DNA of 64,000 bases from Thermofilaceae archaeon (GCA_038731975.1 JAVYQJ010000001.1:124001-188000), one strand, 5' to 3'. Counted from the first letter of the stretch, positions 1 through 64,000 are shown. Numbers and translations: made by a program. The notes: generated by a model not told the origin, from the sequence alone.

Positions 1-80
1 CTGACGAGCTCTACGATTTGCTCTGGAGGTGCTTCAGCGTCTGCCGGTAGAACCCTCACAACAGCCACTACGCGGGCCAT
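1..80 (-). CDS. Translation elongation factor 1-beta (aEF1B), N-terminal fragment
   Basis: Minus-strand frame starting at ATG 80 and running off the left edge of the window. The 26 visible residues open with MARVVAVVRVLPADAE, the typical N-terminus of archaeal aEF1B, the nucleotide exchange factor that recharges EF-1A with GTP during protein synthesis. The start lies 9 bp beyond the stop of the zinc-ribbon gene at 90-266, so the two are probably cotranscribed. Only the N-terminus can be judged. Confidence 0.85.
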   Translation of the reverse strand, partial: MARVVAVVRVLPADAEAPPEQIVELV

Positions 81-89
81 ACTAGTCAC

Positions 90-266
90 CTAAGGGCCGA
101 CGAAGCCGCACTTAGGGCACACGTATTGTATTACGAGCTTCCTGCACTTCTCGCAGCGCCAGATATCGACTTCCCCGCAGTTAGGGCAGCGAAACCTGAC
201 ACCTCGGCTGTACGGCGCTATTGGTCTCCTGCACGACGAACATACAGGTAACCTCAACTCGCTCAT
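90..266 (-). CDS. Small four-CxxC zinc-ribbon protein
   Basis: A 58-residue frame (ATG 266, stop at 90). It contains four CxxC pairs, at about residues 9/12, 27/30, 38/41 and 50/53, enough to bind two zinc ions in two ribbons. This matches the small HVO_2753-type archaeal zinc-finger proteins commonly encoded next to aEF1B. They are thought to act in nucleic-acid or ribosome contacts, but the exact role is not established. A TATA-like element (GGTTTAATAACC read on the minus strand, near 287-298) sits about 27 bp upstream of the start, so the transcript is probably leaderless. Confidence 0.85.
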   Translation of the reverse strand: MSELRLPVCSSCRRPIAPYSRGVRFRCPNCGEVDIWRCEKCRKLVIQYVCPKCGFVGP

Positions 267-339
267 GAGGCCCCTGCAATGAAATAGGTTATTAAACCCT
301 TCTGAAGAGTGTAAGCGGTACCGGAGCGCCCGAGATCTA

Positions 340-388
340 ATGATGAAGCAGAGTTACGGTGAGCCATGAACGGAAGGCATTTGACTGA
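340..388 (+). ncRNA. Candidate box C/D guide sRNA
   Basis: In the gap between the zinc-ribbon gene and tRNA-Leu a plus-strand stretch has box C/D geometry. A perfect C box (ATGATGA, 340-346) is followed by 12 nt, a one-mismatch D' box (GTGA, 359-362), a 3-nt spacer, a partial C' box (ATGAACG, 366-372), 12 nt, and a perfect D box (CTGA, 385-388). Two 12-nt guides and a 3-nt D'-C' spacer are the usual archaeal spacing. No convincing terminal stem is visible and the targets were not identified, so chance is possible. The fibrillarin, Nop5 and L7Ae proteins that would bind it are all encoded in this window. Confidence 0.4.
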
Positions 389-406
389 ACAATAGTTCAG
401 CATGAT

Positions 407-414
407 TTTTAAAA
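407..414 (+). promoter_or_regulatory. TATA box of tRNA-Leu
   Basis: The sequence TTTTAAAA is centred about 26 bp upstream of the mature 5' end of tRNA-Leu, the expected distance for an archaeal TATA box serving a start at or just before the tRNA. Confidence 0.6.
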
Positions 415-436
415 CTGGTACGCTAACCCCAACACG

Positions 437-524
437 GCGGGGGTGCCCGAGCTAGGACAAAGGGGGCGGACTTAGGCTCCGCTGGCGTAGGCCTGCCCGG
501 GTTCGAATCCCGGCCCCCGCACCA
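437..524 (+). tRNA. tRNA-Leu (anticodon TAG)
   Basis: Cloverleaf with acceptor GCGGGGG/CCCCCGC, anticodon stem GCGGA/TCCGC around loop CTTAGGC (anticodon TAG), a 13-nt class II variable arm, T arm CCGGG-TTCGAAT-CCCGG, discriminator A, and an encoded CCA. The long variable arm and A73 fit leucine. No intron. The encoded CCA directly abuts the stop of the convergent methylase gene at 525. Confidence 0.95.
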
Positions 525-1694
525 TCATACTTTTTCCAGGAGCGCTATGAAGAAACCGGGCGAATCGTGAATGTCGGGCTCAAACCGCTGCACTAGAGAT
601 CCGAGCCCGGCAAAGCCGGACGAGCCCAGGAACACAGGTTGGCTCCGCAGCTTGAACCCCAGCTCCTTCACAGCCCAAAGCACGTTCAACTCGTTCTCCT
701 CCAGCGTTAAAGTGCAAGTGGAGTACAGCAGAAGGCCACCCTTTCTCAGCAGCCTTGCAGCTACCCTGAGGAATTGGCGCTGGTACTCGCTGAGCGTTTG
801 AAACTCCCTCTCACCTCTCTCGTAGTAGAGGGTCGGCCTAACGCCAAGAGCGCTGCAGGGAGGGTCCAGTATCACGGCATCTGAGCCTACAAGATCCTCC
901 GCGTCAACGTCCAAGTACCTGGAATCCGCAACTCTAACCTCGATGTTACCTAGACCCAACCTCCTAGCGTTCTCCTCGATCTTCGCGACCTTACTCCTCG
1001 ACCTATCGACGGCAACGACGCGGCCACTACCCCCCATCAGTTGCGCAGCGTGCGTAGCTTTACCGCCCGGTGAAGCGCACATGTCGACAACGAGCCAGTC
1101 TGGCTTCGGGTCTAAGACGTGCCCGGCGACGATGGCCGGGAGGCTCTGATCGTAAACGAGGCCTCGCCTGTAGACGTCCAACTCCCTTATCGACGGTACT
1201 TTGAATACCGAGACTTCTACCCGAACCGCTAGGCCTTGCTTGCGGGCCACCATTTCCTCGCCATCCATCTCCGCTACGCCCTCCGCTACGAGGTCCCCGC
1301 GAGGGCTGACAACGTTGACCCGCTCCCCCTCCTTCACGCCTTTTGCACTTAGAACTCCCGGAGCATAGAGGTGCGCCCCCTGGTAGACGGACTCCGCGGC
1401 CTCCTTCTTAGCCACAACGGTTTTCTCAAGCCGCCTAACGTAGAAAGGTCCCTTTACGGGTAGAAAGATCGCGTCGCTTAAAGCCTCAAAAACATGCGCC
1501 TCAAACCCTTGACGTCTCAACTCCTCGACGACTTCCGCTGGGGTGGCCTTCAGAGTGTTGACCCTAAGAAAGTAGCGCCTAGCAGGTGTTCTAAGCGACG
1601 CTAGTATACTCTCTACCCTATCTGAGTACAGCTCAGCCAGTCTTTTAACAGCCGCAGGAGAGAAACCGTAACTGGCAGCTAGGGTCTCTAGCAT
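525..1694 (-). CDS. NOL1/NOP2/sun (NSUN6-like) RNA cytosine-5 methyltransferase with PUA domain
   Basis: 389 residues. Residues about 100-165 form a PUA RNA-binding domain inserted ahead of a Rossmann methyltransferase, the domain order of archaeal and human NSUN6, which methylates C72 in the tRNA acceptor stem. The SAM-binding loop (DMCASPGGK, 204-212) and both family cysteines are present: C280 in DPPC (motif IV) and C327 in STC (motif VI). The substrate is inferred from the PUA architecture, and rRNA cannot be excluded. A purine-rich GGGGAGGAAGGG stretch about 20 bp upstream of ATG 1694 could be an extended Shine-Dalgarno. Confidence 0.9.
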   Translation of the reverse strand: MLETLAASYGFSPAAVKRLAELYSDRVESILASLRTPARRYFLRVNTLKATPAEVVEELRRQGFEAHVFEALSDAIFLPVKGPFYVRRLEKTVVAKKEAAESVYQGAHLYAPGVLSAKGVKEGERVNVVSPRGDLVAEGVAEMDGEEMVARKQGLAVRVEVSVFKVPSIRELDVYRRGLVYDQSLPAIVAGHVLDPKPDWLVVDMCASPGGKATHAAQLMGGSGRVVAVDRSRSKVAKIEENARRLGLGNIEVRVADSRYLDVDAEDLVGSDAVILDPPCSALGVRPTLYYERGEREFQTLSEYQRQFLRVAARLLRKGGLLLYSTCTLTLEENELNVLWAVKELGFKLRSQPVFLGSSGFAGLGSLVQRFEPDIHDSPGFFIALLEKV

Positions 1695-1815
1695 CTGGAC
1701 GCGATGCGCCCTTCCTCCCCTTCAACTTTTCGCGGCAAGCATACTTGAATGAGTTACCCCAGAGAAATCCGAAAATCCCATTATTCAAGCACCAAGGTTT
1801 GGTAAATAAAAGAGG

Positions 1816-2732
<917 letters not shown>

Positions 2733-2776
2733 AAATAGATTAACTGATTAGTTTTCGCAAAACAGATGATTCTTGT

Positions 2777-2853
2777 TGGCGGGCCCGCCGGGACTTGAAC
2801 CCGGGTTCTTCGGCTCCGGAGGCCGACGCCTTTCCATGCTAGGCCACGGGCCC
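2777..2853 (-). tRNA. tRNA-Arg (anticodon CCG)
   Basis: Minus-strand cloverleaf of 77 nt including CCA: acceptor GGGCCCG/CGGGCCC, anticodon stem TCGGC/GCCGA around loop CTCCGGA (anticodon CCG), 5-nt variable loop AGAAC, and T arm CCGGG-TTCAAGT-CCCGG. It has no intron, which makes it a useful template for the two intron-bearing tRNA-Arg genes at 19.8 and 22.6 kb. They share its acceptor and T-stem sequences and come to the same 77 nt after intron removal. Confidence 0.95.
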
Positions 2854-2891
2854 TGAAAGATAAAGGTAATTCGGCTTAAAGCTGTTGCGGC

Positions 2892-3629
<738 letters not shown>

Positions 3630-3637
3630 TTAAGTTG

Positions 3638-4747
3638 ATGTGGCGATTGCTGACCCTACGCCCTGACGCCTTGGTGGTGTGGGAGAACGAGGAGGTGAAA
3701 AAGAGGCTCTCGCACTACTACGGGGTGATGTCCGACCGAAGGCCCGCCCGATACAGGGTAGCGAAGCGCGTCCCTGTGGAGCTGGAGAAGAATGTCGGAC
3801 TTGAGGAAATGTGGCGCGTTCACAGGGAGAAGGTTGAGGAGGAGAGAGAGCTGTACGAGAGGGTGGAGGAGGACGTAAACGCCTTGTCGAAGATTCCTGC
3901 TCCCGAGTACAGCCTGATAGATCTGAAGGCCGACATAGCCTCAGAGCTGATCAAGGCTTGCAGGTTGTGCGAGTGGAGGTGCGGTGTCGACAGAACTCAA
4001 GGTGAGAAAGGAGTCTGCGGCCTCACGAGCGAAGTGAGGGTTGCTTCGGCTTTCCTCCACATGGGAGAGGAAGCCCCTCTCGTGCCCTCCGGAACAATTT
4101 TCTTCACTGGCTGTAGCTTCAAGTGCGTTTTCTGCCAGAACTGGGATATCTCCACAAACCCCTTGAATGGCGTACCTGTTGGCCCCCGAGAGCTCGCCGC
4201 GATTGCCACCAAGCTGCGCAGGGAGGGGGCCCGCAACATCAATTACGTTGGTGGGAACCCAGATCAGCAGTTGCACGTGATCCTGTCTTCTCTAAAGTAC
4301 ATGGACGTCAACGTACCGCTCCTCTGGAATTCGAACATGTACATGTCTGTAGAAGCTCTTCAGCTGCTGCTGGACATCATAGACATATGGCTTCCCGACT
4401 TCAAGTACGGTAATGATGAGTGCGCGTTGAGGCTCTCAAAGGTGCCCAGGTACTTTGAAGTCGTTTCCCGGAACCACAAGATGGCCCACGATAGCGGGGA
4501 CATGATCATACGCCACCTGGTCTTACCAAACCACGTGGAGTGTTGCACGAAACCCGTCCTCAAGTGGATCAGCGAGAACTGCCCGCGAGCACTGGTGAAC
4601 ATCATGGATCAGTATAGGCCCGAACACCTGGTTGCCTTCTACCCGGAGAAGTATAGAGAAATTGCACGGAGGCCGAGCCCAAGGGAACTCGAGGAGGCGT
4701 ACGCCTTCGCTGACGAGCTGGGGCTAGTCTGGAGGCCGGTGTCTTGA
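3638..4747 (+). CDS. Radical SAM protein, PflA/AmrS-like
   Basis: 369 residues from ATG 3638; in-frame TTG codons at 3623 and 3635 are alternatives. The radical SAM cluster motif CxxxCxxC is at about residues 159-166 (CSFKCVFC). It is preceded by a second cysteine group (CxxCxxxC plus one more Cys, about 108-127), as in AmrS-type enzymes. An ~100-residue charged helical N-terminal extension is not part of the core family. The reaction is unknown. Its stop overlaps the possible TTG start of dph2, so the two are probably cotranscribed. Dph2 itself uses unusual radical SAM chemistry, so a link to diphthamide formation is possible but speculative. Confidence 0.75.
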   Translation: MWRLLTLRPDALVVWENEEVKKRLSHYYGVMSDRRPARYRVAKRVPVELEKNVGLEEMWRVHREKVEEERELYERVEEDVNALSKIPAPEYSLIDLKADIASELIKACRLCEWRCGVDRTQGEKGVCGLTSEVRVASAFLHMGEEAPLVPSGTIFFTGCSFKCVFCQNWDISTNPLNGVPVGPRELAAIATKLRREGARNINYVGGNPDQQLHVILSSLKYMDVNVPLLWNSNMYMSVEALQLLLDIIDIWLPDFKYGNDECALRLSKVPRYFEVVSRNHKMAHDSGDMIIRHLVLPNHVECCTKPVLKWISENCPRALVNIMDQYRPEHLVAFYPEKYREIARRPSPRELEEAYAFADELGLVWRPVS

Positions 4748-4755
4748 GGGCAGCC

Positions 4756-5823
4756 ATGCAATGTGCTTACGACCTTGAGGAGCAGCGTGTCATTGAATGG
4801 GCGAGGCGCTTCGGTTACAGGAGCCTCCTACTGCAGGCACCCGACGGACTGAAGGCTTGCGCCCGAAGGCTAGCGGAATCGCTCGCCTCCAAAGGTTTCG
4901 ATGTGGTGCTTTCAGCCAGCCACTGCTGGGGAGGTTGCGACGTAGCTCTAAATGAGGTGAAGCGCGCTGGATGTGAAGCGTTGGTGCACATCGGACACCA
5001 TGGTCCAGTGCGATTCAAGCCCCCTCGGAGTGTTCTGTTCGTACCAGGTAGGTCTCTCATCGATCTTGAGGAGGTAGCCGCTAAGGCAGCTTCTAAGCTG
5101 GTTGAGGAAGGGATTAGGACGGTGGGCGTTGTAGCCAGCGTGCAACACGTGCACGCTCTCTCGAGCGTGGTTCGCAAACTCGGCGAGCAAGGTCTCAGGG
5201 CTCTAACCTCTCGCAGCCCTGATCCGTTTATGCAGGAGGGCCTCATCGTGGGTTGCGATCAAAGGGCGGCCGAAAATCTGAGCAAGGCGGTTGACGCCTT
5301 CCTCGTGATTGCAGGAGGCGTTTTTCATGCGATTGGCGTGGCGTTGGCCACCGGCGTAAAGACGTATGCCGTTGATCCCTATGCTAGTTCAATTCGCGAT
5401 GTTGATAGGGAGGTCAAGAAAGTGATTGCTTTAAGGCTCTCTCACTTAAGCTTGGCCCTTGAGGCTAGGAACGCCACACTCGTTGTCTCGCTGAAGCCTG
5501 GTCAACGGCTAACAGCTAGGCAGTTCCGTATCCTATGGGAGGTTCTAAAGTCTAAAGGCTACAAAGTAGACGTTGTTGCGTTTGACGACGTGTCTCGAGA
5601 GGCGCTCGAGAACTTTGGGGGTAGTAGCCTTTACGTGAATCTGGCATGCCCCAGGTTAGCCACCGACGATCATCACCTCTTCCCCGGTCCCGTGGTTAAC
5701 CCTTCGGAGCTTCTGGCAGTCTTAAAGGGAGGCATCGAAGCTTATACACCTAGTCTCAGCGTCACTTGGTGGAGATCTTCCCGTACGTCTCCTTCAGGAG
5801 CAGAGCGTCCTCCTCCAAGTTAG
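4756..5823 (+). CDS. dph2: Diphthamide synthase subunit Dph2
   Basis: 355 residues from ATG 4756; a TTG at 4744 overlapping the upstream stop is an alternative. Archaeal Dph2 transfers the 3-amino-3-carboxypropyl group of SAM to the target histidine of EF-2, the first step of diphthamide synthesis, using a 4Fe-4S cluster held by one cysteine from each of three domains. Those cysteines are visible at about C57 (SHCWGGC), C165 (VGCDQ) and C296 (LACPR). The last ~20 residues are serine/proline-rich and lie in a 62-bp convergent overlap with the endonuclease IV gene, so the extreme C-terminus may be an accretion rather than conserved sequence. Confidence 0.9.
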   Translation: MQCAYDLEEQRVIEWARRFGYRSLLLQAPDGLKACARRLAESLASKGFDVVLSASHCWGGCDVALNEVKRAGCEALVHIGHHGPVRFKPPRSVLFVPGRSLIDLEEVAAKAASKLVEEGIRTVGVVASVQHVHALSSVVRKLGEQGLRALTSRSPDPFMQEGLIVGCDQRAAENLSKAVDAFLVIAGGVFHAIGVALATGVKTYAVDPYASSIRDVDREVKKVIALRLSHLSLALEARNATLVVSLKPGQRLTARQFRILWEVLKSKGYKVDVVAFDDVSREALENFGGSSLYVNLACPRLATDDHHLFPGPVVNPSELLAVLKGGIEAYTPSLSVTWWRSSRTSPSGAERPPPS

Positions 5824-6661
5824 GGCTCTCACATATCAAGACTCCTTTGACTCCAAACTCTTTCAGCGCAACCATCAGACTCTCGTAGTTAAAGTCGGAT
5901 TCCCGCAGATTGAGGTGTCGGATCTCCCCCCTTTCACCGTATTCGATCCCTGACACGTGCATGTGCATGTTGTGGAGCGCTTCCTTCCCGAGGCCATCCT
6001 CTAAGGCAGTCAAGATGCGGCAGAATTCGTCGTAACTGTTGAAGAGGCCGTTGCTCCTCGCGTGTAAATGAGCGAAGTCAACTACGGGGAGGACCATCTC
6101 CAGCTCGCTGGAGAGCCTGATCAGCTCCTCCAGCGAGCCGAACTCCGTGGGTGCACCCGTTGTTTCGGGCCTAAGCCAGATTTCGACCCCCTCATCCTGT
6201 AGCCTTTTTGCGATGTCCTTCAACGTTTCCCTCACTACCTGGTATACGTATTCGCTCTCCCTGCCCATGTAGTAGGCAGCGTGAAAGCAGAGGCTCCACG
6301 CTCCCGCTTGAGCTCCCACTACTGCAGACTGGTAGATGCGCTCTGCGCTTGCTTTAGCCTTGCTCGGATCGGGCGACGCAAGGTTGATGTAGTAGGGGGC
6401 GTGTACAGTCAAAGCAACATCTAGGTTTCTAGCGATCGATTCGACCTCTCGCGCAGCCGCTTGGGTTAGGCTGATTCTTCGCACGAACTCGATCTCCATC
6501 GCATCGAGTCCGAGGGTCCTCACCTCAATTACACCGTGCTTCGTGCTCCTCGTCTTAGCTCTGTTTGGGATACCTGCTGGGCCAAAGCGGAGCCTATCGG
6601 GTTTCCACAGGGCCACGTACCCGAGCTTCTCTTCTAGCAAATAGCCTTTTCGTTCCTTCAC
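5762..6661 (-). CDS. nfo: Endonuclease IV (AP endonuclease family 2)
   Basis: 299 residues if translation begins at GTG 6661, which overlaps the TGA of the upstream amrS gene (GTGA); an ATG at 6730 would force a 73-bp overlap. The N-terminal LRFGPAGIP and the metal-binding TIM-barrel segments (YYINLAS, CFHAAYY, RPETTG, VDFAHLHAR, HVSGIEY, CESPNLEED) follow the order of endonuclease IV. This zinc enzyme cuts DNA 5' of abasic sites and is important at temperatures where depurination is fast. It is translationally coupled to amrS. Its 3' end overlaps dph2 on the other strand by 62 bp. Confidence 0.9.
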   Translation of the reverse strand: MKERKGYLLEEKLGYVALWKPDRLRFGPAGIPNRAKTRSTKHGVIEVRTLGLDAMEIEFVRRISLTQAAAREVESIARNLDVALTVHAPYYINLASPDPSKAKASAERIYQSAVVGAQAGAWSLCFHAAYYMGRESEYVYQVVRETLKDIAKRLQDEGVEIWLRPETTGAPTEFGSLEELIRLSSELEMVLPVVDFAHLHARSNGLFNSYDEFCRILTALEDGLGKEALHNMHMHVSGIEYGERGEIRHLNLRESDFNYESLMVALKEFGVKGVLICESPNLEEDALLLKETYGKISTK

Positions 6662-7692
6662 CAAAACGAAAATGCCTGTTTTCGAACGTATCGCCCAACG
6701 ATCGGCACTTCGGCGCCGCAGCGTGGGCATCGATTGTTATCGCTCAAGGCGTACCGGACAACGCGATAGCCGTGGCGCTTAATCAGCAATTCGCCACACT
6801 CGGGGCAGTACGTGTTTTCGTAGCGGTGGCCAGGCACGTTGCCAATGTAGGGGAATTTGATGCCAGCCTTCTTTGCCTGCTCATAGCACCACTCCAACTT
6901 CTCAACCTTCGTTGGAGGCTCATGGTAGTGGTAGGCGGGATAGTAGCGAGTAAAGTGGATGGGAGTATCAGGCCCCAGCTCTTTGAGATGGCGTTCGATG
7001 GTATCCAATACGACCTCCTCGCGATCCGTCGCGTTCGTAACTACCAAATAGACTATCTCGACGTGAATACCAAGCCGTTTTGCCTCCCTAGCGTTACGCC
7101 ATACAACGTCAACGTCAGCGCTATTGTACTTTCGGTATTCCTCTTTTCCCCCCTTCACGTCTATCTTTAAACCGTCGAGACCGCTCTCATGCAGCATCTT
7201 TAGAGCCTCTATCGTCATGTAGCCGTTGCTCACGTAGGTGCAGTAGAGGCCTCTCTCCTTTGCTAGTCTAAACACATCGATACTGTACTCGAACAGCAGC
7301 GTAGGCTCGTTAAAGCTTACGCAAACGCCCTCGTCGCGCCTGGACGCTATTTCAACCACGCGCTCGGGAGGTATCCGCTCAACCCCGCTGACGTCCGGCT
7401 CAACTTTGGAGAGGTGCCAGTTCTGGCACCAGGGGCACGTGAAGTTGCAGCTCCAGCTGCTGAACGTGAGAGACGTTGAACCGGGCCAGAAATGGAAGAA
7501 GGGCTTAATCTCGATCGGCCTTGACTCCAACGCCGATAGGTTACCGTAGGTGAGCGTGTACAGCGTACCATCGATGTTAACACGAGTTCGGCAGAAACCG
7601 CGCGCACCATTCTCTATCAAGCAGCGCCTCTCGCAGAGTAGACAGCGGACTTTAGAGCCTCCTACCTTCTCGTAGAGCAGCGCTTCTCTCAT
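6658..7692 (-). CDS. amrS: AmmeMemoRadiSam-type radical SAM enzyme
   Basis: 344 residues from ATG 7692; a TTG at 7713 is an alternative. A TATA-like TTTATC at 7714-7719 argues for a leaderless ATG 7692. The N-terminus has the family CxxCxxxC pattern plus a fourth cysteine (17, 20, 24, 34). The radical SAM CxxxCxxC follows at 82-89 (CNFTCPWC). The C-terminus carries a CPEC/CPRC zinc ribbon, as in AmrS. AmrS usually accompanies MEMO1 and AMMECR1 proteins. Neither is encoded nearby, and the biochemical role of the system is unsettled. It forms an operon with nfo. Confidence 0.85.
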   Translation of the reverse strand: MREALLYEKVGGSKVRCLLCERRCLIENGARGFCRTRVNIDGTLYTLTYGNLSALESRPIEIKPFFHFWPGSTSLTFSSWSCNFTCPWCQNWHLSKVEPDVSGVERIPPERVVEIASRRDEGVCVSFNEPTLLFEYSIDVFRLAKERGLYCTYVSNGYMTIEALKMLHESGLDGLKIDVKGGKEEYRKYNSADVDVVWRNAREAKRLGIHVEIVYLVVTNATDREEVVLDTIERHLKELGPDTPIHFTRYYPAYHYHEPPTKVEKLEWCYEQAKKAGIKFPYIGNVPGHRYENTYCPECGELLIKRHGYRVVRYALSDNNRCPRCGAEVPIVGRYVRKQAFSFW

Positions 7693-7769
7693 CGAGTAGA
7701 AAGTAGCGCGCAAAGATAAAACTGTCGATAGGCGCTACGTTTATTATTTCTCGAAGAACCTCAACCTCA

Positions 7770-8600
7770 ATGCCTTGGATTGGCGTGTCAGCCGATATTA
7801 GTGAAGATGATGTTAAGAGGGCTCTAGAGAATCTAGGTCTAATTCTTCTGCGCGAGATCGGAGTTGTGGAGCTTGAGACTTCGAGAGGCTGGTTGAAATT
7901 CAGAGTGTTTGAGGTAGCAGGAGGCGTAGAAGATTCAGCGCGTGTGCTAGCAGAAGACCTAAGCGCACCGGCATTCGAGAGCGGCCCACACCTGGTGCTG
8001 GGCGAAGTGAGCGCGCGGCTGTGGGATGAGGGAGCAAAGGTAGTGTTCCCCGACGGGGAGAGTGAGGTCGTGCCGATTTTCACGTACGATGGGTTCCTCG
8101 ACGTGAGAATGCCGACGAGAAGGGTGAAGGGGTTGAAGGCTACGATAATCATCGGCGGGACGCAGTACGAGCTACCCCTTGAGATCAAGGATCTTCTGGA
8201 GGTTTACGCTAAGGGGCAGAAGGCCATCGAAAAAGTCGAGAAGGCTGCTTCCGTCTATGGGCTGGAGAAGGTGGTTTCACTGGCAGCTCTAGAGGAGTTG
8301 AGGCGCCGTAGAGCGGGGGAGGTAAGCGTAGAAGTGGATTACGAGGCGGGCTTCGTAATGGTGAAGGAAGGGGTGAAAGTGCGCGTTGTTTCTCTGGACA
8401 AGTTTATTCTCGACTTAATCGTTAGGGGGGAGCTGGACAAACTAAGAGAGTTGGTGGAGAAGGCTCCTGACGAAGCAAAGAGGCGGGTGCACGAAATGCT
8501 GAGAAGAGAGCTGGAGTTAGCAGAGGCTTCTGGCGACGAGCGCCGCTCAAAAGTGTTAAAAGAGGCTCTTGAGAAGCTGGGCTTTCAAGCCCAGGTCTAA
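7770..8600 (+). CDS. Hypothetical protein, two-part architecture
   Basis: 276 residues, family not recognised. Residues 1-140 are mixed alpha/beta with no cysteine or catalytic signature. From about residue 150 the protein is almost entirely charged helix (many E/K/R, heptad-like leucines), which suggests a coiled-coil or helical-bundle tail. No signal peptide or membrane segment is seen. An A/T element (GTTTATTATTT, 7739-7749) is about 26 bp upstream of ATG 7770, so the mRNA is probably leaderless. It ends 1 bp before the convergent VWA gene. Confidence 0.6.
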   Translation: MPWIGVSADISEDDVKRALENLGLILLREIGVVELETSRGWLKFRVFEVAGGVEDSARVLAEDLSAPAFESGPHLVLGEVSARLWDEGAKVVFPDGESEVVPIFTYDGFLDVRMPTRRVKGLKATIIIGGTQYELPLEIKDLLEVYAKGQKAIEKVEKAASVYGLEKVVSLAALEELRRRRAGEVSVEVDYEAGFVMVKEGVKVRVVSLDKFILDLIVRGELDKLRELVEKAPDEAKRRVHEMLRRELELAEASGDERRSKVLKEALEKLGFQAQV

Positions 8601-8601
8601 C

Positions 8602-10305
8602 TTAGGTTCTACTCCCAATCGCCACTCCTCTCTCAGCCTCAGCAGCAGCTAAGTGCTTCAACATGGATGGTTCACGAACTCTATACAGAGTAACGCCTCT
8701 GGCCTGCGACACCGCCTCAACGCTCTTTGGGTACTTCCACCCTTCTATGTGCAGTACGACAACACGGTGCCCCGCAGCTGCTATTCTCTCAAGGAAGCCC
8801 AATGCTTCACGGAGGTTCTGCCACCCGCAGTCGGTCACAATAATCACAAGCGCTCTCTCGCCCGCCTCCAACTCGGCTAGCTGAGCGTTAATGGCTGCGA
8901 GGGGAAGAAGTGTGAGCTCACCCTGAGGCAAGGAAAGCACGAGATCCTTCACTATCTCTGGCTCATCCCACCCGGCCACCAGGTACCTGGTAGAGAAGTT
9001 CAGAACGGATACGCGCCCACCCTGGCGCCTCGCGCTGAGATATGCTGCGAACGCCGCGACGGTAGCATCATCGATCGAGCCCTGCATGCTTCTGCTGGTG
9101 TCGAGCACTACAAGCACAGATGGTGCTTGCTCTTCTATCAGCACTTCGCCGGAGGGCGATGGAACATTAACATCTTTCAACGTTGTTTCCTCCGGGATCA
9201 GTGGACCTTCCTCAAAGCTCGCCTCGAGATCCAGATCTTCAATGTCGTCCTCCACGCTCCACATGTCCGAGTAGGCGTAGATCGCCCAGGTGCCGCCTCT
9301 ACGACGGCTACCGTAGGTAATGAGGAACTCTTCAGCTCTAGCCCGATACCACATGGCTTTCCACAGCAACTCTTCAAGGTTTGCAACCTTAGCTGCAGGC
9401 TTGGAGAGCTTGGAAGGCAGCTCCGGCTCCTCCCCCTCCCCCCTAAGGGACTCTCTCGAGATTTGTTCCTCCGTAAGCTGTTGATCTACCTTTCCCGTTT
9501 GCTGCTTCGTGATTTTTTCCAGCACTTTCTCCGCGTCGTGCTTTATTTTATCGAAATCTACCCTCTCCTTGACCCAGTGCCTGAAAAGCTCCCTAGCCTC
9601 ATCCTTACCCAACCCCCTCATGACCTCTCTAACCTCGGCGAGGAGATCGTGTTCCAAGTCCTCGCTTAGTGGAATTCCTTCGCCAGCCGTCTTCGGAAGC
9701 CTTTCCAGTTTACCCATTGCCTGCAGCCTCTTCAAGATTGTAGCGACGGCTTTCACCTTAGCGATGTAAGAGCGTGGGCTGAGAACGATCTCGGCGAGCA
9801 ACGAGCCGTAGAAAGCGACGTCTCTGTCCATCCTATGATTGGGGATGAATTCCTTGTATACGTGCTTGCAAGCGGCGTACCTCAGAAGCTCGATTCCCCT
9901 CGGTTTCGATGAGAACTCGTACGTTAAGTGGAAGGGCAGCTGTCTGAATTTGAGAGGAAGGTAAAAGAGGTCTATCTGAAGGTCGGCCAGTAATCGAACA
10001 GCGTTGTGCGCGTGTGCCCAGCTTCTGACCTCCTCGTAAGCCGCTCTAGCTAGCATTTGAACGGTCCTAAGATTGTACGGGAAGTAGTGCAAGTGGGCTA
10101 GGTCATGCCTAAAGTACCAGAGCAGTATAGGTCCCCCCTCAGGGTCGTCTAGTAAACTCCGCGGGACATCAATTTCGAAGACACCCTCTTTGACCCGTAT
10201 ACCGGGGCGACGGTTGCCAACGTTGATAACTACGTGGGAGGGGGTTACGTACATCTCCGATCGGGCTCTTTCAAAGAGATCGCGGATATCGCTAGCGCGT
10301 AGCAT
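8602..10305 (-). CDS. VWA-domain protein, MoxR partner
   Basis: 567 residues. A C-terminal von Willebrand A domain begins near residue 395 with a complete MIDAS motif DTSRS at 402-406, predicted to bind a divalent metal. The N-terminal half (about 1-350) is helical and contains an HDLAHLH segment near residues 68-74. Residues 265-310 form a charged linker. In bacteria and archaea, VWA proteins encoded behind a MoxR ATPase act with it as a chaperone pair in complex assembly or metal insertion. Its start overlaps the moxR stop by 14 bp, so the two are translationally coupled. The client is unknown. Confidence 0.8.
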   Translation of the reverse strand: MLRASDIRDLFERARSEMYVTPSHVVINVGNRRPGIRVKEGVFEIDVPRSLLDDPEGGPILLWYFRHDLAHLHYFPYNLRTVQMLARAAYEEVRSWAHAHNAVRLLADLQIDLFYLPLKFRQLPFHLTYEFSSKPRGIELLRYAACKHVYKEFIPNHRMDRDVAFYGSLLAEIVLSPRSYIAKVKAVATILKRLQAMGKLERLPKTAGEGIPLSEDLEHDLLAEVREVMRGLGKDEARELFRHWVKERVDFDKIKHDAEKVLEKITKQQTGKVDQQLTEEQISRESLRGEGEEPELPSKLSKPAAKVANLEELLWKAMWYRARAEEFLITYGSRRRGGTWAIYAYSDMWSVEDDIEDLDLEASFEEGPLIPEETTLKDVNVPSPSGEVLIEEQAPSVLVVLDTSRSMQGSIDDATVAAFAAYLSARRQGGRVSVLNFSTRYLVAGWDEPEIVKDLVLSLPQGELTLLPLAAINAQLAELEAGERALVIIVTDCGWQNLREALGFLERIAAAGHRVVVLHIEGWKYPKSVEAVSQARGVTLYRVREPSMLKHLAAAEAERGVAIGSRT

Positions 10306-11503
10306 CAGGCATCAACCTTGCAGTGAGAGTTTGATCATACTGCAGGAGGCCGGATGAAACCCAGTTTTGCTCCAGCTTCATAATTTCCTCCGCGAAAACG
10401 AGATCCTCAACCGCGATCTCGCCAGCCAGCCTGTACAGCTCCTTATTGAAGGATTTGTAGAGGTTGCTGAGTATCGCCCACTGCTTTCTTGCCCGCCTCT
10501 CCTCGTTAAGCTCCCTCTGCCTTCGCAAGAGCTTTACCAACTCCTCCGGTGCTCTCTCTTGCTTAACAAGCTCCATCCGGTGGATGAGGACGTAGGGAGC
10601 GAGTCGGTATACGTCATCCTCTGTGACTTTTCCGTCCATCCAGGCTTTAGCCTTAAGAAGGTTGTACAGGACAAGCGTCGCTCTCTCGCTAGGGCCTTCT
10701 CTTATCGAGCTGCAGATCCCGTGGACGAAGTGACAGCCTTCGCAGAGTGCTGGGGGTTTGACTCGGCTCACATCCCTGCCTCTAATGCACACCTGTAGAT
10801 CTCTTATGAGTACATTGACCGTAGCCAAGAGATCGACGTCGACCTCGACCTCCTTTACCTCGCGCCGAGCCTCTCTCAACGTTTCAAAGTCTATTACCTG
10901 GGGCATCGTGTCGACGAGAGAACCGTAAGACTCGACTAGCTTCTGCAGTCTAAACTTGTCACTTAGGGGGAGCGAAGATAAGTTGACGCACACGTCGAAC
11001 CTGTCGTAAAATGGCGGAGGATGGATGAAGGTGGTCGGATCAGCGGGGTTCTCATTGGCCAAAAGCACGAAGTCACCAAGGACGTAGCGTTGTCCGTAAG
11101 CCCATACCTCGCCGAACTGAAGCAGGTGGTAGATGTTTGAGGCAGTGTAAGGGTTGAGCCTGTTCACCTCATCGATTCCCTTACCCTTAGCGCGCACAAA
11201 AGCGGACCAAATGACGCGCTCAACCCCCTCTTTCTCGAGGGATGGTATGTGAAGCCGCGCCACTACTTCACCCCGCTTGATCTCAGATGCACCGGAGAGC
11301 ACGATGAAATCCTCACCGAACAAACCTTTAAGGAAAAGCAGCATTAGGGTGGACTTGCCCCTCCCCCTTGGCGCTCTAATGAGGGCGGTGGATCTCTCAT
11401 GCAGCAGGTTCAGTGTGAGCACCCTGATCGCATCGTCATTACCCACGAATCTGTTCTTCACCTCTTCCTCAAGCCTTTTGACACTCGCCTGTAGGTCGCC
11501 CAT
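10292..11503 (-). CDS. MoxR-family AAA+ ATPase
   Basis: 403 residues. Walker A is APRGRGKS (44-51, with Ala in the first position). The Walker B region is the family-typical IDEVNR (110-115), and sensor-1 is ANEN (149-152). The lid region contains four cysteines (239, 254, 257, 264; CEGC plus outliers) that could hold a zinc ion or iron-sulfur cluster, not a usual MoxR feature. It is the first gene of a MoxR-VWA pair. Its target is not indicated by neighbours. There is no membrane segment, so it should be cytoplasmic. Confidence 0.8.
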   Translation of the reverse strand: MGDLQASVKRLEEEVKNRFVGNDDAIRVLTLNLLHERSTALIRAPRGRGKSTLMLLFLKGLFGEDFIVLSGASEIKRGEVVARLHIPSLEKEGVERVIWSAFVRAKGKGIDEVNRLNPYTASNIYHLLQFGEVWAYGQRYVLGDFVLLANENPADPTTFIHPPPFYDRFDVCVNLSSLPLSDKFRLQKLVESYGSLVDTMPQVIDFETLREARREVKEVEVDVDLLATVNVLIRDLQVCIRGRDVSRVKPPALCEGCHFVHGICSSIREGPSERATLVLYNLLKAKAWMDGKVTEDDVYRLAPYVLIHRMELVKQERAPEELVKLLRRQRELNEERRARKQWAILSNLYKSFNKELYRLAGEIAVEDLVFAEEIMKLEQNWVSSGLLQYDQTLTARLMPDATR

Positions 11504-11553
11504 AGCGCTATTAAGTGTGCGTCGCTAGTAAAATCTTTCGGCGCTCAGGTAGG

Positions 11554-11868
11554 TTAACGAATGAAACTTAAAATGAGCGCAATCAGCGCTGCTATTAATG
11601 CAATTTCTAAAGTACGTTTTCTAATTCTTAAACGTCTCACTTCATTTTCCAATTCTTCTAGTCGGTATCTCATCTCCCGTATCAAACTTTTCTCCACCGT
11701 AATGTGCTCGCCTGGCTCCGACCTCAGGAAGAGCGCGTCGATGAAGTCTGTCGGCAAGTGGTACCTTCGTTCTGGGCGCTCCTCCTCGATGAATGTAGCG
11801 GAACCTATTCTCCTAGCTCTGACTTTGCCGGACTCTCTCCTCAGAAATTCCTCGAATGGATCTAGCAC
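11554..11868 (-). CDS. Small protein with coiled coil and C-terminal membrane anchor
   Basis: 104 residues, family not recognised. The first ~65 residues are soluble. Residues about 62-85 form a charged heptad-like helix, followed by a single hydrophobic segment (about 86-103: ALIAALIALILSFI) ending three residues before the stop. This is the layout of a tail-anchored protein facing the cytoplasm. A TATA-like GTTTATACG (minus strand, 11891-11899) lies about 27 bp upstream of ATG 11868. Confidence 0.65.
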   Translation of the reverse strand: MLDPFEEFLRRESGKVRARRIGSATFIEEERPERRYHLPTDFIDALFLRSEPGEHITVEKSLIREMRYRLEELENEVRRLRIRKRTLEIALIAALIALILSFIR

Positions 11869-11955
11869 GTGGAGTACAGCTTTTCTACACGTATAAACCT
11901 ACCCTTCTTCACCTGACCGCGTTATCGTTAAATGCGTTAAGCGCGCGTGGGGTGT

Positions 11956-12447
11956 GTGGAGCGCATCATAGCTCTAGCGCTTCCATGCTACGTGGCCAAC
12001 GCAACTCCAGTTATCGTGGCTAAACTCCTACGCCGCACACACCCTCTAGACTTCGGGTTGCATTTTGTAGATGGACGAAGGCTTCTCGGCGATAGCAAGA
12101 GCATTGAAGGGTTCATCGCTGGAGTCTCTGCCGGCCTTCTAGCGGGCTATCTTCTATCGCTGTATGGTCTGCTCAGCGTTGGTGAGGCGGTCCCACTATC
12201 GTTCGGTACTATGCTAGGCGACGCTATGGGATCCTTCATTAAGCGGAGGTTGGGTCTGCCCAGCGGAGCTCCAGCTCCTCTACTTGATCAGCTTGCATTC
12301 CTCGCTGTAGCGTTGGCACTCTACAGCCTCTTTTACGGTTACATCGAAGCCTCGGTTGCGGTCATTCTATTTCTAATAACCCCGCCAATACATCTGGCAA
12401 CGAACGTGATTGCCTACAAGCTCAGGCTGAAAAACAAGCCCTGGTGA
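11956..12447 (+). CDS. carS: CDP-archaeol synthase
   Basis: 163 residues from GTG 11956; a GTG three codons upstream (11947) is equally in frame. The protein opens with a membrane helix containing LPCYVANATPV and carries the family loop FVDGRRLLGDSKS and the GTMLGDAMGSFIKRR segment. These features are typical of CarS, the integral membrane enzyme that transfers CMP from CTP to di-O-geranylgeranylglyceryl phosphate in archaeal phospholipid synthesis. Four or five membrane segments are apparent. The element ATCGTTAAAT near 11926 is about 27 bp upstream of the chosen start. Confidence 0.9.
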   Translation: MERIIALALPCYVANATPVIVAKLLRRTHPLDFGLHFVDGRRLLGDSKSIEGFIAGVSAGLLAGYLLSLYGLLSVGEAVPLSFGTMLGDAMGSFIKRRLGLPSGAPAPLLDQLAFLAVALALYSLFYGYIEASVAVILFLITPPIHLATNVIAYKLRLKNKPW

Positions 12448-12652
12448 TCCGCGCCGGGTGCGCATTTCCCCCCTCATTGGCTTCGTCCTCGAGGAGCCCA
12501 CTCCACGACCTATTGGCCGCGAGCCGGGGCAGGTTGTGGGGTCGGCCGCCTAGAACGCTCTGCTCGCTCTTCGGACGCAGCCGCCGGTGCATCGGTTGGG
12601 GCTCACGCTCTCATCGCCGTGCGGCGGCATGTTATTTGCGCTGTTGGGGGGC
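12448..12652. other. Non-coding stretch left of repeat copy A
   Basis: GC-rich sequence between carS and the repeat with no frame resembling a conserved protein. Weak codon-level similarity to the copy B pseudogene can be followed from about 12590 (a Cys-Gly pair just ahead of the repeat in both copies). It is most likely the degraded front part of the same gene family. Confidence 0.4.
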
Positions 12653-12819
12653 TGCACGGAGGAGCTTAAGGTGAGTTTGAGCAGCATAGCTGAGGCGCTG
12701 GAGGCGTTCATGCTAACCGGGCTGGTGCCGGGGGGCATTGCGCTCACGCAGGCCGGAGAGGGGCGCACAGCACTAGTCCAGCAGAGGAGAACTAGCTGAA
12801 GGCCTACGTAGCCGCGACA
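12653..12819 (+). repeat. Repeat copy A of a decayed gene fragment
   Basis: An 84-bp block (12653-12736) matches 23160-23243 with one mismatch. A second shared block (12795-12819) matches 23247-23271. Between them copy A carries 58 bp where copy B has only 3 bp, and this shifts the reading frame. The shared coding frame reads CTEELKVSLSSIAEALEA followed by FMLTGLVPGG. The surroundings (12448-13078) hold no intact gene: the sequence upstream of the repeat is a diverged relative of the copy B region, and the sequence downstream is pyrimidine-rich. It is interpreted as a gene remnant. Confidence 0.75.
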
Positions 12820-13078
12820 ACCAAGTGAGAGGAAGCAGCGCGCTCTTTCATTCCATTATCTACTTCCTTTTCCAGCTCGACTCTCAAGCAGTGAGGTAGC
12901 GATGGGGCGCAGCAGGGGACGAAGGAGGTCTGGTCGAGGAAGATAGAAGGTAGAGTTAGGGCGACAGAACCTCAGGACTTTCACCGACACTTGGTGAGTG
13001 TTGCGATGAAGAGTGATAGTATTTGAAGGTAATCTCCGTGCGCTAAGAATATATCTATCTCCGTGGATAGCGGTCGAG
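12820..13078. other. Gap between repeat copy A and the 106-residue gene
   Basis: 259 bp without a supportable gene. The first part is pyrimidine-rich, resembling the sequence behind copy B. The end contains an A/T element (AAGAATATATCTATC, 13045-13060) that serves as the probable promoter of the next gene. Confidence 0.4.
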
Positions 13079-13399
13079 ATGGCTGAACAGATTCAAGTAT
13101 TTAGAACAACTCTCACCCCGACCGTTCGTGGAGCGATTAGTAAAGTGCGGAGGTGGTTCTACGCTTCACTATATTCGAAGGTTAAGGGTGATGCTAGGGA
13201 ACAGTCGAAGAACAATTGGGTAAAACTTGCTCGTATGCTGATAGAAAAGACGAACGAGCAAGGGGTCTCCGATAAGGCTGGTCGAGTTGTGCTCTACTAC
13301 TACATCAAAGATGGAGTCTTTGTGCCTGTGAAAGCTGAGATAGAGTACTTCGAAATAAAGCCGCTTGGAAAATTCGAGGTTACCTTTTCTGAGGCTTAA
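13079..13399 (+). CDS. Hypothetical basic protein
   Basis: 106 residues from ATG 13079, chosen because the A/T element GAATATATCTAT lies about 27 bp upstream; an in-frame upstream start at 13013 would precede it. The family is not recognised. The first two thirds are helical and rich in Lys/Arg, and the last third is a predicted beta hairpin rich in Val and aromatics. There are no cysteines, membrane segments or nucleotide-binding motif. Its last 20 bp overlap the convergent small membrane gene. Confidence 0.6.
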   Translation: MAEQIQVFRTTLTPTVRGAISKVRRWFYASLYSKVKGDAREQSKNNWVKLARMLIEKTNEQGVSDKAGRVVLYYYIKDGVFVPVKAEIEYFEIKPLGKFEVTFSEA

Positions 13400-13592
13400 C
13401 CTTAGCGAGTAAAACGTATACGATAGCTAAGAAGTACAGACTCGACAGAGCGAGGGTTGCATACGTTACGTAGAAGTCACGGGTCCCTGGGCATCTACCA
13501 GTTACGTAGCATGCCAACTGATAGATACTAAAGGTGCAAACTGCTGCCAGCACCATCACAGCTATTGCTATCGCAACTTGAGATTTTTGCAC
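13380..13592 (-). CDS. Small two-helix membrane protein
   Basis: 70 residues from GTG 13592. Two hydrophobic segments (about 6-28 and 44-63) are separated by a short loop containing two cysteines, and the C-terminus is basic. No family is recognised. It converges with the preceding gene with a 20-bp overlap and is divergent from the membrane protein at 13642, sharing a 49-bp intergenic region with A/T elements for both directions. Confidence 0.5.
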   Translation of the reverse strand: MQKSQVAIAIAVMVLAAVCTFSIYQLACYVTGRCPGTRDFYVTYATLALSSLYFLAIVYVLLAKVKPQKR

Positions 13593-13641
13593 GGAGCATC
13601 GGGGGCGAGCGCTTTATCTTTATTTCGCGGTAGAGTACCAC

Positions 13642-14418
13642 ATGAGTGTTGAAGGAGTCGGCGTTAAAGAGGTGTTGCGAAGAGTCTTCGGGGCAGGCCT
13701 GGATCCTTTCAGCACGTTTGGTAGGATCGTGGCGCGACCCGACGGATTCGGGCCACTCCTCTGCATGCTTCTTCTGGTCTTTGCTTTCTCCCTTCAAAAC
13801 GCTACACTTCTCTCAAAAGTCTTCATATATGCTGCGAGAGGAAACCCTGTAACTCCATTCGTTGAACAATTTGACAGCACTATCAGAATAACAGCCGTGA
13901 ATGTTACATCCAGCCTCAGGAGAGTTGGGCCTCCCAGCGAAGAACACTTTGCTGCCTTAAATGTGCTCTCCCTAGGTTTCGGTATTGCGTCGTGGTTCTG
14001 TTGGTCTCTCGGAGTATGGGTGGCATTGAAGATCGTGGAAGGCCCTCCAGCCTCTTCCACTCTACTTTCGGGCTATATCCTCAGCGTTAAATTCTATGAG
14101 TATCTCACGAAAGCTATCATCCAAGCCTGGTACTTGAAGGACTTGAGTCGCATAGAGATCATTCTCCAGCTCGACGCGCTTACATTGAATCGTATCTTAA
14201 GTATGGCTTCACTGGGTTTAGCCAGCATGCGGGAGCTTCAGACGGCCCTGCTAGCCCACACGGCTTTTTTCACGGTGTGGAGCATCGTAGTCACGTCTGC
14301 AGCTGTGAGCCGGGGTTACACGCCTCTTCGTAAAGCTGTGGTGGGGGGGATTACTGCTTTTCTGATCTCCTCAGCAGCTCAAGCTATCGCTTACAACCTA
14401 CTGTTGATGGTGCTCTAA
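13642..14418 (+). CDS. Multi-pass membrane protein, Yip1-like layout
   Basis: 258 residues. A ~30-residue amphipathic N-terminus containing a DPFSTFGRIVARPDGF segment is followed by about five hydrophobic helices. The N-terminal pattern and the helix spacing resemble archaeal Yip1-domain membrane proteins, but no decisive motif is present. No transport or enzyme signature is seen. The element TTTATCTTTATTT (13613-13625) lies about 23 bp upstream of ATG 13642. Confidence 0.55.
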   Translation: MSVEGVGVKEVLRRVFGAGLDPFSTFGRIVARPDGFGPLLCMLLLVFAFSLQNATLLSKVFIYAARGNPVTPFVEQFDSTIRITAVNVTSSLRRVGPPSEEHFAALNVLSLGFGIASWFCWSLGVWVALKIVEGPPASSTLLSGYILSVKFYEYLTKAIIQAWYLKDLSRIEIILQLDALTLNRILSMASLGLASMRELQTALLAHTAFFTVWSIVVTSAAVSRGYTPLRKAVVGGITAFLISSAAQAIAYNLLLMVL

Positions 14419-14492
14419 AATTCTTACAAGCGGTTGAGTGAGAGAGACAGTAAAGTTTTTTTAACAATGCCATATAATGTTTGCAGATTTGC

Positions 14493-14963
14493 ATGTCTGA
14501 AGATCGGAAGCAGGTAGTATTGGATGAGATAGATAGAGGCCTCCTCAGGATACTCCAAGAAAACGCGAAGACCCCTTACTCAAAGATTTCGAAGGAGCTC
14601 GGTATCAGTGAAGCAACGGTGCATTTAAGGATTCGTAAGCTGGTGAAGCAAGGAGTTATAAAACGGTTCCAAGCAATTGTGGATCCTGAAAAAGTTGGTA
14701 AGGATGTTGTCGCTATAATCGCGTTAACGGTTGATCCCAGAAGGTACGAGAGTGTTCTAGAAAAGCTTAAGGCGATGCCGGACGTCTACAGCATTTACGA
14801 TGTAACGGGTGAGTACTACACAATACTCAAGGTGCGGGTTGGCAGTAAGGAGGAACTAACTAAGGTGCTCGATGAGATCGGCAGAGTTGAAGGTGTAGAA
14901 TCAACTCGCACAATGTTTGTCCTGCGAGTAATTAAAGAGGAGACTCGTATAAGGATAGATTAG
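14493..14963 (+). CDS. Lrp/AsnC-family transcriptional regulator
   Basis: 156 residues from ATG 14493. An N-terminal winged helix-turn-helix (about 13-60, recognition helix around SEATVHLRIRKL) is followed by a C-terminal RAM/ACT-like ligand and oligomerisation domain (about 70-150). Such proteins form dimers to octamers and regulate amino-acid or energy metabolism genes. The effector is unknown. A very A/T-rich upstream region holds two TATA candidates (14452-14466 and 14471-14480). Its stop overlaps the start of the helicase gene by 1 bp, an unusual operon partner for Lrp. Confidence 0.9.
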   Translation: MSEDRKQVVLDEIDRGLLRILQENAKTPYSKISKELGISEATVHLRIRKLVKQGVIKRFQAIVDPEKVGKDVVAIIALTVDPRRYESVLEKLKAMPDVYSIYDVTGEYYTILKVRVGSKEELTKVLDEIGRVEGVESTRTMFVLRVIKEETRIRID

Positions 14964-16768
14964 TGGAGCTCGGCGAGATCTGGCCCTATCCTGCTTGGAG
15001 ACGCGGGCAGCCTGAAATAGCGAAGGCAGTCTATGCTAGCGTAGAAGAGGGTAGGCATCTTCTGATAAGCTACCCCACTGGCGCGGGGAAGACTGCTGCT
15101 GTTCTTACAGGTGCTCTTGCTTCTGCTACGCGGCTAGGAGTGAAGGTTGTTTACACAGTGAGAGCGAAAGCCCAATTCCAAGCCCCGAGAAGAGAGCTCC
15201 TTCTGCTCTCTGAACGCATGAAGGTAACAGCTGTTTTCCTCCAGAATAAGCGCGATCTGTGCTTTATTAGGGGGGCCAAGCTGCTGCCTTACGATGAGTT
15301 CCTCAACTTTTGCTCAGAGCTTGTGCGAGAGGGCCTCTGCCCCTACTACAGCGCTGCAAGGGATGCCTCTTACTCTGTGAGCATACTAGACCACGATACC
15401 TTAGTGCGAGTAGCTAACGAGTTGAAGGCTTGCCCGTACGAAATCGCCCGCAGCATGCTCCGCAAGGCGGACCTGGTTGTCGCCGCGTACAACTATGTTT
15501 TCGACCCGGAAATCCGCAGAGTCTTTCTAGGAGAAATGGGTGTTGATCTCCACAGCGTAAGCCTCATCGTGGACGAAGCTCACAACCTACCACACTCGCT
15601 AGCGAGCATCCTCAGCAGAGAGCTGAGCGAACGAACGTTGCGAGCGGCTAAGAGGGAGGCGGCCCGTGTCCTAGGGAGAAGGGACGTGGAAAAAGATCTC
15701 TACGCACTTCTCTCACTCTTAAGAAAGCTACGCAATATCGCGAAGGTGAACGTATTGGAGTACGAGGTGGATCCGGCAGACTTGATGGGGGTAGCCCCCA
15801 ACTCAAGCGAGCTTTTCAGGCTTGCTCAGCTGGTAGAGAGGCAGTTAAGTCGTGCGAGTGCCTTAAGGAGAGTTGCAGCATTTCTTCGATTGATTGAAGG
15901 AGGTGGCTCTGACTACACGTTGACCGCGAAATTCGACGGCGGTGAAGTTAAGCTCGCCGCGCTTTGCACATCCCTCCTCAGAGGTTCGGCACCCGTCTTC
16001 TCGAACGTTCGAAGCTCAGTGTTGATGAGTGGGACAATGCCACCAAGGGAGTACATCGTCAACTTGCTGGGCCTTGAGGACTGGCGCGTAGACGAGATGA
16101 GGCTACAGTCTCCCTGGGCTGCGAACATAGGTTTAGTGGTGGTGAAAGGGATTTCCTCCAGGTACATCGAGCGTGGAGAAGCTACGTACCAAGCGATGGC
16201 TGGGTACATTGACGGCCTTTACCAGAAACTCTCCGAAGGTCTATGCTTCGTAGTTGTACCGTCATACGATATGGCTAAGGCTTTAAGACCTTATGTTAAA
16301 GCTCGACCTCTGCTCGTTGAGCGCGAGGAAACTAAGTTGCACGAAGTTGAAGAAGCTGCCCGTAGGTTCAGCAAGATGCTAGTAATAGCAGTTGCTTGGG
16401 GTAAGCTTGTAGAGGGTATTGAGCTTAAGAGCGGTGGGCTAAGCAAGATAAAACTGGTGGTGATAGCGGGGTTACCAGTTCCTGAACCAAATGTTTTGAA
16501 TAGGAAGCTATTAGAAAGTCTTAAACATAAGGTAAAGAGTAACGAAACAGCCTGGAGGTTAGTGTATATGGTGCCTGCCGCCGTAAAAACGGCACAAGCG
16601 ATTGGTAGAAGCGTTAGATCTGAGCTTGACAGAGCGGCTGTTGCGATACTAGATGAGAGAGCCCTAGAGCCCGACATTAGATCGTACATAGAGAGCTTCG
16701 GGTACTCTATGGCAGTTGTAAGCAGCCTAGAGGAGGCATTAAACGAGCTGGAGAGGTTCCTCATCTAA
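14963..16768 (+). CDS. XPD/Rad3-like DNA helicase
   Basis: 601 residues from GTG 14963, overlapping the TAG of the lrp gene. Superfamily 2 5'-3' helicase with Walker A (PTGAGKT, 38-44), a four-cysteine 4Fe-4S domain (C100, C117, C126, C157) and a DEAH box (204-207). C-terminal helicase motifs end in the QAIGRSVRSE segment. XPD unwinds DNA at lesions in nucleotide excision repair. Length and cysteine spacing are close to characterised archaeal XPD. Translational coupling to the Lrp regulator suggests the two are co-expressed. Confidence 0.9.
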   Translation: MELGEIWPYPAWRRGQPEIAKAVYASVEEGRHLLISYPTGAGKTAAVLTGALASATRLGVKVVYTVRAKAQFQAPRRELLLLSERMKVTAVFLQNKRDLCFIRGAKLLPYDEFLNFCSELVREGLCPYYSAARDASYSVSILDHDTLVRVANELKACPYEIARSMLRKADLVVAAYNYVFDPEIRRVFLGEMGVDLHSVSLIVDEAHNLPHSLASILSRELSERTLRAAKREAARVLGRRDVEKDLYALLSLLRKLRNIAKVNVLEYEVDPADLMGVAPNSSELFRLAQLVERQLSRASALRRVAAFLRLIEGGGSDYTLTAKFDGGEVKLAALCTSLLRGSAPVFSNVRSSVLMSGTMPPREYIVNLLGLEDWRVDEMRLQSPWAANIGLVVVKGISSRYIERGEATYQAMAGYIDGLYQKLSEGLCFVVVPSYDMAKALRPYVKARPLLVEREETKLHEVEEAARRFSKMLVIAVAWGKLVEGIELKSGGLSKIKLVVIAGLPVPEPNVLNRKLLESLKHKVKSNETAWRLVYMVPAAVKTAQAIGRSVRSELDRAAVAILDERALEPDIRSYIESFGYSMAVVSSLEEALNELERFLI

Positions 16769-16871
16769 AGTGCATTACTACACATTAAGGCAAGTATCTC
16801 CAATAAATGTATGGGCTTAAAATCTCACTGATTACGCTAAGAGGTTTTGCGTAGTGTAGCGGGAACAAAAA

Positions 16872-16883
16872 CTTTATATATTT
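16872..16883 (+). promoter_or_regulatory. TATA box of winged-helix gene
   Basis: CTTTATATATTT, the strongest TATA-like sequence in this part of the window, is about 27 bp upstream of the GTGGTGG stretch that precedes GTG 16912. Confidence 0.6.
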
Positions 16884-16911
16884 CTAACCGCTCCATAAGC
16901 GTGGTGGTAAA

Positions 16912-17184
16912 GTGCCAAGACCGAGGAGTCCGCAGGTAATCGAGAGAGCTGTAAAGATCTATAAGGTGCTAGAAGAGATGGGCGGGAGGGTAGTTACACC
17001 CGAGCTTCTTAAGGTCGTATACGAGCGTGGAATTGCCAGCAGTTACTCTCTCCTCCATCATACACTCATGGTCCTGGAGAATGCCGGTTTTATTAAGCAT
17101 GAGCGAGTGAAAGGACGCGCTGAATGGTACATCGTAAAGAAGGCTACTGAGGATGAAATTCGGCAAGCTTTAAGCCCACGTTAA
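16912..17184 (+). CDS. Small winged-helix DNA-binding protein
   Basis: 90 residues from GTG 16912, preceded by a GTGGTGG stretch (16901-16907). Predicted winged helix: two N-terminal helices, a recognition-helix-like segment (SSYSLLHHTLMVLENAGFI, about 45-63), and a basic wing (HERVKGRAEW). It lacks a ligand domain. It could be a compact transcription factor or chromatin-associated protein, and its target is unknown. It is single-gene, with a strong TATA box in front and a T-rich terminator behind. Confidence 0.65.
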   Translation: MPRPRSPQVIERAVKIYKVLEEMGGRVVTPELLKVVYERGIASSYSLLHHTLMVLENAGFIKHERVKGRAEWYIVKKATEDEIRQALSPR

Positions 17185-17190
17185 TATAAC

Positions 17191-17224
17191 TCTTTTATTT
17201 TTTATTTTCAATTTTATTTTTTTA
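17191..17224 (+). terminator. T-rich terminator
   Basis: A 34-bp tract that is about 80 percent T directly after the winged-helix gene, the usual form of an intrinsic archaeal terminator. It also separates this gene from the convergent hexulose-phosphate isomerase gene. Confidence 0.65.
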
Positions 17225-17227
17225 TTA

Positions 17228-17848
17228 TCATGGCACCTCAATATTGGCATGACGAGCCATTAGGTAATCTTCGTTGACTCCTAGGGCTCGCATGAGAGCT
17301 ACTACGACGCCGTCGAAGAAGACCATCGCGGCATCTTCGAAGAGAGTTCCTAACGGTGCTAAGGGTTCGTAGATCCCGAGTACTTGCCTTGCGAAATAAT
17401 CGACCTCCTTTGATACCTTAGTCCTGCCCGGAATTCTGACAACATGATCACTCACTTTAGCCAGGGGGGAATCCGGGAAGGAGGTGACTGCGAGCACGTA
17501 GGCCCCCATCTTTTTAGCGGCTTCAGCAACGCTTACTACTATCTGCGTCGTGCCTGAGCCGGAGATAGCTATAACGAGGTCTCCTTTCGAGACGGCTGGT
17601 GTGATGGTCTCGCCCAGCACGTAGACGTTAAAGCCGAGGTGCATCAGCCTCATAGCGAAGGCCTTCCCTACGAGGCCGGAACGACCGGCGCCTACGATTA
17701 AGACCTTAGCACCTGAATTTTTCGCCTCCAAGAGTATCTCGAGCATTTTAAGCACCTGTTGCCTATCAACGGCGCGAGCAACCTTCAAAATCTGCTCTGC
17801 GATCTCCAGCATAGTACCGATGAGTGCATCTACTAGATTCTCACTCAC
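17228..17848 (-). CDS. hxlB: 6-phospho-3-hexuloisomerase
   Basis: 206 residues from GTG 17848. Single SIS sugar-isomerase domain with the phosphate-binding GAGRSGLV (about 53-60) and ISGSGTT (about 94-100) loops, and the ENVDYFA-type segment near residue 148 (KEVDYFARQ). PHI interconverts 3-hexulose-6-phosphate and fructose-6-phosphate. In archaea the reversed ribulose-monophosphate route supplies ribose for nucleotides. The partner hexulose-phosphate synthase is not encoded nearby. A TATA-like TTTTAAACC (minus strand) lies about 27 bp upstream. Confidence 0.9.
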   Translation of the reverse strand: MSENLVDALIGTMLEIAEQILKVARAVDRQQVLKMLEILLEAKNSGAKVLIVGAGRSGLVGKAFAMRLMHLGFNVYVLGETITPAVSKGDLVIAISGSGTTQIVVSVAEAAKKMGAYVLAVTSFPDSPLAKVSDHVVRIPGRTKVSKEVDYFARQVLGIYEPLAPLGTLFEDAAMVFFDGVVVALMRALGVNEDYLMARHANIEVP

Positions 17849-17943
17849 GTGACGCCCCTCAACTGGGTCTTTTAAACCTTTAAAACTCTCAAAACTCGGC
17901 TTTTGAGCTGATCGGTGGTAAGTCCTTTACGAACCCTCAAGCT

Positions 17944-19218
17944 TTAAGCGATCGGTGGCATACCTCTTTCCCGTTCAACGCCATCCTCAGATAATCGGAT
18001 TTTACCCAGCAGTAGTATCTTAGCTTCATTCACGTCGAAAGGTGTCCGTACTTTCACTATCTTATTCGTTGGATCAACTTCCTCTATAATTCCGATACCT
18101 ACGTGTTCAAGCCTTTCGTTAGCAATGCCAACTAGGTATCCTTTTAATCCACCTAGATGAGATACAAGGACATCTCGGTTTGTAAGTTTGGAAACCTGGT
18201 CTTTGAGCTCCAGTAACCTTTTGTACTCTTTCTCTCCAATTGTCGTTAAAACAACTACGTTTCCACAAACTTCAGCGTTCACCTCGAAGCTGAGAAGAGT
18301 TGAAAGCATCAAGCTTAGTTTCTCGTCACGCCGACCGTTAAACGTGTACGTAGCCCAGAGGCGAACCTTCTCGAGGCTAATAGTTTTAACAGCAGACTCC
18401 TTTATCAGACTTAAGTATGACAGCTCTCTCCTCAACTTGCGCAGCTCTCTCTCCTTTCCAGGAGCAGCAGCTGGGGTAGGTGCCCGCACAACCCGAATGC
18501 CTGTTCCTTCAAAGATTCGAGCGATAGGCTCGGATGCGCCGGTCCCCTCCATGACTATAAGAGTCGTTGGTTCAACCACCTCCACGATTCTGCATTTGAA
18601 AGCTAAAGCACGCTTATCGCCAACCCACCCATCCGTGTTTACTATCACTAGGTCCCTTCCCGATGCCTCGCGTAGTAGCTTCGTTAAACCAACTATCACT
18701 GCATCCTCGCATCCCACTGGAGTGTTGGTTCCGATGAAGTAGAAAGCCTTCGGCTCCAGTTCCCCCAGCCAGGAGACAGGCTTCTCGGGTAAAGCTAAAG
18801 CTATCGTACCAGGCCAACCGATGTCATTCTGGCCCACATCGGCGTCTATTACCGCTACGCTCAACCCTTTTGCGATGGCTGTGTTAAGCAGGTACGTGGA
18901 AAACGTAGTTTTTCCGCTATCGACTTCGCCGACAACTAGTACTCGGCCGGGTGCTGCGATGCTTTGAGCTAGCATCCTCCATTTGTCAACTACCTCCTCA
19001 TCTGGTTTAGCCTGACTTAGCCTCCCACCAGACATCTCTACGGTACACCACTCGCCTACTTCGATGCAAATCGTATAGCCTCTGGGGACTACGAGCTCCC
19101 TTCCTACACTGAACACCTGACCGAGAGCGTAAAAACCGGAACCCTCAATCACTTTGACCCTAGCGGGACCCTCCACTCTATAAAGGCCCTTCTCAAGACG
19201 ATACCTCTCAGGAAGCAT
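17944..19218 (-). CDS. Polynucleotide 5'-hydroxyl kinase, Clp1/Grc3 family
   Basis: 424 residues from ATG 19218; GTG 19224 is an alternative. A P-loop GEVDSGKT (97-104) is followed by DADVGQND (125-132), the Clp1/Grc3 signature in which the aspartates bind metal and activate the RNA 5'-OH. A beta-rich C-terminal domain follows from about residue 310. Archaeal Clp1 phosphorylates 5'-OH ends of RNA or DNA. Because tRNA splicing endonuclease leaves 5'-OH ends on 3' exons, a role in processing the many introns seen here is possible but not demonstrated. Confidence 0.85.
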   Translation of the reverse strand: MLPERYRLEKGLYRVEGPARVKVIEGSGFYALGQVFSVGRELVVPRGYTICIEVGEWCTVEMSGGRLSQAKPDEEVVDKWRMLAQSIAAPGRVLVVGEVDSGKTTFSTYLLNTAIAKGLSVAVIDADVGQNDIGWPGTIALALPEKPVSWLGELEPKAFYFIGTNTPVGCEDAVIVGLTKLLREASGRDLVIVNTDGWVGDKRALAFKCRIVEVVEPTTLIVMEGTGASEPIARIFEGTGIRVVRAPTPAAAPGKERELRKLRRELSYLSLIKESAVKTISLEKVRLWATYTFNGRRDEKLSLMLSTLLSFEVNAEVCGNVVVLTTIGEKEYKRLLELKDQVSKLTNRDVLVSHLGGLKGYLVGIANERLEHVGIGIIEEVDPTNKIVKVRTPFDVNEAKILLLGKIRLSEDGVERERGMPPIA

Positions 19219-19301
19219 GACCACAAGTCGTAAGTTACGCTAAAGATAAAGGTTGAGCCCCCGTTAAAGCTATAAACCTCGAGCTGGTGGAGCCGTAAAC
19301 G

Positions 19302-19402
19302 GCCCCGGTAGCTCAGCCTGGTAGAGCGCCGCTCTGGTAAAGTGTAAGACCGGCTATCCAGTAAGGCGGAGGACCCGGGTTCGATTCCCGGCCGGGGCTC
19401 CA
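19302..19402 (+). tRNA. tRNA-Thr (anticodon GGT) with intron
   Basis: Acceptor GCCCCGG/CCGGGGC, D stem GCTC/GAGC, T arm CCGGG-TTCGATT-CCCGG, discriminator T, encoded CCA. Anticodon stem CCGCT/GGCGG encloses 31 nt. Removing about 24 nt between positions 37 and 38 leaves loop CTGGTAA with anticodon GGT and a 77-nt tRNA. A clean bulge-helix-bulge is visible: CTGG pairs with CCAG, each followed by a TAA bulge cut after its second base. A TATA-like CTATAAA lies about 30 bp upstream. Confidence 0.9.
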
Positions 19403-19798
19403 TTTTTCAGGGTGGAACAGTCGTTCATCCTGTCGTGTTTGTTTTTGCGCTGCTACGCCGAGCACTTCACTTTCAAACTTCTCCTTGTTTTTCTGAAAAT
19501 AGTTAGCTAAAAGTAAGTTTTCTTCATTTATCATTAAGTTAAGAATCATATGATGATGAGTTAAACTGTAGTACGATTCGTTGTAATACACTTGTATTAT
19601 CACTGCAATATGTTAAGTCTATCAATGAATAGGTTTAAAGAAAATATAGTTCTAGTTTTTTCTATTATTCGTAAAACGCTAAAATAATACCGTACAAAGC
19701 AGATTTAACAGCATAGGTGCTTTCGCTTAACCACTGGACCCTTGTGGTTGGGAAGAGCTTTCATCTCTTTTGAGGAGGAAATTCAGAAGCCGAGCTCG
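19403..19798. other. A/T-rich intergenic region
   Basis: 396 bp between two tRNA genes, strongly A/T-rich from about 19490 to 19700 and without a supportable gene. An ATGATGA word at 19549 resembles a C box, but no matching D box follows at guide distance. No repeats, palindromes or terminator-like structures stand out apart from the base composition. Confidence 0.5.
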
Positions 19799-19920
19799 TG
19801 GCGGGCCCGCCGGGACTCGAACCCGGGTTCTCCGTGCGGGTTGGCAAGCCCGCTCTCCGGCTTAGAAGGCTTGCGCAGCTTCTTCAGCTTCGGCGCCTTT
19901 CCAGGCTAGGCCACGGGCCC
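19799..19920 (-). tRNA. tRNA-Arg (anticodon TCT) with two introns
   Basis: Minus strand, acceptor GGGCCCG/CGGGCCC and T arm as in tRNA-Arg(CCG), CCA encoded. The 5' anticodon stem is interrupted: CCG and GC, which together pair with GCCGG, are separated by about 20 nt (an intron near 29/30). The spliced loop is CTTCTAA, anticodon TCT. A second insertion of about 25 nt with a GCGGG...CCCGC hairpin lies in the variable loop, leaving AGAAC as in the other tRNA-Arg genes. Removing 20 and 25 nt gives exactly 77 nt, the length of the intronless tRNA-Arg(CCG). Boundaries are accurate to a base or two. Confidence 0.85.
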
Positions 19921-19940
19921 TATAATGCCGGTTTGGCACA

Positions 19941-19949
19941 CTATTTAAG
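19941..19949 (+). promoter_or_regulatory. TATA box of argS
   Basis: CTATTTAAG is centred about 26 bp upstream of GTG 19970. It points to a leaderless argS mRNA starting at that codon rather than at the upstream TTG 19952. Confidence 0.55.
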
Positions 19950-19969
19950 GTTTGGCGCGACGGGGTTGT

Positions 19970-21868
19970 GTGAGGTATAGCGCTCACGAAGTGCTGGTGG
20001 AGCGGATTGCGAGAGCAGCTAAAGCCGCGTTAGAGGGAGAGGGGGTTGTTGCAGAGGTGCAAGTTGAGAGAGCACCTCCGGAGCGCGGGGATCTGACGAT
20101 CAACGTCTATCGGATAGCTCGGAGCGACGTGGGCGCTAGGGACTTAGCCGAGAAACTGGCTGGTAACTTATCTAGCGGCGTGGAGTACGTTAAGGCTGCA
20201 AAAGCAGAGGGGGGTTACGTTAACATTGAAATCGATCCCTCATCCTACGGGCAGTTCGTCTGGCGGGTAGTATCGTCCCTGGGGAGCAGGTACGGGTACA
20301 AACCCCACCCAAGCCCCAGCCGTATCATAGTCGAGCACACCAGCGCCAACCCTGTTCATCCTCTACACATTGGACACCTCAGGAACTGCATAGTTGGTGA
20401 TGCGCTGGCACGCCTGTTACGAGCCAGAGGTCACGATGTGGAGGTTCACTTCTACATAGATGATGTAGGCCTGCAGGTTGCTTACGCTGCTTACGGTTAC
20501 GAGAAGGTTCGGCATGTTAAGAGAGCTATGAAGCCGGATCACTTCATTGGGTTGATCTACGCCATAACGAACGCGATAATTAACGTGCGTGAACTGCAGG
20601 CGCGGAGGGAGAAGGTTGGTGAGGAGGAGCGGGCGAGGATCGATGGCGAGTTATCGGATTGGTTGTGGGTGGCTAAAGAATTGATGGAAAAGGATGAGGA
20701 ACTCTTCACGCTGATTGCTGAAGCCGTAAAGAGGGAGGACGCCCTTAAGCGCATCAATGACATAAACAGGGCGTATGAAGCAGGCGAAGAGTGGGCGGTC
20801 AAGCTTGTCAGGGAGACCGTGGAGCTTTGTCTTGAGGGCTTCAGGCAGACGCTTCAGAGGCTCGGCATCTCCTATGACAGCTGGGACTGGGAGAGCGAAG
20901 TCACGACTTGGAACGGTCTCGTGCGAGATGTGATAGCTAAGCTGAGGGCTACCGGCTTCGTCGTGGAGAAGGGAGGGGCGCTGGTTTTCCAAGCTGATAG
21001 GCTGGCAGAGGATGCGGAGGTGAGGCGCAGGCTCGGCCTTTCGCCAAGCTTTGCAATCTCGTCGATGACTCTTGTCCGTTCAGATGGAACAACGCTTTAC
21101 GCTACGCGCGATATTGCTTACACTATCTGGAAGTATAAGAGGGGGGTTGACAAAGTGATAAACGTAGTGGGTGCTGAGCAGAGCTTAGAGCAAGCCCATG
21201 TCAGGCTAGCACTCTACAGCATGGGGTACGTAAGGGAGGCGGAGAACACTTTGCACTTCGCCTACGAGATGGTAAATCTTCCCGGTGTTAAGATGTCGGG
21301 CAGGAGGGGAAGGTACATAACGGCGGACGAGCTGATTGATGAAGCGGTCAGAAGAGCGAGAGAGGAGCTCGTTAAGAGGGGTGTCGAGGTCGACGAGGAG
21401 GTAGCGGAGCGAGTTGGAATCGGAGCAGTGAAGTTTGCAATCTTAAGCGTAGCCCCCTCTCGGCCGCTGACGTTCACTTGGGAGAGGGTCCTTGACTTCG
21501 AGCGGAACAGTGGGCCCTTCGTCCAGTACGCCTATGTGAGGGCACGCTCCGTGCTGAGGAAAGCCGGCGACTTGAAACCCGCTGTGAATGGAGCGCCTTT
21601 CGGCGAGGAAGAGAGGAAACTCCTCTTTCTCATTGGCTACTTCCCGGAGGTAGTTGCAAAGGCTGCTGACGAGTTAAAGATTGAGCTCGTGCCTCAGTAC
21701 CTCAACGAGCTAGCCTCAGCTTTCAACAAGTACTACGATGAGGTTCCAATCTTGAAGGCGGAACCTAGAGAGAAGGCTGAAGCGCGGCTAGCCTTAACGT
21801 ACATGGTAGCAATCACGCTGGAAAACGGTATGCGTATCCTCGGAATCGAACCACCCCATAGAATGTGA
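19970..21868 (+). CDS. argS: Arginyl-tRNA synthetase
   Basis: 632 residues from GTG 19970. Class I synthetase: an N-terminal Add1 domain (about 1-105) that contacts the tRNA D-loop, HIGH motif at 133-136 (LHIGHLRN), a KMSK-type segment (VKMSGRRG), and a C-terminal helical anticodon-binding domain ending in GMRILGIEPPHRM. It charges tRNA-Arg with arginine. It is flanked by tRNA-Arg(TCT), divergent, 50 bp upstream, and by tRNA-Cys and tRNA-Arg(GCG) downstream. Confidence 0.95.
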   Translation: MRYSAHEVLVERIARAAKAALEGEGVVAEVQVERAPPERGDLTINVYRIARSDVGARDLAEKLAGNLSSGVEYVKAAKAEGGYVNIEIDPSSYGQFVWRVVSSLGSRYGYKPHPSPSRIIVEHTSANPVHPLHIGHLRNCIVGDALARLLRARGHDVEVHFYIDDVGLQVAYAAYGYEKVRHVKRAMKPDHFIGLIYAITNAIINVRELQARREKVGEEERARIDGELSDWLWVAKELMEKDEELFTLIAEAVKREDALKRINDINRAYEAGEEWAVKLVRETVELCLEGFRQTLQRLGISYDSWDWESEVTTWNGLVRDVIAKLRATGFVVEKGGALVFQADRLAEDAEVRRRLGLSPSFAISSMTLVRSDGTTLYATRDIAYTIWKYKRGVDKVINVVGAEQSLEQAHVRLALYSMGYVREAENTLHFAYEMVNLPGVKMSGRRGRYITADELIDEAVRRAREELVKRGVEVDEEVAERVGIGAVKFAILSVAPSRPLTFTWERVLDFERNSGPFVQYAYVRARSVLRKAGDLKPAVNGAPFGEEERKLLFLIGYFPEVVAKAADELKIELVPQYLNELASAFNKYYDEVPILKAEPREKAEARLALTYMVAITLENGMRILGIEPPHRM

Positions 21869-22072
21869 TGGAGAGCCGTAGCGCATGGAGCCCCTCTTCA
21901 GCAGTAGCAAAACCTGAACCCTTGAAACAGCGTGGAAGCAGGATGTCTGTCGTAAGCCTACACCCTTTGTGCAGAGTTCGCGTCAAAAAGGGCGTTAAGG
22001 CGAGTGGCAGCCACCATGGGGAGGCGTATGAACTCCAGCCCGCTCGAGGGAGTATGCTTCAGTATAATGATG
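21869..22072. other. Gap between argS and tRNA-Cys
   Basis: 204 bp with no recognised gene, RNA or repeat. The short frames present have no similarity to known proteins. Confidence 0.4.
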
Positions 22073-22190
22073 TGGAGCCGGGGCCGGGATTCGAACCCGG
22101 GTGACACTCCGCGTGCGTACGCACTTAGCGGGTAACGACGAGACGACACCCACTGCAGCCCGCCGCCTTAGACCACTCGGCCACCCCGGC
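22073..22190 (-). tRNA. tRNA-Cys (anticodon GCA) with two introns
   Basis: Minus strand. Acceptor GCCGGGG/CCCCGGC with discriminator T (U73, as expected for cysteine) and encoded CCA. Anticodon stem GCGGG/CCCGC encloses loop CTGCAG...A. Removal of about 19 nt at 37/38 gives CTGCAGA, the same loop as other archaeal tRNA-Cys. The variable region is 27 nt and contains the perfect hairpin GTGCG-TA-CGCAC, read as a second intron of about 22 nt in the variable loop. A class II tRNA (Leu, Ser) was rejected because of U73 and the anticodon. Confidence 0.8.
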
Positions 22191-22215
22191 TCCTCAAGCG
22201 AGGTATAGCAACGGG

Positions 22216-22224
22216 TTATTTAAG
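22216..22224 (+). promoter_or_regulatory. TATA box of the RNase P subunit gene
   Basis: TTATTTAAG is about 25 bp upstream of GTG 22244. It supports this codon over the upstream TTG 22229 as a leaderless start. Confidence 0.5.
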
Positions 22225-22243
22225 TTGATTGCGCCGGCACTCT

Positions 22244-22573
22244 GTGGATAGGCAGTTAGTAAGGGGTATCGCGAGGCAAAGGATTGCAATCCTACTCAAA
22301 ATGGCGGATGAAATCGTTAAGAAGGACGAGCAACTGGCTAGAAGGTATGTTGAATTGGCTCTAAAAATTGCATCAAAAGCTCGTATTCGCATTCCAAAAG
22401 ATTTGAGAAGAAAATACTGTAGGGGGTGCAACATACCACTCGTGCCCGGCGTTACATCTAGGGTGCGCGTCAAAAGGGGTTGCGGCGGTACACGGATCAT
22501 AGTCACCTGCCTACGGTGCGGTTATGTGCGCAGGTACCCAGTCAAAAAGCATGGCGGGCCCGCCGGGACTTGA
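22244..22573 (+). CDS. rnp4: Ribonuclease P protein component 4 (Rpp21)
   Basis: 109 residues from GTG 22244. Two long N-terminal helices (about 1-55) are followed by a zinc ribbon built from C59/C62 (CRGC) and C89/C92 (CLRC), the layout of Rpp21/Rnp4, which binds Rpp29 and the specificity domain of RNase P RNA in tRNA 5' maturation. The last seven residues (GGPAGT end) and the stop codon are antisense to the 3' end of tRNA-Arg(GCG), with a 22-bp overlap including the CCA. That tail is probably not conserved. Confidence 0.9.
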   Translation: MDRQLVRGIARQRIAILLKMADEIVKKDEQLARRYVELALKIASKARIRIPKDLRRKYCRGCNIPLVPGVTSRVRVKRGCGGTRIIVTCLRCGYVRRYPVKKHGGPAGT

Positions 22574-22652
22574 ACCCGGGTTCTCCATGCGGGGGCTATA
22601 CCCGCACTCTGGCTCCGCAGGCCAGCGCCTTTCCATGCTAGGCCACGGGCCC
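22552..22652 (-). tRNA. tRNA-Arg (anticodon GCG) with variable-loop intron
   Basis: Minus strand, same acceptor and T arm as the other two tRNA-Arg genes, CCA encoded. Anticodon stem CTGGC/GCCAG encloses loop CTGCGGA (anticodon GCG) without an intron. The variable region is 29 nt and contains the hairpin TGCGGG...CCCGCA. Removing about 24 nt leaves AGAAC and a 77-nt tRNA, identical in length to intronless tRNA-Arg(CCG). Its 3' end lies inside the coding sequence of the convergent RNase P subunit gene. Confidence 0.88.
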
Positions 22653-22689
22653 TATGGGGGTACTCTTCTACTGCATATTTTATTCTTCA

Positions 22690-22870
22690 CGGTGGGGTTC
22701 GTGCTTAAGCCTTTGGGCCTCATCGGACCGGCTCGAGCCCCTCTCACCGGGGCCCTGGTCACCGGCTCAGCCCCGCACAGGGTGACCTCATCCCGCGGCT
22801 GAACCGCGGTGGAGCAGCTGTGAGCTGCAGCCTGGCTCGTAACCCGGGGGCCTAGAGCCGTTCTTGCATC
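22690..22870. other. Hairpin-rich GC stretch, possible structured RNA
   Basis: Three perfect hairpins follow each other: GGTCACC/GGTGACC (22757-22763 with 22781-22787), CCGCGG/CCGCGG with a 5-nt loop (22793-22809), and GCAGCT/AGCTGC with a 3-nt loop (22814-22828). The stretch lies in a 919-bp gap between tRNA-Arg and tRNA-Ser. It does not match conserved regions of RNase P RNA or SRP RNA that could be recalled. It could be a structured RNA on either strand, or the palindromic edge of the adjoining decayed gene. Confidence 0.35.
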
Positions 22871-22924
22871 TTCAACTCTGGGAGCCCCCGGAGCTGCAGG
22901 GGTGGCTGGGTGGGAGGCCTAGTG

Positions 22925-23276
22925 GTCGAGGCTGAAGGGGGGAGAGGATTTTGGGGAACTGAAGGGGTTGAAGCGGAAGCCCCTCAAGGGCTGAGAAGTG
23001 GTACGGCTTTCCCCTTGAGAGCTTCAAGGAGGTTCCCAGTTTCGCGGGATGGAGAAGGGAAGTGGGGGGAGGCTGCTGGAGGACTACTGCCACCTCGAGG
23101 CGAAGGGGGAGAAGCTGTACATCGGCGCGTGCGGCCACAGGTTCTCCACGTTGCCCGGTTGCACGGAGGAGCTTAAAGTGAGTTTGAGCAGCATAGCTGA
23201 GGCGCTGGAGGCGTTCATGCTAACCGGGCTGGTGCCGGGGGGCGTGGCTGAAGGCCTACGTAGCCGCGACAGCTGA
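22925..23276 (+). pseudogene. Frameshifted gene remnant containing repeat copy B
   Basis: Protein-like segments occur in three successive frames: EDFGELKGLKRKPLKG (about 22950-23000), then WYGFPLESFKEVPSFAGW (about 23000-23060), then an open frame from about 23049 to the TGA at 23276 reading LLEDYCHLEAKGEKLYIG and ending in FMLTGLVPGG plus 11 residues. Jumps between frames without plausible starts indicate a gene broken by at least two frameshifts. The protein family is not recognised. Its last third is the sequence repeated at 12.65 kb. Confidence 0.55.
23160..23271 (+). repeat. Repeat copy B of the decayed gene fragment
   Basis: 23160-23243 matches 12653-12736 with one mismatch in 84 bp, and 23247-23271 matches 12795-12819. 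In this copy the two blocks are joined in one reading frame that ends at TGA 23276, so copy B is closer to the ancestral gene end than copy A, which carries 55 extra bases. Confidence 0.75.
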
Positions 23277-23571
23277 GTGATGGGGGCTGGAACGTTTATC
23301 CCCCTCTTTGTTTCCTTTTCCCCTTTAGCTCTCTTCATGCCGCGGGAGGGGTGGGCAGTGTGTAGGCCCAGAAGGGAGCAGCCAGAAATACGCAGCTGGA
23401 GAGACGAGAGCGTTCGAGCGAAATACGAACAAGCGCGCACCCCTCAGAGTCTTCAAAGCTAGTGTGACTAACTGCGCGTTGTTGCGCGCTTTACTAGCCA
23501 CTTGAGATGCTATTTAGACTTCGACACGCAACCGCGAAAAGCTTAAAGTAGTGTGCTAGCTCACAGCTTGA
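23277..23571. other. Gap between the gene remnant and tRNA-Ser
   Basis: 295 bp with no supportable gene. It starts with a pyrimidine-rich tract similar to the one behind copy A and ends with an A/T element (AAAAGCTTAAAGTAG, 23537-23551) in front of tRNA-Ser. A 21-nt resemblance to SRP RNA helix 8 at 23363-23383 lacks the flanking stem pairs. Confidence 0.4.
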
Positions 23572-23662
23572 GCCGGGGTCGCCTAGCCTGGTCCATGGCG
23601 ACGGGTTGCTAACCCGTTGCCCCTTTCGGGGCGCCCGGGTTCGAATCCCGGCCCCGGCGCCA
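23572..23662 (+). tRNA. tRNA-Ser (anticodon GCT)
   Basis: Acceptor GCCGGGG/CCCCGGC, anticodon stem ACGGG/CCCGT around loop TTGCTAA (anticodon GCT), a long paired variable arm (GCCCC TTTC GGGGC), T arm CCGGG-TTCGAAT-CCCGG, discriminator G and encoded CCA. Class II structure and G73 fit serine. No intron. A TATA-like CTTAAAG lies about 28 bp upstream. Confidence 0.95.
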
Positions 23663-23771
23663 ACCTATAACTCATGGGCCAGTGATGAATGCGCAAGTTT
23701 AGAGGGTGAGAGCGATTTAAACCTCAGCGTGCCGTAACGAAATTTTTTACCCCCTACTATAGGAGCAACCT

Positions 23772-24275
23772 GTGAGCTACAGTATAACTGTACCTTTCGT
23801 GCCGACTCCTATCGAAGTCATTAGAGAAATGCTGAGGATGGCCGAGTTAAAGCCGGGCGAGTTGCTTCTGGATCTCGGGTGCGGGGACGGGCGTGTCCTC
23901 ATCGTAGCGGCAAAGGAGTTCGGGGCAAGGGCTGTAGGAATCGAGCTTCGAGACAATCTAGCCAATAGAGCCGCGTACAATGCTGCGAAGGAGGGTGTAA
24001 AAGATAAGGTACTAGTTGTCCATGGCAACTTCTTCGACCTAAAGCTTCCACCCGCAGACGTGATCTTCATGTACCTTCTCACTTCAGTCAACGAAAGGTT
24101 AAGACCTAAGCTGGAGAGGGAAGCCAAACTGGGGGCACGCATTGTGTCGCACGACTTTGAAGTCACCGGCTGGAAGCCAAGAAGGGTGGAGGACTTCCGC
24201 GACGGGGGGAGGTCGCACCGCCTCTATCTGTACGTCGTTCCAGAGGCTTACCTTTCAGCTACGCGAAGAGGTTGA
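23772..24275 (+). CDS. Archaeal protein-lysine methyltransferase (aKMT-like)
   Basis: 167 residues from GTG 23772. The N-terminus MSYSITVPFVPTPIEVIREM resembles aKMT of Sulfolobus islandicus, and the SAM-binding loop DLGCGDGR (33-40) follows immediately. aKMT enzymes have broad specificity and methylate surface lysines of chromatin proteins such as Cren7 and many other proteins. Length and the short C-terminus agree with this single-domain family. A TATA-like GATTTAAAC is about 55 bp upstream, leaving a ~30-nt leader. Confidence 0.8.
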   Translation: MSYSITVPFVPTPIEVIREMLRMAELKPGELLLDLGCGDGRVLIVAAKEFGARAVGIELRDNLANRAAYNAAKEGVKDKVLVVHGNFFDLKLPPADVIFMYLLTSVNERLRPKLEREAKLGARIVSHDFEVTGWKPRRVEDFRDGGRSHRLYLYVVPEAYLSATRRG

Positions 24276-24396
24276 AAGCAGGGAAGACCGCTTAACCTTA
24301 TTAGGAAAAAGGTTCCGTTGCAACTTGTGGTTTCCGCGTAGGAGCGTCAACAACAACATTTTAACAACAGCACTAGCACCGGCGTACAGAGGGTGA

Positions 24397-25371
24397 ATGG
24401 AGGAGAGGAACTTTTTACTCAAAAACGCGGTGGTCGATATTGGCAGGGAGGATTTGAAGAGCATAGCGCCTCTCGCCCATAAACTGGTGAAACTTTACGA
24501 TCAGATGGGAGGTTTTAGTTCACAGCTTGTAGCCAGGGCCGCCGAGATCATGCGGGAAATGATCCAAGATGAGGAGTGTACTGTTTTCCTGGCTTTTACG
24601 GCTAATCTGATGGCTACCGGGTTGCGTGGCGTGCTTGCGGCACTGGTAAGGGAGGGGTTTGTAGATGCAATAGTAACGACCGGGGGAACGTTTGATCACG
24701 ACATAGCCCGATCGTTAGGCAGTTATTATCGTGGGGACTTCGAGCTTGACGACCACATGCTACAGGAGCTAGGGATCCATAGGCTGGGGAACGTTTTAGT
24801 GCCAAGAGATAAGTACGGGCCAGTTGTGGAAGAATTTACGCATCGAATGCTCGAAGACCTTGTGAGGGTGAAGAGCAGGTGGACGCCGAGCGAGTTAGCG
24901 CAAGAGATCGGTAAGCGGCTCGGAGATGCGAACTCGGTTCTGGCAGCTGCGGCAGAGAGGGGTGTGCCTGTTTTCTCACCCGGCCTTGTGGACTCGGCTT
25001 TCGGGACAGCGTTTTTCACCTTCCGTGAAACAGGTCGGAGCAGAGGTTTCTCCCTGGAGCTAGATGTTCTCGGCGATTTATCGAGGATCTCCGACCTTGT
25101 CATGGAATCCGAGAAGATCGGTGCAATAGTGCTGGGCGGGGGGATCAGCAAGCACCACGTAATATGGTGGGCTCAATTCAAAGGAGGCCTCGACTACGCT
25201 ATCTACATCACTACAGCGACCGAGTTTGATGGAAGCTTGAGCGGTGCGCGGACGAGGGAGGCGATAAGTTGGGGTAAGCTCAAGCCTGAAGCTCGGCACG
25301 TTACTGTTCCAGCGGATGCAACGATAGTGTTCCCTATAATAGCGGCAGCTGTACTGGGTGAGCTAGAGTGA
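24397..25371 (+). CDS. dys: Deoxyhypusine synthase
   Basis: 324 residues. NAD- and spermidine-dependent enzyme that modifies the hypusine lysine of aIF5A. The catalytic lysine is K252 in GGGISKHHVIWW. The NAD-binding elements TTGGTFDHDI (about 94-103) and TEFDGSLSGA near residue 280 are present. Start ATG 24397 follows a GAGGGTG purine stretch. The stop overlaps the next gene's GTG start by 4 bp. With Dph2 at 4.8 kb, the window encodes enzymes for two archaeal-eukaryal translation factor modifications. Confidence 0.95.
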   Translation: MEERNFLLKNAVVDIGREDLKSIAPLAHKLVKLYDQMGGFSSQLVARAAEIMREMIQDEECTVFLAFTANLMATGLRGVLAALVREGFVDAIVTTGGTFDHDIARSLGSYYRGDFELDDHMLQELGIHRLGNVLVPRDKYGPVVEEFTHRMLEDLVRVKSRWTPSELAQEIGKRLGDANSVLAAAAERGVPVFSPGLVDSAFGTAFFTFRETGRSRGFSLELDVLGDLSRISDLVMESEKIGAIVLGGGISKHHVIWWAQFKGGLDYAIYITTATEFDGSLSGARTREAISWGKLKPEARHVTVPADATIVFPIIAAAVLGELE

Positions 25372-26375
25372 TCGAGGCCCAGGTTACATTTACAGTGATG
25401 GCAGCCGCGTTTACCGCCTTAGTCCTAACACCACTTACTGCTAGGGTGATGAAGAAGCTCGGCCACCTTAGAACAGACGTCCACAAGAGGGAGCAGCCGA
25501 AAGTACCCTATTCCGGGGGGGTGGCGCTTTTTGCCTCCGTCATCCCCTTTCTGATCGCTTTTGCACTCTTACAATGGGGGAGCACTGTCAGAGTTTGCGT
25601 TCTTCTCGCTTCCTCCAGTACAGCATTCCTACTGGGCCTCATCGACGACTTCAAGGTTTTAGGGGGCAAGGTTAAGATGCTTCTATCTCTGTTAACGGCA
25701 GTCCCTTTGGCAGCCGCTTACATCCTTTGGCCAGACGTCGTCCAGCTTGGGCGCCCCCTAGTACCACTTCTCGGGCGCCTTAGGCTGACTATCATCTACT
25801 GGTTGCTTCTGCCTCTTGTGGCTGCTGGGCCAGCGAACGTAGTGAACATGCTTGACGTTTTTAACGGTGTTATGCCCGCGACCACGTTTCTTACAGCTAC
25901 TACAATGGCTTTCGCTTCGCTGGTGGTTGGTAACGTTGAAGGAGTCGTCCTCCTCGCCCCCCTTATCGGGGCCTTGCTCGGCTACCTACCTTACAATAAG
26001 TGGCCGGCTCGAATCCTGAACGGCGACTCGGGTAGCCTGTTTGTGGGCGCGTACATCGGTGCTGTGGCAGCTCTGATTCATCTCGAGTTCATAGCTGCGA
26101 TCGCGCTCACCCCTCACATTCTTAATGGGGCGTTGGTGATAATCTCTGTCGGAGGTTTTAAGGAGCATCGTGAAATGAAGGGGAGACCCGTGAAGATACT
26201 GCCCGACTACAGGCTAGCGGCGTCCAGTGACTTGGAAGCCCCGATCTCTCTCACACGGCTGATCCTCGCTATAGATGGACCCCTGGATGAAAGGGCAATC
26301 GTAAGGAGGTTGATCGCCTTAAGTGCTGTGAGCTGCGCTCTAGCAGCTTTCTCCTCCCTCCTGATACCAAGGTGA
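25368..26375 (+). CDS. MraY/WecA-type polyprenyl-phosphate sugar-1-phosphate transferase
   Basis: 335 residues from GTG 25368, overlapping the TGA of the deoxyhypusine synthase gene. About ten membrane helices. Diagnostic cytoplasmic motifs are present: GLIDDFKVLGGK (about 90-101), NVVNMLDVFNG (about 157-167) and NGDSGSLFVGA (about 218-228). The family transfers an N-acetylhexosamine-1-phosphate from a UDP-sugar to a lipid phosphate. In archaea (AglH-type) this starts N-glycan assembly on dolichol phosphate. The exact sugar is inferred. Confidence 0.85.
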   Translation: MIEAQVTFTVMAAAFTALVLTPLTARVMKKLGHLRTDVHKREQPKVPYSGGVALFASVIPFLIAFALLQWGSTVRVCVLLASSSTAFLLGLIDDFKVLGGKVKMLLSLLTAVPLAAAYILWPDVVQLGRPLVPLLGRLRLTIIYWLLLPLVAAGPANVVNMLDVFNGVMPATTFLTATTMAFASLVVGNVEGVVLLAPLIGALLGYLPYNKWPARILNGDSGSLFVGAYIGAVAALIHLEFIAAIALTPHILNGALVIISVGGFKEHREMKGRPVKILPDYRLAASSDLEAPISLTRLILAIDGPLDERAIVRRLIALSAVSCALAAFSSLLIPR

Positions 26376-26380
26376 TTGAG

Positions 26381-26635
26381 ATGAAATCTATACTGCTCTT
26401 GAGCTTGCTAGCCATTGCCATTTGGGCATCTTCCATTCCAACGCTGGTGCTCATAAACTCGATACTCTACCTCATCGAAATTAGTTGGCTTCGATCCCTC
26501 CTCGGGGTAGTAGTTTTCGGAGGATGGGTCGCACTATGGTACGCCCTCTTGAAGATCATTTCCAAAAAGATACTATTTAGCAAATTTTCTAAGATAACTA
26601 ATAAAGATTCTGATAATAATAACTCCAAAGTTTAG
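26381..26635 (+). CDS. Small membrane protein
   Basis: 84 residues from ATG 26381, six bases after the transferase stop and preceded by AAGGTGATTGAG. Two hydrophobic segments (about 2-25 and 34-58) are followed by a lysine- and asparagine-rich tail. The tail is A/T-rich and overlaps the convergent phosphopantetheine adenylyltransferase gene by 38 bp. No family recognised. The layout suggests a small partner of the upstream glycosyl-1-phosphate transferase, but that is only inferred from position. Confidence 0.5.
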   Translation: MKSILLLSLLAIAIWASSIPTLVLINSILYLIEISWLRSLLGVVVFGGWVALWYALLKIISKKILFSKFSKITNKDSDNNNSKV

Positions 26636-27071
26636 TACTAGATATTGGTTTTCCATCATCTCCAAGTATCGGTTCAACAACTTTTATGATTAGGGGTTTC
26701 ATTTTTTTAGCTATCCTAGAGCGGTTGATTTTGAGTGCACCAATTAGGGTTTCTTCGGTAACTACTATTGCTTCTATCGAGGGATCGCTGCCTGCCGGCC
26801 CTTCGGCATCGTCTAATGGAAGTACCGTGATCCGTTGCCCCACCCTGGCTTTCCTTAAACAGTACCTCAGCACTCTGAGAGCTCTAACTTCGTAGGGCTC
26901 AACCGGGTGGTTCTTCCTACGCTGCGAAGCGAATTCGTCGCTGACGACTCCTATGACTACTTCGTCGCTAACCTCGAGAGCGGCTTTAATCAAGTGCCTA
27001 TGTCCAGAGTGAAAGAGCGAAAAAGTACCACCGACAGCGGTCCTCCTGTATGCTGGCTCTCCGCTAGCCAC
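26598..27071 (-). CDS. coaD: Phosphopantetheine adenylyltransferase
   Basis: 157 residues from GTG 27071. Nucleotidyltransferase fold of the archaeal/eukaryal PPAT type: the HxGH motif appears as FHSGHRH (about 20-26) after GGTF, and the second motif ISSTK is near residue 146. The enzyme adenylylates 4'-phosphopantetheine to dephospho-CoA. It begins 4 bp after the Hsp20 stop, so the two genes are cotranscribed. Confidence 0.9.
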   Translation of the reverse strand: MASGEPAYRRTAVGGTFSLFHSGHRHLIKAALEVSDEVVIGVVSDEFASQRRKNHPVEPYEVRALRVLRYCLRKARVGQRITVLPLDDAEGPAGSDPSIEAIVVTEETLIGALKINRSRIAKKMKPLIIKVVEPILGDDGKPISSTKLWSYYYQNLY

Positions 27072-27074
27072 TTT

Positions 27075-27512
27075 CTACTCTACAAGCACCTGTATCTCTT
27101 TAGCAACCTCGCTTTTCGGGATTCGTACTTCGAGAACGCCGTTCTCTAGCTTCGCCTTTGCTTGTTCTGGCCTAACCTTTACCGGGAGTTCAACCTTCTT
27201 GTATATTGAGTCTCCAACTCGTTGACGTATGATGTATCTCCCCTCCATCGGGATCTCAGTAGTTCGTTGTGCGAATATCTCTACAGTAGTTTCCGTGACT
27301 TTTACTCTTATGTTTTCCTTTGAAAAGCCAGGGACATCGACCAGCACAACTAATTCGTCGCCGCGCTCTACAACGTCTACCGGTGGTTCCCAAACCCCAA
27401 ACTTTAGCCCTTCGGCAGATAATCGAGCCCAGACGTCTCTAAACAGTTTTTCAACCTCCTTCTGAGTTTGAGCTATCAGGTCTGCTATTTCCTGAATTGT
27501 TTGTCTCTCCAT
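27075..27512 (-). CDS. Small heat shock protein (Hsp20/alpha-crystallin)
   Basis: 145 residues. An N-terminal helical region (about 1-42) precedes an alpha-crystallin domain (about 45-140) with the conserved GVLEVRIPK strand near residue 125. No clear C-terminal I-x-I anchor is visible. It acts as an ATP-independent holdase. It is one of two Hsp20 genes in the window, and this one heads an operon with coaD. Upstream TTTAATAATCTGC on the minus strand is the likely promoter. Confidence 0.9.
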   Translation of the reverse strand: MERQTIQEIADLIAQTQKEVEKLFRDVWARLSAEGLKFGVWEPPVDVVERGDELVVLVDVPGFSKENIRVKVTETTVEIFAQRTTEIPMEGRYIIRQRVGDSIYKKVELPVKVRPEQAKAKLENGVLEVRIPKSEVAKEIQVLVE

Positions 27513-27614
27513 ATTCCTCGCAAGGAAGATGCAGATGCAGATTATTAAAGGTATGGCTCTGACCTATGGACGCAATGTTTTAAGGGATGGGGTGAGGAAG
27601 CACGCGGTGAACAC

Positions 27615-28178
27615 GTGCTGTACGAAGTAAGGTGGCACGGGCGCGGAGGGCAAGGCGTTGTGACTGCAAGTGATATTCTGGCTCGGGCTGCAATCCTTGA
27701 GGGGAAGTTCGCGTACCATGCGCCAGAGTTCGGGCCGGAAAGGCGCGGAGCACCGGTCAGAGCTTTCACTCGGATTTCCGACGAAGTCATTGAGCAGCAT
27801 TTTGGAATATACAGGCCTGATGCGGTTGTTGTCATCGACCCCACACTTCAACTTAATCCCGAAATTGTGTTAGAGGGGGTTAAAGAGGGAGCACTCCTCG
27901 TTCTGAACGCGAAAAAGGTGGAAGAGGAACTCTTGAGGAGAGCTAAGAGTCTTAACCTAGCTGTTTGGACGGTGGACGCTTACAGTGTTGCACTGGAGAT
28001 ATTTGGGCGCCCCCTTTATAACACTCCCATGTTGGGTGCGTTTGTGAAGGCGTCCGGCATCGTTGGGCTCGACAGCATCCTAGAGATCGTAAAGGACAGG
28101 TTTAAAGAGCCTGTGATAGCGGCGAGAAACATCGAAGCTATTAAAAGGTGTTTTGAGGGGGTGAAGCGCGTTGAGTAG
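27615..28178 (+). CDS. porC: Pyruvate:ferredoxin oxidoreductase, gamma subunit
   Basis: 187 residues from GTG 27615, first gene of the por operon. The opening RWHGRGGQGVVTAS (about 6-19) and APEFGPERRGAPV (about 36-48) are characteristic of the POR/2-oxoacid oxidoreductase gamma domain. The complex oxidises pyruvate to acetyl-CoA and CO2, reducing ferredoxin, or works in reverse for carbon fixation. A TTTTAAGG element (27577-27584) and a GGGGTGAGG stretch precede the start. Confidence 0.9.
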   Translation: MLYEVRWHGRGGQGVVTASDILARAAILEGKFAYHAPEFGPERRGAPVRAFTRISDEVIEQHFGIYRPDAVVVIDPTLQLNPEIVLEGVKEGALLVLNAKKVEEELLRRAKSLNLAVWTVDAYSVALEIFGRPLYNTPMLGAFVKASGIVGLDSILEIVKDRFKEPVIAARNIEAIKRCFEGVKRVE

Positions 28179-28455
28179 CAGATTGTTGAGCTGGAGGGAA
28201 CTGCCTGGAGCACCCGTGATAACGGAGGGGGGTAGCTCGATTCGATACAAAACTGGCAACTGGCGGGCGCTTAAGCCCATACTCGACTCGAACAAGTGCA
28301 TCAAGTGTCTGCTCTGCTGGTTCTACTGTCCGGAACCAGCGATAATTAGAAGGGAGGACGATAGCGTTGAGATCGATTACAACTATTGCAAAGGTTGTGG
28401 TATCTGCGCTCACGAGTGTCCCGTAAAAGCTATCACGATGGTAGAGGAGGGGTGA
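28171..28455 (+). CDS. porD: Pyruvate:ferredoxin oxidoreductase, delta (ferredoxin) subunit
   Basis: 94 residues from TTG 28171, overlapping porC by 8 bp. Two 4Fe-4S motifs: CIKCLLCWFYCPEP (about 47-60) and CKGCGICAHECPVKAI (about 74-89). It passes electrons from the TPP site in PorB to external ferredoxin. The four-gene order gamma-delta-alpha-beta is the standard archaeal arrangement. Confidence 0.92.
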   Translation: MSSRLLSWRELPGAPVITEGGSSIRYKTGNWRALKPILDSNKCIKCLLCWFYCPEPAIIRREDDSVEIDYNYCKGCGICAHECPVKAITMVEEG

Positions 28456-28459
28456 TGTA

Positions 28460-29659
28460 ATGGCCCAAGCAGTAATCGTAGGGAAACAGCGCCGAACGGG
28501 TATGACGGGTAACGAGGCAGTTGCCTACGCTGTAAAGCAGGCTGACGTTGATGTGATAGCGGCCTACCCGATTACGCCCCAAACCATAATTGTTGAGAGG
28601 CTAGCCGACTACGTTAACAACGGAGAATTGAATGCGTCGTACGTACCTGTTGAAAGCGAGCACTCTGCACTGTCTGCGTGCATCGGTGCCTCAATCGCGG
28701 GGGCGCGCGTGTTTACAGCGTCTAGTTCGCAAGGCTTAGCGTTGATGTGGGAGATGCTCTGGATCGCTTCCGCTCTCAGGACAACGATAGTCATGGCTCT
28801 CGCTAATAGGGCTCTCTCGGCCCCGATCAACATTCATTGCAGCCATGACGATGCCTACGCTTGCCGTGACACAGGGTGGATACAGTTCTTCGCTGAGAAC
28901 GTCCAGGAAGCATACGATCTGACGCTCATGGCTTTCCGCGTCTCCGAGGACAAGCGGGTTCTCTTCCCCTCGATCATCAACTTGGATGGGTTCATCCTCA
29001 GTCACGGCCTCGAGCCACTATACGTCTTAAGCGACGAGGCTGTTAGGGAATTTCTGCCTCCGAAGGACCCAGTGTTCCACATAGACCCCGCGAAACCGAT
29101 AACTTTCAATCCGCTCGTTCTTTTCGATTATTACTTTGAGTTTAAGAAGGTGCAAGCTGAAGCTTTCAAGAATGCATACCCGACGATTCTTGAAGTCTTC
29201 AAGGAGTACGAGAAAATTAGCGGGAGGAAGTACGCACCCGTTAAGTCCTTCGGGATGGAGGACGCTGAGGTTGCAGTAGTAGTTCTAGGCTCTTCAGCTG
29301 GTACGGCTCGTTACGTTGCACGCCAGCTGCGAGAAAAGGGCGAGAGGGTTGGAGTCGTCAGTTTGACTCTCTATAGACCGTTCCCAGCTAGAGAGCTAGT
29401 CGAAGCTCTAAGCGGGGTGAAAGCAGTGGTAGTAATGGATAGAAGTTACAGCTTCGGCAGTCCAGGAGCGCAGTTGTTCATGGATGTCGCGGCCGCGTTC
29501 ATTAACGAGGCTGAAAGGCCCCTCCTCATTAACGCTATCTACGGATTGGGCGGGAGGGATCTAATGCCGGAGCACGTTAGGGAAGCATTTAAGCTCGCTC
29601 AGGACGTTGCTAAAACAGGAAAGGTTATAGAAAGGGAGGTTTGGCTCGGGGTGAGATAG
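28460..29659 (+). CDS. porA: Pyruvate:ferredoxin oxidoreductase, alpha subunit
   Basis: 399 residues from ATG 28460. The TGNEAVAYAVKQADVDVIA segment followed by YPITPQT (about 35-41) marks the alpha pyrimidine-binding domain. The C-terminal transketolase-like domain includes the YRPFPARELVEAL segment. It forms the active site with PorB. Four bases separate it from porD and one from porB, so expression should be tightly coupled. Confidence 0.93.
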   Translation: MAQAVIVGKQRRTGMTGNEAVAYAVKQADVDVIAAYPITPQTIIVERLADYVNNGELNASYVPVESEHSALSACIGASIAGARVFTASSSQGLALMWEMLWIASALRTTIVMALANRALSAPINIHCSHDDAYACRDTGWIQFFAENVQEAYDLTLMAFRVSEDKRVLFPSIINLDGFILSHGLEPLYVLSDEAVREFLPPKDPVFHIDPAKPITFNPLVLFDYYFEFKKVQAEAFKNAYPTILEVFKEYEKISGRKYAPVKSFGMEDAEVAVVVLGSSAGTARYVARQLREKGERVGVVSLTLYRPFPARELVEALSGVKAVVVMDRSYSFGSPGAQLFMDVAAAFINEAERPLLINAIYGLGGRDLMPEHVREAFKLAQDVAKTGKVIEREVWLGVR

Positions 29660-29660
29660 G

Positions 29661-30590
29661 ATGAGCGGTCAGGTTAAGGCGCTACGGGAGTTCCCACGTG
29701 AGGAGCTTTTCGCTCCCGGTCACAGGCTGTGCGCAGGATGCGGGATACCACAACTTGTTAGAACAGCTCTAAAAGCAGTACCCGACCCGAAGGTTGTCGT
29801 AACGGCAACAGGGTGCTTAGAAGTAGCAACGACAATCTACCCCTACACGAGCTGGAGGGTGCCATGGGTCCACAGCGCTTTCGAGAACGCGGCAGCTACA
29901 GCTTCTGGCATCGAAGCAGCCTTTAGAGCGTTCGAGAAGAAGCGGGGTGTAAAAAGGCCCAAAGTGGTGGTCTTCGCTGGAGATGGTGGTACGTTCGACA
30001 TAGGGTTCCAAGCTCTCAGCGGTGCGTTGGAAAGGGGGCATGATCTGATTTACATATGCTACGATAATGAAGCCTACATGAATACGGGGATTCAGAGAAG
30101 CGGTGCTACGCCGCGGGGAGCTGCTACTACTACAACACCGGCAGGTAAGGTGATACCCGGTAAGCTGGAAAAGAAGAAGGATCTTATAGGTGTAGCCATT
30201 GCCCACGGCATCAGGTATGCTGCAACACTCAACCCCGCTTACCCTGTAGACATGTATAATAAAATAGTGAAGGCGGCATCGATTGAAGGACCCACGGTAC
30301 TGCACTACTACACTCCATGCCCCACTGGTTGGCGATCTGACCCGGCCCGGTCGATCGAGATTGCTAGGTTAGCCGTTCAGACGCGCGTATGGCCTCTGTA
30401 CGAGTATGAGGATGGAACTTACAGAATTAATGTGCTCGTGAAGAATCCCAAGCCTTTAGAAGAGTACTTGAAACTCCAGGGAAGGTTTTCGCACCTCCTA
30501 CTTCCCGAAAACAAGTGGGTACTTGAACAGCTGAAGCGTGACATCGAGGAGAACTGGAACCGGCTACTGAAGCTCGCTGGCTTAGCGTAA
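29661..30590 (+). CDS. porB: Pyruvate:ferredoxin oxidoreductase, beta subunit
   Basis: 309 residues from ATG 29661. It binds thiamine pyrophosphate through GDGGTFDIGFQALSGA (about 110-125) with a downstream YDNEAYMNTG. CAGCGIPQ (about 22-29) and C53 contribute to a 4Fe-4S cluster. It is the last gene of the operon. A T-rich stretch (TTTTCCTCTTTCGTTTT, about 30611-30627) follows and may terminate the transcript. Confidence 0.93.
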   Translation: MSGQVKALREFPREELFAPGHRLCAGCGIPQLVRTALKAVPDPKVVVTATGCLEVATTIYPYTSWRVPWVHSAFENAAATASGIEAAFRAFEKKRGVKRPKVVVFAGDGGTFDIGFQALSGALERGHDLIYICYDNEAYMNTGIQRSGATPRGAATTTTPAGKVIPGKLEKKKDLIGVAIAHGIRYAATLNPAYPVDMYNKIVKAASIEGPTVLHYYTPCPTGWRSDPARSIEIARLAVQTRVWPLYEYEDGTYRINVLVKNPKPLEEYLKLQGRFSHLLLPENKWVLEQLKRDIEENWNRLLKLAGLA

Positions 30591-30651
30591 ACCCACACTG
30601 GTCGATATCTCTTTTCCTCTTTCGTTTTAGCAAAATTCTTTTAACCCCAAG

Positions 30652-33600
30652 ATGTCGTCAGCGCATCCGAGTTTGATGGCTCGAATGCTTATCAGGGAAC
30701 AGTGCCCTAACTGCGGGGGCGCGATAAGCGACGAGAGGCTGGCAGCGGGTCTTCCCTGCGAGGTTTGCCTTCCAGAGCCTCCTTTAGGCGTAGTCGGCGC
30801 AGACAAACCCTCCAGGTTCGTGCTGTTGAAAACTGTTTGCGAAGCTCTTTCACTTTTAGGACGGTGTAAAGGGCTCAAGAGGATTCTGGAGGAGGAAGCA
30901 GAGGTTTACGATTTCGAGACGTTTTTCGAAAACGCTGTTGGGAGCAGGCCATGGAGCGCGCAAAAGATGTGGGCCCGCCGTGTATTACGAGGGCTCTCCT
31001 TTGTCATTTTGGCTCCGACGGGCATTGGGAAAAGTGTGTTTGGGATCGTGATGTCACTATATCTGGCTTCGAAAGGGAAGAGATGCTACCTTATCTTGCC
31101 GACAAGTGTACTGGTCAAACAGACATTCGATAGGCTCCAGGACTACTCCAGCAAGCTTGGGTTGAACGTCAGGGTGCTCGCCTACACGTCGCGTAGTGGT
31201 AAATCTAGAAATGATACCTTGAAGAAGATCGAGCAGAGTGATTATGATATACTAATAACTACTTCTCAATTTTTATCTAAAAATTTCGAATTAATAAAGA
31301 ATTCCACATTCGATTTCATTTTCGTGGATGATGTCGACGCGATCATTAAATCCTCAAAGAACGTTGAGAAAGTGCTCGCGTTGTTAGGGTTCAGCGAGCA
31401 AGCAATAAACGAGGCTCTTAAGATCGCTAAAATAGCTACGGCTAGAAGATCAGAGGGTAGCGCAAGTGAGCTGGAGAAAGCTCGGGCAAGGCTAAGAGAG
31501 ATGCTAGCCCAAACAAAGCACGGTATCCTAGTCGTATCAACGGCCACGGGAAGACCTCGAGGCCTTAGAGTGAAGCTGTTCAAAGAGCTTCTCGACTTTG
31601 AAATTGGCTCGGGAGCTGAACTCCTTCGTAACGTTGTTGATAGCTACTCGCTCGTAAGTAATGAAAAAACGCTCTACGCGAAGGTTGCCGAGATAGCTGG
31701 TGTCCTGGGCAAAGGTGGCCTGATTTACGTGCAACCGGGTACTTCCGAAGAACAGATTAACGAATTGATTAAGCTTCTCGAGAGCAAGGGGCTGCGGGCT
31801 AAAGCTTTAACTTCGAGAAGTAAGAAGGAGCTTGAAAATTTCGAGCGTGGAGAAATAGACATTCTCATTGGCTTTGCCACTTACTACGGCGTTCTTGTGC
31901 GGGGAATAGATCTACCGCACGTGATACGCTACGCGATTTTCGTCGAAGTCCCCCACTTCCGCTTCGCTGCTGGGATCGATGAAGCGAGTCCTCTAAGGCT
32001 GCTGCAATTGGCACAGGTTTTAAGGAGTGTTCTACGTGGCCCGGAAGCGAATACTCTCGATAAACTCACCTCTGTAATCAGAAGGTACACTTTGAACCTG
32101 GATCAAGCTTCATATAGATTGCTTACTGAATCTTTAGCTAACGATAGGAAACCTGAAGGTTTTCTTGGATTTCTTTACGAGCGCCTATTAGAGCTCAGAA
32201 GCTTGCTGAGGGAACTTCTCTCGCGTGAGGAGTTGCTCAAGGAGCTTCAATCTAGTTCCCTAGCGTCGATAAAGATGGTGAACGGTAAACCGTACATCAT
32301 TCTCCCCGATGCTCCCACGTACTTGCAAGCTTCAGGGAGAACGTCGAGGATGTACGCAGGAGGGATTTCGAAGGGGCTCTCCGTAATTGTAACTAGTGAT
32401 GAGAGCTTGCTTAAGGCGTTAATTAGGCAGACAAGCTGGTACGTGGAGGATGCGAAGTGGTCGCGATTTGAAGACCTTGACTTAGCCAGCATTCTCAAAG
32501 AAATAGATGGGGATCGCGAGATGATCCGGCGTCTCAAGGAAGGCAAGGTGAAGGGGGAAATTGCGGAACTTGCTAAAACAGCGCTCGTCGTCGTCGAGTC
32601 TCCAACCAAGGCTAGGACGATAGCTTCGTTCTTCGGTAGACCCTCGCGCAGGAGGGTTGGAAGAATAGTGGTACATGAGGTTAGTGCGGGAAACTTGCAG
32701 CTGTTAGTGGCTGCGACTAAGGGTCATGTGCTTGATCTAGTCACCGACGAGGGTTTTTACGGGGTCAGAGTTGATGGAGCTTTTATCCCGGTGTACACGA
32801 CAATTAAACGTTGCCTCTCCTGCGGTACGCAATTTACTGACTCGAAAAGCGGTGCGTGTCCACGCTGTGGGAAGAGTACGGTTGTTGATCAAGCTGAAGT
32901 TGTGAAAGCGCTGCAGAGGGTTGCAGGCGAAGTTGACCTGGTCCTCCTAGCTACGGATCCTGACACTGAAGGGGAGAAGATTGCCTGGGACCTCTATACT
33001 CTACTCGCGCCCTATACGCGCTCGTTAATGCGAATCGAGTTCCACGAGATCACGAGAAGGGCATTCGAGGAGGCTTTGAAGAATCCGAGAAGTATAGATA
33101 TGAAGAGGGTTGAGGCGCAGCTGATACGCCGCATCGAGGATCGCTGGCTGGGTTTCACTCTGAGCCGGAAACTATGGGACCGCTTCGGTATGCACTGGCT
33201 CTCAGCGGGGAGGGTTCAGACACCTGTGCTAGGGTGGGTGATTGAGCAGTACAAGAGGGTCAGAGAAAGTGTAATGACAGTTTTCCGGGTGAAACTCGAT
33301 AACGGCCTGACGCTGGTTTTTGAGAGCGGTGTTAGTGGGCGCGAAGCCCGCAAGCTGGCTAAAGAACTAAAGGAAAGTACGGTTACAATCGAGCGGTTGA
33401 GCGTAGAAAGCTCCAAGCTGCATCCTCCACCCCCATTCTCGACGGATGCTATGCTAAAGGAGGCTGTAGCAGTCCTCAACTTATCAGCTGAAGAAGTGAT
33501 GAGACTGGCACAGGATCTCTTCGAGATGGGTCTCATCACTTATCACAGAACGGACAGTACTCATGTCTCAGCGCTTGGAATTGGCATAGCGAAGTCCTAC

Positions 33601-34305
33601 ATCGTTGAACGCTTTGGCGAGGCATTGTTTACACCCCGCTCTTGGGGGGCACCTGGGGCTCACGAGTGCATCAGGCCTACGAGACCCATCGACGCTGAAA
33701 CATTGAGGGCTTTCGTGAGTCAAGGAATAATACAGCTGGCTAGGCCGTTAACCCAGCAGCACTACAGGCTCTACGATCTAATATTCAGGCGCTTCATTGC
33801 GAGCCAGATGCCTGAGTGTACCGCAAAGATTGAACGATTGAGGGTTACGCTTGGACCTCTCACAAAGGAGATGACCACTTACGTCGAAATTGTGGATCCA
33901 GGGTTCGCACGTATATACCAGCCGTTCAAGCTCGCTAAACTCGTGCCTGGTACATATAGGGTGGTCGGCTTAAAGCACCGCAGGTTACCGACCTTGAGGC
34001 TCTACAGTCAGGCCGACTTAGTAGCCAGGATGAAAGAGGAAGGGATCGGTAGGCCTTCGACGTATGCTAAGATCATTGCAACACTAATCGATAGGAGGTA
34101 CGTGATAGAAACGAAGAGGCACAAGCTTGTTCCGACCGATCTCGGTTTGAAGGTTTACAGCTATTTAAGCGAGAACTTTGGGGATCTTATCTCTGTTGAA
34201 AGGACTCGAATCGTTGAGGAGCTTATGGATAAGGTTGAGCGGGGAGAAGTAGATTATATGACGGTTCTCCGCGATCTATACGAAGAGGTGGTGAAGATTG
34301 GTTGA
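30652..34305 (+). CDS. rgy: Reverse gyrase
   Basis: 1217 residues, single polypeptide as in most hyperthermophiles. It has an N-terminal zinc finger (CxxC at 18/21 and 36/39), then a helicase-like module with Walker A APTGIGKS (121-128) and a VDDVDA Walker B. The type IA topoisomerase module starts near residue 643 (VVVESPTKAR) and holds a second zinc finger (about 722-742), the acidic triad LATDPDTEGEK, and catalytic Y964 (GLITYHRTDS). ATP-dependent positive supercoiling is the diagnostic function of hyperthermophiles. The stop overlaps the NMN adenylyltransferase start by 8 bp. Confidence 0.97.
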   Translation: MSSAHPSLMARMLIREQCPNCGGAISDERLAAGLPCEVCLPEPPLGVVGADKPSRFVLLKTVCEALSLLGRCKGLKRILEEEAEVYDFETFFENAVGSRPWSAQKMWARRVLRGLSFVILAPTGIGKSVFGIVMSLYLASKGKRCYLILPTSVLVKQTFDRLQDYSSKLGLNVRVLAYTSRSGKSRNDTLKKIEQSDYDILITTSQFLSKNFELIKNSTFDFIFVDDVDAIIKSSKNVEKVLALLGFSEQAINEALKIAKIATARRSEGSASELEKARARLREMLAQTKHGILVVSTATGRPRGLRVKLFKELLDFEIGSGAELLRNVVDSYSLVSNEKTLYAKVAEIAGVLGKGGLIYVQPGTSEEQINELIKLLESKGLRAKALTSRSKKELENFERGEIDILIGFATYYGVLVRGIDLPHVIRYAIFVEVPHFRFAAGIDEASPLRLLQLAQVLRSVLRGPEANTLDKLTSVIRRYTLNLDQASYRLLTESLANDRKPEGFLGFLYERLLELRSLLRELLSREELLKELQSSSLASIKMVNGKPYIILPDAPTYLQASGRTSRMYAGGISKGLSVIVTSDESLLKALIRQTSWYVEDAKWSRFEDLDLASILKEIDGDREMIRRLKEGKVKGEIAELAKTALVVVESPTKARTIASFFGRPSRRRVGRIVVHEVSAGNLQLLVAATKGHVLDLVTDEGFYGVRVDGAFIPVYTTIKRCLSCGTQFTDSKSGACPRCGKSTVVDQAEVVKALQRVAGEVDLVLLATDPDTEGEKIAWDLYTLLAPYTRSLMRIEFHEITRRAFEEALKNPRSIDMKRVEAQLIRRIEDRWLGFTLSRKLWDRFGMHWLSAGRVQTPVLGWVIEQYKRVRESVMTVFRVKLDNGLTLVFESGVSGREARKLAKELKESTVTIERLSVESSKLHPPPPFSTDAMLKEAVAVLNLSAEEVMRLAQDLFEMGLITYHRTDSTHVSALGIGIAKSYIVERFGEALFTPRSWGAPGAHECIRPTRPIDAETLRAFVSQGIIQLARPLTQQHYRLYDLIFRRFIASQMPECTAKIERLRVTLGPLTKEMTTYVEIVDPGFARIYQPFKLAKLVPGTYRVVGLKHRRLPTLRLYSQADLVARMKEEGIGRPSTYAKIIATLIDRRYVIETKRHKLVPTDLGLKVYSYLSENFGDLISVERTRIVEELMDKVERGEVDYMTVLRDLYEEVVKIG

Positions 34306-34831
34306 GAGAGGCCTTTTCATAGGTCGCTTCCAGCCCTTTCACTACGGGCACCTCTACGCCTTAAAATGGATATTGGAGAGAGAAAAGGAGGTTGTAGTAG
34401 CTGTAGGTAGCGCCCAGTACTCGCACAGCTTCAGAAATCCCTTCACCCTTGGCGAGCGAATAGAGATGATATCGCGGGTCTTAAAGGACCAAGGCCTGTG
34501 GAGTCGAACTATAGTTTGCGGAGTACCCGATACCAACGGCCAGCACGCTCTGTGGGTTCAAACAGTTGTCTCCTGCTGCCCTCGATTCACTAACGTTTAC
34601 AGCAATGAACCGTTAACCCGCCTTTTGTTTGAGGAAGCAGGTTATCGCGTTATCAGCATTCCCTTTTTCGATAGAGAGCGGTTTGAAGGTACACGGATAA
34701 GGATAGCGATCGCTGAGGGTAAGGAGTGGAAGGATCTAGTCCCCCCTCCGGTGGCGGAAGTAATAGAGGAAATTAACGGTATTGAGCGAATATCTAGGCT
34801 TTATCAATTGGTACGAGGGAACATCGCTTAG
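34298..34831 (+). CDS. Nicotinamide-nucleotide adenylyltransferase
   Basis: 177 residues from TTG 34298. The archaeal NMNAT motif GRFQPFHYGHLYALKWIL (about 9-26) and the C-terminal GTRIRIAIAEG (about 128-138) motif are present. It makes NAD from NMN and ATP. The 8-bp overlap with reverse gyrase indicates translational coupling. Confidence 0.93.
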   Translation: MVERGLFIGRFQPFHYGHLYALKWILEREKEVVVAVGSAQYSHSFRNPFTLGERIEMISRVLKDQGLWSRTIVCGVPDTNGQHALWVQTVVSCCPRFTNVYSNEPLTRLLFEEAGYRVISIPFFDRERFEGTRIRIAIAEGKEWKDLVPPPVAEVIEEINGIERISRLYQLVRGNIA

Positions 34832-34873
34832 GAATATTTAAAATTAAAATAAATTGAATATTATCCACCTGCT
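34832..34873. terminator. A/T-rich convergent terminator region
   Basis: 42 bp, more than 80 percent A/T, between the convergent NMN adenylyltransferase and aIF1 genes. T runs occur on both strands (for example AATATTTAAAATTAAAATAA), suitable for termination in both directions. Confidence 0.5.
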
Positions 34874-35164
34874 TTACTCTTCCACAATTATATTGGGCTG
34901 TGAAAAGCCCATTTCAATTAGGATATCTCTTACTTTGTACCTATGGTCTCCTTGTAGCTCGATTCGCCCGTCCTTTGCGGTTCCGCCGCAAGCTAGTTTA
35001 GCCTTCAGTTTTGAAACCAGCTCACGGTGGTTGAAGACCTTCTCATCGATTCCCTCGATAACTGTGACCTGCTTGCTTCCTCCTTTTCTTCGTTCAAGAC
35101 GTATTTTAATGAGCTCTCCCTCCTTTATGACCCCCTTTAACAGGTCTTCTAGTATGTCGCTCAT
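34874..35164 (-). CDS. Translation initiation factor aIF1 (SUI1 family)
   Basis: 96 residues. SUI1/eIF1 domain with the basic RRKGGSKQVTVIEG loop (about 26-39), LKAKLACGGTAKDG (about 53-66) and the C-terminal ILIEMGFSQPNIIVEE. aIF1 helps the small ribosomal subunit select the start codon. It is divergent from rpl6, and both are translation genes. Confidence 0.93.
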   Translation of the reverse strand: MSDILEDLLKGVIKEGELIKIRLERRKGGSKQVTVIEGIDEKVFNHRELVSKLKAKLACGGTAKDGRIELQGDHRYKVRDILIEMGFSQPNIIVEE

Positions 35165-35260
35165 TACCCCTTTGCTCGTCTATGATTATGGCGCCAGCTT
35201 TAAAAAGCTTGCGTAGGGGAGATTTCGCGCTTGCTGATCTGGCAGCAAAGGGTGGTAACT

Positions 35261-35842
35261 GTGGCGAGGGAAGTATACGTGAGAAGGGTTGTAAAGGTAC
35301 CTCCGGATGTGAGGGTGAAGCTGCTAGGGAAAAAGGTAGTTGTCGAAGGGCCTCTCGGGTCTATCGAGAAAGACTTTTCGCATGCTCGAAGCTTACACCT
35401 AAGTTTAAGCGAGGAAGGCTTGGTAATCGAGGCATTCAACGCAGATAAAAAGACTTATTCTATCGTGAACACGCTCGCATCGAAAATCGAGAACATGATT
35501 ATAGGCGTTCAGCGGGGTTTCAGGTATAGAATGAAGATAGTTTTTTCCCATTTTCCAATGAACGTAAAAGTTGATGAAAAGAACCATTTAGTTGTAATAG
35601 AGAATTTTATGGGCGGCCGTGGTAAGATAATGACTAGGATTGAGCCTGGTGTTAAAGTCAGGGTTGAGAGGGATGATGTGGTGATAGAGGGTATCGATAA
35701 GGAGGCTGTCGCTCAGACAGCCGCTAACATTCGTGAAGCCACTAAATTGAGGGGTAAGCGGAGAATGAGCCCCCACGGGCGCGAAGGCGGTCCCGGCATT
35801 CTAGACGGGATTTACGTTTACGCCAAAGAGAATATGAAATAA
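35261..35842 (+). CDS. rpl6: 50S ribosomal protein L6
   Basis: 193 residues from GTG 35261; an in-frame start at 35231 adds ten residues not expected in L6. Two L6 repeats are visible: VPPDVRVKLLGKKVVVEGPLG at the N-terminus (split here around residues 12-32), then the second domain with IVIENFMGGRGK near residue 116. The C-terminus KNLRxx type is replaced by the archaeal RMSPHGREGGPGILDGIYVY segment. The gene lies outside the usual spc-type cluster. A TTTAAAAAGC element (35193-35202) is the probable promoter. Confidence 0.93.
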   Translation: MAREVYVRRVVKVPPDVRVKLLGKKVVVEGPLGSIEKDFSHARSLHLSLSEEGLVIEAFNADKKTYSIVNTLASKIENMIIGVQRGFRYRMKIVFSHFPMNVKVDEKNHLVVIENFMGGRGKIMTRIEPGVKVRVERDDVVIEGIDKEAVAQTAANIREATKLRGKRRMSPHGREGGPGILDGIYVYAKENMK

Positions 35843-35880
35843 CAACTTAAACAACTTAAAAGAAAAGATAAAGATTAAGC

Positions 35881-36036
35881 CTACTTCTTGTACCGTTTAG
35901 GTCGGAGGTTTTTGCTCTTACAACGCCTACAGCGCTCTGCTGTCCAAGCGTTTCTCGCTCCACATTTTCTGCATATCTTAACCCTGAAGTTGCTATCGAG
36001 AGCTAACTGCAGCTTCTCAGGGTCTCTAATCGGCAT
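35881..36036 (-). CDS. rpl40e: 50S ribosomal protein L40e
   Basis: 51 residues (ATG 36036, stop at 35881). Very basic, with a four-cysteine zinc finger: CRKC (22/25) and CRRC (36/39), and a C-terminal RPKRYKK tail, the complete form of archaeal L40e. It converges with rpl6, 38 bp apart, with A/T-rich sequence between. A TTTTTAGCC element (minus strand, 36066-36074) is about 30 bp upstream of the ATG. Confidence 0.95.
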   Translation of the reverse strand: MPIRDPEKLQLALDSNFRVKICRKCGARNAWTAERCRRCKSKNLRPKRYKK

Positions 36037-36357
36037 ACACGTCCATGAAGCGTCGCTAGGGTAGGGCTAAAAACTTTTCTTACACTCACAGAGATTGTTT
36101 ATATGTATCCGGTTTAGACTAAACATCTTAACTATGCAGTAAAATATTGTATACGTTACGTGCTTTTAGCTCTAATATGCTATTTGGCTATTGCGAGGAT
36201 TCGCGGTCTGAAGGAAGCAACGGTTCGCATGCTTCATGGTTACTTCATGCGTCTGCAACAGCGGTTTCTGTTCTACCGTGAGCGGGGGTAAATGAACCCT
36301 TCTCTCGGATGAACGAAGTAACACAGCTATAAAAAGGTCAGTGTAGGTTAAGGCCTC
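36037..36357. other. Intergenic region with inverted repeat and promoters
   Basis: 321 bp without a supportable gene. It holds the L40e promoter on the left, an exact inverted repeat GTTTAGACTAAAC (36112-36124; 6-bp arms, 1-bp centre) next to a TTTATATG element, and the TATA box GCTATAAAAAGG (36326-36337) of the gene starting at 36358. The inverted repeat has the size of a dimeric regulator site. No RNA gene was recognised. Confidence 0.45.
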
Positions 36358-37320
36358 GTGGCTCAATCCACTGGAGTGAAAATGAAGAGAGTAGGCTGGT
36401 GGCATTTTGAGTTGATGGTACCAACCGAGTGGGATATAGCGGCTCAGGGCGGTTCTCGATCTGTCCAAGTCTTCCGCCTTGCCGATAGTGCTTATTCCGT
36501 ACGGCTTGAGGTTTCGTTGGAGAAGGTTCCCTTCGAGAAAGCGAAGAGTGCAGAGGAGCTCCTCGACGCCTACAGGAAGAGTTGGGAGAAGAAGATTGAA
36601 GAGCTGAGAAAGAAGGAAGGCATCGAGGCTGAGCTCAAGCACGTGAGCAAGGATGAAGTAAGTGTGAAGGGGCATCGCATCCTTCTCTGGGCATTCCGGA
36701 TAGGGGGTGCACCGATGATGGCTGCAGTGTGGTACTGTGAGAAGAGTGAGCGCGCCGTATCACTCACCTTCACCCCCCGAAGTGGAGGCGACGAAGGCCT
36801 GTTTCGCAGCATACTTTATACTGTGAGATGCCATTACGATTCTCCTAGCGAGCGGGCTCTCTGGTCCACGCTGCTATTCGATCTCTACCTGCCGCAAGCA
36901 TTCGGACTGGTTTCCGCAAAGTTTGCTTCAACCGCTACTTACTGCCTTTTTACCGATTCGGAACAGGAGAAGTACTTGCTGGCAGGCTACAGTGGACTAG
37001 CGAGCTTCACGCTCGGGAGGTATAAGAAGGGGTTAAAAGAATGGTTCGAAAAAGAGATCATGAAAGATGCTATAAAGAACTTTAGGCAACAGCCTCCCAA
37101 GGTTAAATTCACCGAGGAATCGGAAAGCGTAATAACGTTCAGTGGAGTGAGCTTCGCTTTAACGAGAAAAGGTAGAAGGGTCTTCCTCGGTAGAGTGTGG
37201 CATGACCGAAAAATAGATAGAATCTTAGCTGCCGCTGTACTTTACCCAGCTTTAAGCACTGAAGAGGCTAAAAACGCACTGAACGATTTAGTGGCGCAGC
37301 TTGGCGGTAGAGAGATTTAA
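36358..37320 (+). CDS. Hypothetical soluble protein
   Basis: 320 residues from GTG 36358, about 26 bp after a very good TATA box, so probably leaderless; ATG 36382 is an alternative. The family is not recognised. The opening GWWHFELMVPTEWDI and the beta-strand/charged-helix alternation up to residue 160 resemble lipoprotein-like LpqN/PsbP folds in general shape only. A second half of similar size follows. No signal peptide, membrane helix or catalytic motif. Its stop is 24 bp before the signal peptidase gene. Confidence 0.6.
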   Translation: MAQSTGVKMKRVGWWHFELMVPTEWDIAAQGGSRSVQVFRLADSAYSVRLEVSLEKVPFEKAKSAEELLDAYRKSWEKKIEELRKKEGIEAELKHVSKDEVSVKGHRILLWAFRIGGAPMMAAVWYCEKSERAVSLTFTPRSGGDEGLFRSILYTVRCHYDSPSERALWSTLLFDLYLPQAFGLVSAKFASTATYCLFTDSEQEKYLLAGYSGLASFTLGRYKKGLKEWFEKEIMKDAIKNFRQQPPKVKFTEESESVITFSGVSFALTRKGRRVFLGRVWHDRKIDRILAAAVLYPALSTEEAKNALNDLVAQLGGREI

Positions 37321-37344
37321 GGCGGCTAGCTCAGGTGTGTTCCC

Positions 37345-37779
37345 GTGAGAACTCGAAGAGTGGTCCGAGAGGCAGTAGAAACGATCGTCCTGGTAGCCGT
37401 GACTTTGATTCTAGCCTTTATTGTAGCTCCTCGCGTATTTTCAACAGATGTTCCACTAGCTGTGGTTGCCAGTTACAGCATGGAGCCGGCGCTTAGATTA
37501 GGTGACTTGATAGTAGTCAATGGTGCTAAGGCTCCCAGCGTGGGCGATGTAATCGTTTACGTAAGCCCTACGAGCGGCTTAATCGTCCACCGCGTAATAA
37601 AGGTGCAAGAAACCCTGCGTGGGACGGAGTTTATTACGAAGGGTGATGCAAACCTTGTGCCTGACGCGGAACCCGTTCCAGCGCAGAGGGTTAAAGGGCG
37701 TGTGGACGTTGTGATACCTTACATCGGCGTCGTGAGGCTCGCCTTTGAGAGGCTTCTACTGGGGTTGAGAGGGTTCTAA
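37345..37779 (+). CDS. Signal peptidase I (archaeal S26B type)
   Basis: 144 residues from GTG 37345. One N-terminal membrane helix (about 10-30) is followed by the catalytic serine S45 in SYSMEP, histidine H82 in VHRV (replacing the bacterial lysine) and D101 in GDAN, the Ser-His-Asp arrangement of archaeal/ER signal peptidases. It removes signal peptides from secreted proteins on the outer face of the membrane. The short length is normal for archaeal forms. Confidence 0.9.
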   Translation: MRTRRVVREAVETIVLVAVTLILAFIVAPRVFSTDVPLAVVASYSMEPALRLGDLIVVNGAKAPSVGDVIVYVSPTSGLIVHRVIKVQETLRGTEFITKGDANLVPDAEPVPAQRVKGRVDVVIPYIGVVRLAFERLLLGLRGF

Positions 37780-37837
37780 AGGAGCCTGCTACAACGCCTA
37801 CGCGTAAAAACGGTGAGCAAATACGATGTCACACGAT

Positions 37838-37848
37838 AAGCTTATAGA
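37838..37848 (+). promoter_or_regulatory. TATA box of the TBP gene
   Basis: AAGCTTATAGA is about 28 bp upstream of GTG 37872. Two further A/T stretches (TATTTAAGG, CTTTTAAAG) directly precede the start and could be alternative elements, or sites where TBP represses its own gene. Confidence 0.4.
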
Positions 37849-37871
37849 GGGTATTTAAGGCTTTTAAAGCC

Positions 37872-38444
37872 GTGGCTGAAAGAGGCAAAGAGTCAAAGCC
37901 GACATACCGTATCGAGAATGTAGTAGCTTCTGTCACTTTGAACCAACGCTTAAACCTCGAGAAGATTGCTGAGCGGGTCCCTAACGCCGAGTACTCTCCG
38001 GAGCAGTTTCCAGGGCTAGTACTTAGGATCAATAAGCCGAAGACAGCGACTCTCGTTTTCTCTAGCGGAAAGATGGTGTGCACAGGTGCTAAGTCCGAGA
38101 AGGAGGTACGCAAAGCCGTCAATGCCATCATATCGCTTCTGAAGAGCTATGAGATAGACGTTAAAGGTGAACCGATCATCGAAATCCAGAACATAGTCGC
38201 TAGCGCGAACCTGAAGGCCCTCGTTGATCTGGAGAAGGCGGCGAACCTTCTTGAAAACAGCATGTACGAGCCTGAACAGTTTCCCGGCCTAATCTATCGT
38301 ATGGACGATCCGAAAGTGGTACTCCTTATCTTTTCAAGCGGAAAAGTTGTGTGTACTGGGGCTCGTAAAGAGGAAGAGGTAAAGGAAGCGATAAATAAAC
38401 TCTACGACACGTTGAAGGAAATAGATGCTCTGATACTCGAGTGA
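37872..38444 (+). CDS. tbp: TATA-box binding protein
   Basis: 190 residues from GTG 37872. Two direct repeats of about 90 residues each contain the conserved [18 protein letters not shown] and [24 protein letters not shown] segments. The saddle-shaped protein recruits TFB and RNA polymerase to archaeal promoters. The C-terminal acidic tail is short. It is followed by an acetyltransferase gene whose ribosome-binding site begins within 10 bp of the stop. Confidence 0.97.
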
Positions 38445-38458
38445 TCGGGTGGAGGGAC

Positions 38459-38947
38459 ATGCAAGAGGAGTTCGTGTTAAGGGAGTTCACTCCCAAGGAT
38501 CTTGACGAGGTCATGAAAATTAACCGTGAAAATCTACCCGAGAATTACCCTCAATTCTTTTTTAAACTTCATTACGAAAACTTCCCTCGCGCCTTCCTTG
38601 TAGCGGAGCATAAGGGAAGGATTGTCGGCTACATCATGTGCCGTGTAGAGACGGGAAAGCTCTATACGAAGAGCGGCTCGGGGAGGCAGGGCCATATTAT
38701 TTCGATCGCTGTGATTCCTGAAATGAGACGGAAGGGTATAGGGACGAGTTTGATGTTAAAAGCCATGGAAGCGCTACGTAAGTACTACTCCGTTGATGAG
38801 TATTACCTTGAAGTAAGGGTATCTAATACGCCCGCAATTAATTTGTACAAAAAGCTCGGTTTCACGCCTGTGAAAGTCATTAAAGGTTACTACCTTGATG
38901 GCGAAGATGCTTACTTGATGGCAAGGCCAGCTCTTGAGAAACCCTAA
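38459..38947 (+). CDS. N-terminal protein acetyltransferase (RimI/Ard1-like)
   Basis: 162 residues from ATG 38459, chosen because GGTGGAGG precedes it. GNAT fold with the acetyl-CoA loop RRKGIGTSL (about 91-99), the ISIAVIPEMR strand, and the C-terminal EVRVSNTPAINLYKKLGF segment typical of the archaeal Ard1/RimI enzyme that acetylates protein N-termini. Alba and other proteins are known substrates in Sulfolobus. It lies in an operon with tbp. Confidence 0.85.
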   Translation: MQEEFVLREFTPKDLDEVMKINRENLPENYPQFFFKLHYENFPRAFLVAEHKGRIVGYIMCRVETGKLYTKSGSGRQGHIISIAVIPEMRRKGIGTSLMLKAMEALRKYYSVDEYYLEVRVSNTPAINLYKKLGFTPVKVIKGYYLDGEDAYLMARPALEKP

Positions 38948-38974
38948 GTGCAGTAGAGTATCCCGGTAAGCGAA

Positions 38975-38986
38975 ATATTTTTATAG
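38975..38986 (+). promoter_or_regulatory. TATA box of the thermosome gene
   Basis: ATATTTTTATAG predicts a start near 39008 and a very short leader before ATG 39014, as expected for a strongly expressed chaperonin gene. Confidence 0.55.
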
Positions 38987-39013
38987 AAGTGCAAAAGGGA
39001 GCTCCGAAGTGAT

Positions 39014-40666
39014 ATGAGTCAGGCGATACCTGTCCTTATCCTCAAAGAGGGTTCGCAGAGAACGACAGGACGTGACGCTAGAAGAAGCAACATATACGCA
39101 GCCCGGGTTATAGCTGAAGCCCTTGCAACATCGCTGGGGCCGAGGGGGATGGACAAGCTGCTGATCGACTCCTTCGGCAACGCTACGATAACTGGTGATG
39201 GTGCGACCATCCTGAAGGAAATGGAGGTTCAGCACCCTGCTGCAAAAATGCTCGTGGAAGTAGCTAAAGCGCAGGACGATGAAGTGGGCGACGGTACTAC
39301 GTCAGTAGTCGTCCTAGCCGGTCAGCTACTTGTAAGGGCCAGTGAGCTACTCGACCAAGAGATTCACCCCGCGATCATTGTGGAGGGCTTCGAGAAGGCG
39401 ATGGAGTACGCTTTGAAAGTAATCGATGAAATCAGTGAGACCACTCATCCGTTCGACAGGCAGACGCTGAAGAACATCGCATCCACAGCATTGAGCAGCA
39501 AGATCGTCGCTGAGTACCGCGACTTCTTGGCCGACCTCGTTGTTGATGCTGCCCTTCAGGTTGTGGAGGAGAAGGACGGCAAGTACGACCTGTCGTTAGA
39601 CAACGTAAAGGTCGAAAAGAAGAAGGGTGAGTCCCTCATGGAGACTACTCTCATCAAAGGCATTGTTCTCGACAAGGAAGTCGTCCACCCGGCCATGCCC
39701 AAGCGTGTCGAAAAAGCGAGGATAGCCCTTATTGACGCCCCCCTCGAGGTTGAAAAGCCGGAATGGACGGCAAAAATTAACGTTACGAGTCCCGACCAGC
39801 TGAGGCAGTTCCTTGAGCAGGAAGCAACAATACTCAGGAGTATGGTGGAGAAGATTAAGGCTGCTGGTGCGAATGTGGTGATTTGCCAGAAGGGTATTGA
39901 CGATCTGGCTCAGTACTACTTGGCGAAGGCTGGCATCCTAGCGGTTAGGAGGGTGAAGAAGAGCGATATGGAGAAGCTGGCGCGAGCCACCGGAGGCAAA
40001 ATCGTGACTAACGTTGACGATATTAGCCCCGACGTGCTGGGCTATGCGGAGCTGGTTGAGGAGAGGAAGGTGGCTGACGAGAAGATGGTATTCGTCGAAG
40101 GCTGCCCCAACCCCAAAGCCGTCAGCATCCTAGTCAGAGGGGGCGCTGAGCATATTGTAGATGAAGCTGAGCGAGCTGTGCACGATGCTTTAAGCGTTGT
40201 TAGGAACGTAATCAGGGAACCCAAGATAGTTGCTGGAGGTGGAGCGGTGGAAATTGAACTAGCTCTCAGGTTGGCAGAATTCGCTCGCAAGCTACCTAGT
40301 AAAGAGCAGCTAGCTGTACTCAAGTATGCGGAGGCTCTTGAAGTAATCCCCGCTATACTGGCTCAGACGGCAGGCATGGAACCGGTTGACGTAATTACAG
40401 AGCTTAAGAAACGACACAGTGAAGGAGAGAAATGGGTCGGTGTTGATGTGTTAAACGGAAGGATCGCGGACATGTTCAAACTGAACGTTATAGAACCAGC
40501 GCTGGTAAAGAAGCAGGTTGTAAAGTCGGCTACCGAAGCAGCGGTAATGATCCTGAGGATTGACGACATCATCGCAGCTGCTCCGCCAAAAGAGAAGAAG
40601 GGCGAAGAGAAGAAAGGGAAGGAAGGGAAGGAGGAGGAATCAGAAACTAGCAGCAGCTTTGATTAG
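39014..40666 (+). CDS. Thermosome subunit (group II chaperonin)
   Basis: 550 residues. ATP-binding GDGATILKEM (about 58-67) and catalytic GDGTTSVVVLAG (about 93-104) motifs, helical-protrusion-containing apical domain, and the GAVEIELALRLAE equatorial segment are intact. The C-terminus is a Lys/Glu-rich low-complexity tail ending in Ser/Phe/Asp. It assembles double-ring folding chambers and is the main heat-shock protein in hyperthermophiles. Only one subunit gene is present in the window. Confidence 0.97.
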   Translation: MSQAIPVLILKEGSQRTTGRDARRSNIYAARVIAEALATSLGPRGMDKLLIDSFGNATITGDGATILKEMEVQHPAAKMLVEVAKAQDDEVGDGTTSVVVLAGQLLVRASELLDQEIHPAIIVEGFEKAMEYALKVIDEISETTHPFDRQTLKNIASTALSSKIVAEYRDFLADLVVDAALQVVEEKDGKYDLSLDNVKVEKKKGESLMETTLIKGIVLDKEVVHPAMPKRVEKARIALIDAPLEVEKPEWTAKINVTSPDQLRQFLEQEATILRSMVEKIKAAGANVVICQKGIDDLAQYYLAKAGILAVRRVKKSDMEKLARATGGKIVTNVDDISPDVLGYAELVEERKVADEKMVFVEGCPNPKAVSILVRGGAEHIVDEAERAVHDALSVVRNVIREPKIVAGGGAVEIELALRLAEFARKLPSKEQLAVLKYAEALEVIPAILAQTAGMEPVDVITELKKRHSEGEKWVGVDVLNGRIADMFKLNVIEPALVKKQVVKSATEAAVMILRIDDIIAAAPPKEKKGEEKKGKEGKEEESETSSSFD

Positions 40667-40726
40667 ATCCCCTCCATCATTGTAAATTATTAAGGTTTTT
40701 ATACCCCCTTTTTACCCGCGCCGAAT

Positions 40727-40984
40727 GTGTCAACGGGTTTTTCGATCCGGATAGGACCCCCCTGGCTCACTAGGTATGAGAAAGCCCGAATTATAGGCGC
40801 GAGAGCTCTACAGTTGTCACTGGGGGCGCCGCCGCTAGTTCCAGTGGAAGAGTTAGGGCTAAAAGACCCTATCGAGATCGCCGCAATGGAGCTTAAGCTA
40901 AAGCTTCTACCGATGGTAATTAGGAGGTGGACCTTAAGCGGAGATTACCAGGACATCCCCCTTAGCTATCTTGAAATCAGGTAG
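40727..40984 (+). CDS. rpoK: DNA-directed RNA polymerase subunit K (Rpo6)
   Basis: 85 residues from GTG 40727. The core [18 protein letters not shown] segment (about 14-31), the hydrophobic GAPPLV, and the C-terminal LPMVIRRW...IPLSYLEIR are the omega/RPB6 fold that clamps the largest polymerase subunit. A TTTTTATACCCCC element (40694-40706) is about 26 bp upstream of the start. Its last 8 bp overlap the convergent gene at 40977. Confidence 0.93.
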
Positions 40985-41333
40985 GTTCCTTTCTGATCCT
41001 AAGCGTTCCCTTAGCTATCTCTACTTCCATTAGATCGCCTATCGTGGGTCGATCTATCAAGCGATCCCATTCCTCCTCCGTCAAGTAGAGGGAGAGACGC
41101 GGTAATCGCGCTTTTCCAGCCGCGCCAAAGAACGGCATAGCGCGAAGTATCTGAGAAACGATAGGGGCCAGCTCTCGCGCAATTTCGGATTGATCTGTTG
41201 TCGCTACTATAGCTCCTGGGGTTTCTCGCTCCTCCGTCAAATCCACCTTGACTACTCTCTCCCCCCATGGCGTGTCCACTATCGAGATATTTGTCACAAT
41301 CGCCTTAAAGCGTACGCTCGAGCTTTCCGCCAC
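40977..41333 (-). CDS. Small protein, possible arcadin-1
   Basis: 118 residues from GTG 41333. N-terminal beta strands ([16 protein letters not shown]...KVDLTEE), a central helical stretch, then [14 protein letters not shown] and a short beta end. Size and pattern, with a LTEEEW helix start after a beta strand, agree with what is remembered of arcadin-1 from the Thermoproteales actin cluster, and a crenactin gene lies 2.5 kb downstream. This is pattern recall, not a proven match. A TATA-like CATTTAAGC (minus strand, 41353-41361) gives a leaderless start. Confidence 0.45.
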
Positions 41334-41352
41334 GAATCTTCGGCTCTTGACC

Positions 41353-41395
41353 GCTTAAATGTGTTCTCTCTGCATTTAAAAAAAGTATTTAAAGC
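41353..41395. promoter_or_regulatory. Divergent promoter region (arcadin-1-like gene and Hsp20)
   Basis: It contains two TATA elements: CATTTAAGC for the minus strand (41353-41361) and GTATTTAAAGC for the plus strand (41385-41395). Each lies about 25-30 bp from the start codon it serves, so the two genes share an 87-bp control region. Confidence 0.5.
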
Positions 41396-41420
41396 TGGGC
41401 TACTCTTCAGCAAGAGCGGT

Positions 41421-41930
41421 ATGTCGGAATTTGATGAATGGTTACGTAGGACAAGAAGGTTATTCGAGGAGATGGACAGGCTAATAGACGAGATGATGAA
41501 GGAGAGCTTCGAAACCTTCAAGAGCGGAAGAAGGGTGATCGGACCTTACTACTACGGCTTTTCCGTTACGATAGGCCCCGACGGAGTCCCACGCGTCAGG
41601 GAGTGGGGAAACATTAGACCAGGCATCCGGCCCCGCATAGCGGAAGCCATCGAGCCCTTCACGGATGTGATAGAGGAAGAAGATACTGTACGCGTAATCG
41701 TAGACATTCCGGGAGTAGAGAAAGAGGATATATCCGTAGAGGCCACTGAGACGGAGATCAGAATCTCTGCTGAAAGAGGTGAACGAAAATACTTCAAATC
41801 GGTTAAACTACCTACCAAGATTCGTCCAGAAACGGCGAAAGCTAGCTACAAGAATGGTGTATTAACAATAACCGTTGAGAAGGCGGAAAAGGGTAAGAAA
41901 CCATCGGGAGTTAAAGTGAAAATAGAATAA
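41421..41930 (+). CDS. Small heat shock protein (Hsp20/alpha-crystallin)
   Basis: 169 residues from ATG 41421; longer in-frame starts lie upstream of the promoter. A helical N-terminal arm (about 1-35) is followed by a Tyr/Gly/Pro-rich linker and an alpha-crystallin domain (about 80-160) with DIPGVEKEDISVEA and KNGVLTITVEKAEK. The tail ends VKVKIE, an I/V-x-I/V-type anchor for oligomers. It is the second of two Hsp20 proteins in the window and unlike the one at 27 kb in its N-terminal region. Confidence 0.9.
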   Translation: MSEFDEWLRRTRRLFEEMDRLIDEMMKESFETFKSGRRVIGPYYYGFSVTIGPDGVPRVREWGNIRPGIRPRIAEAIEPFTDVIEEEDTVRVIVDIPGVEKEDISVEATETEIRISAERGERKYFKSVKLPTKIRPETAKASYKNGVLTITVEKAEKGKKPSGVKVKIE

Positions 41931-42054
41931 CTTCTAACATTAAAAAACTAATAAAGCATAAAATGGTTTTTATTTTGTACGACTCATTCTGCTCCGTAAA
42001 GGATAAAAGAATGGGGTAGAGGAGGGGCCTGCCAAAAACCAGAGGTGCTGGTGA

Positions 42055-42333
42055 ATGGCCGAAGAAGGCAGCATCTTGATAGGGCAGAAGTCGGTAATGA
42101 ACTACGTACTAGCGACCGTGATACAGTTCAACCAGGGAGCTAAGCGCGTCTCCCTAAAAGCCAGAGGAAGGGCAATATCGAAGGCTGTTGATGCGGCCGA
42201 AATTGTGAGAACGCGGTTCCTTGCGGGGCAGGTCGATATCTCAGCTATCAAGATAGGCAGTGAAAAAGTCGGCGAACCGGGCAAGGAAAGAATCGTGTCA
42301 ACGATAGAGATAGTGCTCGAAAGAAAGCTCTAA
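42055..42333 (+). CDS. albA: DNA/RNA-binding protein Alba
   Basis: 92 residues from ATG 42055. The N-terminal [14 protein letters not shown] (about 7-20) contains the DNA-contact lysine that is acetylated in Sulfolobus Alba, and the [18 protein letters not shown] helix and C-terminal IEIVLER strand complete the fold. Dimers coat DNA and RNA. A GAGGAGGGG purine run lies about 35 bp upstream, and a long A/T-rich tract (41940-41990) holds the promoter. It sits between the possible arcadin-1 gene and the crenactin gene. Confidence 0.95.
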
Positions 42334-42393
42334 GAAGTAACCAGAGCCAATCAAAACATTTATTTTAATTCATTATTTGGGGGCCAAAGAGTA

Positions 42394-42666
42394 TTATTCC
42401 CCTTTAGCCCAAAGTTTATAAACAGTTACCCAGAGTAGGACAACTGTTGCGCCGGCAAGAACTAATGAGATCTGCTGAATGGTTGTTCCACTGATACTCA
42501 CCATGTATAGATTCAGTAGGAGCGTCATTGTAATGTAACTGACGAGTATTCTCAATGCCCTAAGTTGCTGCTTTAACTTGCGATCCTTGAATGCTACTAC
42601 GATAGCGGTCGTAAGTATTAAACATGCAACCGAGTTGAGGAATAGTATATGCTCAAAGAAGCTCAC
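42394..42666 (-). CDS. Small three-helix membrane protein
   Basis: 90 residues from GTG 42666. Three hydrophobic segments (about 5-25, 38-58, 62-85) are separated by a basic loop (KDRKLKQQLR). No family recognised. It is the last gene of a three-gene minus-strand operon, starting 4 bp after the stop of the 116-residue gene, and faces Alba tail to tail. Confidence 0.55.
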   Translation of the reverse strand: MSFFEHILFLNSVACLILTTAIVVAFKDRKLKQQLRALRILVSYITMTLLLNLYMVSISGTTIQQISLVLAGATVVLLWVTVYKLWAKGE

Positions 42667-42669
42667 TGC

Positions 42670-43020
42670 TCACACCTCTATGTCGATGAAATCCGGTTTT
42701 CGATCAAGCGATACGATAGGGACGCATATCCATCCGGCTCTAACCCCTGTCAGGCTCTCAACTCTCTCCCCATTTTCATCAACCTTGATTGCCAGGTACT
42801 TGCCTTTTAGTGGCTCGTCCCGCTCCACGTAGTAGAGGATGGGTATTCCATAGTACCTGTAGTAATCTCTGAAAGTAGCGAAAAGACCGTAGTAGTGCTT
42901 ACCGTTATGGCTAAAGTGGATGAGGTACACGGAGCTGGTCATCGTCACCAAAGCTGAGGCTAACCTGGCCAAGTCCGATATTTCCTTTAGTTTTATGCAC
43001 ACGGCCTTCTCGCTGATCAT
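42670..43020 (-). CDS. Hypothetical protein
   Basis: 116 residues, start ATG 43020 overlapping the stop of the upstream gene by 4 bp (ATGA). Alpha/beta protein with a Tyr-rich centre (LFATFRDYYRYYGIPILYYV). No cysteine pairs apart from two isolated residues, no membrane helix, no known motif. Operon position between a cyclophilin-like protein and a small membrane protein suggests a joint role, which cannot be specified. Confidence 0.5.
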   Translation of the reverse strand: MISEKAVCIKLKEISDLARLASALVTMTSSVYLIHFSHNGKHYYGLFATFRDYYRYYGIPILYYVERDEPLKGKYLAIKVDENGERVESLTGVRAGWICVPIVSLDRKPDFIDIEV

Positions 43021-43412
43021 TGAGACACCCTTGCCCTCGGTGGAAGTTTATCAATGACGACCGGTTCACCCTTCTTCAAACCCTTGAGGTTATCGAGAGG
43101 GCTGGTGACTTTACCGATTAAGGTCGACTTGAAACGTATCTTCTCCACGTCGTTTAACACCACGGCGATGCTGTTTGTGTAGGGTATTACGATGACATCG
43201 CCTTGCTTGGCCGATACGTAGAGGTCTTCGAGAAGGACTCTGACCCCCAATGTGAAGTATACAGCGTACGAGTCGAGAGTATAGGCTCTAGCTTTGGCTG
43301 GGAGAATCGCGGATATGATCTCAAAGTTAAGTGGGGCCCAATCACGGTAAACTTCGGCTTCTACTACAGTTGAACCGTCCAACCTTTTCACAGCAATGCG
43401 TAGGTTTGACAT
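43017..43412 (-). CDS. Cyclophilin-like fold protein (TM1367/DUF369 type)
   Basis: 131 residues from ATG 43412. An N-terminal strand pair (LRIAVKRLDGSTVVEAEV) leads into APLNFEIISAILPAKARA, then VYFTLGV and KQGDVIVIPYTNSIAVVLN, the order of elements in TM1367-like cyclophilin-fold proteins. These lack proven prolyl isomerase activity. The assignment rests on pattern, not on a search. It heads a three-gene operon that diverges from the coiled-coil gene upstream of crenactin, with an 84-bp control region containing TTTTTAAACG (43439-43448). Confidence 0.6.
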   Translation of the reverse strand: MSNLRIAVKRLDGSTVVEAEVYRDWAPLNFEIISAILPAKARAYTLDSYAVYFTLGVRVLLEDLYVSAKQGDVIVIPYTNSIAVVLNDVEKIRFKSTLIGKVTSPLDNLKGLKKGEPVVIDKLPPRARVSQ

Positions 43413-43496
43413 AACGCGTGAGGATATACGAGCAGGTATTTTTAAACGATTCCGCCCGCCAGCAAGTTTATTAACATTGGGTCTCCTTCTTGCTGC

Positions 43497-43724
43497 GTGG
43501 GAATCTCTCTATCCGATTTTAAGGATCCACGTGACGCGCTAAAAGCACTTGAAAAGAGGCGTGCTGAGCTTGAGAAAGAGTTGGAATCCCTCATAAAAAG
43601 ACGCGAGCGCGGTGAGATAGGAGAGGAACAGTTTGAAGAACTTAGGGTGAAGCTGGAAAGGGAATTCATCGAGGTTATGGATAGAATAGCACAGTTGCGA
43701 TTTATCGTTGGTGGAGGCCTCTAG
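43497..43724 (+). CDS. Small coiled-coil protein upstream of crenactin
   Basis: 75 residues from GTG 43497. After about 12 residues almost the whole chain is a continuous charged helix with leucine spacing typical of an antiparallel or dimeric coiled coil (LEKRRAELEKELESLIKRRE, then EEQFEELRVKLEREFIEVM). It ends in a short hydrophobic tail FIVGGGL. No family recognised. It lies 68 bp ahead of the crenactin gene in the same direction and could belong to the arcade cluster. Crenactin has its own TATA box in between. Confidence 0.55.
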   Translation: MGISLSDFKDPRDALKALEKRRAELEKELESLIKRRERGEIGEEQFEELRVKLEREFIEVMDRIAQLRFIVGGGL

Positions 43725-43755
43725 GATTACTTTCACCTATATCTCATGCAATCCG

Positions 43756-43765
43756 CTTTAAATAC
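43756..43765 (+). promoter_or_regulatory. TATA box of the crenactin operon
   Basis: CTTTAAATAC predicts a transcription start near 43787, with a very short leader before ATG 43793. This suggests crenactin and the three following genes are transcribed as one unit separately from the coiled-coil gene. Confidence 0.55.
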
Positions 43766-43792
43766 TCCCCCCATTGTAATTATAGGTCTGGC

Positions 43793-45085
43793 ATGGCGGG
43801 GGCAACGCTCGATCCGAGAAGGGCGTTATCCGCGTACGGCGAAGACTACGGTACCCGCTACTTCAAGTACGGACCGTTGATGGAGCGGAGACCCCGCATA
43901 ATGGAAAGCGTCGGACTGTTCCTCGAAGAGAGCCACCTCTTGAAGATGTACGGTGTTGAGAAGCAGCTCGTAGTGGGCGATGAGGTGAAGAAGTTCCTAG
44001 GAGCTAAGAGCGCAGTAGCACGCAATCTCGTCTACCCTCTTACGGACGGTGAGGTCAAGAGGGACGACGAACGAGGCTGGGCAGTTATAACGGAGCTCAC
44101 TAAGAAAGGATTCGAGCAGTTCAGGGAATTAAAAGAAAAAGAGGGTTTTGACGGCTTTTACGTCACAGCCGCCCTCTCCGCGATAGCGCCGGAGTACATG
44201 AGCGAAAAACTACTCAGCATACACAGTAGGATTGATCGGGAGACGGGGCTCATTAAGGCTTTCACCGTGATACCACAGCCTTTGGCCGTCGCAATAGCCG
44301 AGAAGGAAATATCCTGCGTAGTCATTGAATCGGGACACGGCAACACTCAAATCACGCCGATACATACTTACCCTCTGAGAGAAGCTGTTGTTGCGCTGTA
44401 CAGGGGGGGCGCTGAGGCGGACGCTATATCAGCTGAAGTGCTGAAAGATCTTGGCTACGGTGACTTAGCAAGCGATGAAGCTGTAGTGAGGAAGTTTAAG
44501 GAGGAAGCTGGGCTTATTCCTGCGGATTTTAACACCGCTGTGAAGAAAGCGAAAGAGGATCCAGAAAGGTTCAGATGCAAAGTAAGGCTATCAGCGCTCA
44601 CCGAGATCGATATGGAGGATAAGGGGTGGCTAAGGTTCCTCATTGGAGAGGTGGTGTTTAACCCATCACACGAGGTCTACGAAAGTTACAGAAAGCGGGG
44701 TGTACTCAACATAAGGGATGCAAGGCTCGGTGACGAGACGATTGAGGGTTCACTCCCGCTGGATGAAGCTATAGTAAGGTCAATTCGTAAAACTCCCACT
44801 TCGCTACACGATACGCTCCTTAGTAGGATGATTCTCAGCGGTGGGAACTTTCAGTGGAAAGCTCCTGAGAATTTGAGGGACGTGGCCGTTACTTCACCAG
44901 TAAAGGTGAAGCAGCTCCTGACTGAGCGGCTCGGCAGCGCGATTAGTATCGATGTGCGCTTAACGCAGGATCCACAGTTCTCGGTCTGGAAGGGCTGCGT
45001 GGTGTGGAGCTTGGCGTTGCCCGATAACTACCTGTGGAATGAGAGGAGGGGTGAGGGATGGTTCAAGAGAGGCGTTCACTTCTAA
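43793..45085 (+). CDS. Crenactin, archaeal actin homologue
   Basis: 430 residues. Actin-fold motifs in order: phosphate-1 loop EDYGTRYFK (17-25), phosphate-2 loop ESGHGNTQ (179-186), RGGAEAD (205-211), connect/adenosine segment ILSGGNFQW (347-355), and the C-terminal QFSVWKGCVVWSLALP. These match crenactin of Pyrobaculum calidifontis, which forms double-helical actin-like filaments and is linked to rod shape. The gene heads an operon with overlapping or closely spaced genes for a 234-residue protein, a 67-residue protein and a Rad50-like ATPase, the arrangement called arcade. The first 28 bp of the next gene lie inside it. Confidence 0.93.
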   Translation: MAGATLDPRRALSAYGEDYGTRYFKYGPLMERRPRIMESVGLFLEESHLLKMYGVEKQLVVGDEVKKFLGAKSAVARNLVYPLTDGEVKRDDERGWAVITELTKKGFEQFRELKEKEGFDGFYVTAALSAIAPEYMSEKLLSIHSRIDRETGLIKAFTVIPQPLAVAIAEKEISCVVIESGHGNTQITPIHTYPLREAVVALYRGGAEADAISAEVLKDLGYGDLASDEAVVRKFKEEAGLIPADFNTAVKKAKEDPERFRCKVRLSALTEIDMEDKGWLRFLIGEVVFNPSHEVYESYRKRGVLNIRDARLGDETIEGSLPLDEAIVRSIRKTPTSLHDTLLSRMILSGGNFQWKAPENLRDVAVTSPVKVKQLLTERLGSAISIDVRLTQDPQFSVWKGCVVWSLALPDNYLWNERRGEGWFKRGVHF

Positions 45086-45762
45086 TCGGCATTCTCAGGA
45101 AATACTTCCATGAAAAGGGGTATAGTGAAACAGCACCTTTCGAGGGCCTAGACCTAACCTTTACGAATAAGCGAACTACGGTCGGAGTGAAAGTGCTGTC
45201 TTACTCGAGCAACCCTGTAAAGGATCAGAAGGCGATTAGAAGCTGCATGTATCGCTTGTTAAGGGATAAGCCATGTGATGAGATTTACTTTGCTACAGAG
45301 GAGATAAGGTATAGCCACCTGCCCTCATTTGAGGAATTTAAGGAAAGTGGGATTGGCCTACTGAAGGTTTCTGAGGATAGGATTGAGGTAGCAGTACCCG
45401 CGAGACCTTTTGGGGATGCGAGCGGCCTAACTGTGCAAGGTAAGCTTCCCGCCACGAGGGGTAGCACTCCAGCAACTGTCGTACCGTTTTCGGAGGAGAT
45501 TCTGTTCAAGGAGCTTGAGAGGAAAGTAATAGAACTGATAGAACGGAAGATAACTGAGCACTTGGCCGGGAAGGTACAGGCTACTAACACCCTCCTCGAG
45601 GTTTCCTCCGAATCTCAGGTTGCAAAATCCGAGGTATGGAATGGGGATAGAGGTAGGGACTATAGGAACTTCGACCTGAGTGAGGGCGGTGCGCTCCAGG
45701 ATGTGGATTTTCTTAAAGGAAATCCGTGGCTTTCAGAGCTCATGAAGAGGGGGAGCGGGTAA
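45058..45762 (+). CDS. Arcade-cluster protein, arcadin-2-like by position and tail
   Basis: 234 residues from ATG 45058, overlapping the crenactin gene by 28 bp. Residues 1-110 form an alpha/beta domain with nuclease- or Rossmann-like strand spacing. A glycine/proline-rich linker (about 115-145) leads to a charged helix (about 148-172) that could dimerise, then a disordered acidic region. The chain ends in a short amphipathic segment DVDFLKGNPWLSELMKRG. In Pyrobaculum, arcadin-2 binds crenactin through a short C-terminal helix, so this protein may be the functional equivalent. No direct homology is claimed. Confidence 0.55.
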   Translation: MVQERRSLLIGILRKYFHEKGYSETAPFEGLDLTFTNKRTTVGVKVLSYSSNPVKDQKAIRSCMYRLLRDKPCDEIYFATEEIRYSHLPSFEEFKESGIGLLKVSEDRIEVAVPARPFGDASGLTVQGKLPATRGSTPATVVPFSEEILFKELERKVIELIERKITEHLAGKVQATNTLLEVSSESQVAKSEVWNGDRGRDYRNFDLSEGGALQDVDFLKGNPWLSELMKRGSG

Positions 45763-45781
45763 ACCTCGGGTGAACTAGCGC

Positions 45782-45985
45782 ATGGTTGAAAGAAGAGGGT
45801 CGACGGGGGTCACTATTTACGATGAGCTCCTCCGTTTACTAAGAGACGTATTAAGAGAGAGCCCTGAGACCTATGAGCTTGCTGAAAAACTGGTGAAGGC
45901 CTACAGGGATCAGGGCCCTCGAGGCATCAGAGAGGAGATTAGAAAATTGGTTGCTGAGGTGTTGAATGGTGCCACTGAGGCTTAA
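45782..45985 (+). CDS. Small helical arcade-cluster protein, arcadin-3-like by position
   Basis: 67 residues from ATG 45782. All-helical prediction with alternating charged and leucine positions (YDELLRLLRDVLRES, then a second helix pair ending LVAEVLNGA). No cysteine, no membrane segment, no recognised family. It overlaps the Rad50-like gene by 20 bp and follows the 234-residue gene by 19 bp, so it is translated as part of the crenactin operon. Small size and tight coupling suggest a structural or regulatory subunit. Confidence 0.55.
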   Translation: MVERRGSTGVTIYDELLRLLRDVLRESPETYELAEKLVKAYRDQGPRGIREEIRKLVAEVLNGATEA

Positions 45986-48377
45986 GAGCTTAGAAGCTGA
46001 GGGTTTCAGAGCCTTTGACCGTAGGATTTCTATCGAGTTCAGTGATGATCTCACGGTTATTTTCGGCCCTCCTGGGGCTGGTAAAACTTCGCTTGTCAGA
46101 GCCTTAGAATTCGCTCTTTTCGGAATGATTCGAGAACTACCCACGAGAAACCTCAGGAAAGAGGATCTAATCAATGACTTCTGCGAAGAAGCGAAAGTTC
46201 GAGTGGTTCTCACAGATGGAAGCACGGACATAAGCATAACAAGAACGCTTAATAGAACTGGACTAACGACCCTCGTCGTTACTGTTGGTAACAACGAGTT
46301 TCGCGATGACGTAGCAGAGAAGTACCTACAGTCGAAGCTTAGCTGCCCATTCGACGAGTTCGTAACCGAGTATTCGCTAGGCTACCAGGAGCTATACACG
46401 CTTCTTCACGCTCCACCAGCTGAGCAAGGAAGGCTGTTCGATGTGCTTCTCGGGATCAGCGAGCTAGAAAAACTCCAGAGAGAGATCAGTTTGAAGGATG
46501 TTAAAGACGCGTTAAAGAGTATAGAGGAGGAGGAGCGCAAATTAGGAGGCGAATCGATTCTCGAAGAGCTACCGAGGTTGAAAAGCAGGTACGCGGAACT
46601 GATCAAAAGAAGGGATGAGTTACAGGCGGAGCTGGATAGGCTAGAAGTGAAAAGGAGGCTGCTGGAAGAGGAATACAGCGCGCTCCAAGCTTGCAGCAAA
46701 GAAGTGGAGAAGCTTCGATTAGAGGCTGAAAAACTTAGAGAACAATTGAAAGTCCTAGAGAGCGAGAAGCCAGTCAAGTTTATCGAAGTCGACCAGAGCT
46801 ATATCCTTGAATTGGCAGGAAACTTAAAAAACGACCTATGTAGCCTGCTTGAAGAATGTTTTCTCGGAGAAGAGGCAAAGTTAATCCGTGATTACGAAGT
46901 ATCGATAAGTAATATCACATCTTTTGTTGAAATGTTCAAACGTTTGGTAACAAAGGTTAACGAAGAATGCATTTTGCAATTAAACTATGATATTCAGAAT
47001 ATCAGAAATAGAATAAATTACATGGAGAGTTATATAAGAAAACTGGAAGATGATTTAGGGGAAATAGAATCTGAAATTGAAAAAATGAAAAGCTCTCAAA
47101 TAGAATATGAAAAAATAAAGGAAAAATATGGTGACATTCCAACATTGGCTAAAAAAATAGCACAACTCGAAGTTAAACTAAAGGCTCTTCAACGAGAAGA
47201 AGGCAGATCATTATGCATACACGCGATACAGAAGGAGGTAATGGAAAGCCTAAAAAATCGGAATTATGTCAAATGCCCAGTATGTGGGAATCAAGTCACT
47301 AGTTTTAGCTCGCTTCCTGAAGCAACCCCACCCGAGAGTACGAGTCTTCAGCGTGAAAGGATAGAGAGATCCTTATCCGAGCTGAAAGATGCTGAGCGGA
47401 GGCTAAGAGAGCTCGAATACAGTCTTAGACTGTTATCGAATTACGAAAAGAGGAGAAGCGAGTTAGAGAGTGAGCTGGAAAGGGCATTGGATGAGCTGAG
47501 AGAATTAAGACTGAACTTGGACGAGCTCGAAGAGCGTATGAGCATATTGAAAAACAAATTAATAGAATTGACAAAAGGTTATAATCAACTAGAAAATCTT
47601 TACAGGAGTCTTCGATACTTTGAGCTTAGGGAAATGTTGAGGAAAATTGAGAACCGGTTGAGAGAGCTGGGATATGATGAAGAAAGAGTGCGAAAAATTA
47701 CTGAGGACATCGTCAAAGTCAAAGAAGCCATATCTGCGAACAGGGAGTTGCTAAAGGAACTCGAGCGTCAAGAAGGCGAAATGGCGCGCCGGATAAGGGA
47801 ATACGAGCTTGCAAGCGCTAAGTTAAAGGAGCTACGCGTCAGGCGGGAGAGGCTCGAGCTGATTTACAACCGCTTAGAACGTATCAAGAGGGCTCTCTCC
47901 GATACGCACGTGGCCTTGCGTCGAAGCCTGGCCGAGAAACTCTCGGGTATCGCATCGAGGTTTTTTGTCGAGCTTGATCCTAGCATGCAGTATGATGCGG
48001 TGCTCATAAGCGTTGAGAGCCACTGGGCTCAAAGCGGAAGGGGTAGGTATGTTGCATTTGTAAAAAGGCGAACTGACGGGAAGATAGTTCCCGTTGCTAC
48101 ACGCTTAAGCGACGGCCAGAAATCTGTCTTCGCTCTTTCCCTTTTCCTCGCCGCAAGGCTACTTAAGCCTGGGAACTTGGCCTTCCTTGTCTTAGACGAT
48201 CCGGTTCCGAACGTTGATGAAAGCACCCATGTGTTGCTAGCCAAAGCGCTGCTAAGGTTGAGTCCAGGTGTCCAGGTCATATTGACCACCCAAAGTAGGA
48301 GCGTTGCAGAAGAAATCGCGAGGCTGGCGAAGGTCATAGACCTGAGCCAACAGCGTGCATCTAACGAAGCTCACTGA
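45966..48377 (+). CDS. Rad50/SMC-like ATPase of the crenactin cluster (arcadin-4 type)
   Basis: 803 residues from ATG 45966. ABC-type head split by a long coiled coil: Walker A GPPGAGKTS (34-42), coiled coil about 160-690, a zinc-hook CPVC at 437-440, signature RLSDGQKS near 713, and Walker B FLVLDDPVP near 738. This is the Rad50 architecture. Arcadin-4 of the Pyrobaculum cluster was described as SMC/Rad50-like, and its position as last gene of the crenactin operon fits. No Mre11, HerA or NurA gene is adjacent, unlike the DNA-repair Rad50 operon of most archaea. The segment around 46900-47280 is more A/T-rich than its flanks. Confidence 0.85.
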   Translation: MVPLRLKSLEAEGFRAFDRRISIEFSDDLTVIFGPPGAGKTSLVRALEFALFGMIRELPTRNLRKEDLINDFCEEAKVRVVLTDGSTDISITRTLNRTGLTTLVVTVGNNEFRDDVAEKYLQSKLSCPFDEFVTEYSLGYQELYTLLHAPPAEQGRLFDVLLGISELEKLQREISLKDVKDALKSIEEEERKLGGESILEELPRLKSRYAELIKRRDELQAELDRLEVKRRLLEEEYSALQACSKEVEKLRLEAEKLREQLKVLESEKPVKFIEVDQSYILELAGNLKNDLCSLLEECFLGEEAKLIRDYEVSISNITSFVEMFKRLVTKVNEECILQLNYDIQNIRNRINYMESYIRKLEDDLGEIESEIEKMKSSQIEYEKIKEKYGDIPTLAKKIAQLEVKLKALQREEGRSLCIHAIQKEVMESLKNRNYVKCPVCGNQVTSFSSLPEATPPESTSLQRERIERSLSELKDAERRLRELEYSLRLLSNYEKRRSELESELERALDELRELRLNLDELEERMSILKNKLIELTKGYNQLENLYRSLRYFELREMLRKIENRLRELGYDEERVRKITEDIVKVKEAISANRELLKELERQEGEMARRIREYELASAKLKELRVRRERLELIYNRLERIKRALSDTHVALRRSLAEKLSGIASRFFVELDPSMQYDAVLISVESHWAQSGRGRYVAFVKRRTDGKIVPVATRLSDGQKSVFALSLFLAARLLKPGNLAFLVLDDPVPNVDESTHVLLAKALLRLSPGVQVILTTQSRSVAEEIARLAKVIDLSQQRASNEAH

Positions 48378-48428
48378 GTAGAATCAAATTTAAAAGACAA
48401 AGCTCGCGCAGCTGGGAGGTGCGCTACA

Positions 48429-48641
48429 ATGGTGCGGGTATACACTTGTAGCTTCTGCGGGCACGAGATACGGCCAGGTACAGGCCTATGGTACGTAAGA
48501 AACGACGGGGTCATTCTGCGTTTTTGCTCCAGCAAGTGCTTCAAGTATGCAATTAAGTTGCACAGGGACCCCTCCAAGCTTAAATGGACTGGGTTTTATG
48601 GCAAAAAGAGCGAGCTCCGAAGAGTGGGCGTACGCGCGTAG
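48429..48641 (+). CDS. rpl24e: 50S ribosomal protein L24e
   Basis: 70 residues from ATG 48429. Zinc finger made of CSFC (7/10) and C-SSKC (33/37) and the conserved [11 protein letters not shown] segment define archaeal L24e. A TTTAAAAG element about 40 bp upstream and GGGAGGTG form the control region. In many archaea L24e adjoins L7Ae and S28e. Here those two are 3.5 kb away. Confidence 0.95.
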
Positions 48642-48681
48642 AGCACAAAAGGTATTAAAGGCTTGCACAAACACCCTTTCA

Positions 48682-48796
48682 GCCCCGGTCGTATAGTCTG
48701 GCCCAGTAACCCACATAAGCTGGATTGCCGGCCTGTCGAGCCGGAGAGCGGGGAGCCGCACGGAAAACCCGGGTTCAAATCCCGGCCGGGGCGCCA
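48682..48796 (+). tRNA. tRNA-Asp (anticodon GTC) with two introns
   Basis: Acceptor GCCCCGG/CCGGGGC, G73, encoded CCA, anticodon stem CCGGC/GCCGG around loop CTGTCGA (anticodon GTC). Between D-arm base 24 and the anticodon stem there are about 17 extra nt; CCAG of the exon pairs with CTGG near the end of the insert, as in a splicing bulge-helix. The variable loop holds about 19 extra nt with hairpin GCGG-GGAG-CCGC, leaving AAAAC or a similar 5-nt loop. Exact junctions are uncertain by a base or two. Confidence 0.82.
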
Positions 48797-48891
48797 TTTC
48801 TTTCCGGTACTCCTAGATTTATCGTGGATGTTTTAAGTTTTCAAAAAAGTATTAGGAAAGGGCTGAATGAGTACATCAGACCTTCGGTTTT

Positions 48892-49884
48892 TCAGTCAGT
48901 AGAGTAGAGAGGCAAGCCCTCTTCAAGATCTATCGTTACTTTCGTTAGCTCCTCTGCCACTTCTGCCCCGTAATCTTCTAGGAGTATAAGTGCTGCCGCT
49001 TTCGGCGGTATGATCCCTCGCTCGGTGATAATTGCGTCTATGTATTCAGGTGGCGTAACATCAAAGGCTGGGTTACGAACCTTAAGATTGGTATACTTCG
49101 ACAGAATGTGCGTGGGTAAAACCTCGTCTGCCCCTCTTTCCTCTATCTCTACCAGTTCTCCGAGAATAGTTGCTGGGCTGAATTTGTATGTTTCAGTGGC
49201 CACGTAGAGCTTGACTCCTGCTTCATACGCAGCGAGAGCGATCAGCGACGTCCCGATCTTGTTCACCACGGCACCGTTAGCAGTAACTGTGTCAGCACCG
49301 ACCACAACTTTGTCGACATCCCTGATGAAGTATCTCACGGCCGAATCCGGGATGAGAGTGGTGGGGACTCCCGCGTCAACCAACTCTCGATAACTCAGCA
49401 ATCCCTGGAACTTGGGGCGCGTCTCTGTAGCGTAGGCTACGATATTTTTCCCCTTTCTGTACGCCGTCTTTATGACCGATAGAGCCGCCGAACTGTTGCA
49501 ATGCGTCAAAACAACGTCACCATCTTCGATGAGACGAGAGCCGATCTCCCCTATGATTCTAACCGCATTCAGGGACGATACTATGAAGCTGTCTGCTGCT
49601 TTTACCGCCATTTCAACCCCTTCCTCGCAGCTGCTCGCTCTGCGGACCTTGTTCATCACGTATCTAACCGCGTTATGGAGGGATACCGCGGTGGGTCTAG
49701 TAGAGGTTAGTATCTGAGCATTATGCCTCATGTACGTCAAATAGTCGTCGAGGGATGACCCCTTGTACTCTAGCGCAGCTATCTTCATCGCGTAAGCAGC
49801 TGCTCTCGCGATCCTACCCGCTCCTCTCACACGCATGTCTTTGATTAACTGCGCTATCTTTAGGACTTTAGGCGATGCTTTCAC
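48892..49884 (-). CDS. Ribose-1,5-bisphosphate isomerase
   Basis: 330 residues from GTG 49884, which overlaps the stop of the upstream paralogue (GTGA) behind a GGGGGG run; an ATG at 49947 would overlap by 67 bp. eIF2B/MtnA-like fold with the phosphate-binding GAGRIARAA (21-29), nucleophile C129 (THCNSS) and D198 (VGADTVTANG), matching the catalytic Cys and Asp of Thermococcus R15P isomerase. It converts ribose-1,5-bisphosphate to ribulose-1,5-bisphosphate in the AMP salvage route that feeds form III Rubisco. The other enzymes of that route are not in the window. Confidence 0.88.
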   Translation of the reverse strand: MKASPKVLKIAQLIKDMRVRGAGRIARAAAYAMKIAALEYKGSSLDDYLTYMRHNAQILTSTRPTAVSLHNAVRYVMNKVRRASSCEEGVEMAVKAADSFIVSSLNAVRIIGEIGSRLIEDGDVVLTHCNSSAALSVIKTAYRKGKNIVAYATETRPKFQGLLSYRELVDAGVPTTLIPDSAVRYFIRDVDKVVVGADTVTANGAVVNKIGTSLIALAAYEAGVKLYVATETYKFSPATILGELVEIEERGADEVLPTHILSKYTNLKVRNPAFDVTPPEYIDAIITERGIIPPKAAALILLEDYGAEVAEELTKVTIDLEEGLPLYSTD

Positions 49885-50855
49885 CCCCCTGCCACCTCCA
49901 CCAACTTTTCTAGGCGGGAGATCAGATCGTGAGCTTCGGTAGGCCATCCATATAGTTCGCGCACGAGTAGGATCACTGCCTCTGGAGCCACCACGCCTTT
50001 CTCAGTAACTATGGCGTCAACGTACCGGGGTGGTGTTACGTCGAAAAGTGGGTAGCACACGTTTAGATCCCTCCTTTTTTCGAGCCCCGGTAAGAGGCTC
50101 ACATCTCTCATCACAGGGAGTTTCACAAGCTCCCCGAAGATCGTCTCTGCAGAGAACTTGTGCGTCGTGGTAAGCACGAAGGTTCTAACTCGAGCCTCAT
50201 TAGCGGCGAGAGCGATCAACGATGTTCCCACTTTGTTCACGACAGCGCCGTTAGCCGCTATTGCTTCAGCTCCTGTTACTACCAAGTCCACTTCCTTCAT
50301 GAAGTGCCTTACCGACGAGTCCACGATAAGCTCGGTTTCGATGCCCATCTCACTCAACTCTTGCGCCAATCGAATGCCCTCACCACCGGGCCTTGATTCA
50401 GTGACGAAAGCGCGTACTCGCTTTCCCTCCGATTTCAGCCGGGAAAAGAGCATCTTTACTACTCTGCTGTAAGAGCAGGTTAACAGAGATGCGTTCTCAC
50501 GCACGCGCCGGGCGCCAAGCGCAGCAGCCAGGCTTATCGCATTTTCTATCTCTCTTCTCACAGCACTAACCCCCTCTTCAACCATCTTTGTCACCTCGCT
50601 CTTCGAAGCCCCCGTCCTCACGCCGCTCTCAATGTAGTCCAGCATTCTCTTCATCGCGTTGAACAGCATTATCGAAGTTGGCCTCCTATCAGTGACGTAC
50701 TTTAACGCCGCCAGCAAATCCTCGAGAGCCTCCCGCGTACTGGAAGCTTGCTCAAATACCTCTTGTACCGCGTGAAGAGCACGAAATGTCGCATCTGTCG
50801 AGCTATAGATCCTGAACTCTCCAATGTCTAGGAAAGCCTCATGTATTCGTGACAT
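49881..50855 (-). CDS. Ribose-1,5-bisphosphate isomerase/eIF2B-like paralogue lacking key residues
   Basis: 324 residues from ATG 50855, directly upstream of and coupled to the isomerase gene. The two proteins align along their length (NGAVVNK.GTSLIALAA is shared almost unchanged). The cysteine is kept (C127, LLTCSYS), but the catalytic aspartate is glutamate (E197, TGAEAIAANG) and the N-terminal GAGRIARAA phosphate loop is replaced. It may therefore be a regulatory partner, an eIF2B-like protein, or an enzyme with a different substrate. Tandem duplication is the simplest origin. Confidence 0.75.
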   Translation of the reverse strand: MSRIHEAFLDIGEFRIYSSTDATFRALHAVQEVFEQASSTREALEDLLAALKYVTDRRPTSIMLFNAMKRMLDYIESGVRTGASKSEVTKMVEEGVSAVRREIENAISLAAALGARRVRENASLLTCSYSRVVKMLFSRLKSEGKRVRAFVTESRPGGEGIRLAQELSEMGIETELIVDSSVRHFMKEVDLVVTGAEAIAANGAVVNKVGTSLIALAANEARVRTFVLTTTHKFSAETIFGELVKLPVMRDVSLLPGLEKRRDLNVCYPLFDVTPPRYVDAIVTEKGVVAPEAVILLVRELYGWPTEAHDLISRLEKLVEVAGG

Positions 50856-51043
50856 CAGAGGGTACTTGTAGATTCACGTCCTTAAAACCATTTCTACGGT
50901 AACGGGATATTGTTCAAAGGAGCGTTTACAGCTGCTGCATTACGTTTGGGTAGATGACAAAAAGTTTGGTGAAACGTCAGTTGGAGTACTGAAGTAAAGA
51001 GCTTGCTGCAGAGGCTTAGCAACGATCTAAATAAGTCCTTCAG
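50856..51043. other. Intergenic gap after the isomerase genes
   Basis: 188 bp between the promoter side of the isomerase-like gene and the end of trmI. It contains a TTTTAAGGAC promoter element (minus strand, about 50877-50886). Short C-box- and D-box-like words around 50950-51000 do not have guide spacing. No gene seen. Confidence 0.4.
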
Positions 51044-51814
51044 CTATGGCTTGCGGGCAAAAACTATGTAACCGGTATGACCGATCATGCGAATTTCGGG
51101 TCTAGTTTCACCCCGTTTAACCTTAAAGTTCCTTAACAGTAGTTCGACGGTTTCAACCATTATGAAACCCTTTGCAATGGCTTCGTCCACGACTCTCTCC
51201 ACCTGGTTAATTGTTGGCAGGAAGCATGTGAGCGTACCGCCACAGCGGAGCGCGCGGTGGGCATGCTCTATCACATGCCACGGGTCTGCCATATCGAGGA
51301 TCACTGCGTCAACCTCTTTCTCCTCGATACCCTCCCTGATATCCTTCTCTTTTATGACGACGTAGTCCAGGAGGCCCACGGTTGCTAGGTTCTTACGCGC
51401 GATATCGATGAACTCGCGCCTGACTTCATAAGTGTACACCGTACCTGTTGGACGTACAAAATGTGCTAAGAGAGCCGTTAGGCATCCAGAACCGGTACCT
51501 GCTTCAACGACGCGCGAACCAGGACCAATTCCACATCGTAAAATAATCAGAGCGGCATCCTTGGGGTAGATTACTTGGGTACGCCGTGTGAAACCGCGGT
51601 AGACGATATCCAGTAGAGTGGGACGAACGAGCCTGAGACGGACTCCCAGATGCGTTGTCACCTCTTCTCCATACTGCCTTCCGATGATCTCCTCAGAATC
51701 GATAATCCCCTCGTTGAAGCTGAAGCGCTTCCCTTTTGATGCCCTTACGAGGTAACTACGCTTTGCTCCGCTGAGAAGCACAAAATCCCCTTCCTTAACC
51801 AGACAGACGTCCAC
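51044..51814 (-). CDS. trmI: tRNA (adenine-N1) methyltransferase TrmI
   Basis: 256 residues from ATG 51814. Small N-terminal beta domain (about 1-75), then a Rossmann methyltransferase with EAGTGSGCLTALLAHF (about 103-118), EVRREF and DMADPWH (about 175-181). Archaeal TrmI methylates A57 and A58 in the T loop, via 1-methyladenosine and 1-methylinosine, and stabilises tRNA at high temperature. It is divergent from the rpl7ae gene. Confidence 0.92.
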   Translation of the reverse strand: MDVCLVKEGDFVLLSGAKRSYLVRASKGKRFSFNEGIIDSEEIIGRQYGEEVTTHLGVRLRLVRPTLLDIVYRGFTRRTQVIYPKDAALIILRCGIGPGSRVVEAGTGSGCLTALLAHFVRPTGTVYTYEVRREFIDIARKNLATVGLLDYVVIKEKDIREGIEEKEVDAVILDMADPWHVIEHAHRALRCGGTLTCFLPTINQVERVVDEAIAKGFIMVETVELLLRNFKVKRGETRPEIRMIGHTGYIVFARKP

Positions 51815-51954
51815 GGGACTGAGGAGAGGGGCGCAGTTATTTTCTTACCTTAGGGTGCTGGTACTTTAGGTAATATTGCCTGCTACTCTTAGAAGAGTTT
51901 AAAAGGAGAGGAGCTGCACCCCATTTGAAAGATGAGCGATGAGGGGTGAGCGAT

Positions 51955-52347
51955 ATGTCGGGTGAGAAGCCGTTTTACGTGAGGTTTGAAGTTCCACCAG
52001 AACTGGCTGAGAAAGCTTACGAAGCTATTCGCATGGCAGCGGAGCGCGGAGGAGTGATTAAGAAGGGAACCAATGAAACAACAAAAGCTGTTGAAAGAGG
52101 TCTTGCTAAGCTAGTATTGATCGCAGAGGATGTTGATCCCCCGGAGATTGTAGCACATCTACCGCTTCTTTGCGAGGAAAAGGGAGTACCCTATGTATAC
52201 GTTCCATCGAAAGCCAAGCTTGGAGCTGCATGTGGGCTTCGGGTAGCAGCTGCATCCGCGTGCATAATTGAGCCAGGCGAAGCGGCCGCCCTTATGAACG
52301 AGGTAATTAAAGCCGTCAACGAAATAAAAAGTAAAAAGACTGCTTAG
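51955..52347 (+). CDS. rpl7ae: 50S ribosomal protein L7Ae
   Basis: 130 residues from ATG 51955, preceded at five bases by GGGGTGA; GTG 51946 would leave no spacing for it. K-turn-binding fold with [18 protein letters not shown] (about 38-55), [16 protein letters not shown] and [14 protein letters not shown]7Ae is a ribosomal protein, a core protein of box C/D and H/ACA RNPs, and a subunit of archaeal RNase P. A GTTTAAAAG TATA box (51897-51905) precedes it. Fibrillarin and Nop5 at the right edge complete the C/D set. Confidence 0.95.
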
Positions 52348-52402
52348 GCAGAGCTGAAATCGCTACCGAAATACTGATAAAGCTTTCTCTTGGGTGTGTG
52401 GT

Positions 52403-52648
52403 ATGAGCTCAAAGCAAAAATACGCTCAGCCGGCTGACCTTTGGAGTGACGCTACTCCAGCGGAGGTAATCCAGATTGTAGGCAGGACAGGGGTGACCGG
52501 AGAGGTAACGCAAGTCAGGGTTAGAGTACTCGAGGGGCCCGATAAAGGGAGAATACTTACTAGAAATGTAAAAGGCCCGGTTAGGCTGGGCGATATAGTT
52601 CTCCTGCGAGAGACAGAGCGTGAGGCTAGGAAGATTACAGCGAGGTAA
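52403..52648 (+). CDS. rps28e: 30S ribosomal protein S28e
   Basis: 81 residues from ATG 52403. OB-fold with [20 protein letters not shown] (split here, about 20-39), [20 protein letters not shown] and the C-terminal TEREARKI, typical of S28e. ATAAAGC near 52375 suggests a leaderless start at the chosen ATG. It follows L7Ae by 55 bp in the order common in archaea. Confidence 0.95.
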
Positions 52649-52764
52649 GTTCGTCGTAGTAATAGCATAACTCTACTTCAGTACTTTCAACGCATTATCA
52701 ACGTAAGTTCTTTCAATACTTCATAGCAAGGGGATAACACTCACTACAGTGAGAGAGACAGACC

Positions 52765-53319
52765 ATGGTCGCCAGCGAATTATCAAAAACTTTGGTCATG
52801 GCGGATGCGCAGGTCCCAGTCGTGGTGGTAAGTGATGCTAAAGTACCCGTTAAAACCAGCTCGGGAGAGCAGTTGCTGAGAAAGGGCGCGCGCCTAGATC
52901 TTTCGCTGCGCGAAGCGCTTCCTCTCATAAAAAAGGGGGTGCTCGCGCTCGACCCTGAGAGACTCTACAGCTGGCAGGAACTCAACAAAATACGATGGAT
53001 AGAAAGCAGAGATCTCTCAGCTCCCCAACAGCTAGCTGGTGATTTCTATCTAAAGGCTCGATTGACTGTGCAACTCTTAGAGAAGAGCTCTGAGGGGAGC
53101 AAAAAGGCAGATGCTGCCAAAGCCATGCTGGTAGACATCGTGAGGCTTCGACTACAGAAAATCCTAAGAGCTGTTCTGGTTAACCCGGAGTTTAGCAGAG
53201 ATTTTGCTGAGAGATTGACGATAGAGGAGCGTGCTCTCTACGCGTGCCTCTGCAAGGTGGTGAGCGATTGGTATTCCTCGATGAAGCAGTTTTTGGAAAG
53301 GGGTGATCCGCTTGGTTGA
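52765..53319 (+). CDS. gins23: GINS complex subunit Gins23
   Basis: 184 residues from ATG 52765. A beta-rich B domain (about 15-65) precedes a helical A domain (about 85-175), the order of the Psf2/Psf3-type subunit, whereas Gins51 has the reverse. GINS links the MCM helicase to primase and polymerase at the fork. It overlaps mcm by 17 bp. A gins23-mcm pair is also known in Sulfolobus, which supports the assignment. Confidence 0.82.
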   Translation: MVASELSKTLVMADAQVPVVVVSDAKVPVKTSSGEQLLRKGARLDLSLREALPLIKKGVLALDPERLYSWQELNKIRWIESRDLSAPQQLAGDFYLKARLTVQLLEKSSEGSKKADAAKAMLVDIVRLRLQKILRAVLVNPEFSRDFAERLTIEERALYACLCKVVSDWYSSMKQFLERGDPLG

Positions 53320-55408
53320 AAGCTTAACCATCGTTGAAGGAGTTAACTTGTCAGAGAGGTTCGCGGAGTTCTTCCGTTCGTTTAAGGATGAAAAGGGTGA
53401 TTACAAGTACAGGGCTCGAATAGCTAGGATGGCCCTTGAAGGGAGTTTGTCGCTAATCGTTGACTTCGACGATCTCCTCTCGTTTGACCCCTCACTAGCT
53501 GAAAGGCTTGTAGAGAACCCGCGTCTGACAATCAAAGCCGCGGTTGATGGCTTAAAGGAGGTGATGAAGGTTGAAAACGCTGAGTACTTAACGCGCGTAA
53601 CTGATCTCTTCGTTAGGATTCGTAGGTTACCCGAGAGCCTTAAAGTACCGATCAGGAAGGCCAGGGCTACCCATCTTGGCAAGCTAATCGCCATAGAGGG
53701 GATAGTGACCAAGCTCTCCCCTGTCAAGCAACTTCTCTTGGAGGCCGTGTACCGCTGTAGGGAGTGCGGTGAGGAGGTCACTATAGTTCAAACCGGCGAA
53801 AAGCTCGAAAAACCGGTTCAGTGCCCGAGCTGCGCGGCCAGTGGTCAGAAAAGAGGAAGTTTTGAATTGGTTCTAGAGAAGTGCAAGTTTATTGACTGGC
53901 AAAGGTTCGTGCTGCAGGAGAGACCTGAAGAGCTTCCTTCAGGGCAACTTCCCCGTTCTATCGAGGTAGTGGCTTCTCATGATTTAGTGGACATCGTCAG
54001 GCCGGGAGATCGCGCTATTGTAACCGGTATTCTGGCCGTGGCTCCTGAACGAGGTTTAAAAGGTCAACCTCCGATCTTCCAGATGTACCTAGAGGCGAAT
54101 AACGTAGAAGTCGCATCGAAGGAAGACCTTGACGTGGAGATTACACCAGAGGATGAGAAAAGGATTCTGGAATTATCGAGGCGGAGCGACATCCGCGACC
54201 TCATCGTGAACTCCATTGCCCCTTCAATCTATGGTTACAAAGAGGTGAAGAAGGCCATCGCGCTTCTTCTATTCGGCGGCGTCCCGAAACTGCACCCCGA
54301 CGGTGTTAGAGTGAGGGGGGATATCCACATACTACTGATCGGTGATCCTGGGACTGCGAAATCTCAGCTCCTGAGGTATGTGGCGTCGATCGCCCCGCGA
54401 GGCATATACACGAGTGGGAAAGGGTCCACCGCTGCTGGACTGACGGCGGCGGTCGTGAGAGAGAAAGCGTCGGGCGACTTCTACCTGGAGGCGGGCGCGC
54501 TAGTGATAGCAGACGGCGGTATCGCGTGTATCGACGAGTTCGACAAGATGGACCCCAAGGATAGGGTCAGCATTCACGAAGCGATGGAGCAGCAGACCGT
54601 TAGCATTGCTAAGGCCGGCATCGTCGCCACCCTTAATGCGCGAGCATCCGTTCTTGCAGCCGCAAATCCCGCCTTTGGCCGCTACTTGCACGGGAGACCG
54701 GTGACGGAGAACATAGACCTTCCGCCCACGATTCTCTCACGCTTTGACCTAATTTTCGTGATCACGGATGTACCAAATGCGGAGCGGGATAGAGCTTTGG
54801 CGGAGTACGTGCTGGACTTTCACAGGCAGCACTATCCAGAATCTCTCGAGTATGTCCTTCCAAGAGACCTACTAAGGAAGTACATAGCGTACGCGAGGAG
54901 GTACGTCAAGCCCAGGCTGACGGATGAGGCGAAATCGAAGGTGATTAGCTTCTACGTGGAGATGCGGTCGAAAAGCCAAGGGGCAGATTCTCCCATTGCG
55001 ATCACGCCGAGGCAGCTCGAGGCATTGATTAGGCTGGCTGAAGCTCACGCGAAGATGGCTTTGAGCGACGTTGTTACAGAGAAGGATGCGGAAGCAGCTA
55101 TAGAGCTGATGATGGTGTTCCTGAGGAGTGTCGGATATGATGTGGAAACGAAAACTTTCGACATCGATCTTGTCATGACCGGGCAACCAAAGTCTCAAAG
55201 AGATAAGGTTTTGCATGTCATCAAGCTTCTCAGGGAGATGGTCGAGGAGGCGGGAGGAGAGGCTGTAAAGCGCGAAGATTTCATTGCGAGAGCCGTTGAG
55301 AAGGGGCTGGAGGAGCAGTTCGTGAGGAAAGTCCTCGAGAGGCTTTACAACAGCGGGGAGATTATAGAGCCAAAGCCAGGCTACATACTGCTCTTGCGCA
55401 CGGGGTAG
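53303..55408 (+). CDS. mcm: Replicative DNA helicase MCM
   Basis: 701 residues from GTG 53303; TTG 53312 is an alternative. N-terminal domain with zinc cysteines CRECGEE and CPSCAAS (about 153-178), AAA+ core with Walker A GDPGTAKSQ (near 346), Walker B CIDEFDKMD (near 408) and arginine finger LSRFDL (near 476), and a C-terminal winged helix. No intein. It is followed after 4 bp by hel308. Confidence 0.96.
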   Translation: MIRLVESLTIVEGVNLSERFAEFFRSFKDEKGDYKYRARIARMALEGSLSLIVDFDDLLSFDPSLAERLVENPRLTIKAAVDGLKEVMKVENAEYLTRVTDLFVRIRRLPESLKVPIRKARATHLGKLIAIEGIVTKLSPVKQLLLEAVYRCRECGEEVTIVQTGEKLEKPVQCPSCAASGQKRGSFELVLEKCKFIDWQRFVLQERPEELPSGQLPRSIEVVASHDLVDIVRPGDRAIVTGILAVAPERGLKGQPPIFQMYLEANNVEVASKEDLDVEITPEDEKRILELSRRSDIRDLIVNSIAPSIYGYKEVKKAIALLLFGGVPKLHPDGVRVRGDIHILLIGDPGTAKSQLLRYVASIAPRGIYTSGKGSTAAGLTAAVVREKASGDFYLEAGALVIADGGIACIDEFDKMDPKDRVSIHEAMEQQTVSIAKAGIVATLNARASVLAAANPAFGRYLHGRPVTENIDLPPTILSRFDLIFVITDVPNAERDRALAEYVLDFHRQHYPESLEYVLPRDLLRKYIAYARRYVKPRLTDEAKSKVISFYVEMRSKSQGADSPIAITPRQLEALIRLAEAHAKMALSDVVTEKDAEAAIELMMVFLRSVGYDVETKTFDIDLVMTGQPKSQRDKVLHVIKLLREMVEEAGGEAVKREDFIARAVEKGLEEQFVRKVLERLYNSGEIIEPKPGYILLLRTG

Positions 55409-55412
55409 ATTA

Positions 55413-57599
55413 ATGAGGATTGAGGAGCTCAATTTACCCCCCAGTATCATAGAGGCGCTATCCAAGCAGGGCGTCGTGGAGCTCTTTCCTCCTCAGCAGC
55501 TAGCGGTAAGAGCCGGTTTACTTGAAGGTGCGAGCCTTGTTGTCGCCGCTCCTACAGCGTCGGGAAAAACCTTGATAGCCGTGCTGGCGGCTGCAAAGCA
55601 CTTGACGAGTGAGGCAGGCAAAGTACTTTACCTTACGCCACTCCGCTCGCTCGCTTCCGAGAAGTACGAAGATTTCTCAAGCTTTTTTGAGCCGCTCGGT
55701 TTTAAGGTGGCTCTAAGCATCGGCGATTACGACTCTACTGACGAGTGGTTAGGGCGCTACAACGTCATCGTAACGACAAATGAGAAGGCTGACAGTCTGC
55801 TGAGGCATCGAGCGCCGTGGCTTAGGGAAGTATCGCTCGTGGTAGCTGATGAAATACACCTGGTCGGGGAAGCGAATCGCGGCCCCACACTCGAGCTTCT
55901 TCTTTCCCGCATAAGGAGGGTTGTACCCAACGCGCAATTGCTAGGTTTGAGTGCCACGATAAGAAACGTGGAAGAAATAGCCAATTGGCTGAGCGCAAAG
56001 CCTGTGGTATGCGATTGGAGGCCAGTTCCCCTCAAAGAAGGTGTATACTACGACGGTATGATAGAGTTCTCCGATGGGTCGTCGAGGAGCGTTGATTGCA
56101 GATTCGAGGAACCACTTCTCGATTTAACTGAAGACACACTCAGAGAAGGGGGACAAGTGTTGATATTCAACTTCAGAAGGCGAGGCGCCGTCAATACGGC
56201 TTCCCGACTAGCAGTTCCCGTCGAGAAGTTTCTGAGCAGATCTGAAAGGCAGAGGTTACAAGCGTTGTGCTCCCAGCTCCTCTCACGGGAACGGAATGTA
56301 GTGACTGAGAAGCTCGTCTCAGTCATGGCTAGGGGGGTTGCCTTCCATCATGCTGGTTTAAGCCACCCTGTCAGGAAAATGATAGAGGATGCCTTCCGAA
56401 GCAATCTTCTGAAGGTCGTTGTAGCTACACCTACGCTTGCAGCCGGCGTCAATCTGCCGGCCAGGCGTGTAATAATAGCGGATAGGCACAGGTACAATGT
56501 AGAGCTCGGTGTCTACGAGGAAATCAGCGTGATGGAGTACAAGCAGATGGCTGGGAGAGCTGGTCGGCCAAAATACGACAAGGTCGGCGAGGCAGTACTG
56601 ATAGCCCGCACTTTAGATGAGGCGGAGTACCTGATGGAAGAGTACGTGAAGGCTCAACCAGAGCGGGTAACGTCTAAACTGTCGTCTGAACGCGCGCTCA
56701 GGAGCCAGATCCTAGCGGAAGTGGCCAGCGGTCTGGCGTCAAGCGTGCATGAGTTGAGAAAGACCCTAAGCATTACCCTTTTCGCTGTCCAGGGGGATGT
56801 AAACTACCTTCTAAGGCTTGCTGAAAGTGCGCTGAAGGAGCTGAAAAGAGAGGGTTTTGTGGAAGCATCGGACAACAAGCTGGAAGCAACTCCATTAGGG
56901 CGTCGTGTGGCCGAGTTATACCTCGATCCTCGCACGGCCAGTCTGGTGATTAAGTACCTCTCAAGTGGCAGGGCTCTATCTGATCTAGCTTACTTGCATC
57001 TGCTGGCCCTCACACCCGATATGCCGAAAATGTACCTCAGGAAAGGTGACAGAGAATGGCTTGAAGAGTTTGTAGAGCAGAAAGTATCAGATCTTTTAGT
57101 GCCACCACCGGAGGATCCCGATGAGTACGAGATGTTCCTAGCTGAGGTTAAGGTAGCGGCGCTCTTGCTTGAATGGATAGAGGAAAAGCCCGATGACTAC
57201 CTCTATGATAAGTACGATGTAGGGCCTGGGGACCTCTACGCGATTACACAGACGGCTGAGTGGCTAACTTACGCAGCGTCCGAACTTTCAAAGCTTCTAG
57301 GATACATGAATCACTACAAGGAGCTAGCTTTACTCAGGGAGCGGATCAGGCATGGCGTGAAACCAGAGCTTTTGGAGCTTACGAGCATCAAAGGTATTGG
57401 ACGGGTTAGGGCTCGTGCCCTGTACTCTCGTGGCTACAGGAGCTTGGCCGATATTGCCAGAGCTACGGAGAGCGAACTAGCGGAGGTTCCCGGCATAGGC
57501 CCCACTTTAGCGAAGAGGTTGAAAGAGGCCGTGACAAGCGGGAGATTAGTTCTCGAGCAGGATTACGCGGGTCGAGTCGGGCTAGATCAGTACTTTTAA
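55413..57599 (+). CDS. hel308: Hel308 (HelQ-type) DNA helicase
   Basis: 728 residues from ATG 55413. Superfamily 2 3'-5' helicase: Q-motif FPPQQ (about 26-30), Walker A APTASGKT (about 46-53), DEIH (about 146-149), and QMAGRAGRP (motif VI, near 386). A winged helix, ratchet and C-terminal helix-hairpin-helix (IKGIGRVRARALYSRGY and EVPGIGPTLAKRL) complete the Hel308 layout. It acts on stalled forks. Its position 4 bp behind mcm supports coupling of repair to replication. Confidence 0.93.
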   Translation: MRIEELNLPPSIIEALSKQGVVELFPPQQLAVRAGLLEGASLVVAAPTASGKTLIAVLAAAKHLTSEAGKVLYLTPLRSLASEKYEDFSSFFEPLGFKVALSIGDYDSTDEWLGRYNVIVTTNEKADSLLRHRAPWLREVSLVVADEIHLVGEANRGPTLELLLSRIRRVVPNAQLLGLSATIRNVEEIANWLSAKPVVCDWRPVPLKEGVYYDGMIEFSDGSSRSVDCRFEEPLLDLTEDTLREGGQVLIFNFRRRGAVNTASRLAVPVEKFLSRSERQRLQALCSQLLSRERNVVTEKLVSVMARGVAFHHAGLSHPVRKMIEDAFRSNLLKVVVATPTLAAGVNLPARRVIIADRHRYNVELGVYEEISVMEYKQMAGRAGRPKYDKVGEAVLIARTLDEAEYLMEEYVKAQPERVTSKLSSERALRSQILAEVASGLASSVHELRKTLSITLFAVQGDVNYLLRLAESALKELKREGFVEASDNKLEATPLGRRVAELYLDPRTASLVIKYLSSGRALSDLAYLHLLALTPDMPKMYLRKGDREWLEEFVEQKVSDLLVPPPEDPDEYEMFLAEVKVAALLLEWIEEKPDDYLYDKYDVGPGDLYAITQTAEWLTYAASELSKLLGYMNHYKELALLRERIRHGVKPELLELTSIKGIGRVRARALYSRGYRSLADIARATESELAEVPGIGPTLAKRLKEAVTSGRLVLEQDYAGRVGLDQYF

Positions 57600-57624
57600 G
57601 TTCTGTCTCTGCTCGGTTTGAGAT

Positions 57625-58590
57625 GTGGATAAGCTAAGGGTGGTGGATCTCTTCTGCGGCGCTGGAGGCTTCGCAAGGGGTTTCAAAGACGAGGGATTCG
57701 AAATCGCCTTAGGCGTGGACAACGTGGAAGTCGTCGCTAAAACCTTCAAGGCAAACTTTCCGAGTGCTGAGGTCTTAGTCGAAGATGTTGGGAGCCTTAG
57801 GAGCGAGGATCTCGCGTCCCTCGTGGGGGACGTTGACGTGGTTATCGGTAGTCCGCCGTGCGAACCTTTCACCGGAGCCAACCCAATGCGTAAGCCTAAC
57901 CCCATCGATAGGCTATACGAGGATCCTATCGGCAGGCTGGTCCTCCACTTCGTCAGGATAGTGGGCGACTTAAAACCAAGGATTTTCGTGATGGAGAACG
58001 TCCCAGCATTGATCGAGGGTCCCCTTCGAGGAGCTCTACGGAAGGAGTTTGCCCGAGTTGGTTACCCAGAGGTTTACTTTAACCTGCTTAAAGCTGAGGA
58101 TTACGGGACTCCTTCACACAGGCTCAGACTGTTCGTTTCTAACATACGTATTAAGCCGAGCCCGTTACATAAGCGTGTAACAGTAATCGAAGCGATTGGG
58201 GACCTCCCCCCGCCGCAGGCCCCGCATAACGTGCAGAATCACGAACTAGTCCCCCTCTCTCCGAGAAAACAGAGGAGGATTGCGAAATTGAAATGGGGCG
58301 AAGCGTTAATACGCTACGCAGGTGCAAACGGGAGGATCCTCCTCAATTACGTCCGTTTACACCCGTACCATCTCGCCCCGACAGTAATGGGGTCCTCACG
58401 CTTTGTCCATCCCTTCGAGGACAGGCTTTTGACCGTTCGAGAGCAAGCCAGGCTGATGGGTTTCCCGGATGATCACATCTTCCTTGGCAGCCGTGATCTG
58501 CAGTTCGATCAGGTGGGTGAAGCGGTCCCTCCACCCTTAAGCAGAGCGATAGCGCGGGAAGTTAAGAAAGCTCTAGAGATGGGAGAGTAA
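57625..58590 (+). CDS. DNA (cytosine-5) methyltransferase, orphan
   Basis: 321 residues from GTG 57625. All main C5-methylase motifs are in order: I VDLFCGAGG (7-15), IV GSPPCEPF with catalytic C79 (75-82), VI ENV (124-126), VIII HRLRLF (165-170), a short target-recognition region, IX REQARLMGFPD, and X QVGEAVPPP. The motif IV Gln that usually follows the Cys is Glu here. No restriction endonuclase or specificity gene is nearby. The gene follows hel308 by 26 bp in the replication/repair run. Cytosine-5 methylation is unusual in hyperthermophiles because 5-methylcytosine deaminates rapidly to thymine. Confidence 0.88.
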   Translation: MDKLRVVDLFCGAGGFARGFKDEGFEIALGVDNVEVVAKTFKANFPSAEVLVEDVGSLRSEDLASLVGDVDVVIGSPPCEPFTGANPMRKPNPIDRLYEDPIGRLVLHFVRIVGDLKPRIFVMENVPALIEGPLRGALRKEFARVGYPEVYFNLLKAEDYGTPSHRLRLFVSNIRIKPSPLHKRVTVIEAIGDLPPPQAPHNVQNHELVPLSPRKQRRIAKLKWGEALIRYAGANGRILLNYVRLHPYHLAPTVMGSSRFVHPFEDRLLTVREQARLMGFPDDHIFLGSRDLQFDQVGEAVPPPLSRAIAREVKKALEMGE

Positions 58591-58620
58591 GGCAACTTTA
58601 AAGGGAAGCTGATACACAGC

Positions 58621-59136
58621 TTGCGCGTGGCTGAGCTGTCGGGCGTTGAAGTGCTTCCTGTCCTTCACAACGCCTACTCGCAGCAAAGGGTCGTCGAAGC
58701 AGCACGTGTCGTGTACGGGTTGGGGTACCACGTGTTCATCGTCACGAAAGCAAGTGGTAGCGCAGCTCAAGCAGGTGTTCCAGAGGCTCAGAAGCTGGCG
58801 TTGAAGATGGGGAGAACCTTCATGTGCCTTCCCGATTTACCCGACGCGATTGAGGTGCTGAAGCCTAATATGGTCCTCTTGTTTGTGCCGAAGAAGTACG
58901 CACAGAAGCCCCTTTCGGAAGTCGTTAATACAGCGGCTGGCAGGCTTCTTGCAGTTTTTGGAGGGTCTGACCCCGGTTTATCGAAGAAGGAGCTGGAAAT
59001 GGGAATTGCTGTGTACCCTGACGGTATTGAGGAAGACGTTGGATCCACGGGAATGGTAGCTATCGCTCTTTATTTGCTCCGCTCGGTATCAAAGCTCCAT
59101 CATAGGATGATGAGCGAGACTCTACGCCGAATTTAG
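58621..59136 (+). CDS. DUF2122 (RecB-like putative nuclease) protein
   Basis: 171 residues; TTG at 58621 is the first start in frame. Rossmann-like alpha/beta pattern with VEAARVVYGLGYHVFIVTKA (split, about 21-42), ASGSAAQAGVPEAQKLALKM and FGGSDPGLSKKEL. These segments resemble the archaeal DUF2122 family annotated as RecB-like nuclease or SPOUT-like, whose activity is unproven. It lies 30 bp behind the methyltransferase in the same direction and may be in its transcript. Confidence 0.6.
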   Translation: MRVAELSGVEVLPVLHNAYSQQRVVEAARVVYGLGYHVFIVTKASGSAAQAGVPEAQKLALKMGRTFMCLPDLPDAIEVLKPNMVLLFVPKKYAQKPLSEVVNTAAGRLLAVFGGSDPGLSKKELEMGIAVYPDGIEEDVGSTGMVAIALYLLRSVSKLHHRMMSETLRRI

Positions 59137-59167
59137 AGCGAAGCAAGAAAAGCTTCACAACCCTCTG

Positions 59168-59803
59168 CTACGTTGTTTGCGCATACCCTGCGCCCTCCGT
59201 CTTTTCCCTTCGGGTGGAGCTATCAGGGGTTGAGGAACTCAGATCATCCATACGATGGCACTTTCGCAGGATATTAACTAGTACGGATATGCATGCCTCA
59301 ATGAATCTTTCTTTACTGATTTCCTCATTAACAAGCATGAAATCCGCTAGAGCGATTACCTCACCGATACCGAAGGATAACTCCCTCCTATCCCTTTCAG
59401 CGAAATCCTCCCAATGCTTCGGGTCATCACTCCGCCCCCTGCTGGATAGCCGTTGATACCTGGTGATCGGCGAGGAATGAATAGCTACCACGTAGACCCT
59501 ATCAAAGTGGCGGCGAAAGTACTCCACCTCAGCCAGGCTCCTAACCCCCTCTATCACTACGATCGGTTCGATAGGTACTTGAGCCAAAGTTAACTCCGAT
59601 ACGGCAGCCGGACCCCTCTTCTCCCGCAGCTCCAATGATAGTTGGGCAAGCGTGTCAGCATTAATATCTAACCCTCTGCGAATAGCTTCAGACCTGACAG
59701 CATCACCCATGGATACCACAGGGAGACCTAGTTTTGCCGCAGCCTCGGAGAACAGCGTCTTTCCGCTACCTGGCATTCCTGTCACCAGTATTGCGCAGCG
59801 CAT
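59168..59803 (-). CDS. UPF0200 family P-loop kinase-like protein
   Basis: 211 residues from ATG 59803; ATG 59824 is an alternative. A single P-loop GMPGSGKT (about 8-15) is followed by MGDAVRSEAIRRG and the VIEGVRSLAEVEYF segment (about 85-98). This order is typical of UPF0200 proteins, which resemble dephospho-CoA kinase and adenylate kinase. The substrate is unknown. The C-terminal ~30 residues (Ser/Thr/Arg-rich) extend beyond the usual length of about 185 and are probably unstructured. Confidence 0.75.
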   Translation of the reverse strand: MRCAILVTGMPGSGKTLFSEAAAKLGLPVVSMGDAVRSEAIRRGLDINADTLAQLSLELREKRGPAAVSELTLAQVPIEPIVVIEGVRSLAEVEYFRRHFDRVYVVAIHSSPITRYQRLSSRGRSDDPKHWEDFAERDRRELSFGIGEVIALADFMLVNEEISKERFIEACISVLVNILRKCHRMDDLSSSTPDSSTRREKTEGAGYAQTT

Positions 59804-59861
59804 ACGAACTCCTGGCAGTATCATTCATATGCTTTTTAAGAAGTAGTTTTGAAGTCAACTT

Positions 59862-60890
59862 GTGAAAGTTGCTGTCATTGGCGTCGGCAGATGGGGGGTG
59901 AACCACGTCCGCGTTCTAAACGAGATCAAGAAGATGTGTCCGGAGGGGTTAAGCATAGATGAACTCATCGTAGTTGATAAGGATGCCGGGCGGGCAGAGA
60001 AGGTTGCCCGCATGTACGGGGCTTCCTGGACGAGTGACCTAGCGGAGCTGCTTAAGATGAAGGTTGACGCCGCCATTGTGGCGGTACCGACAGTGTACCA
60101 CTACGATGTGGTAATGAAGCTTCTACCGCACATGGATCTACTAGTCGAGAAACCGATTGCGGCCGACCTTAAAGAGGCCGAAGAAATGGGTAAGGTGGCT
60201 GAGAGGGAGGGCAGGCTTCTAGCGGTGGGGCACATAGAGCGCTTCAACCCCGTGGTTATGGCACTGAAGGAGCAACTGATGAAGGAGGAAGACGAGATTG
60301 TTCACATATCAGCGCAGAGAATCGGCCCTGGTCCACCCAGTGGTTACACGTCGAATTTGGGTGCGGCCCACGATCTTCTCATCCACGATGTCGATGTAGC
60401 GTGCTACCTCCTGGGGGCTACGCCCGAGTGGGTTATTGCTAGAGCTTACTGGGACGAGGTTACAGGGTTAGAGGTAGATATTTCGGCGTTCTTCTCGTTC
60501 GATAGCGTAAACGTGACCGGCGATTTTAGAGCAAGCTGGAGGAGCGGATCCAACTTCAAGAGGCGTATTTTAAGCGTACAGCTGCGGGACAAGCTCTACG
60601 AGGTTGACTACATCCTGCAAACCATGACGATGGAGAAAGGCCTTGTCGAGCACCGCTCCATAGGGGAGTACAGCCATCTTGTCTCGGCCTATACATCGAA
60701 GGTTAGAGAAAGTTGGAGTCTTCTAGGCGTAAAGAGAGAACCCCTTCTTTTGGAGGTCATGAACTTCCTACAGTGTGTCTTATGGAGAGAAAAGCCGATC
60801 GTTAGCTGGGAGGATGGATACAGGGCGCTAAAGTGCGTGATTGCTGCACTCGAGTCGGCGAGAACGGGGAAGGCCGTGAGAATCGAATAA
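59862..60890 (+). CDS. Gfo/Idh/MocA-family oxidoreductase
   Basis: 342 residues from GTG 59862. An N-terminal Rossmann domain with VIGVGRWGVNHVRV (about 5-18) and the diagnostic EKP motif (near 94-96, LVEKPIA) precedes a C-terminal alpha/beta domain with HDLLIHDVDVACYLLG (near 170). The family oxidises or reduces sugars and related compounds with NAD(P). The substrate is not evident. It is divergent from the UPF0200 gene (38 bp between the annotated starts) and single-gene. Confidence 0.82.
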   Translation: MKVAVIGVGRWGVNHVRVLNEIKKMCPEGLSIDELIVVDKDAGRAEKVARMYGASWTSDLAELLKMKVDAAIVAVPTVYHYDVVMKLLPHMDLLVEKPIAADLKEAEEMGKVAEREGRLLAVGHIERFNPVVMALKEQLMKEEDEIVHISAQRIGPGPPSGYTSNLGAAHDLLIHDVDVACYLLGATPEWVIARAYWDEVTGLEVDISAFFSFDSVNVTGDFRASWRSGSNFKRRILSVQLRDKLYEVDYILQTMTMEKGLVEHRSIGEYSHLVSAYTSKVRESWSLLGVKREPLLLEVMNFLQCVLWREKPIVSWEDGYRALKCVIAALESARTGKAVRIE

Positions 60891-60899
60891 CAGACTTTT

Positions 60900-62087
60900 T
60901 CAGCCACGAAAGTAGTTAGCCAGCTCGTAAAGCTGGATACCTATCCGAAAACCCTTTGCATCAAAGTGGGTTGGAGAGAAATCGACACCTAGCTTTCCAG
61001 CAATCTCCGCGATCCTCTCGAGTGAGGGTTCATCCCCTAGGCCCGCCAGCTTAGCTAAACTAGTTGAAGTTGAATACAGGGCAGGCTTGCCTGCCTCTAC
61101 AGCTATCAGCTTCGCAATACGCAGGCCGGCGCTGCTAAGGTAGCTTCTCTCGCTATAGCGCTCGAGCACGTTCAGAGCGAAGCTCGGGTTCCATAAATCA
61201 CCCGTCCACAGAGGTCCTCCAATCGTAAGAGGCGAACCGCAATTTGGGCATGAGCGCTCTGGGGGCGAATAACTGGTGAGCGATCTGTAGAAGCATTTGT
61301 AGCAATAAATGGCTCCTCCTAACAGATCCAAGAACTTTTTAGCTAAACTTTTACTTCTTTTTACTATGAAAGCTATTCTTAGAGAGTGGTTCGCGAGGAA
61401 CGCATAGATAGGCTCTGCTGCGAGGCCTAACTTAGCCGCTTCACGTACTACAAAAGCCGCCAGAATACGAGCCCCCACCTCCTTCGAGAACTCGGTTCTC
61501 ATAGGTGTCGAAAAGTACTTCCTCTTGCATGAGCCTGGCGCAACGCCGAAGAGTGGGGCGAGATCCGTGGCTGTAACCAGTAGGAGGCCATTGTGTTTAA
61601 GCGCGAGTAAACCGCTCTCAACAAAAGGTGCCGGTGAACCGAAGGGGTCTATGTCAACAACGTCGAATTTTTCGCTTTTTTCTGCAAATTCAAGTAGTAA
61701 AGCCCTAGCTTCTCTGTTAAATACTCTAACCTTATTATCCAGTTTGTTTCGAGTAACATTCTGGACTTCCAGCTCATACGCAAGCGCGCTCTTATCATTT
61801 ATTAAGACTTCTTCTATCTCTTCAATCTCGGCAGCGTAGCGTAGACCTCGAACGCCCGTAGCGCTTAAGGGTTCACACACCCTGATCTTACTGCGCCCAG
61901 AGGCCTTTGCAAACGCGGATACAATGGCCACGCTCAAATCACGTGAAATCCTCATACGGGGGTTATAGAAAACGGGGGCCCAAGCTGGCTCTATCCTGGC
62001 TGAGCTACTGGAGTAGTACTCAAGGTCGGGTGCAAGGATTCTGACGAGCCCCTCATCGATTTCGATGAGCCTGATGTTGCCAGTCAT
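60900..62087 (-). CDS. trm1: tRNA (guanine26-N2)-dimethyltransferase Trm1
   Basis: 395 residues from ATG 62087, whose last two bases overlap the upstream stop (ATGA). Methyltransferase domain with VCEPLSATGVRGLRYA (about 72-87), DIDPFGSPAPFVESG (about 143-157) and RTEFSKEVGARIL, the Trm1 signatures, then a C-terminal domain with a zinc-like CYKC...CPNC group (about 259-288). It makes m2,2G26 in many tRNAs. It is coupled to a HTH regulator gene. Confidence 0.93.
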   Translation of the reverse strand: MTGNIRLIEIDEGLVRILAPDLEYYSSSSARIEPAWAPVFYNPRMRISRDLSVAIVSAFAKASGRSKIRVCEPLSATGVRGLRYAAEIEEIEEVLINDKSALAYELEVQNVTRNKLDNKVRVFNREARALLLEFAEKSEKFDVVDIDPFGSPAPFVESGLLALKHNGLLLVTATDLAPLFGVAPGSCKRKYFSTPMRTEFSKEVGARILAAFVVREAAKLGLAAEPIYAFLANHSLRIAFIVKRSKSLAKKFLDLLGGAIYCYKCFYRSLTSYSPPERSCPNCGSPLTIGGPLWTGDLWNPSFALNVLERYSERSYLSSAGLRIAKLIAVEAGKPALYSTSTSLAKLAGLGDEPSLERIAEIAGKLGVDFSPTHFDAKGFRIGIQLYELANYFRG

Positions 62088-62989
62088 AGAGAGAAAGGTT
62101 CCCTTAAGCATTCCTCCAGTTCCTCAGCACGGGCTTCCACTACCTGTCTGCCGACCACTCTAACTTTATCCCCTGTGACGAACAGCGCGTAAGATTTGCA
62201 AAGCTTTGCCACTTCCAGTGTGAACTGCTCTTCAAACTCTTCCTCTTCGTAGCTTTTCCTTATGACAAGCTTTGTGCTTGCAATCCCCTTTTCTCTTTTT
62301 GCTGCTAGCTGAAACGGGGCTCTCTCGATTGCTAGCCCAACAAACCCTGCTGAAAGAAGCTTACCGTGGATCCTCCTTAACGTGGGATCGCGTATCCTGC
62401 CAGTGGGGGTCTGCTCAGAAACTCTGCTCTTCTTGAAATGCTCCCTTATTCCGTTCAGCGATAATTGCTCGAAGGCTTCTTCACCAAACACGCGCAGCAT
62501 CTTTTTTGCCACTTCGACTGTTACATCTGAGCGCCCCGTCTCGTATTCGTAGACCATCCTCCTTGTTACTCCCAGAAGGAGCGAAAGATCGCCTAGCGAC
62601 ATTCCTTGTTCAAGCCTGCGCTTTCTGATGTACTCGCCCCTCACCTTTACGTACACCCCCCCTCGACTGATGTAGACGAATGGCGGCTTAGCATCGCTGG
62701 TCAACTTAAGTAGGGTGGGAGCTGTTATCGAAGGAACCCCTTCAAATGTAACAAGTACATCATCGGGAGCCCCCTCCTCGCAAACAAACAGCGGTGTTAA
62801 GTCGAGGGGTATCGATATTCTCTTCAAGTCTGTGACGTACTTCTTGATCTCCTCGATCCCCGGTCTCTCTAAAACTTTGATGGCGAAAGCGTTCTCGCCC
62901 TTAACCGCGATCATGTCAAATGAGTATGTGCTACCCTCTTCCCCAACGACTTCGAACCCTGAAGCCTTCAGCTTCTCTTCCAGCCCCAC
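62084..62989 (-). CDS. Archaeal HTH (XRE-like) transcriptional regulator
   Basis: 301 residues from ATG 62989. An N-terminal domain of about 110 residues shows an alpha/beta restriction-endonuclease-like pattern (FAIKVLERPGIEEIKKYVTD). The central HTH (about 121-170: RKRRLEQGMSLGDLSLLLGV, RRMVYEYETGRS) is Cro/C1-like. A second alpha/beta domain follows. This arrangement is conserved in archaeal 'putative HTH-type transcriptional regulatory protein' families. DNA target unknown. It is coupled to trm1 by a 4-bp overlap. Confidence 0.75.
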   Translation of the reverse strand: MGLEEKLKASGFEVVGEEGSTYSFDMIAVKGENAFAIKVLERPGIEEIKKYVTDLKRISIPLDLTPLFVCEEGAPDDVLVTFEGVPSITAPTLLKLTSDAKPPFVYISRGGVYVKVRGEYIRKRRLEQGMSLGDLSLLLGVTRRMVYEYETGRSDVTVEVAKKMLRVFGEEAFEQLSLNGIREHFKKSRVSEQTPTGRIRDPTLRRIHGKLLSAGFVGLAIERAPFQLAAKREKGIASTKLVIRKSYEEEEFEEQFTLEVAKLCKSYALFVTGDKVRVVGRQVVEARAEELEECLREPFSL

Positions 62990-63027
62990 AGCTCTGTGCC
63001 ACTATAATCTGAGGAGGGTTAATGTTT

Positions 63028-63732
63028 TTAGCGGTAACGTGCTACTACGAACGCGTGCGCAATATCGTAGGGCTCTAAGTGAACAACATCGACGATCTCG
63101 AACCCCCTCTCTTCGAGATGGTTGATTTCTCTCTTGTAAGTTTCAGAGGGTTCTTTAGTAACGTCTATGCTCATTGCCTTAATCGCCTGAATAACATAGC
63201 CGCCGGGCTTCAGGAAATACTCGGCGTTGTCTGCCACGATTTTACTCTGAAAGGGTTGGGCTATATCGGCATATATCACGTCAACCATCTCAGTCACTAT
63301 TGAAGCGTACCTGTGCGGGAATCGCGCGTCAGCTAGTATTGGGATTACGTTCCTCCTGTAGGCGGCTACCCGTTCGATGAACTCTCTCATGACTCTGGGG
63401 GCGAATTCTACCCCGTAGAGAATTCCCTCCTCTCCAATGATGTCAGAAACGTGGCTGGGGGTTGTACCTGCAGCCGTTCCGAGGTAGAGCACTTTAGTGC
63501 CAGCCCTAATCGGTACGAGCTTAATTCCTTTCAGGATCGCGCCGGCAAGCTTGCTCCTGTACGGGTTCCACACGCGGAATTCGCGTCCACCGATTTTCAC
63601 AAGCTGCTCACCGTATACTCTGACACCTGGCGCTAAGTTTACTGTCGCAAGCTTGCTTGAACCATCCTCAAACTCAACCCAGTAAACTTGCTCAACGCTT
63701 TCGTGAGCTCTGTAACCGACCGTAGCTACCAT
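63028..63732 (-). CDS. flpA: Fibrillarin-like rRNA/tRNA 2'-O-methyltransferase
   Basis: 234 residues from ATG 63732. Short N-terminal beta domain (about 1-55, ending [15 protein letters not shown]), then a Rossmann domain with [16 protein letters not shown] (about 83-98), the catalytic-region [11 protein letters not shown] (about 150-160) and IKAMSID. FlpA is the methylase of box C/D sRNPs, guided by sRNAs with Nop5 and L7Ae. The gene follows nop5 by 9 bp, the usual archaeal operon. Confidence 0.95.
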
Positions 63733-63741
63733 ATCACCACC

Positions 63742-64000
63742 TCACTTTCTCCTCCGTTCACCAGGCTTTTTCTCTTTTCGCGCCTCCTTCGGCGGTGCTA
63801 CTCGCTTAGGCGGTTTAGCGTAGAGTGTCTTTATCTCTTGTATCCTTTTTTCCAACTGATCCCTCAACTCGTCAGCTTTGTACTCACCAGTGAAAGCATC
63901 GATTCTCGCAGCTATAGCTAGCTTTGCGGCGAGCGCCCGCGCTATCTTACCCCTCTGCCACTTCGGGGATCTGTGGATTGACGGGTATTGGAAAATCACG
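63742..64000 (-). CDS. nop5: Nop5 (Nop56/58-like), C-terminal fragment
   Basis: The last 85 residues of a gene that runs off the right edge. [19 protein letters not shown], then [19 protein letters not shown], are the conserved end of the Nop domain. The chain finishes in a Lys/Arg/Glu/Pro-rich tail as in archaeal Nop5. Nop5 bridges L7Ae-bound sRNA and fibrillarin in the C/D RNP. The N-terminus lies outside the window. Confidence 0.93.

Follow-up and report, generated by a model that had tools for sequence, protein, structure and literature searches.

A divergent arcade cytoskeleton cluster in a Thermofilales-like archaeon and the predicted fold of its arcadin-2

INTRODUCTION

The actin homologue crenactin of Pyrobaculum calidifontis forms ATP-dependent, double-helical filaments, which are depolymerised by arcadin-2 (PMC5173319). 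A peptide comprising residues 187 to 203 of arcadin-2 binds the crenactin groove and depolymerises the filaments by itself; this tail is the sole crenactin-binding part of the protein (PMC5173319). It occupies the same groove, in the same orientation, as the peptide of ParR, which links DNA to ParM through its C-terminal helix (PMC5173319). Arcadin-2 is reported to lie between the segregated nucleoids of P. calidifontis and was noted earlier in Culexarchaeia and Caldarchaeales (PMC9723716). Thermoproteales reportedly also carry a diverged CdvA (PMC10936438).

Here, we analysed a 64,000-nucleotide stretch of archaeal DNA (the window) from a 1.85-Mb, Thermofilales-like genome; among named relatives the nearest is "Thermofilales archaeon RSNS8", with which its crenactin shares 80% identity. 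An earlier note on this DNA had recognised an arcade/crenactin cluster, a reading that is borne out by the identities of crenactin and arcadin-1 to arcadin-4 and by their gene order. Taken together, the data are best explained by a complete arcade cytoskeleton cluster that has diverged in sequence (probability about 0.9).

RESULTS

We mapped the genes and sequence features of the cluster in the window (Table 1). On re-reading the sequence, all ORF positions given previously proved exact, as did the spacing: crenactin and the 234-aa gene overlap by 28 bp, a gap of 19 bp follows, and the 67-aa and ATPase genes overlap by 20 bp. The order crenactin, arcadin-2, arcadin-3, arcadin-4 recurs in nearly all the class loci that we fetched (about 30, the window included), and two further class loci end at a contig edge after the third gene. 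In these loci, the three genes after crenactin encode, in turn, proteins of approximately 200 to 290, 50 to 100, and 780 to 840 aa, and the overlap between arcadin-3 and arcadin-4 was found again in nearly all loci. The downstream genes thus adjoin crenactin in nearly all relatives rather than being absent, and the repetition of the four-gene order indicates that the arrangement in the window is more than chance.

Table 1. Coordinates of the arcade genes and associated features in the window.
Feature	Position	Strand	Basis or remark
Arcadin-1, 118 aa, divergently oriented	40977-41333	-	PF18653; ~2.5 kb upstream of crenactin
75-aa coiled-coil ORF	43497-43724	+	Adjoins crenactin on its upstream side
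Putative TATA box CTTTAAAT	43756-43763	+	Sequence; ~37 nt 5' of crenactin ATG
Crenactin (actin homologue), 430 aa	43793-45085	+	NF053560; PDB 4cj7/5ly3/5mw1
Arcadin-2, 234 aa	45058-45762	+	hhalign to Pyrobaculum/Thermoproteus arcadin-2; AF2 model; Foldseek
Arcadin-2 C-terminal helix FLKGNPWLSELMKRGSG, residues 218-234	45709-45759	+	Alignment with P. calidifontis arcadin-2 187-203
Arcadin-3, 67 aa, helical	45782-45985	+	NF053562 below cut-off; hhalign; class-wide position
Arcadin-4, Rad50/SMC-like ATPase, 803 aa	45966-48377	+	NF053563; CPVC zinc-hook motif

A TATA-like box also lies at about -32 to -40 in three close relatives (L064, L065, and L067), which suggests that the unit comprising crenactin and arcadin-2 to arcadin-4 starts at the putative TATA box of the window. 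Transcripts of crenactin from this putative box would have a short leader or be leaderless.

Both NCBIfam and PDB searches confirmed that the actin-fold protein with crenactin motifs is a crenactin and not MreB, ParM, or Lokiactin. It matches NCBIfam model NF053560 with an E value of 1.7e-169 and 564 bits, which is below the equivalog cut-off of 630, and the crenactin structures in the PDB (4cj7/5ly3/5mw1) with an E value of 8.5e-108; the highest-ranking eukaryotic-type actin reached only about 4e-6. The nucleotide-binding loops are kept in the alignment to these structures, and the catalytic glutamine, Q162 (Q164 in P. calidifontis, Q137 in actin), is conserved. The window crenactin groups among the crenactins of its relatives on a long stem (0.56) and shares only 43% identity with the P. 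calidifontis protein that has been studied; given this identity and stem length, its biochemical equivalence to that protein is extrapolated.

The 234-aa protein had no match in direct Pfam, NCBIfam, or PDB sequence searches, and only the comparison of profiles settled its identity. The arcadin-2 model NF053561 matched neither this protein directly nor any genome of the window's family, and Pfam searches of all the arcadin-2 sequences that we collected returned only coiled-coil noise; intermediate lineages match the arcadin-2 model directly. The protein has 21 Thermofilales homologues, each encoded by the gene after crenactin. Compared by hhalign with arcadin-2 from Pyrobaculum and Thermoproteus, the Thermofilales set aligned over its full length (180 columns) with an E value of 2.4e-19; the N-terminal domain alone gave 3.9e-12 and the tail alone 2.6e-8, with reversed and column-shuffled controls at 0.02 to 0.8. 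The P. calidifontis reference was taken from locus L041 (genome G063), a placement based on three 30-residue stretches over which the crenactin encoded there is exactly the PDB crenactin.

The 67-aa protein reached 26 bits (E value 5.6e-6) against NF053562, below the cut-off of 90 bits; its hhalign comparison with Pyrobaculum and Thermoproteus arcadin-3 gave an E value of 1.2e-7 (reversed control 0.083), and it holds the same position class-wide. The earlier note had proposed that these two partners might be lineage-specific regulators of the filament. The profile-profile matches, the gene positions, and, for arcadin-2, the diagnostic C-terminal helix identify them as arcadins rather than new regulators: by sequence comparison, the 234-aa protein is a divergent, fast-evolving arcadin-2 orthologue and the 67-aa protein a similarly divergent, fast-evolving arcadin-3 orthologue. 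Arcadin-2 escapes the standard models, and the other partners stay below their cut-offs, because the lineage is divergent.

Arcadin-2 of the window consists of a core (residues 1 to 120), a coiled helix (146 to 195), a linker, and the C-terminal crenactin-groove helix (218 to 234). This crenactin-binding helix is retained (FLKGNPWLSELMKR in the window vs IGENEWVKILRSKR): residues 218 to 234 align with residues 187 to 203 of P. calidifontis arcadin-2, the last 17 of that protein (RGGIGENEWVKILRSKR), which fit the peptide crystallised in the crenactin groove. The C-terminal consensus of the Thermofilales homologues is (L)P-x-F-x-x-[DN]-N-P-W-[LV]-x-x-L-x-x-R, in which N222 and W224 are unchanged across the 22 Thermofilales sequences, and the helix is conserved in Thermofilales, in Thermoproteaceae, and outside the class. 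We aligned 65 tails on N-[PEQ]-W, so that the conservation of this motif is by construction; the next L was present in 63 of them and an R or K at +9 in all 65. In 18 of the 20 out-of-class loci fetched, a gene encoding the arcadin-2 tail immediately follows or precedes crenactin, which is in line with the earlier records of arcadin-2 outside the class and extends them (PMC9723716). One Thermofilum-like genome (L071) carries the groove helix duplicated in tandem.

We modelled the arcadin-2 core with AlphaFold2. The window protein and residues 1 to 119 of P. calidifontis arcadin-2 (pLDDT 94, pTM 0.87) are both predicted to form a core of one helix, three strands, a helix, and a strand. Foldseek searches of the PDB with the core models returned XisH (2okf, E value 3.6e-5, and 2inb), SPO1766 (3dnx), and AF2093 (2ph7, with the highest TM score, 0.64), as well as PaqCI, BamHI, and tRNA-splicing endonucleases, all of which we take to be PD-(D/E)XK-like. 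Two residues of the window protein are in the canonical places, D32 just before the strand at 33 to 37 and K45 within the strand at 40 to 46; they are only partly kept among arcadin-2 sequences, being missing or scattered in those of Pyrobaculum and its relatives. At position 43, where (D/E)xK has its acidic residue, none of 65 arcadin-2 sequences has D or E. Since the catalytic D...(D/E)xK motif is absent, we call the core fold-like and do not class it as a nuclease. On these predictions, a cytoskeleton protein has put to new use a PD-(D/E)XK-like fold that is catalytically dead, and no nuclease activity is expected. By charge, the core ranges from near neutral to slightly acidic (net charge +1 in the window; median pI 5 to 8, depending on lineage), and DNA binding by it is not favoured, given a net charge near zero. 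A link between arcadin-2 and PD-(D/E)XK proteins was not found in the literature that we searched, which left out most subscription papers, and the dead-nuclease core is likely, though not certain, to be a new point.

The Rad50/SMC-like ATPase said previously to end the cluster is indeed arcadin-4: it matches NF053563 (E value 5.9e-75, 253 bits; equivalog cut-off 860, so below) and carries a CxxC hook (CPVC) at residue 437, the ABC signature LSDGQK, and the Walker B sequence FLVLDD. The Walker B motif in the window's clade ends in D-D rather than the usual D-E, which could alter the ATPase activity. A Rad50-like gene is present on another contig, next to separate genes for HerA and a metallophosphatase (Mre11-like), so the genome encodes a Rad50-like ATPase besides arcadin-4. 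Arcadin-1 scores above the gathering threshold of PF18653 (E value 1.5e-34, 118.8 bits) and lies outside the interval that the earlier note covered. In many other lineages it is likewise divergently oriented, about 1 to 3 kb upstream of crenactin, and in the Thermofilum-like genus g7 it is far from crenactin. In loci outside the class, arcadin-2 is followed by a gene of about 90 to 100 aa; checked as a candidate arcadin-1, it did not match.

Among 81 genomes of the class, we detected crenactin in 70, arcadin-1 in 75, and an arcadin-4 match in 71, some of which may be Rad50 at the threshold used. Crenactin was present in 127 of 398 genomes of a phylum sample that includes the class; a contig search with a single crenactin query yielded only two loci. 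Searches of the window's genome for Snf7/CdvB and FtsZ/tubulin gave no match, which is in line with reports for Thermoproteales.

DISCUSSION

By homology with P. calidifontis, filament formation and depolymerisation most likely proceed at this locus in the same way. Crenactin with ATP would form F-actin-like double-helical filaments, and the amphipathic C-terminal helix of arcadin-2 (N-P-W-L-x-x-L-x-x-R) would insert in the hydrophobic groove of crenactin, where it would compete with the next subunit's D-loop and so cause depolymerisation or sequestration. The N-terminal body of arcadin-2, with its predicted dead PD-(D/E)XK-like domain, coiled helix, and flexible linker, most likely acts as a module for dimerisation or as a scaffold. 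Arcadin-3 and the Rad50-like, zinc-hook arcadin-4 would be translated from overlapping genes of the crenactin unit, with arcadin-1 encoded divergently. In this genome, where neither FtsZ nor CdvB is detectable, the most likely roles of the set as a whole are in cell shape, division, or nucleoid organisation.

Instead of simply sequestering crenactin, arcadin-2 might act as an adaptor, with a nuclease-derived core that binds nucleic acid or a partner and a tail that docks on crenactin, as in ParR. The PD-(D/E)XK-like models of the core, the groove and orientation that its peptide has in common with that of ParR (PMC5173319), and its location between segregated nucleoids in P. calidifontis (PMC9723716) are consistent with such a role. 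However, the core has the near-neutral or slightly acidic character noted above, and the tail peptide alone both accounts for crenactin binding and depolymerises filaments, so we consider an adaptor role unlikely. A fuller proposal is equally unlikely: a dead XisH-like domain, a coiled coil, and the groove helix would hold monomers of crenactin, or the ends of its filaments, to nucleic acid or to a partner protein, and arcadin-2 of L071, with its duplicated helix, would be bivalent and might nucleate filaments as tandem WH2 proteins do.

There is also a small chance that the cluster serves mainly in chromosome organisation, with arcadin-4 as a substitute for SMC and crenactin as the scaffold. 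This would fit the analogy of T. adornatum, which has no clear SMC homologues, shows juxtaposed chromosome halves, and carries arcadin-4 (reviewed in PMC11946384), and the Rad50 origin proposed for arcadin-4 (PMC9389158).

The very conserved 75-aa coiled-coil gene adjoins crenactin, upstream and co-directional, in 14 of the 15 class genomes with strong matches, and this synteny made it a candidate for a new arcadin. The phylum scan, however, found it in genomes of other classes that have no crenactin, several lineages with an arcade (genus g7 and families f13 and f14) lack it, and crenactin has a putative promoter of its own. Because of its occurrence in crenactin-less genomes, we do not count it in the arcade; it is probably a conserved neighbour, and its membership of the system is quite improbable. 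Conserved genes of 160 to 256 aa upstream of crenactin outside the class have no detectable relation to the window's upstream gene, p116. Finally, the absence of a direct HMM match for arcadin-2 and the mere 26 bits of arcadin-3 could suggest that unrelated, lineage-specific regulators have replaced both at the same positions, but this is refuted by the profile comparisons with their null controls, the groove helix common to the 234-aa protein and arcadin-2, and the intermediate lineages that match the arcadin-2 model directly, which leave it a very slim chance.

The locus is, then, a real and well-preserved arcade cluster of an already known kind in a divergent lineage. Arcadin-2 and arcadin-3, missed or barely seen by standard models in the window's family, are present there, which indicates that the arcade genes have long been inherited together as a unit and are not a speciality of Pyrobaculum. 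No portion of arcadin-2 is more constant than the groove-binding helix, and throughout the phylum the tail is encoded next to crenactin. Two features retain interest: the predicted nuclease-fold core, which offers a testable handle on the functionally uncharacterised half of arcadin-2, and the groove helix repeated in tandem in a single Thermofilum-like genome.

Compared to the P. calidifontis arcade, the window has the same five genes, the same order from crenactin to arcadin-4, the overlap of arcadin-3 and arcadin-4, the groove helix, and a Rad50-like arcadin-4; it differs in the low identity of its crenactin and in an arcadin-2 and arcadin-3 too divergent for the family HMMs. Arcadin-1 is directly upstream of crenactin on the same strand in Pyrobaculum, whereas in the window it is divergent and 2.5 kb away. 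The groove helix has NPW in the window and NEW in P. calidifontis, and the core retains D32/K45 remnants that Pyrobaculum has lost. Arcadin-2 shares its predicted fold with XisH, SPO1766, and AF2093 and differs from these PD-(D/E)XK-like proteins in lacking the (D/E)xK acidic residue in 65 of 65 sequences. Arcadin-4 shares ATPase heads, a coiled coil, and the CxxC zinc-hook motif with Rad50/SMC ATPases, yet it belongs to the arcadin-4 family and is encoded with crenactin. We detected no sequence relation between ParM/ParR and the window system, arcadin-2 depolymerises in bulk, and its predicted core fold presumably differs from the DNA-binding domain of ParR. The two systems are alike in that a small C-terminal helix of the partner sits in the hydrophobic groove of an actin-like protein (PMC5173319).

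Variation in and loss of arcade genes

Among about 65 arcadin-2 sequences examined, only that of G030, a Thermofilum-like genome, has two copies of the groove helix, the C-terminal helix predicted to insert in the hydrophobic groove of crenactin; through this doubling, the protein could bind two crenactin subunits.

Four genomes in families f8 and f9 (G001 to G004) retain a weak arcadin-1 (E values of 1e-10 to 1e-19), and no matches to crenactin, arcadin-2, or arcadin-4 were found in them. Because arcadin-1 occurs there without matches to these three partners, it may have a role independent of crenactin. Searches of G027, a close relative from the window's genus (90% complete), for crenactin, arcadin-1, and arcadin-4 found none, which possibly reflects loss of the whole system or else an assembly gap.

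Neighboring genes and arcadin-4

Outside Thermoprotei, a conserved gene of 165 to 256 aa lies immediately 5' of crenactin in loci L099, L102, L104, L108, L111 to L113, L115, L117, and L118, and several of these loci carry a gene of approximately 90 to 100 aa with paired cysteines immediately 3' of arcadin-2. Neither gene matched the arcadins tested. Downstream of the window's own cluster, the intron-bearing tRNA was not called by ARAGORN, and its Rfam tRNA score (25 bits) was below the cut-off. The gene pair that follows looks, by eye, like tandem ribose-bisphosphate isomerase/eIF2B-like paralogues.

Features of the window and of locus L071 (genome G030)
Feature	Position	Strand	Remark
Arcadin-2, doubled groove helix	L071:6838-7584	-	LPSFARDNPWLRILSS ... 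LPSFARDNPWLDFLSRR
Unnamed gene	window 42670-43020	-	Kept as a crenactin neighbor in most Thermofilales loci
Unnamed gene, weakly cyclophilin-like	window 43017-43412	-	Retained beside crenactin in most Thermofilales loci
Arcadin-4 Walker B	window 48183-48200		D-D ending
tRNA with intron	window 48680-48795	+	Apparently Asp(GTC)
Two genes	window 48892-50855	-	Mutually similar, overlapping; 351 and 324 aa

The Walker B motif of arcadin-4 ends in D-D rather than the usual D-E in the window's own clade (seen in the window and in L064 to L067), the same clade that has the long crenactin stem.
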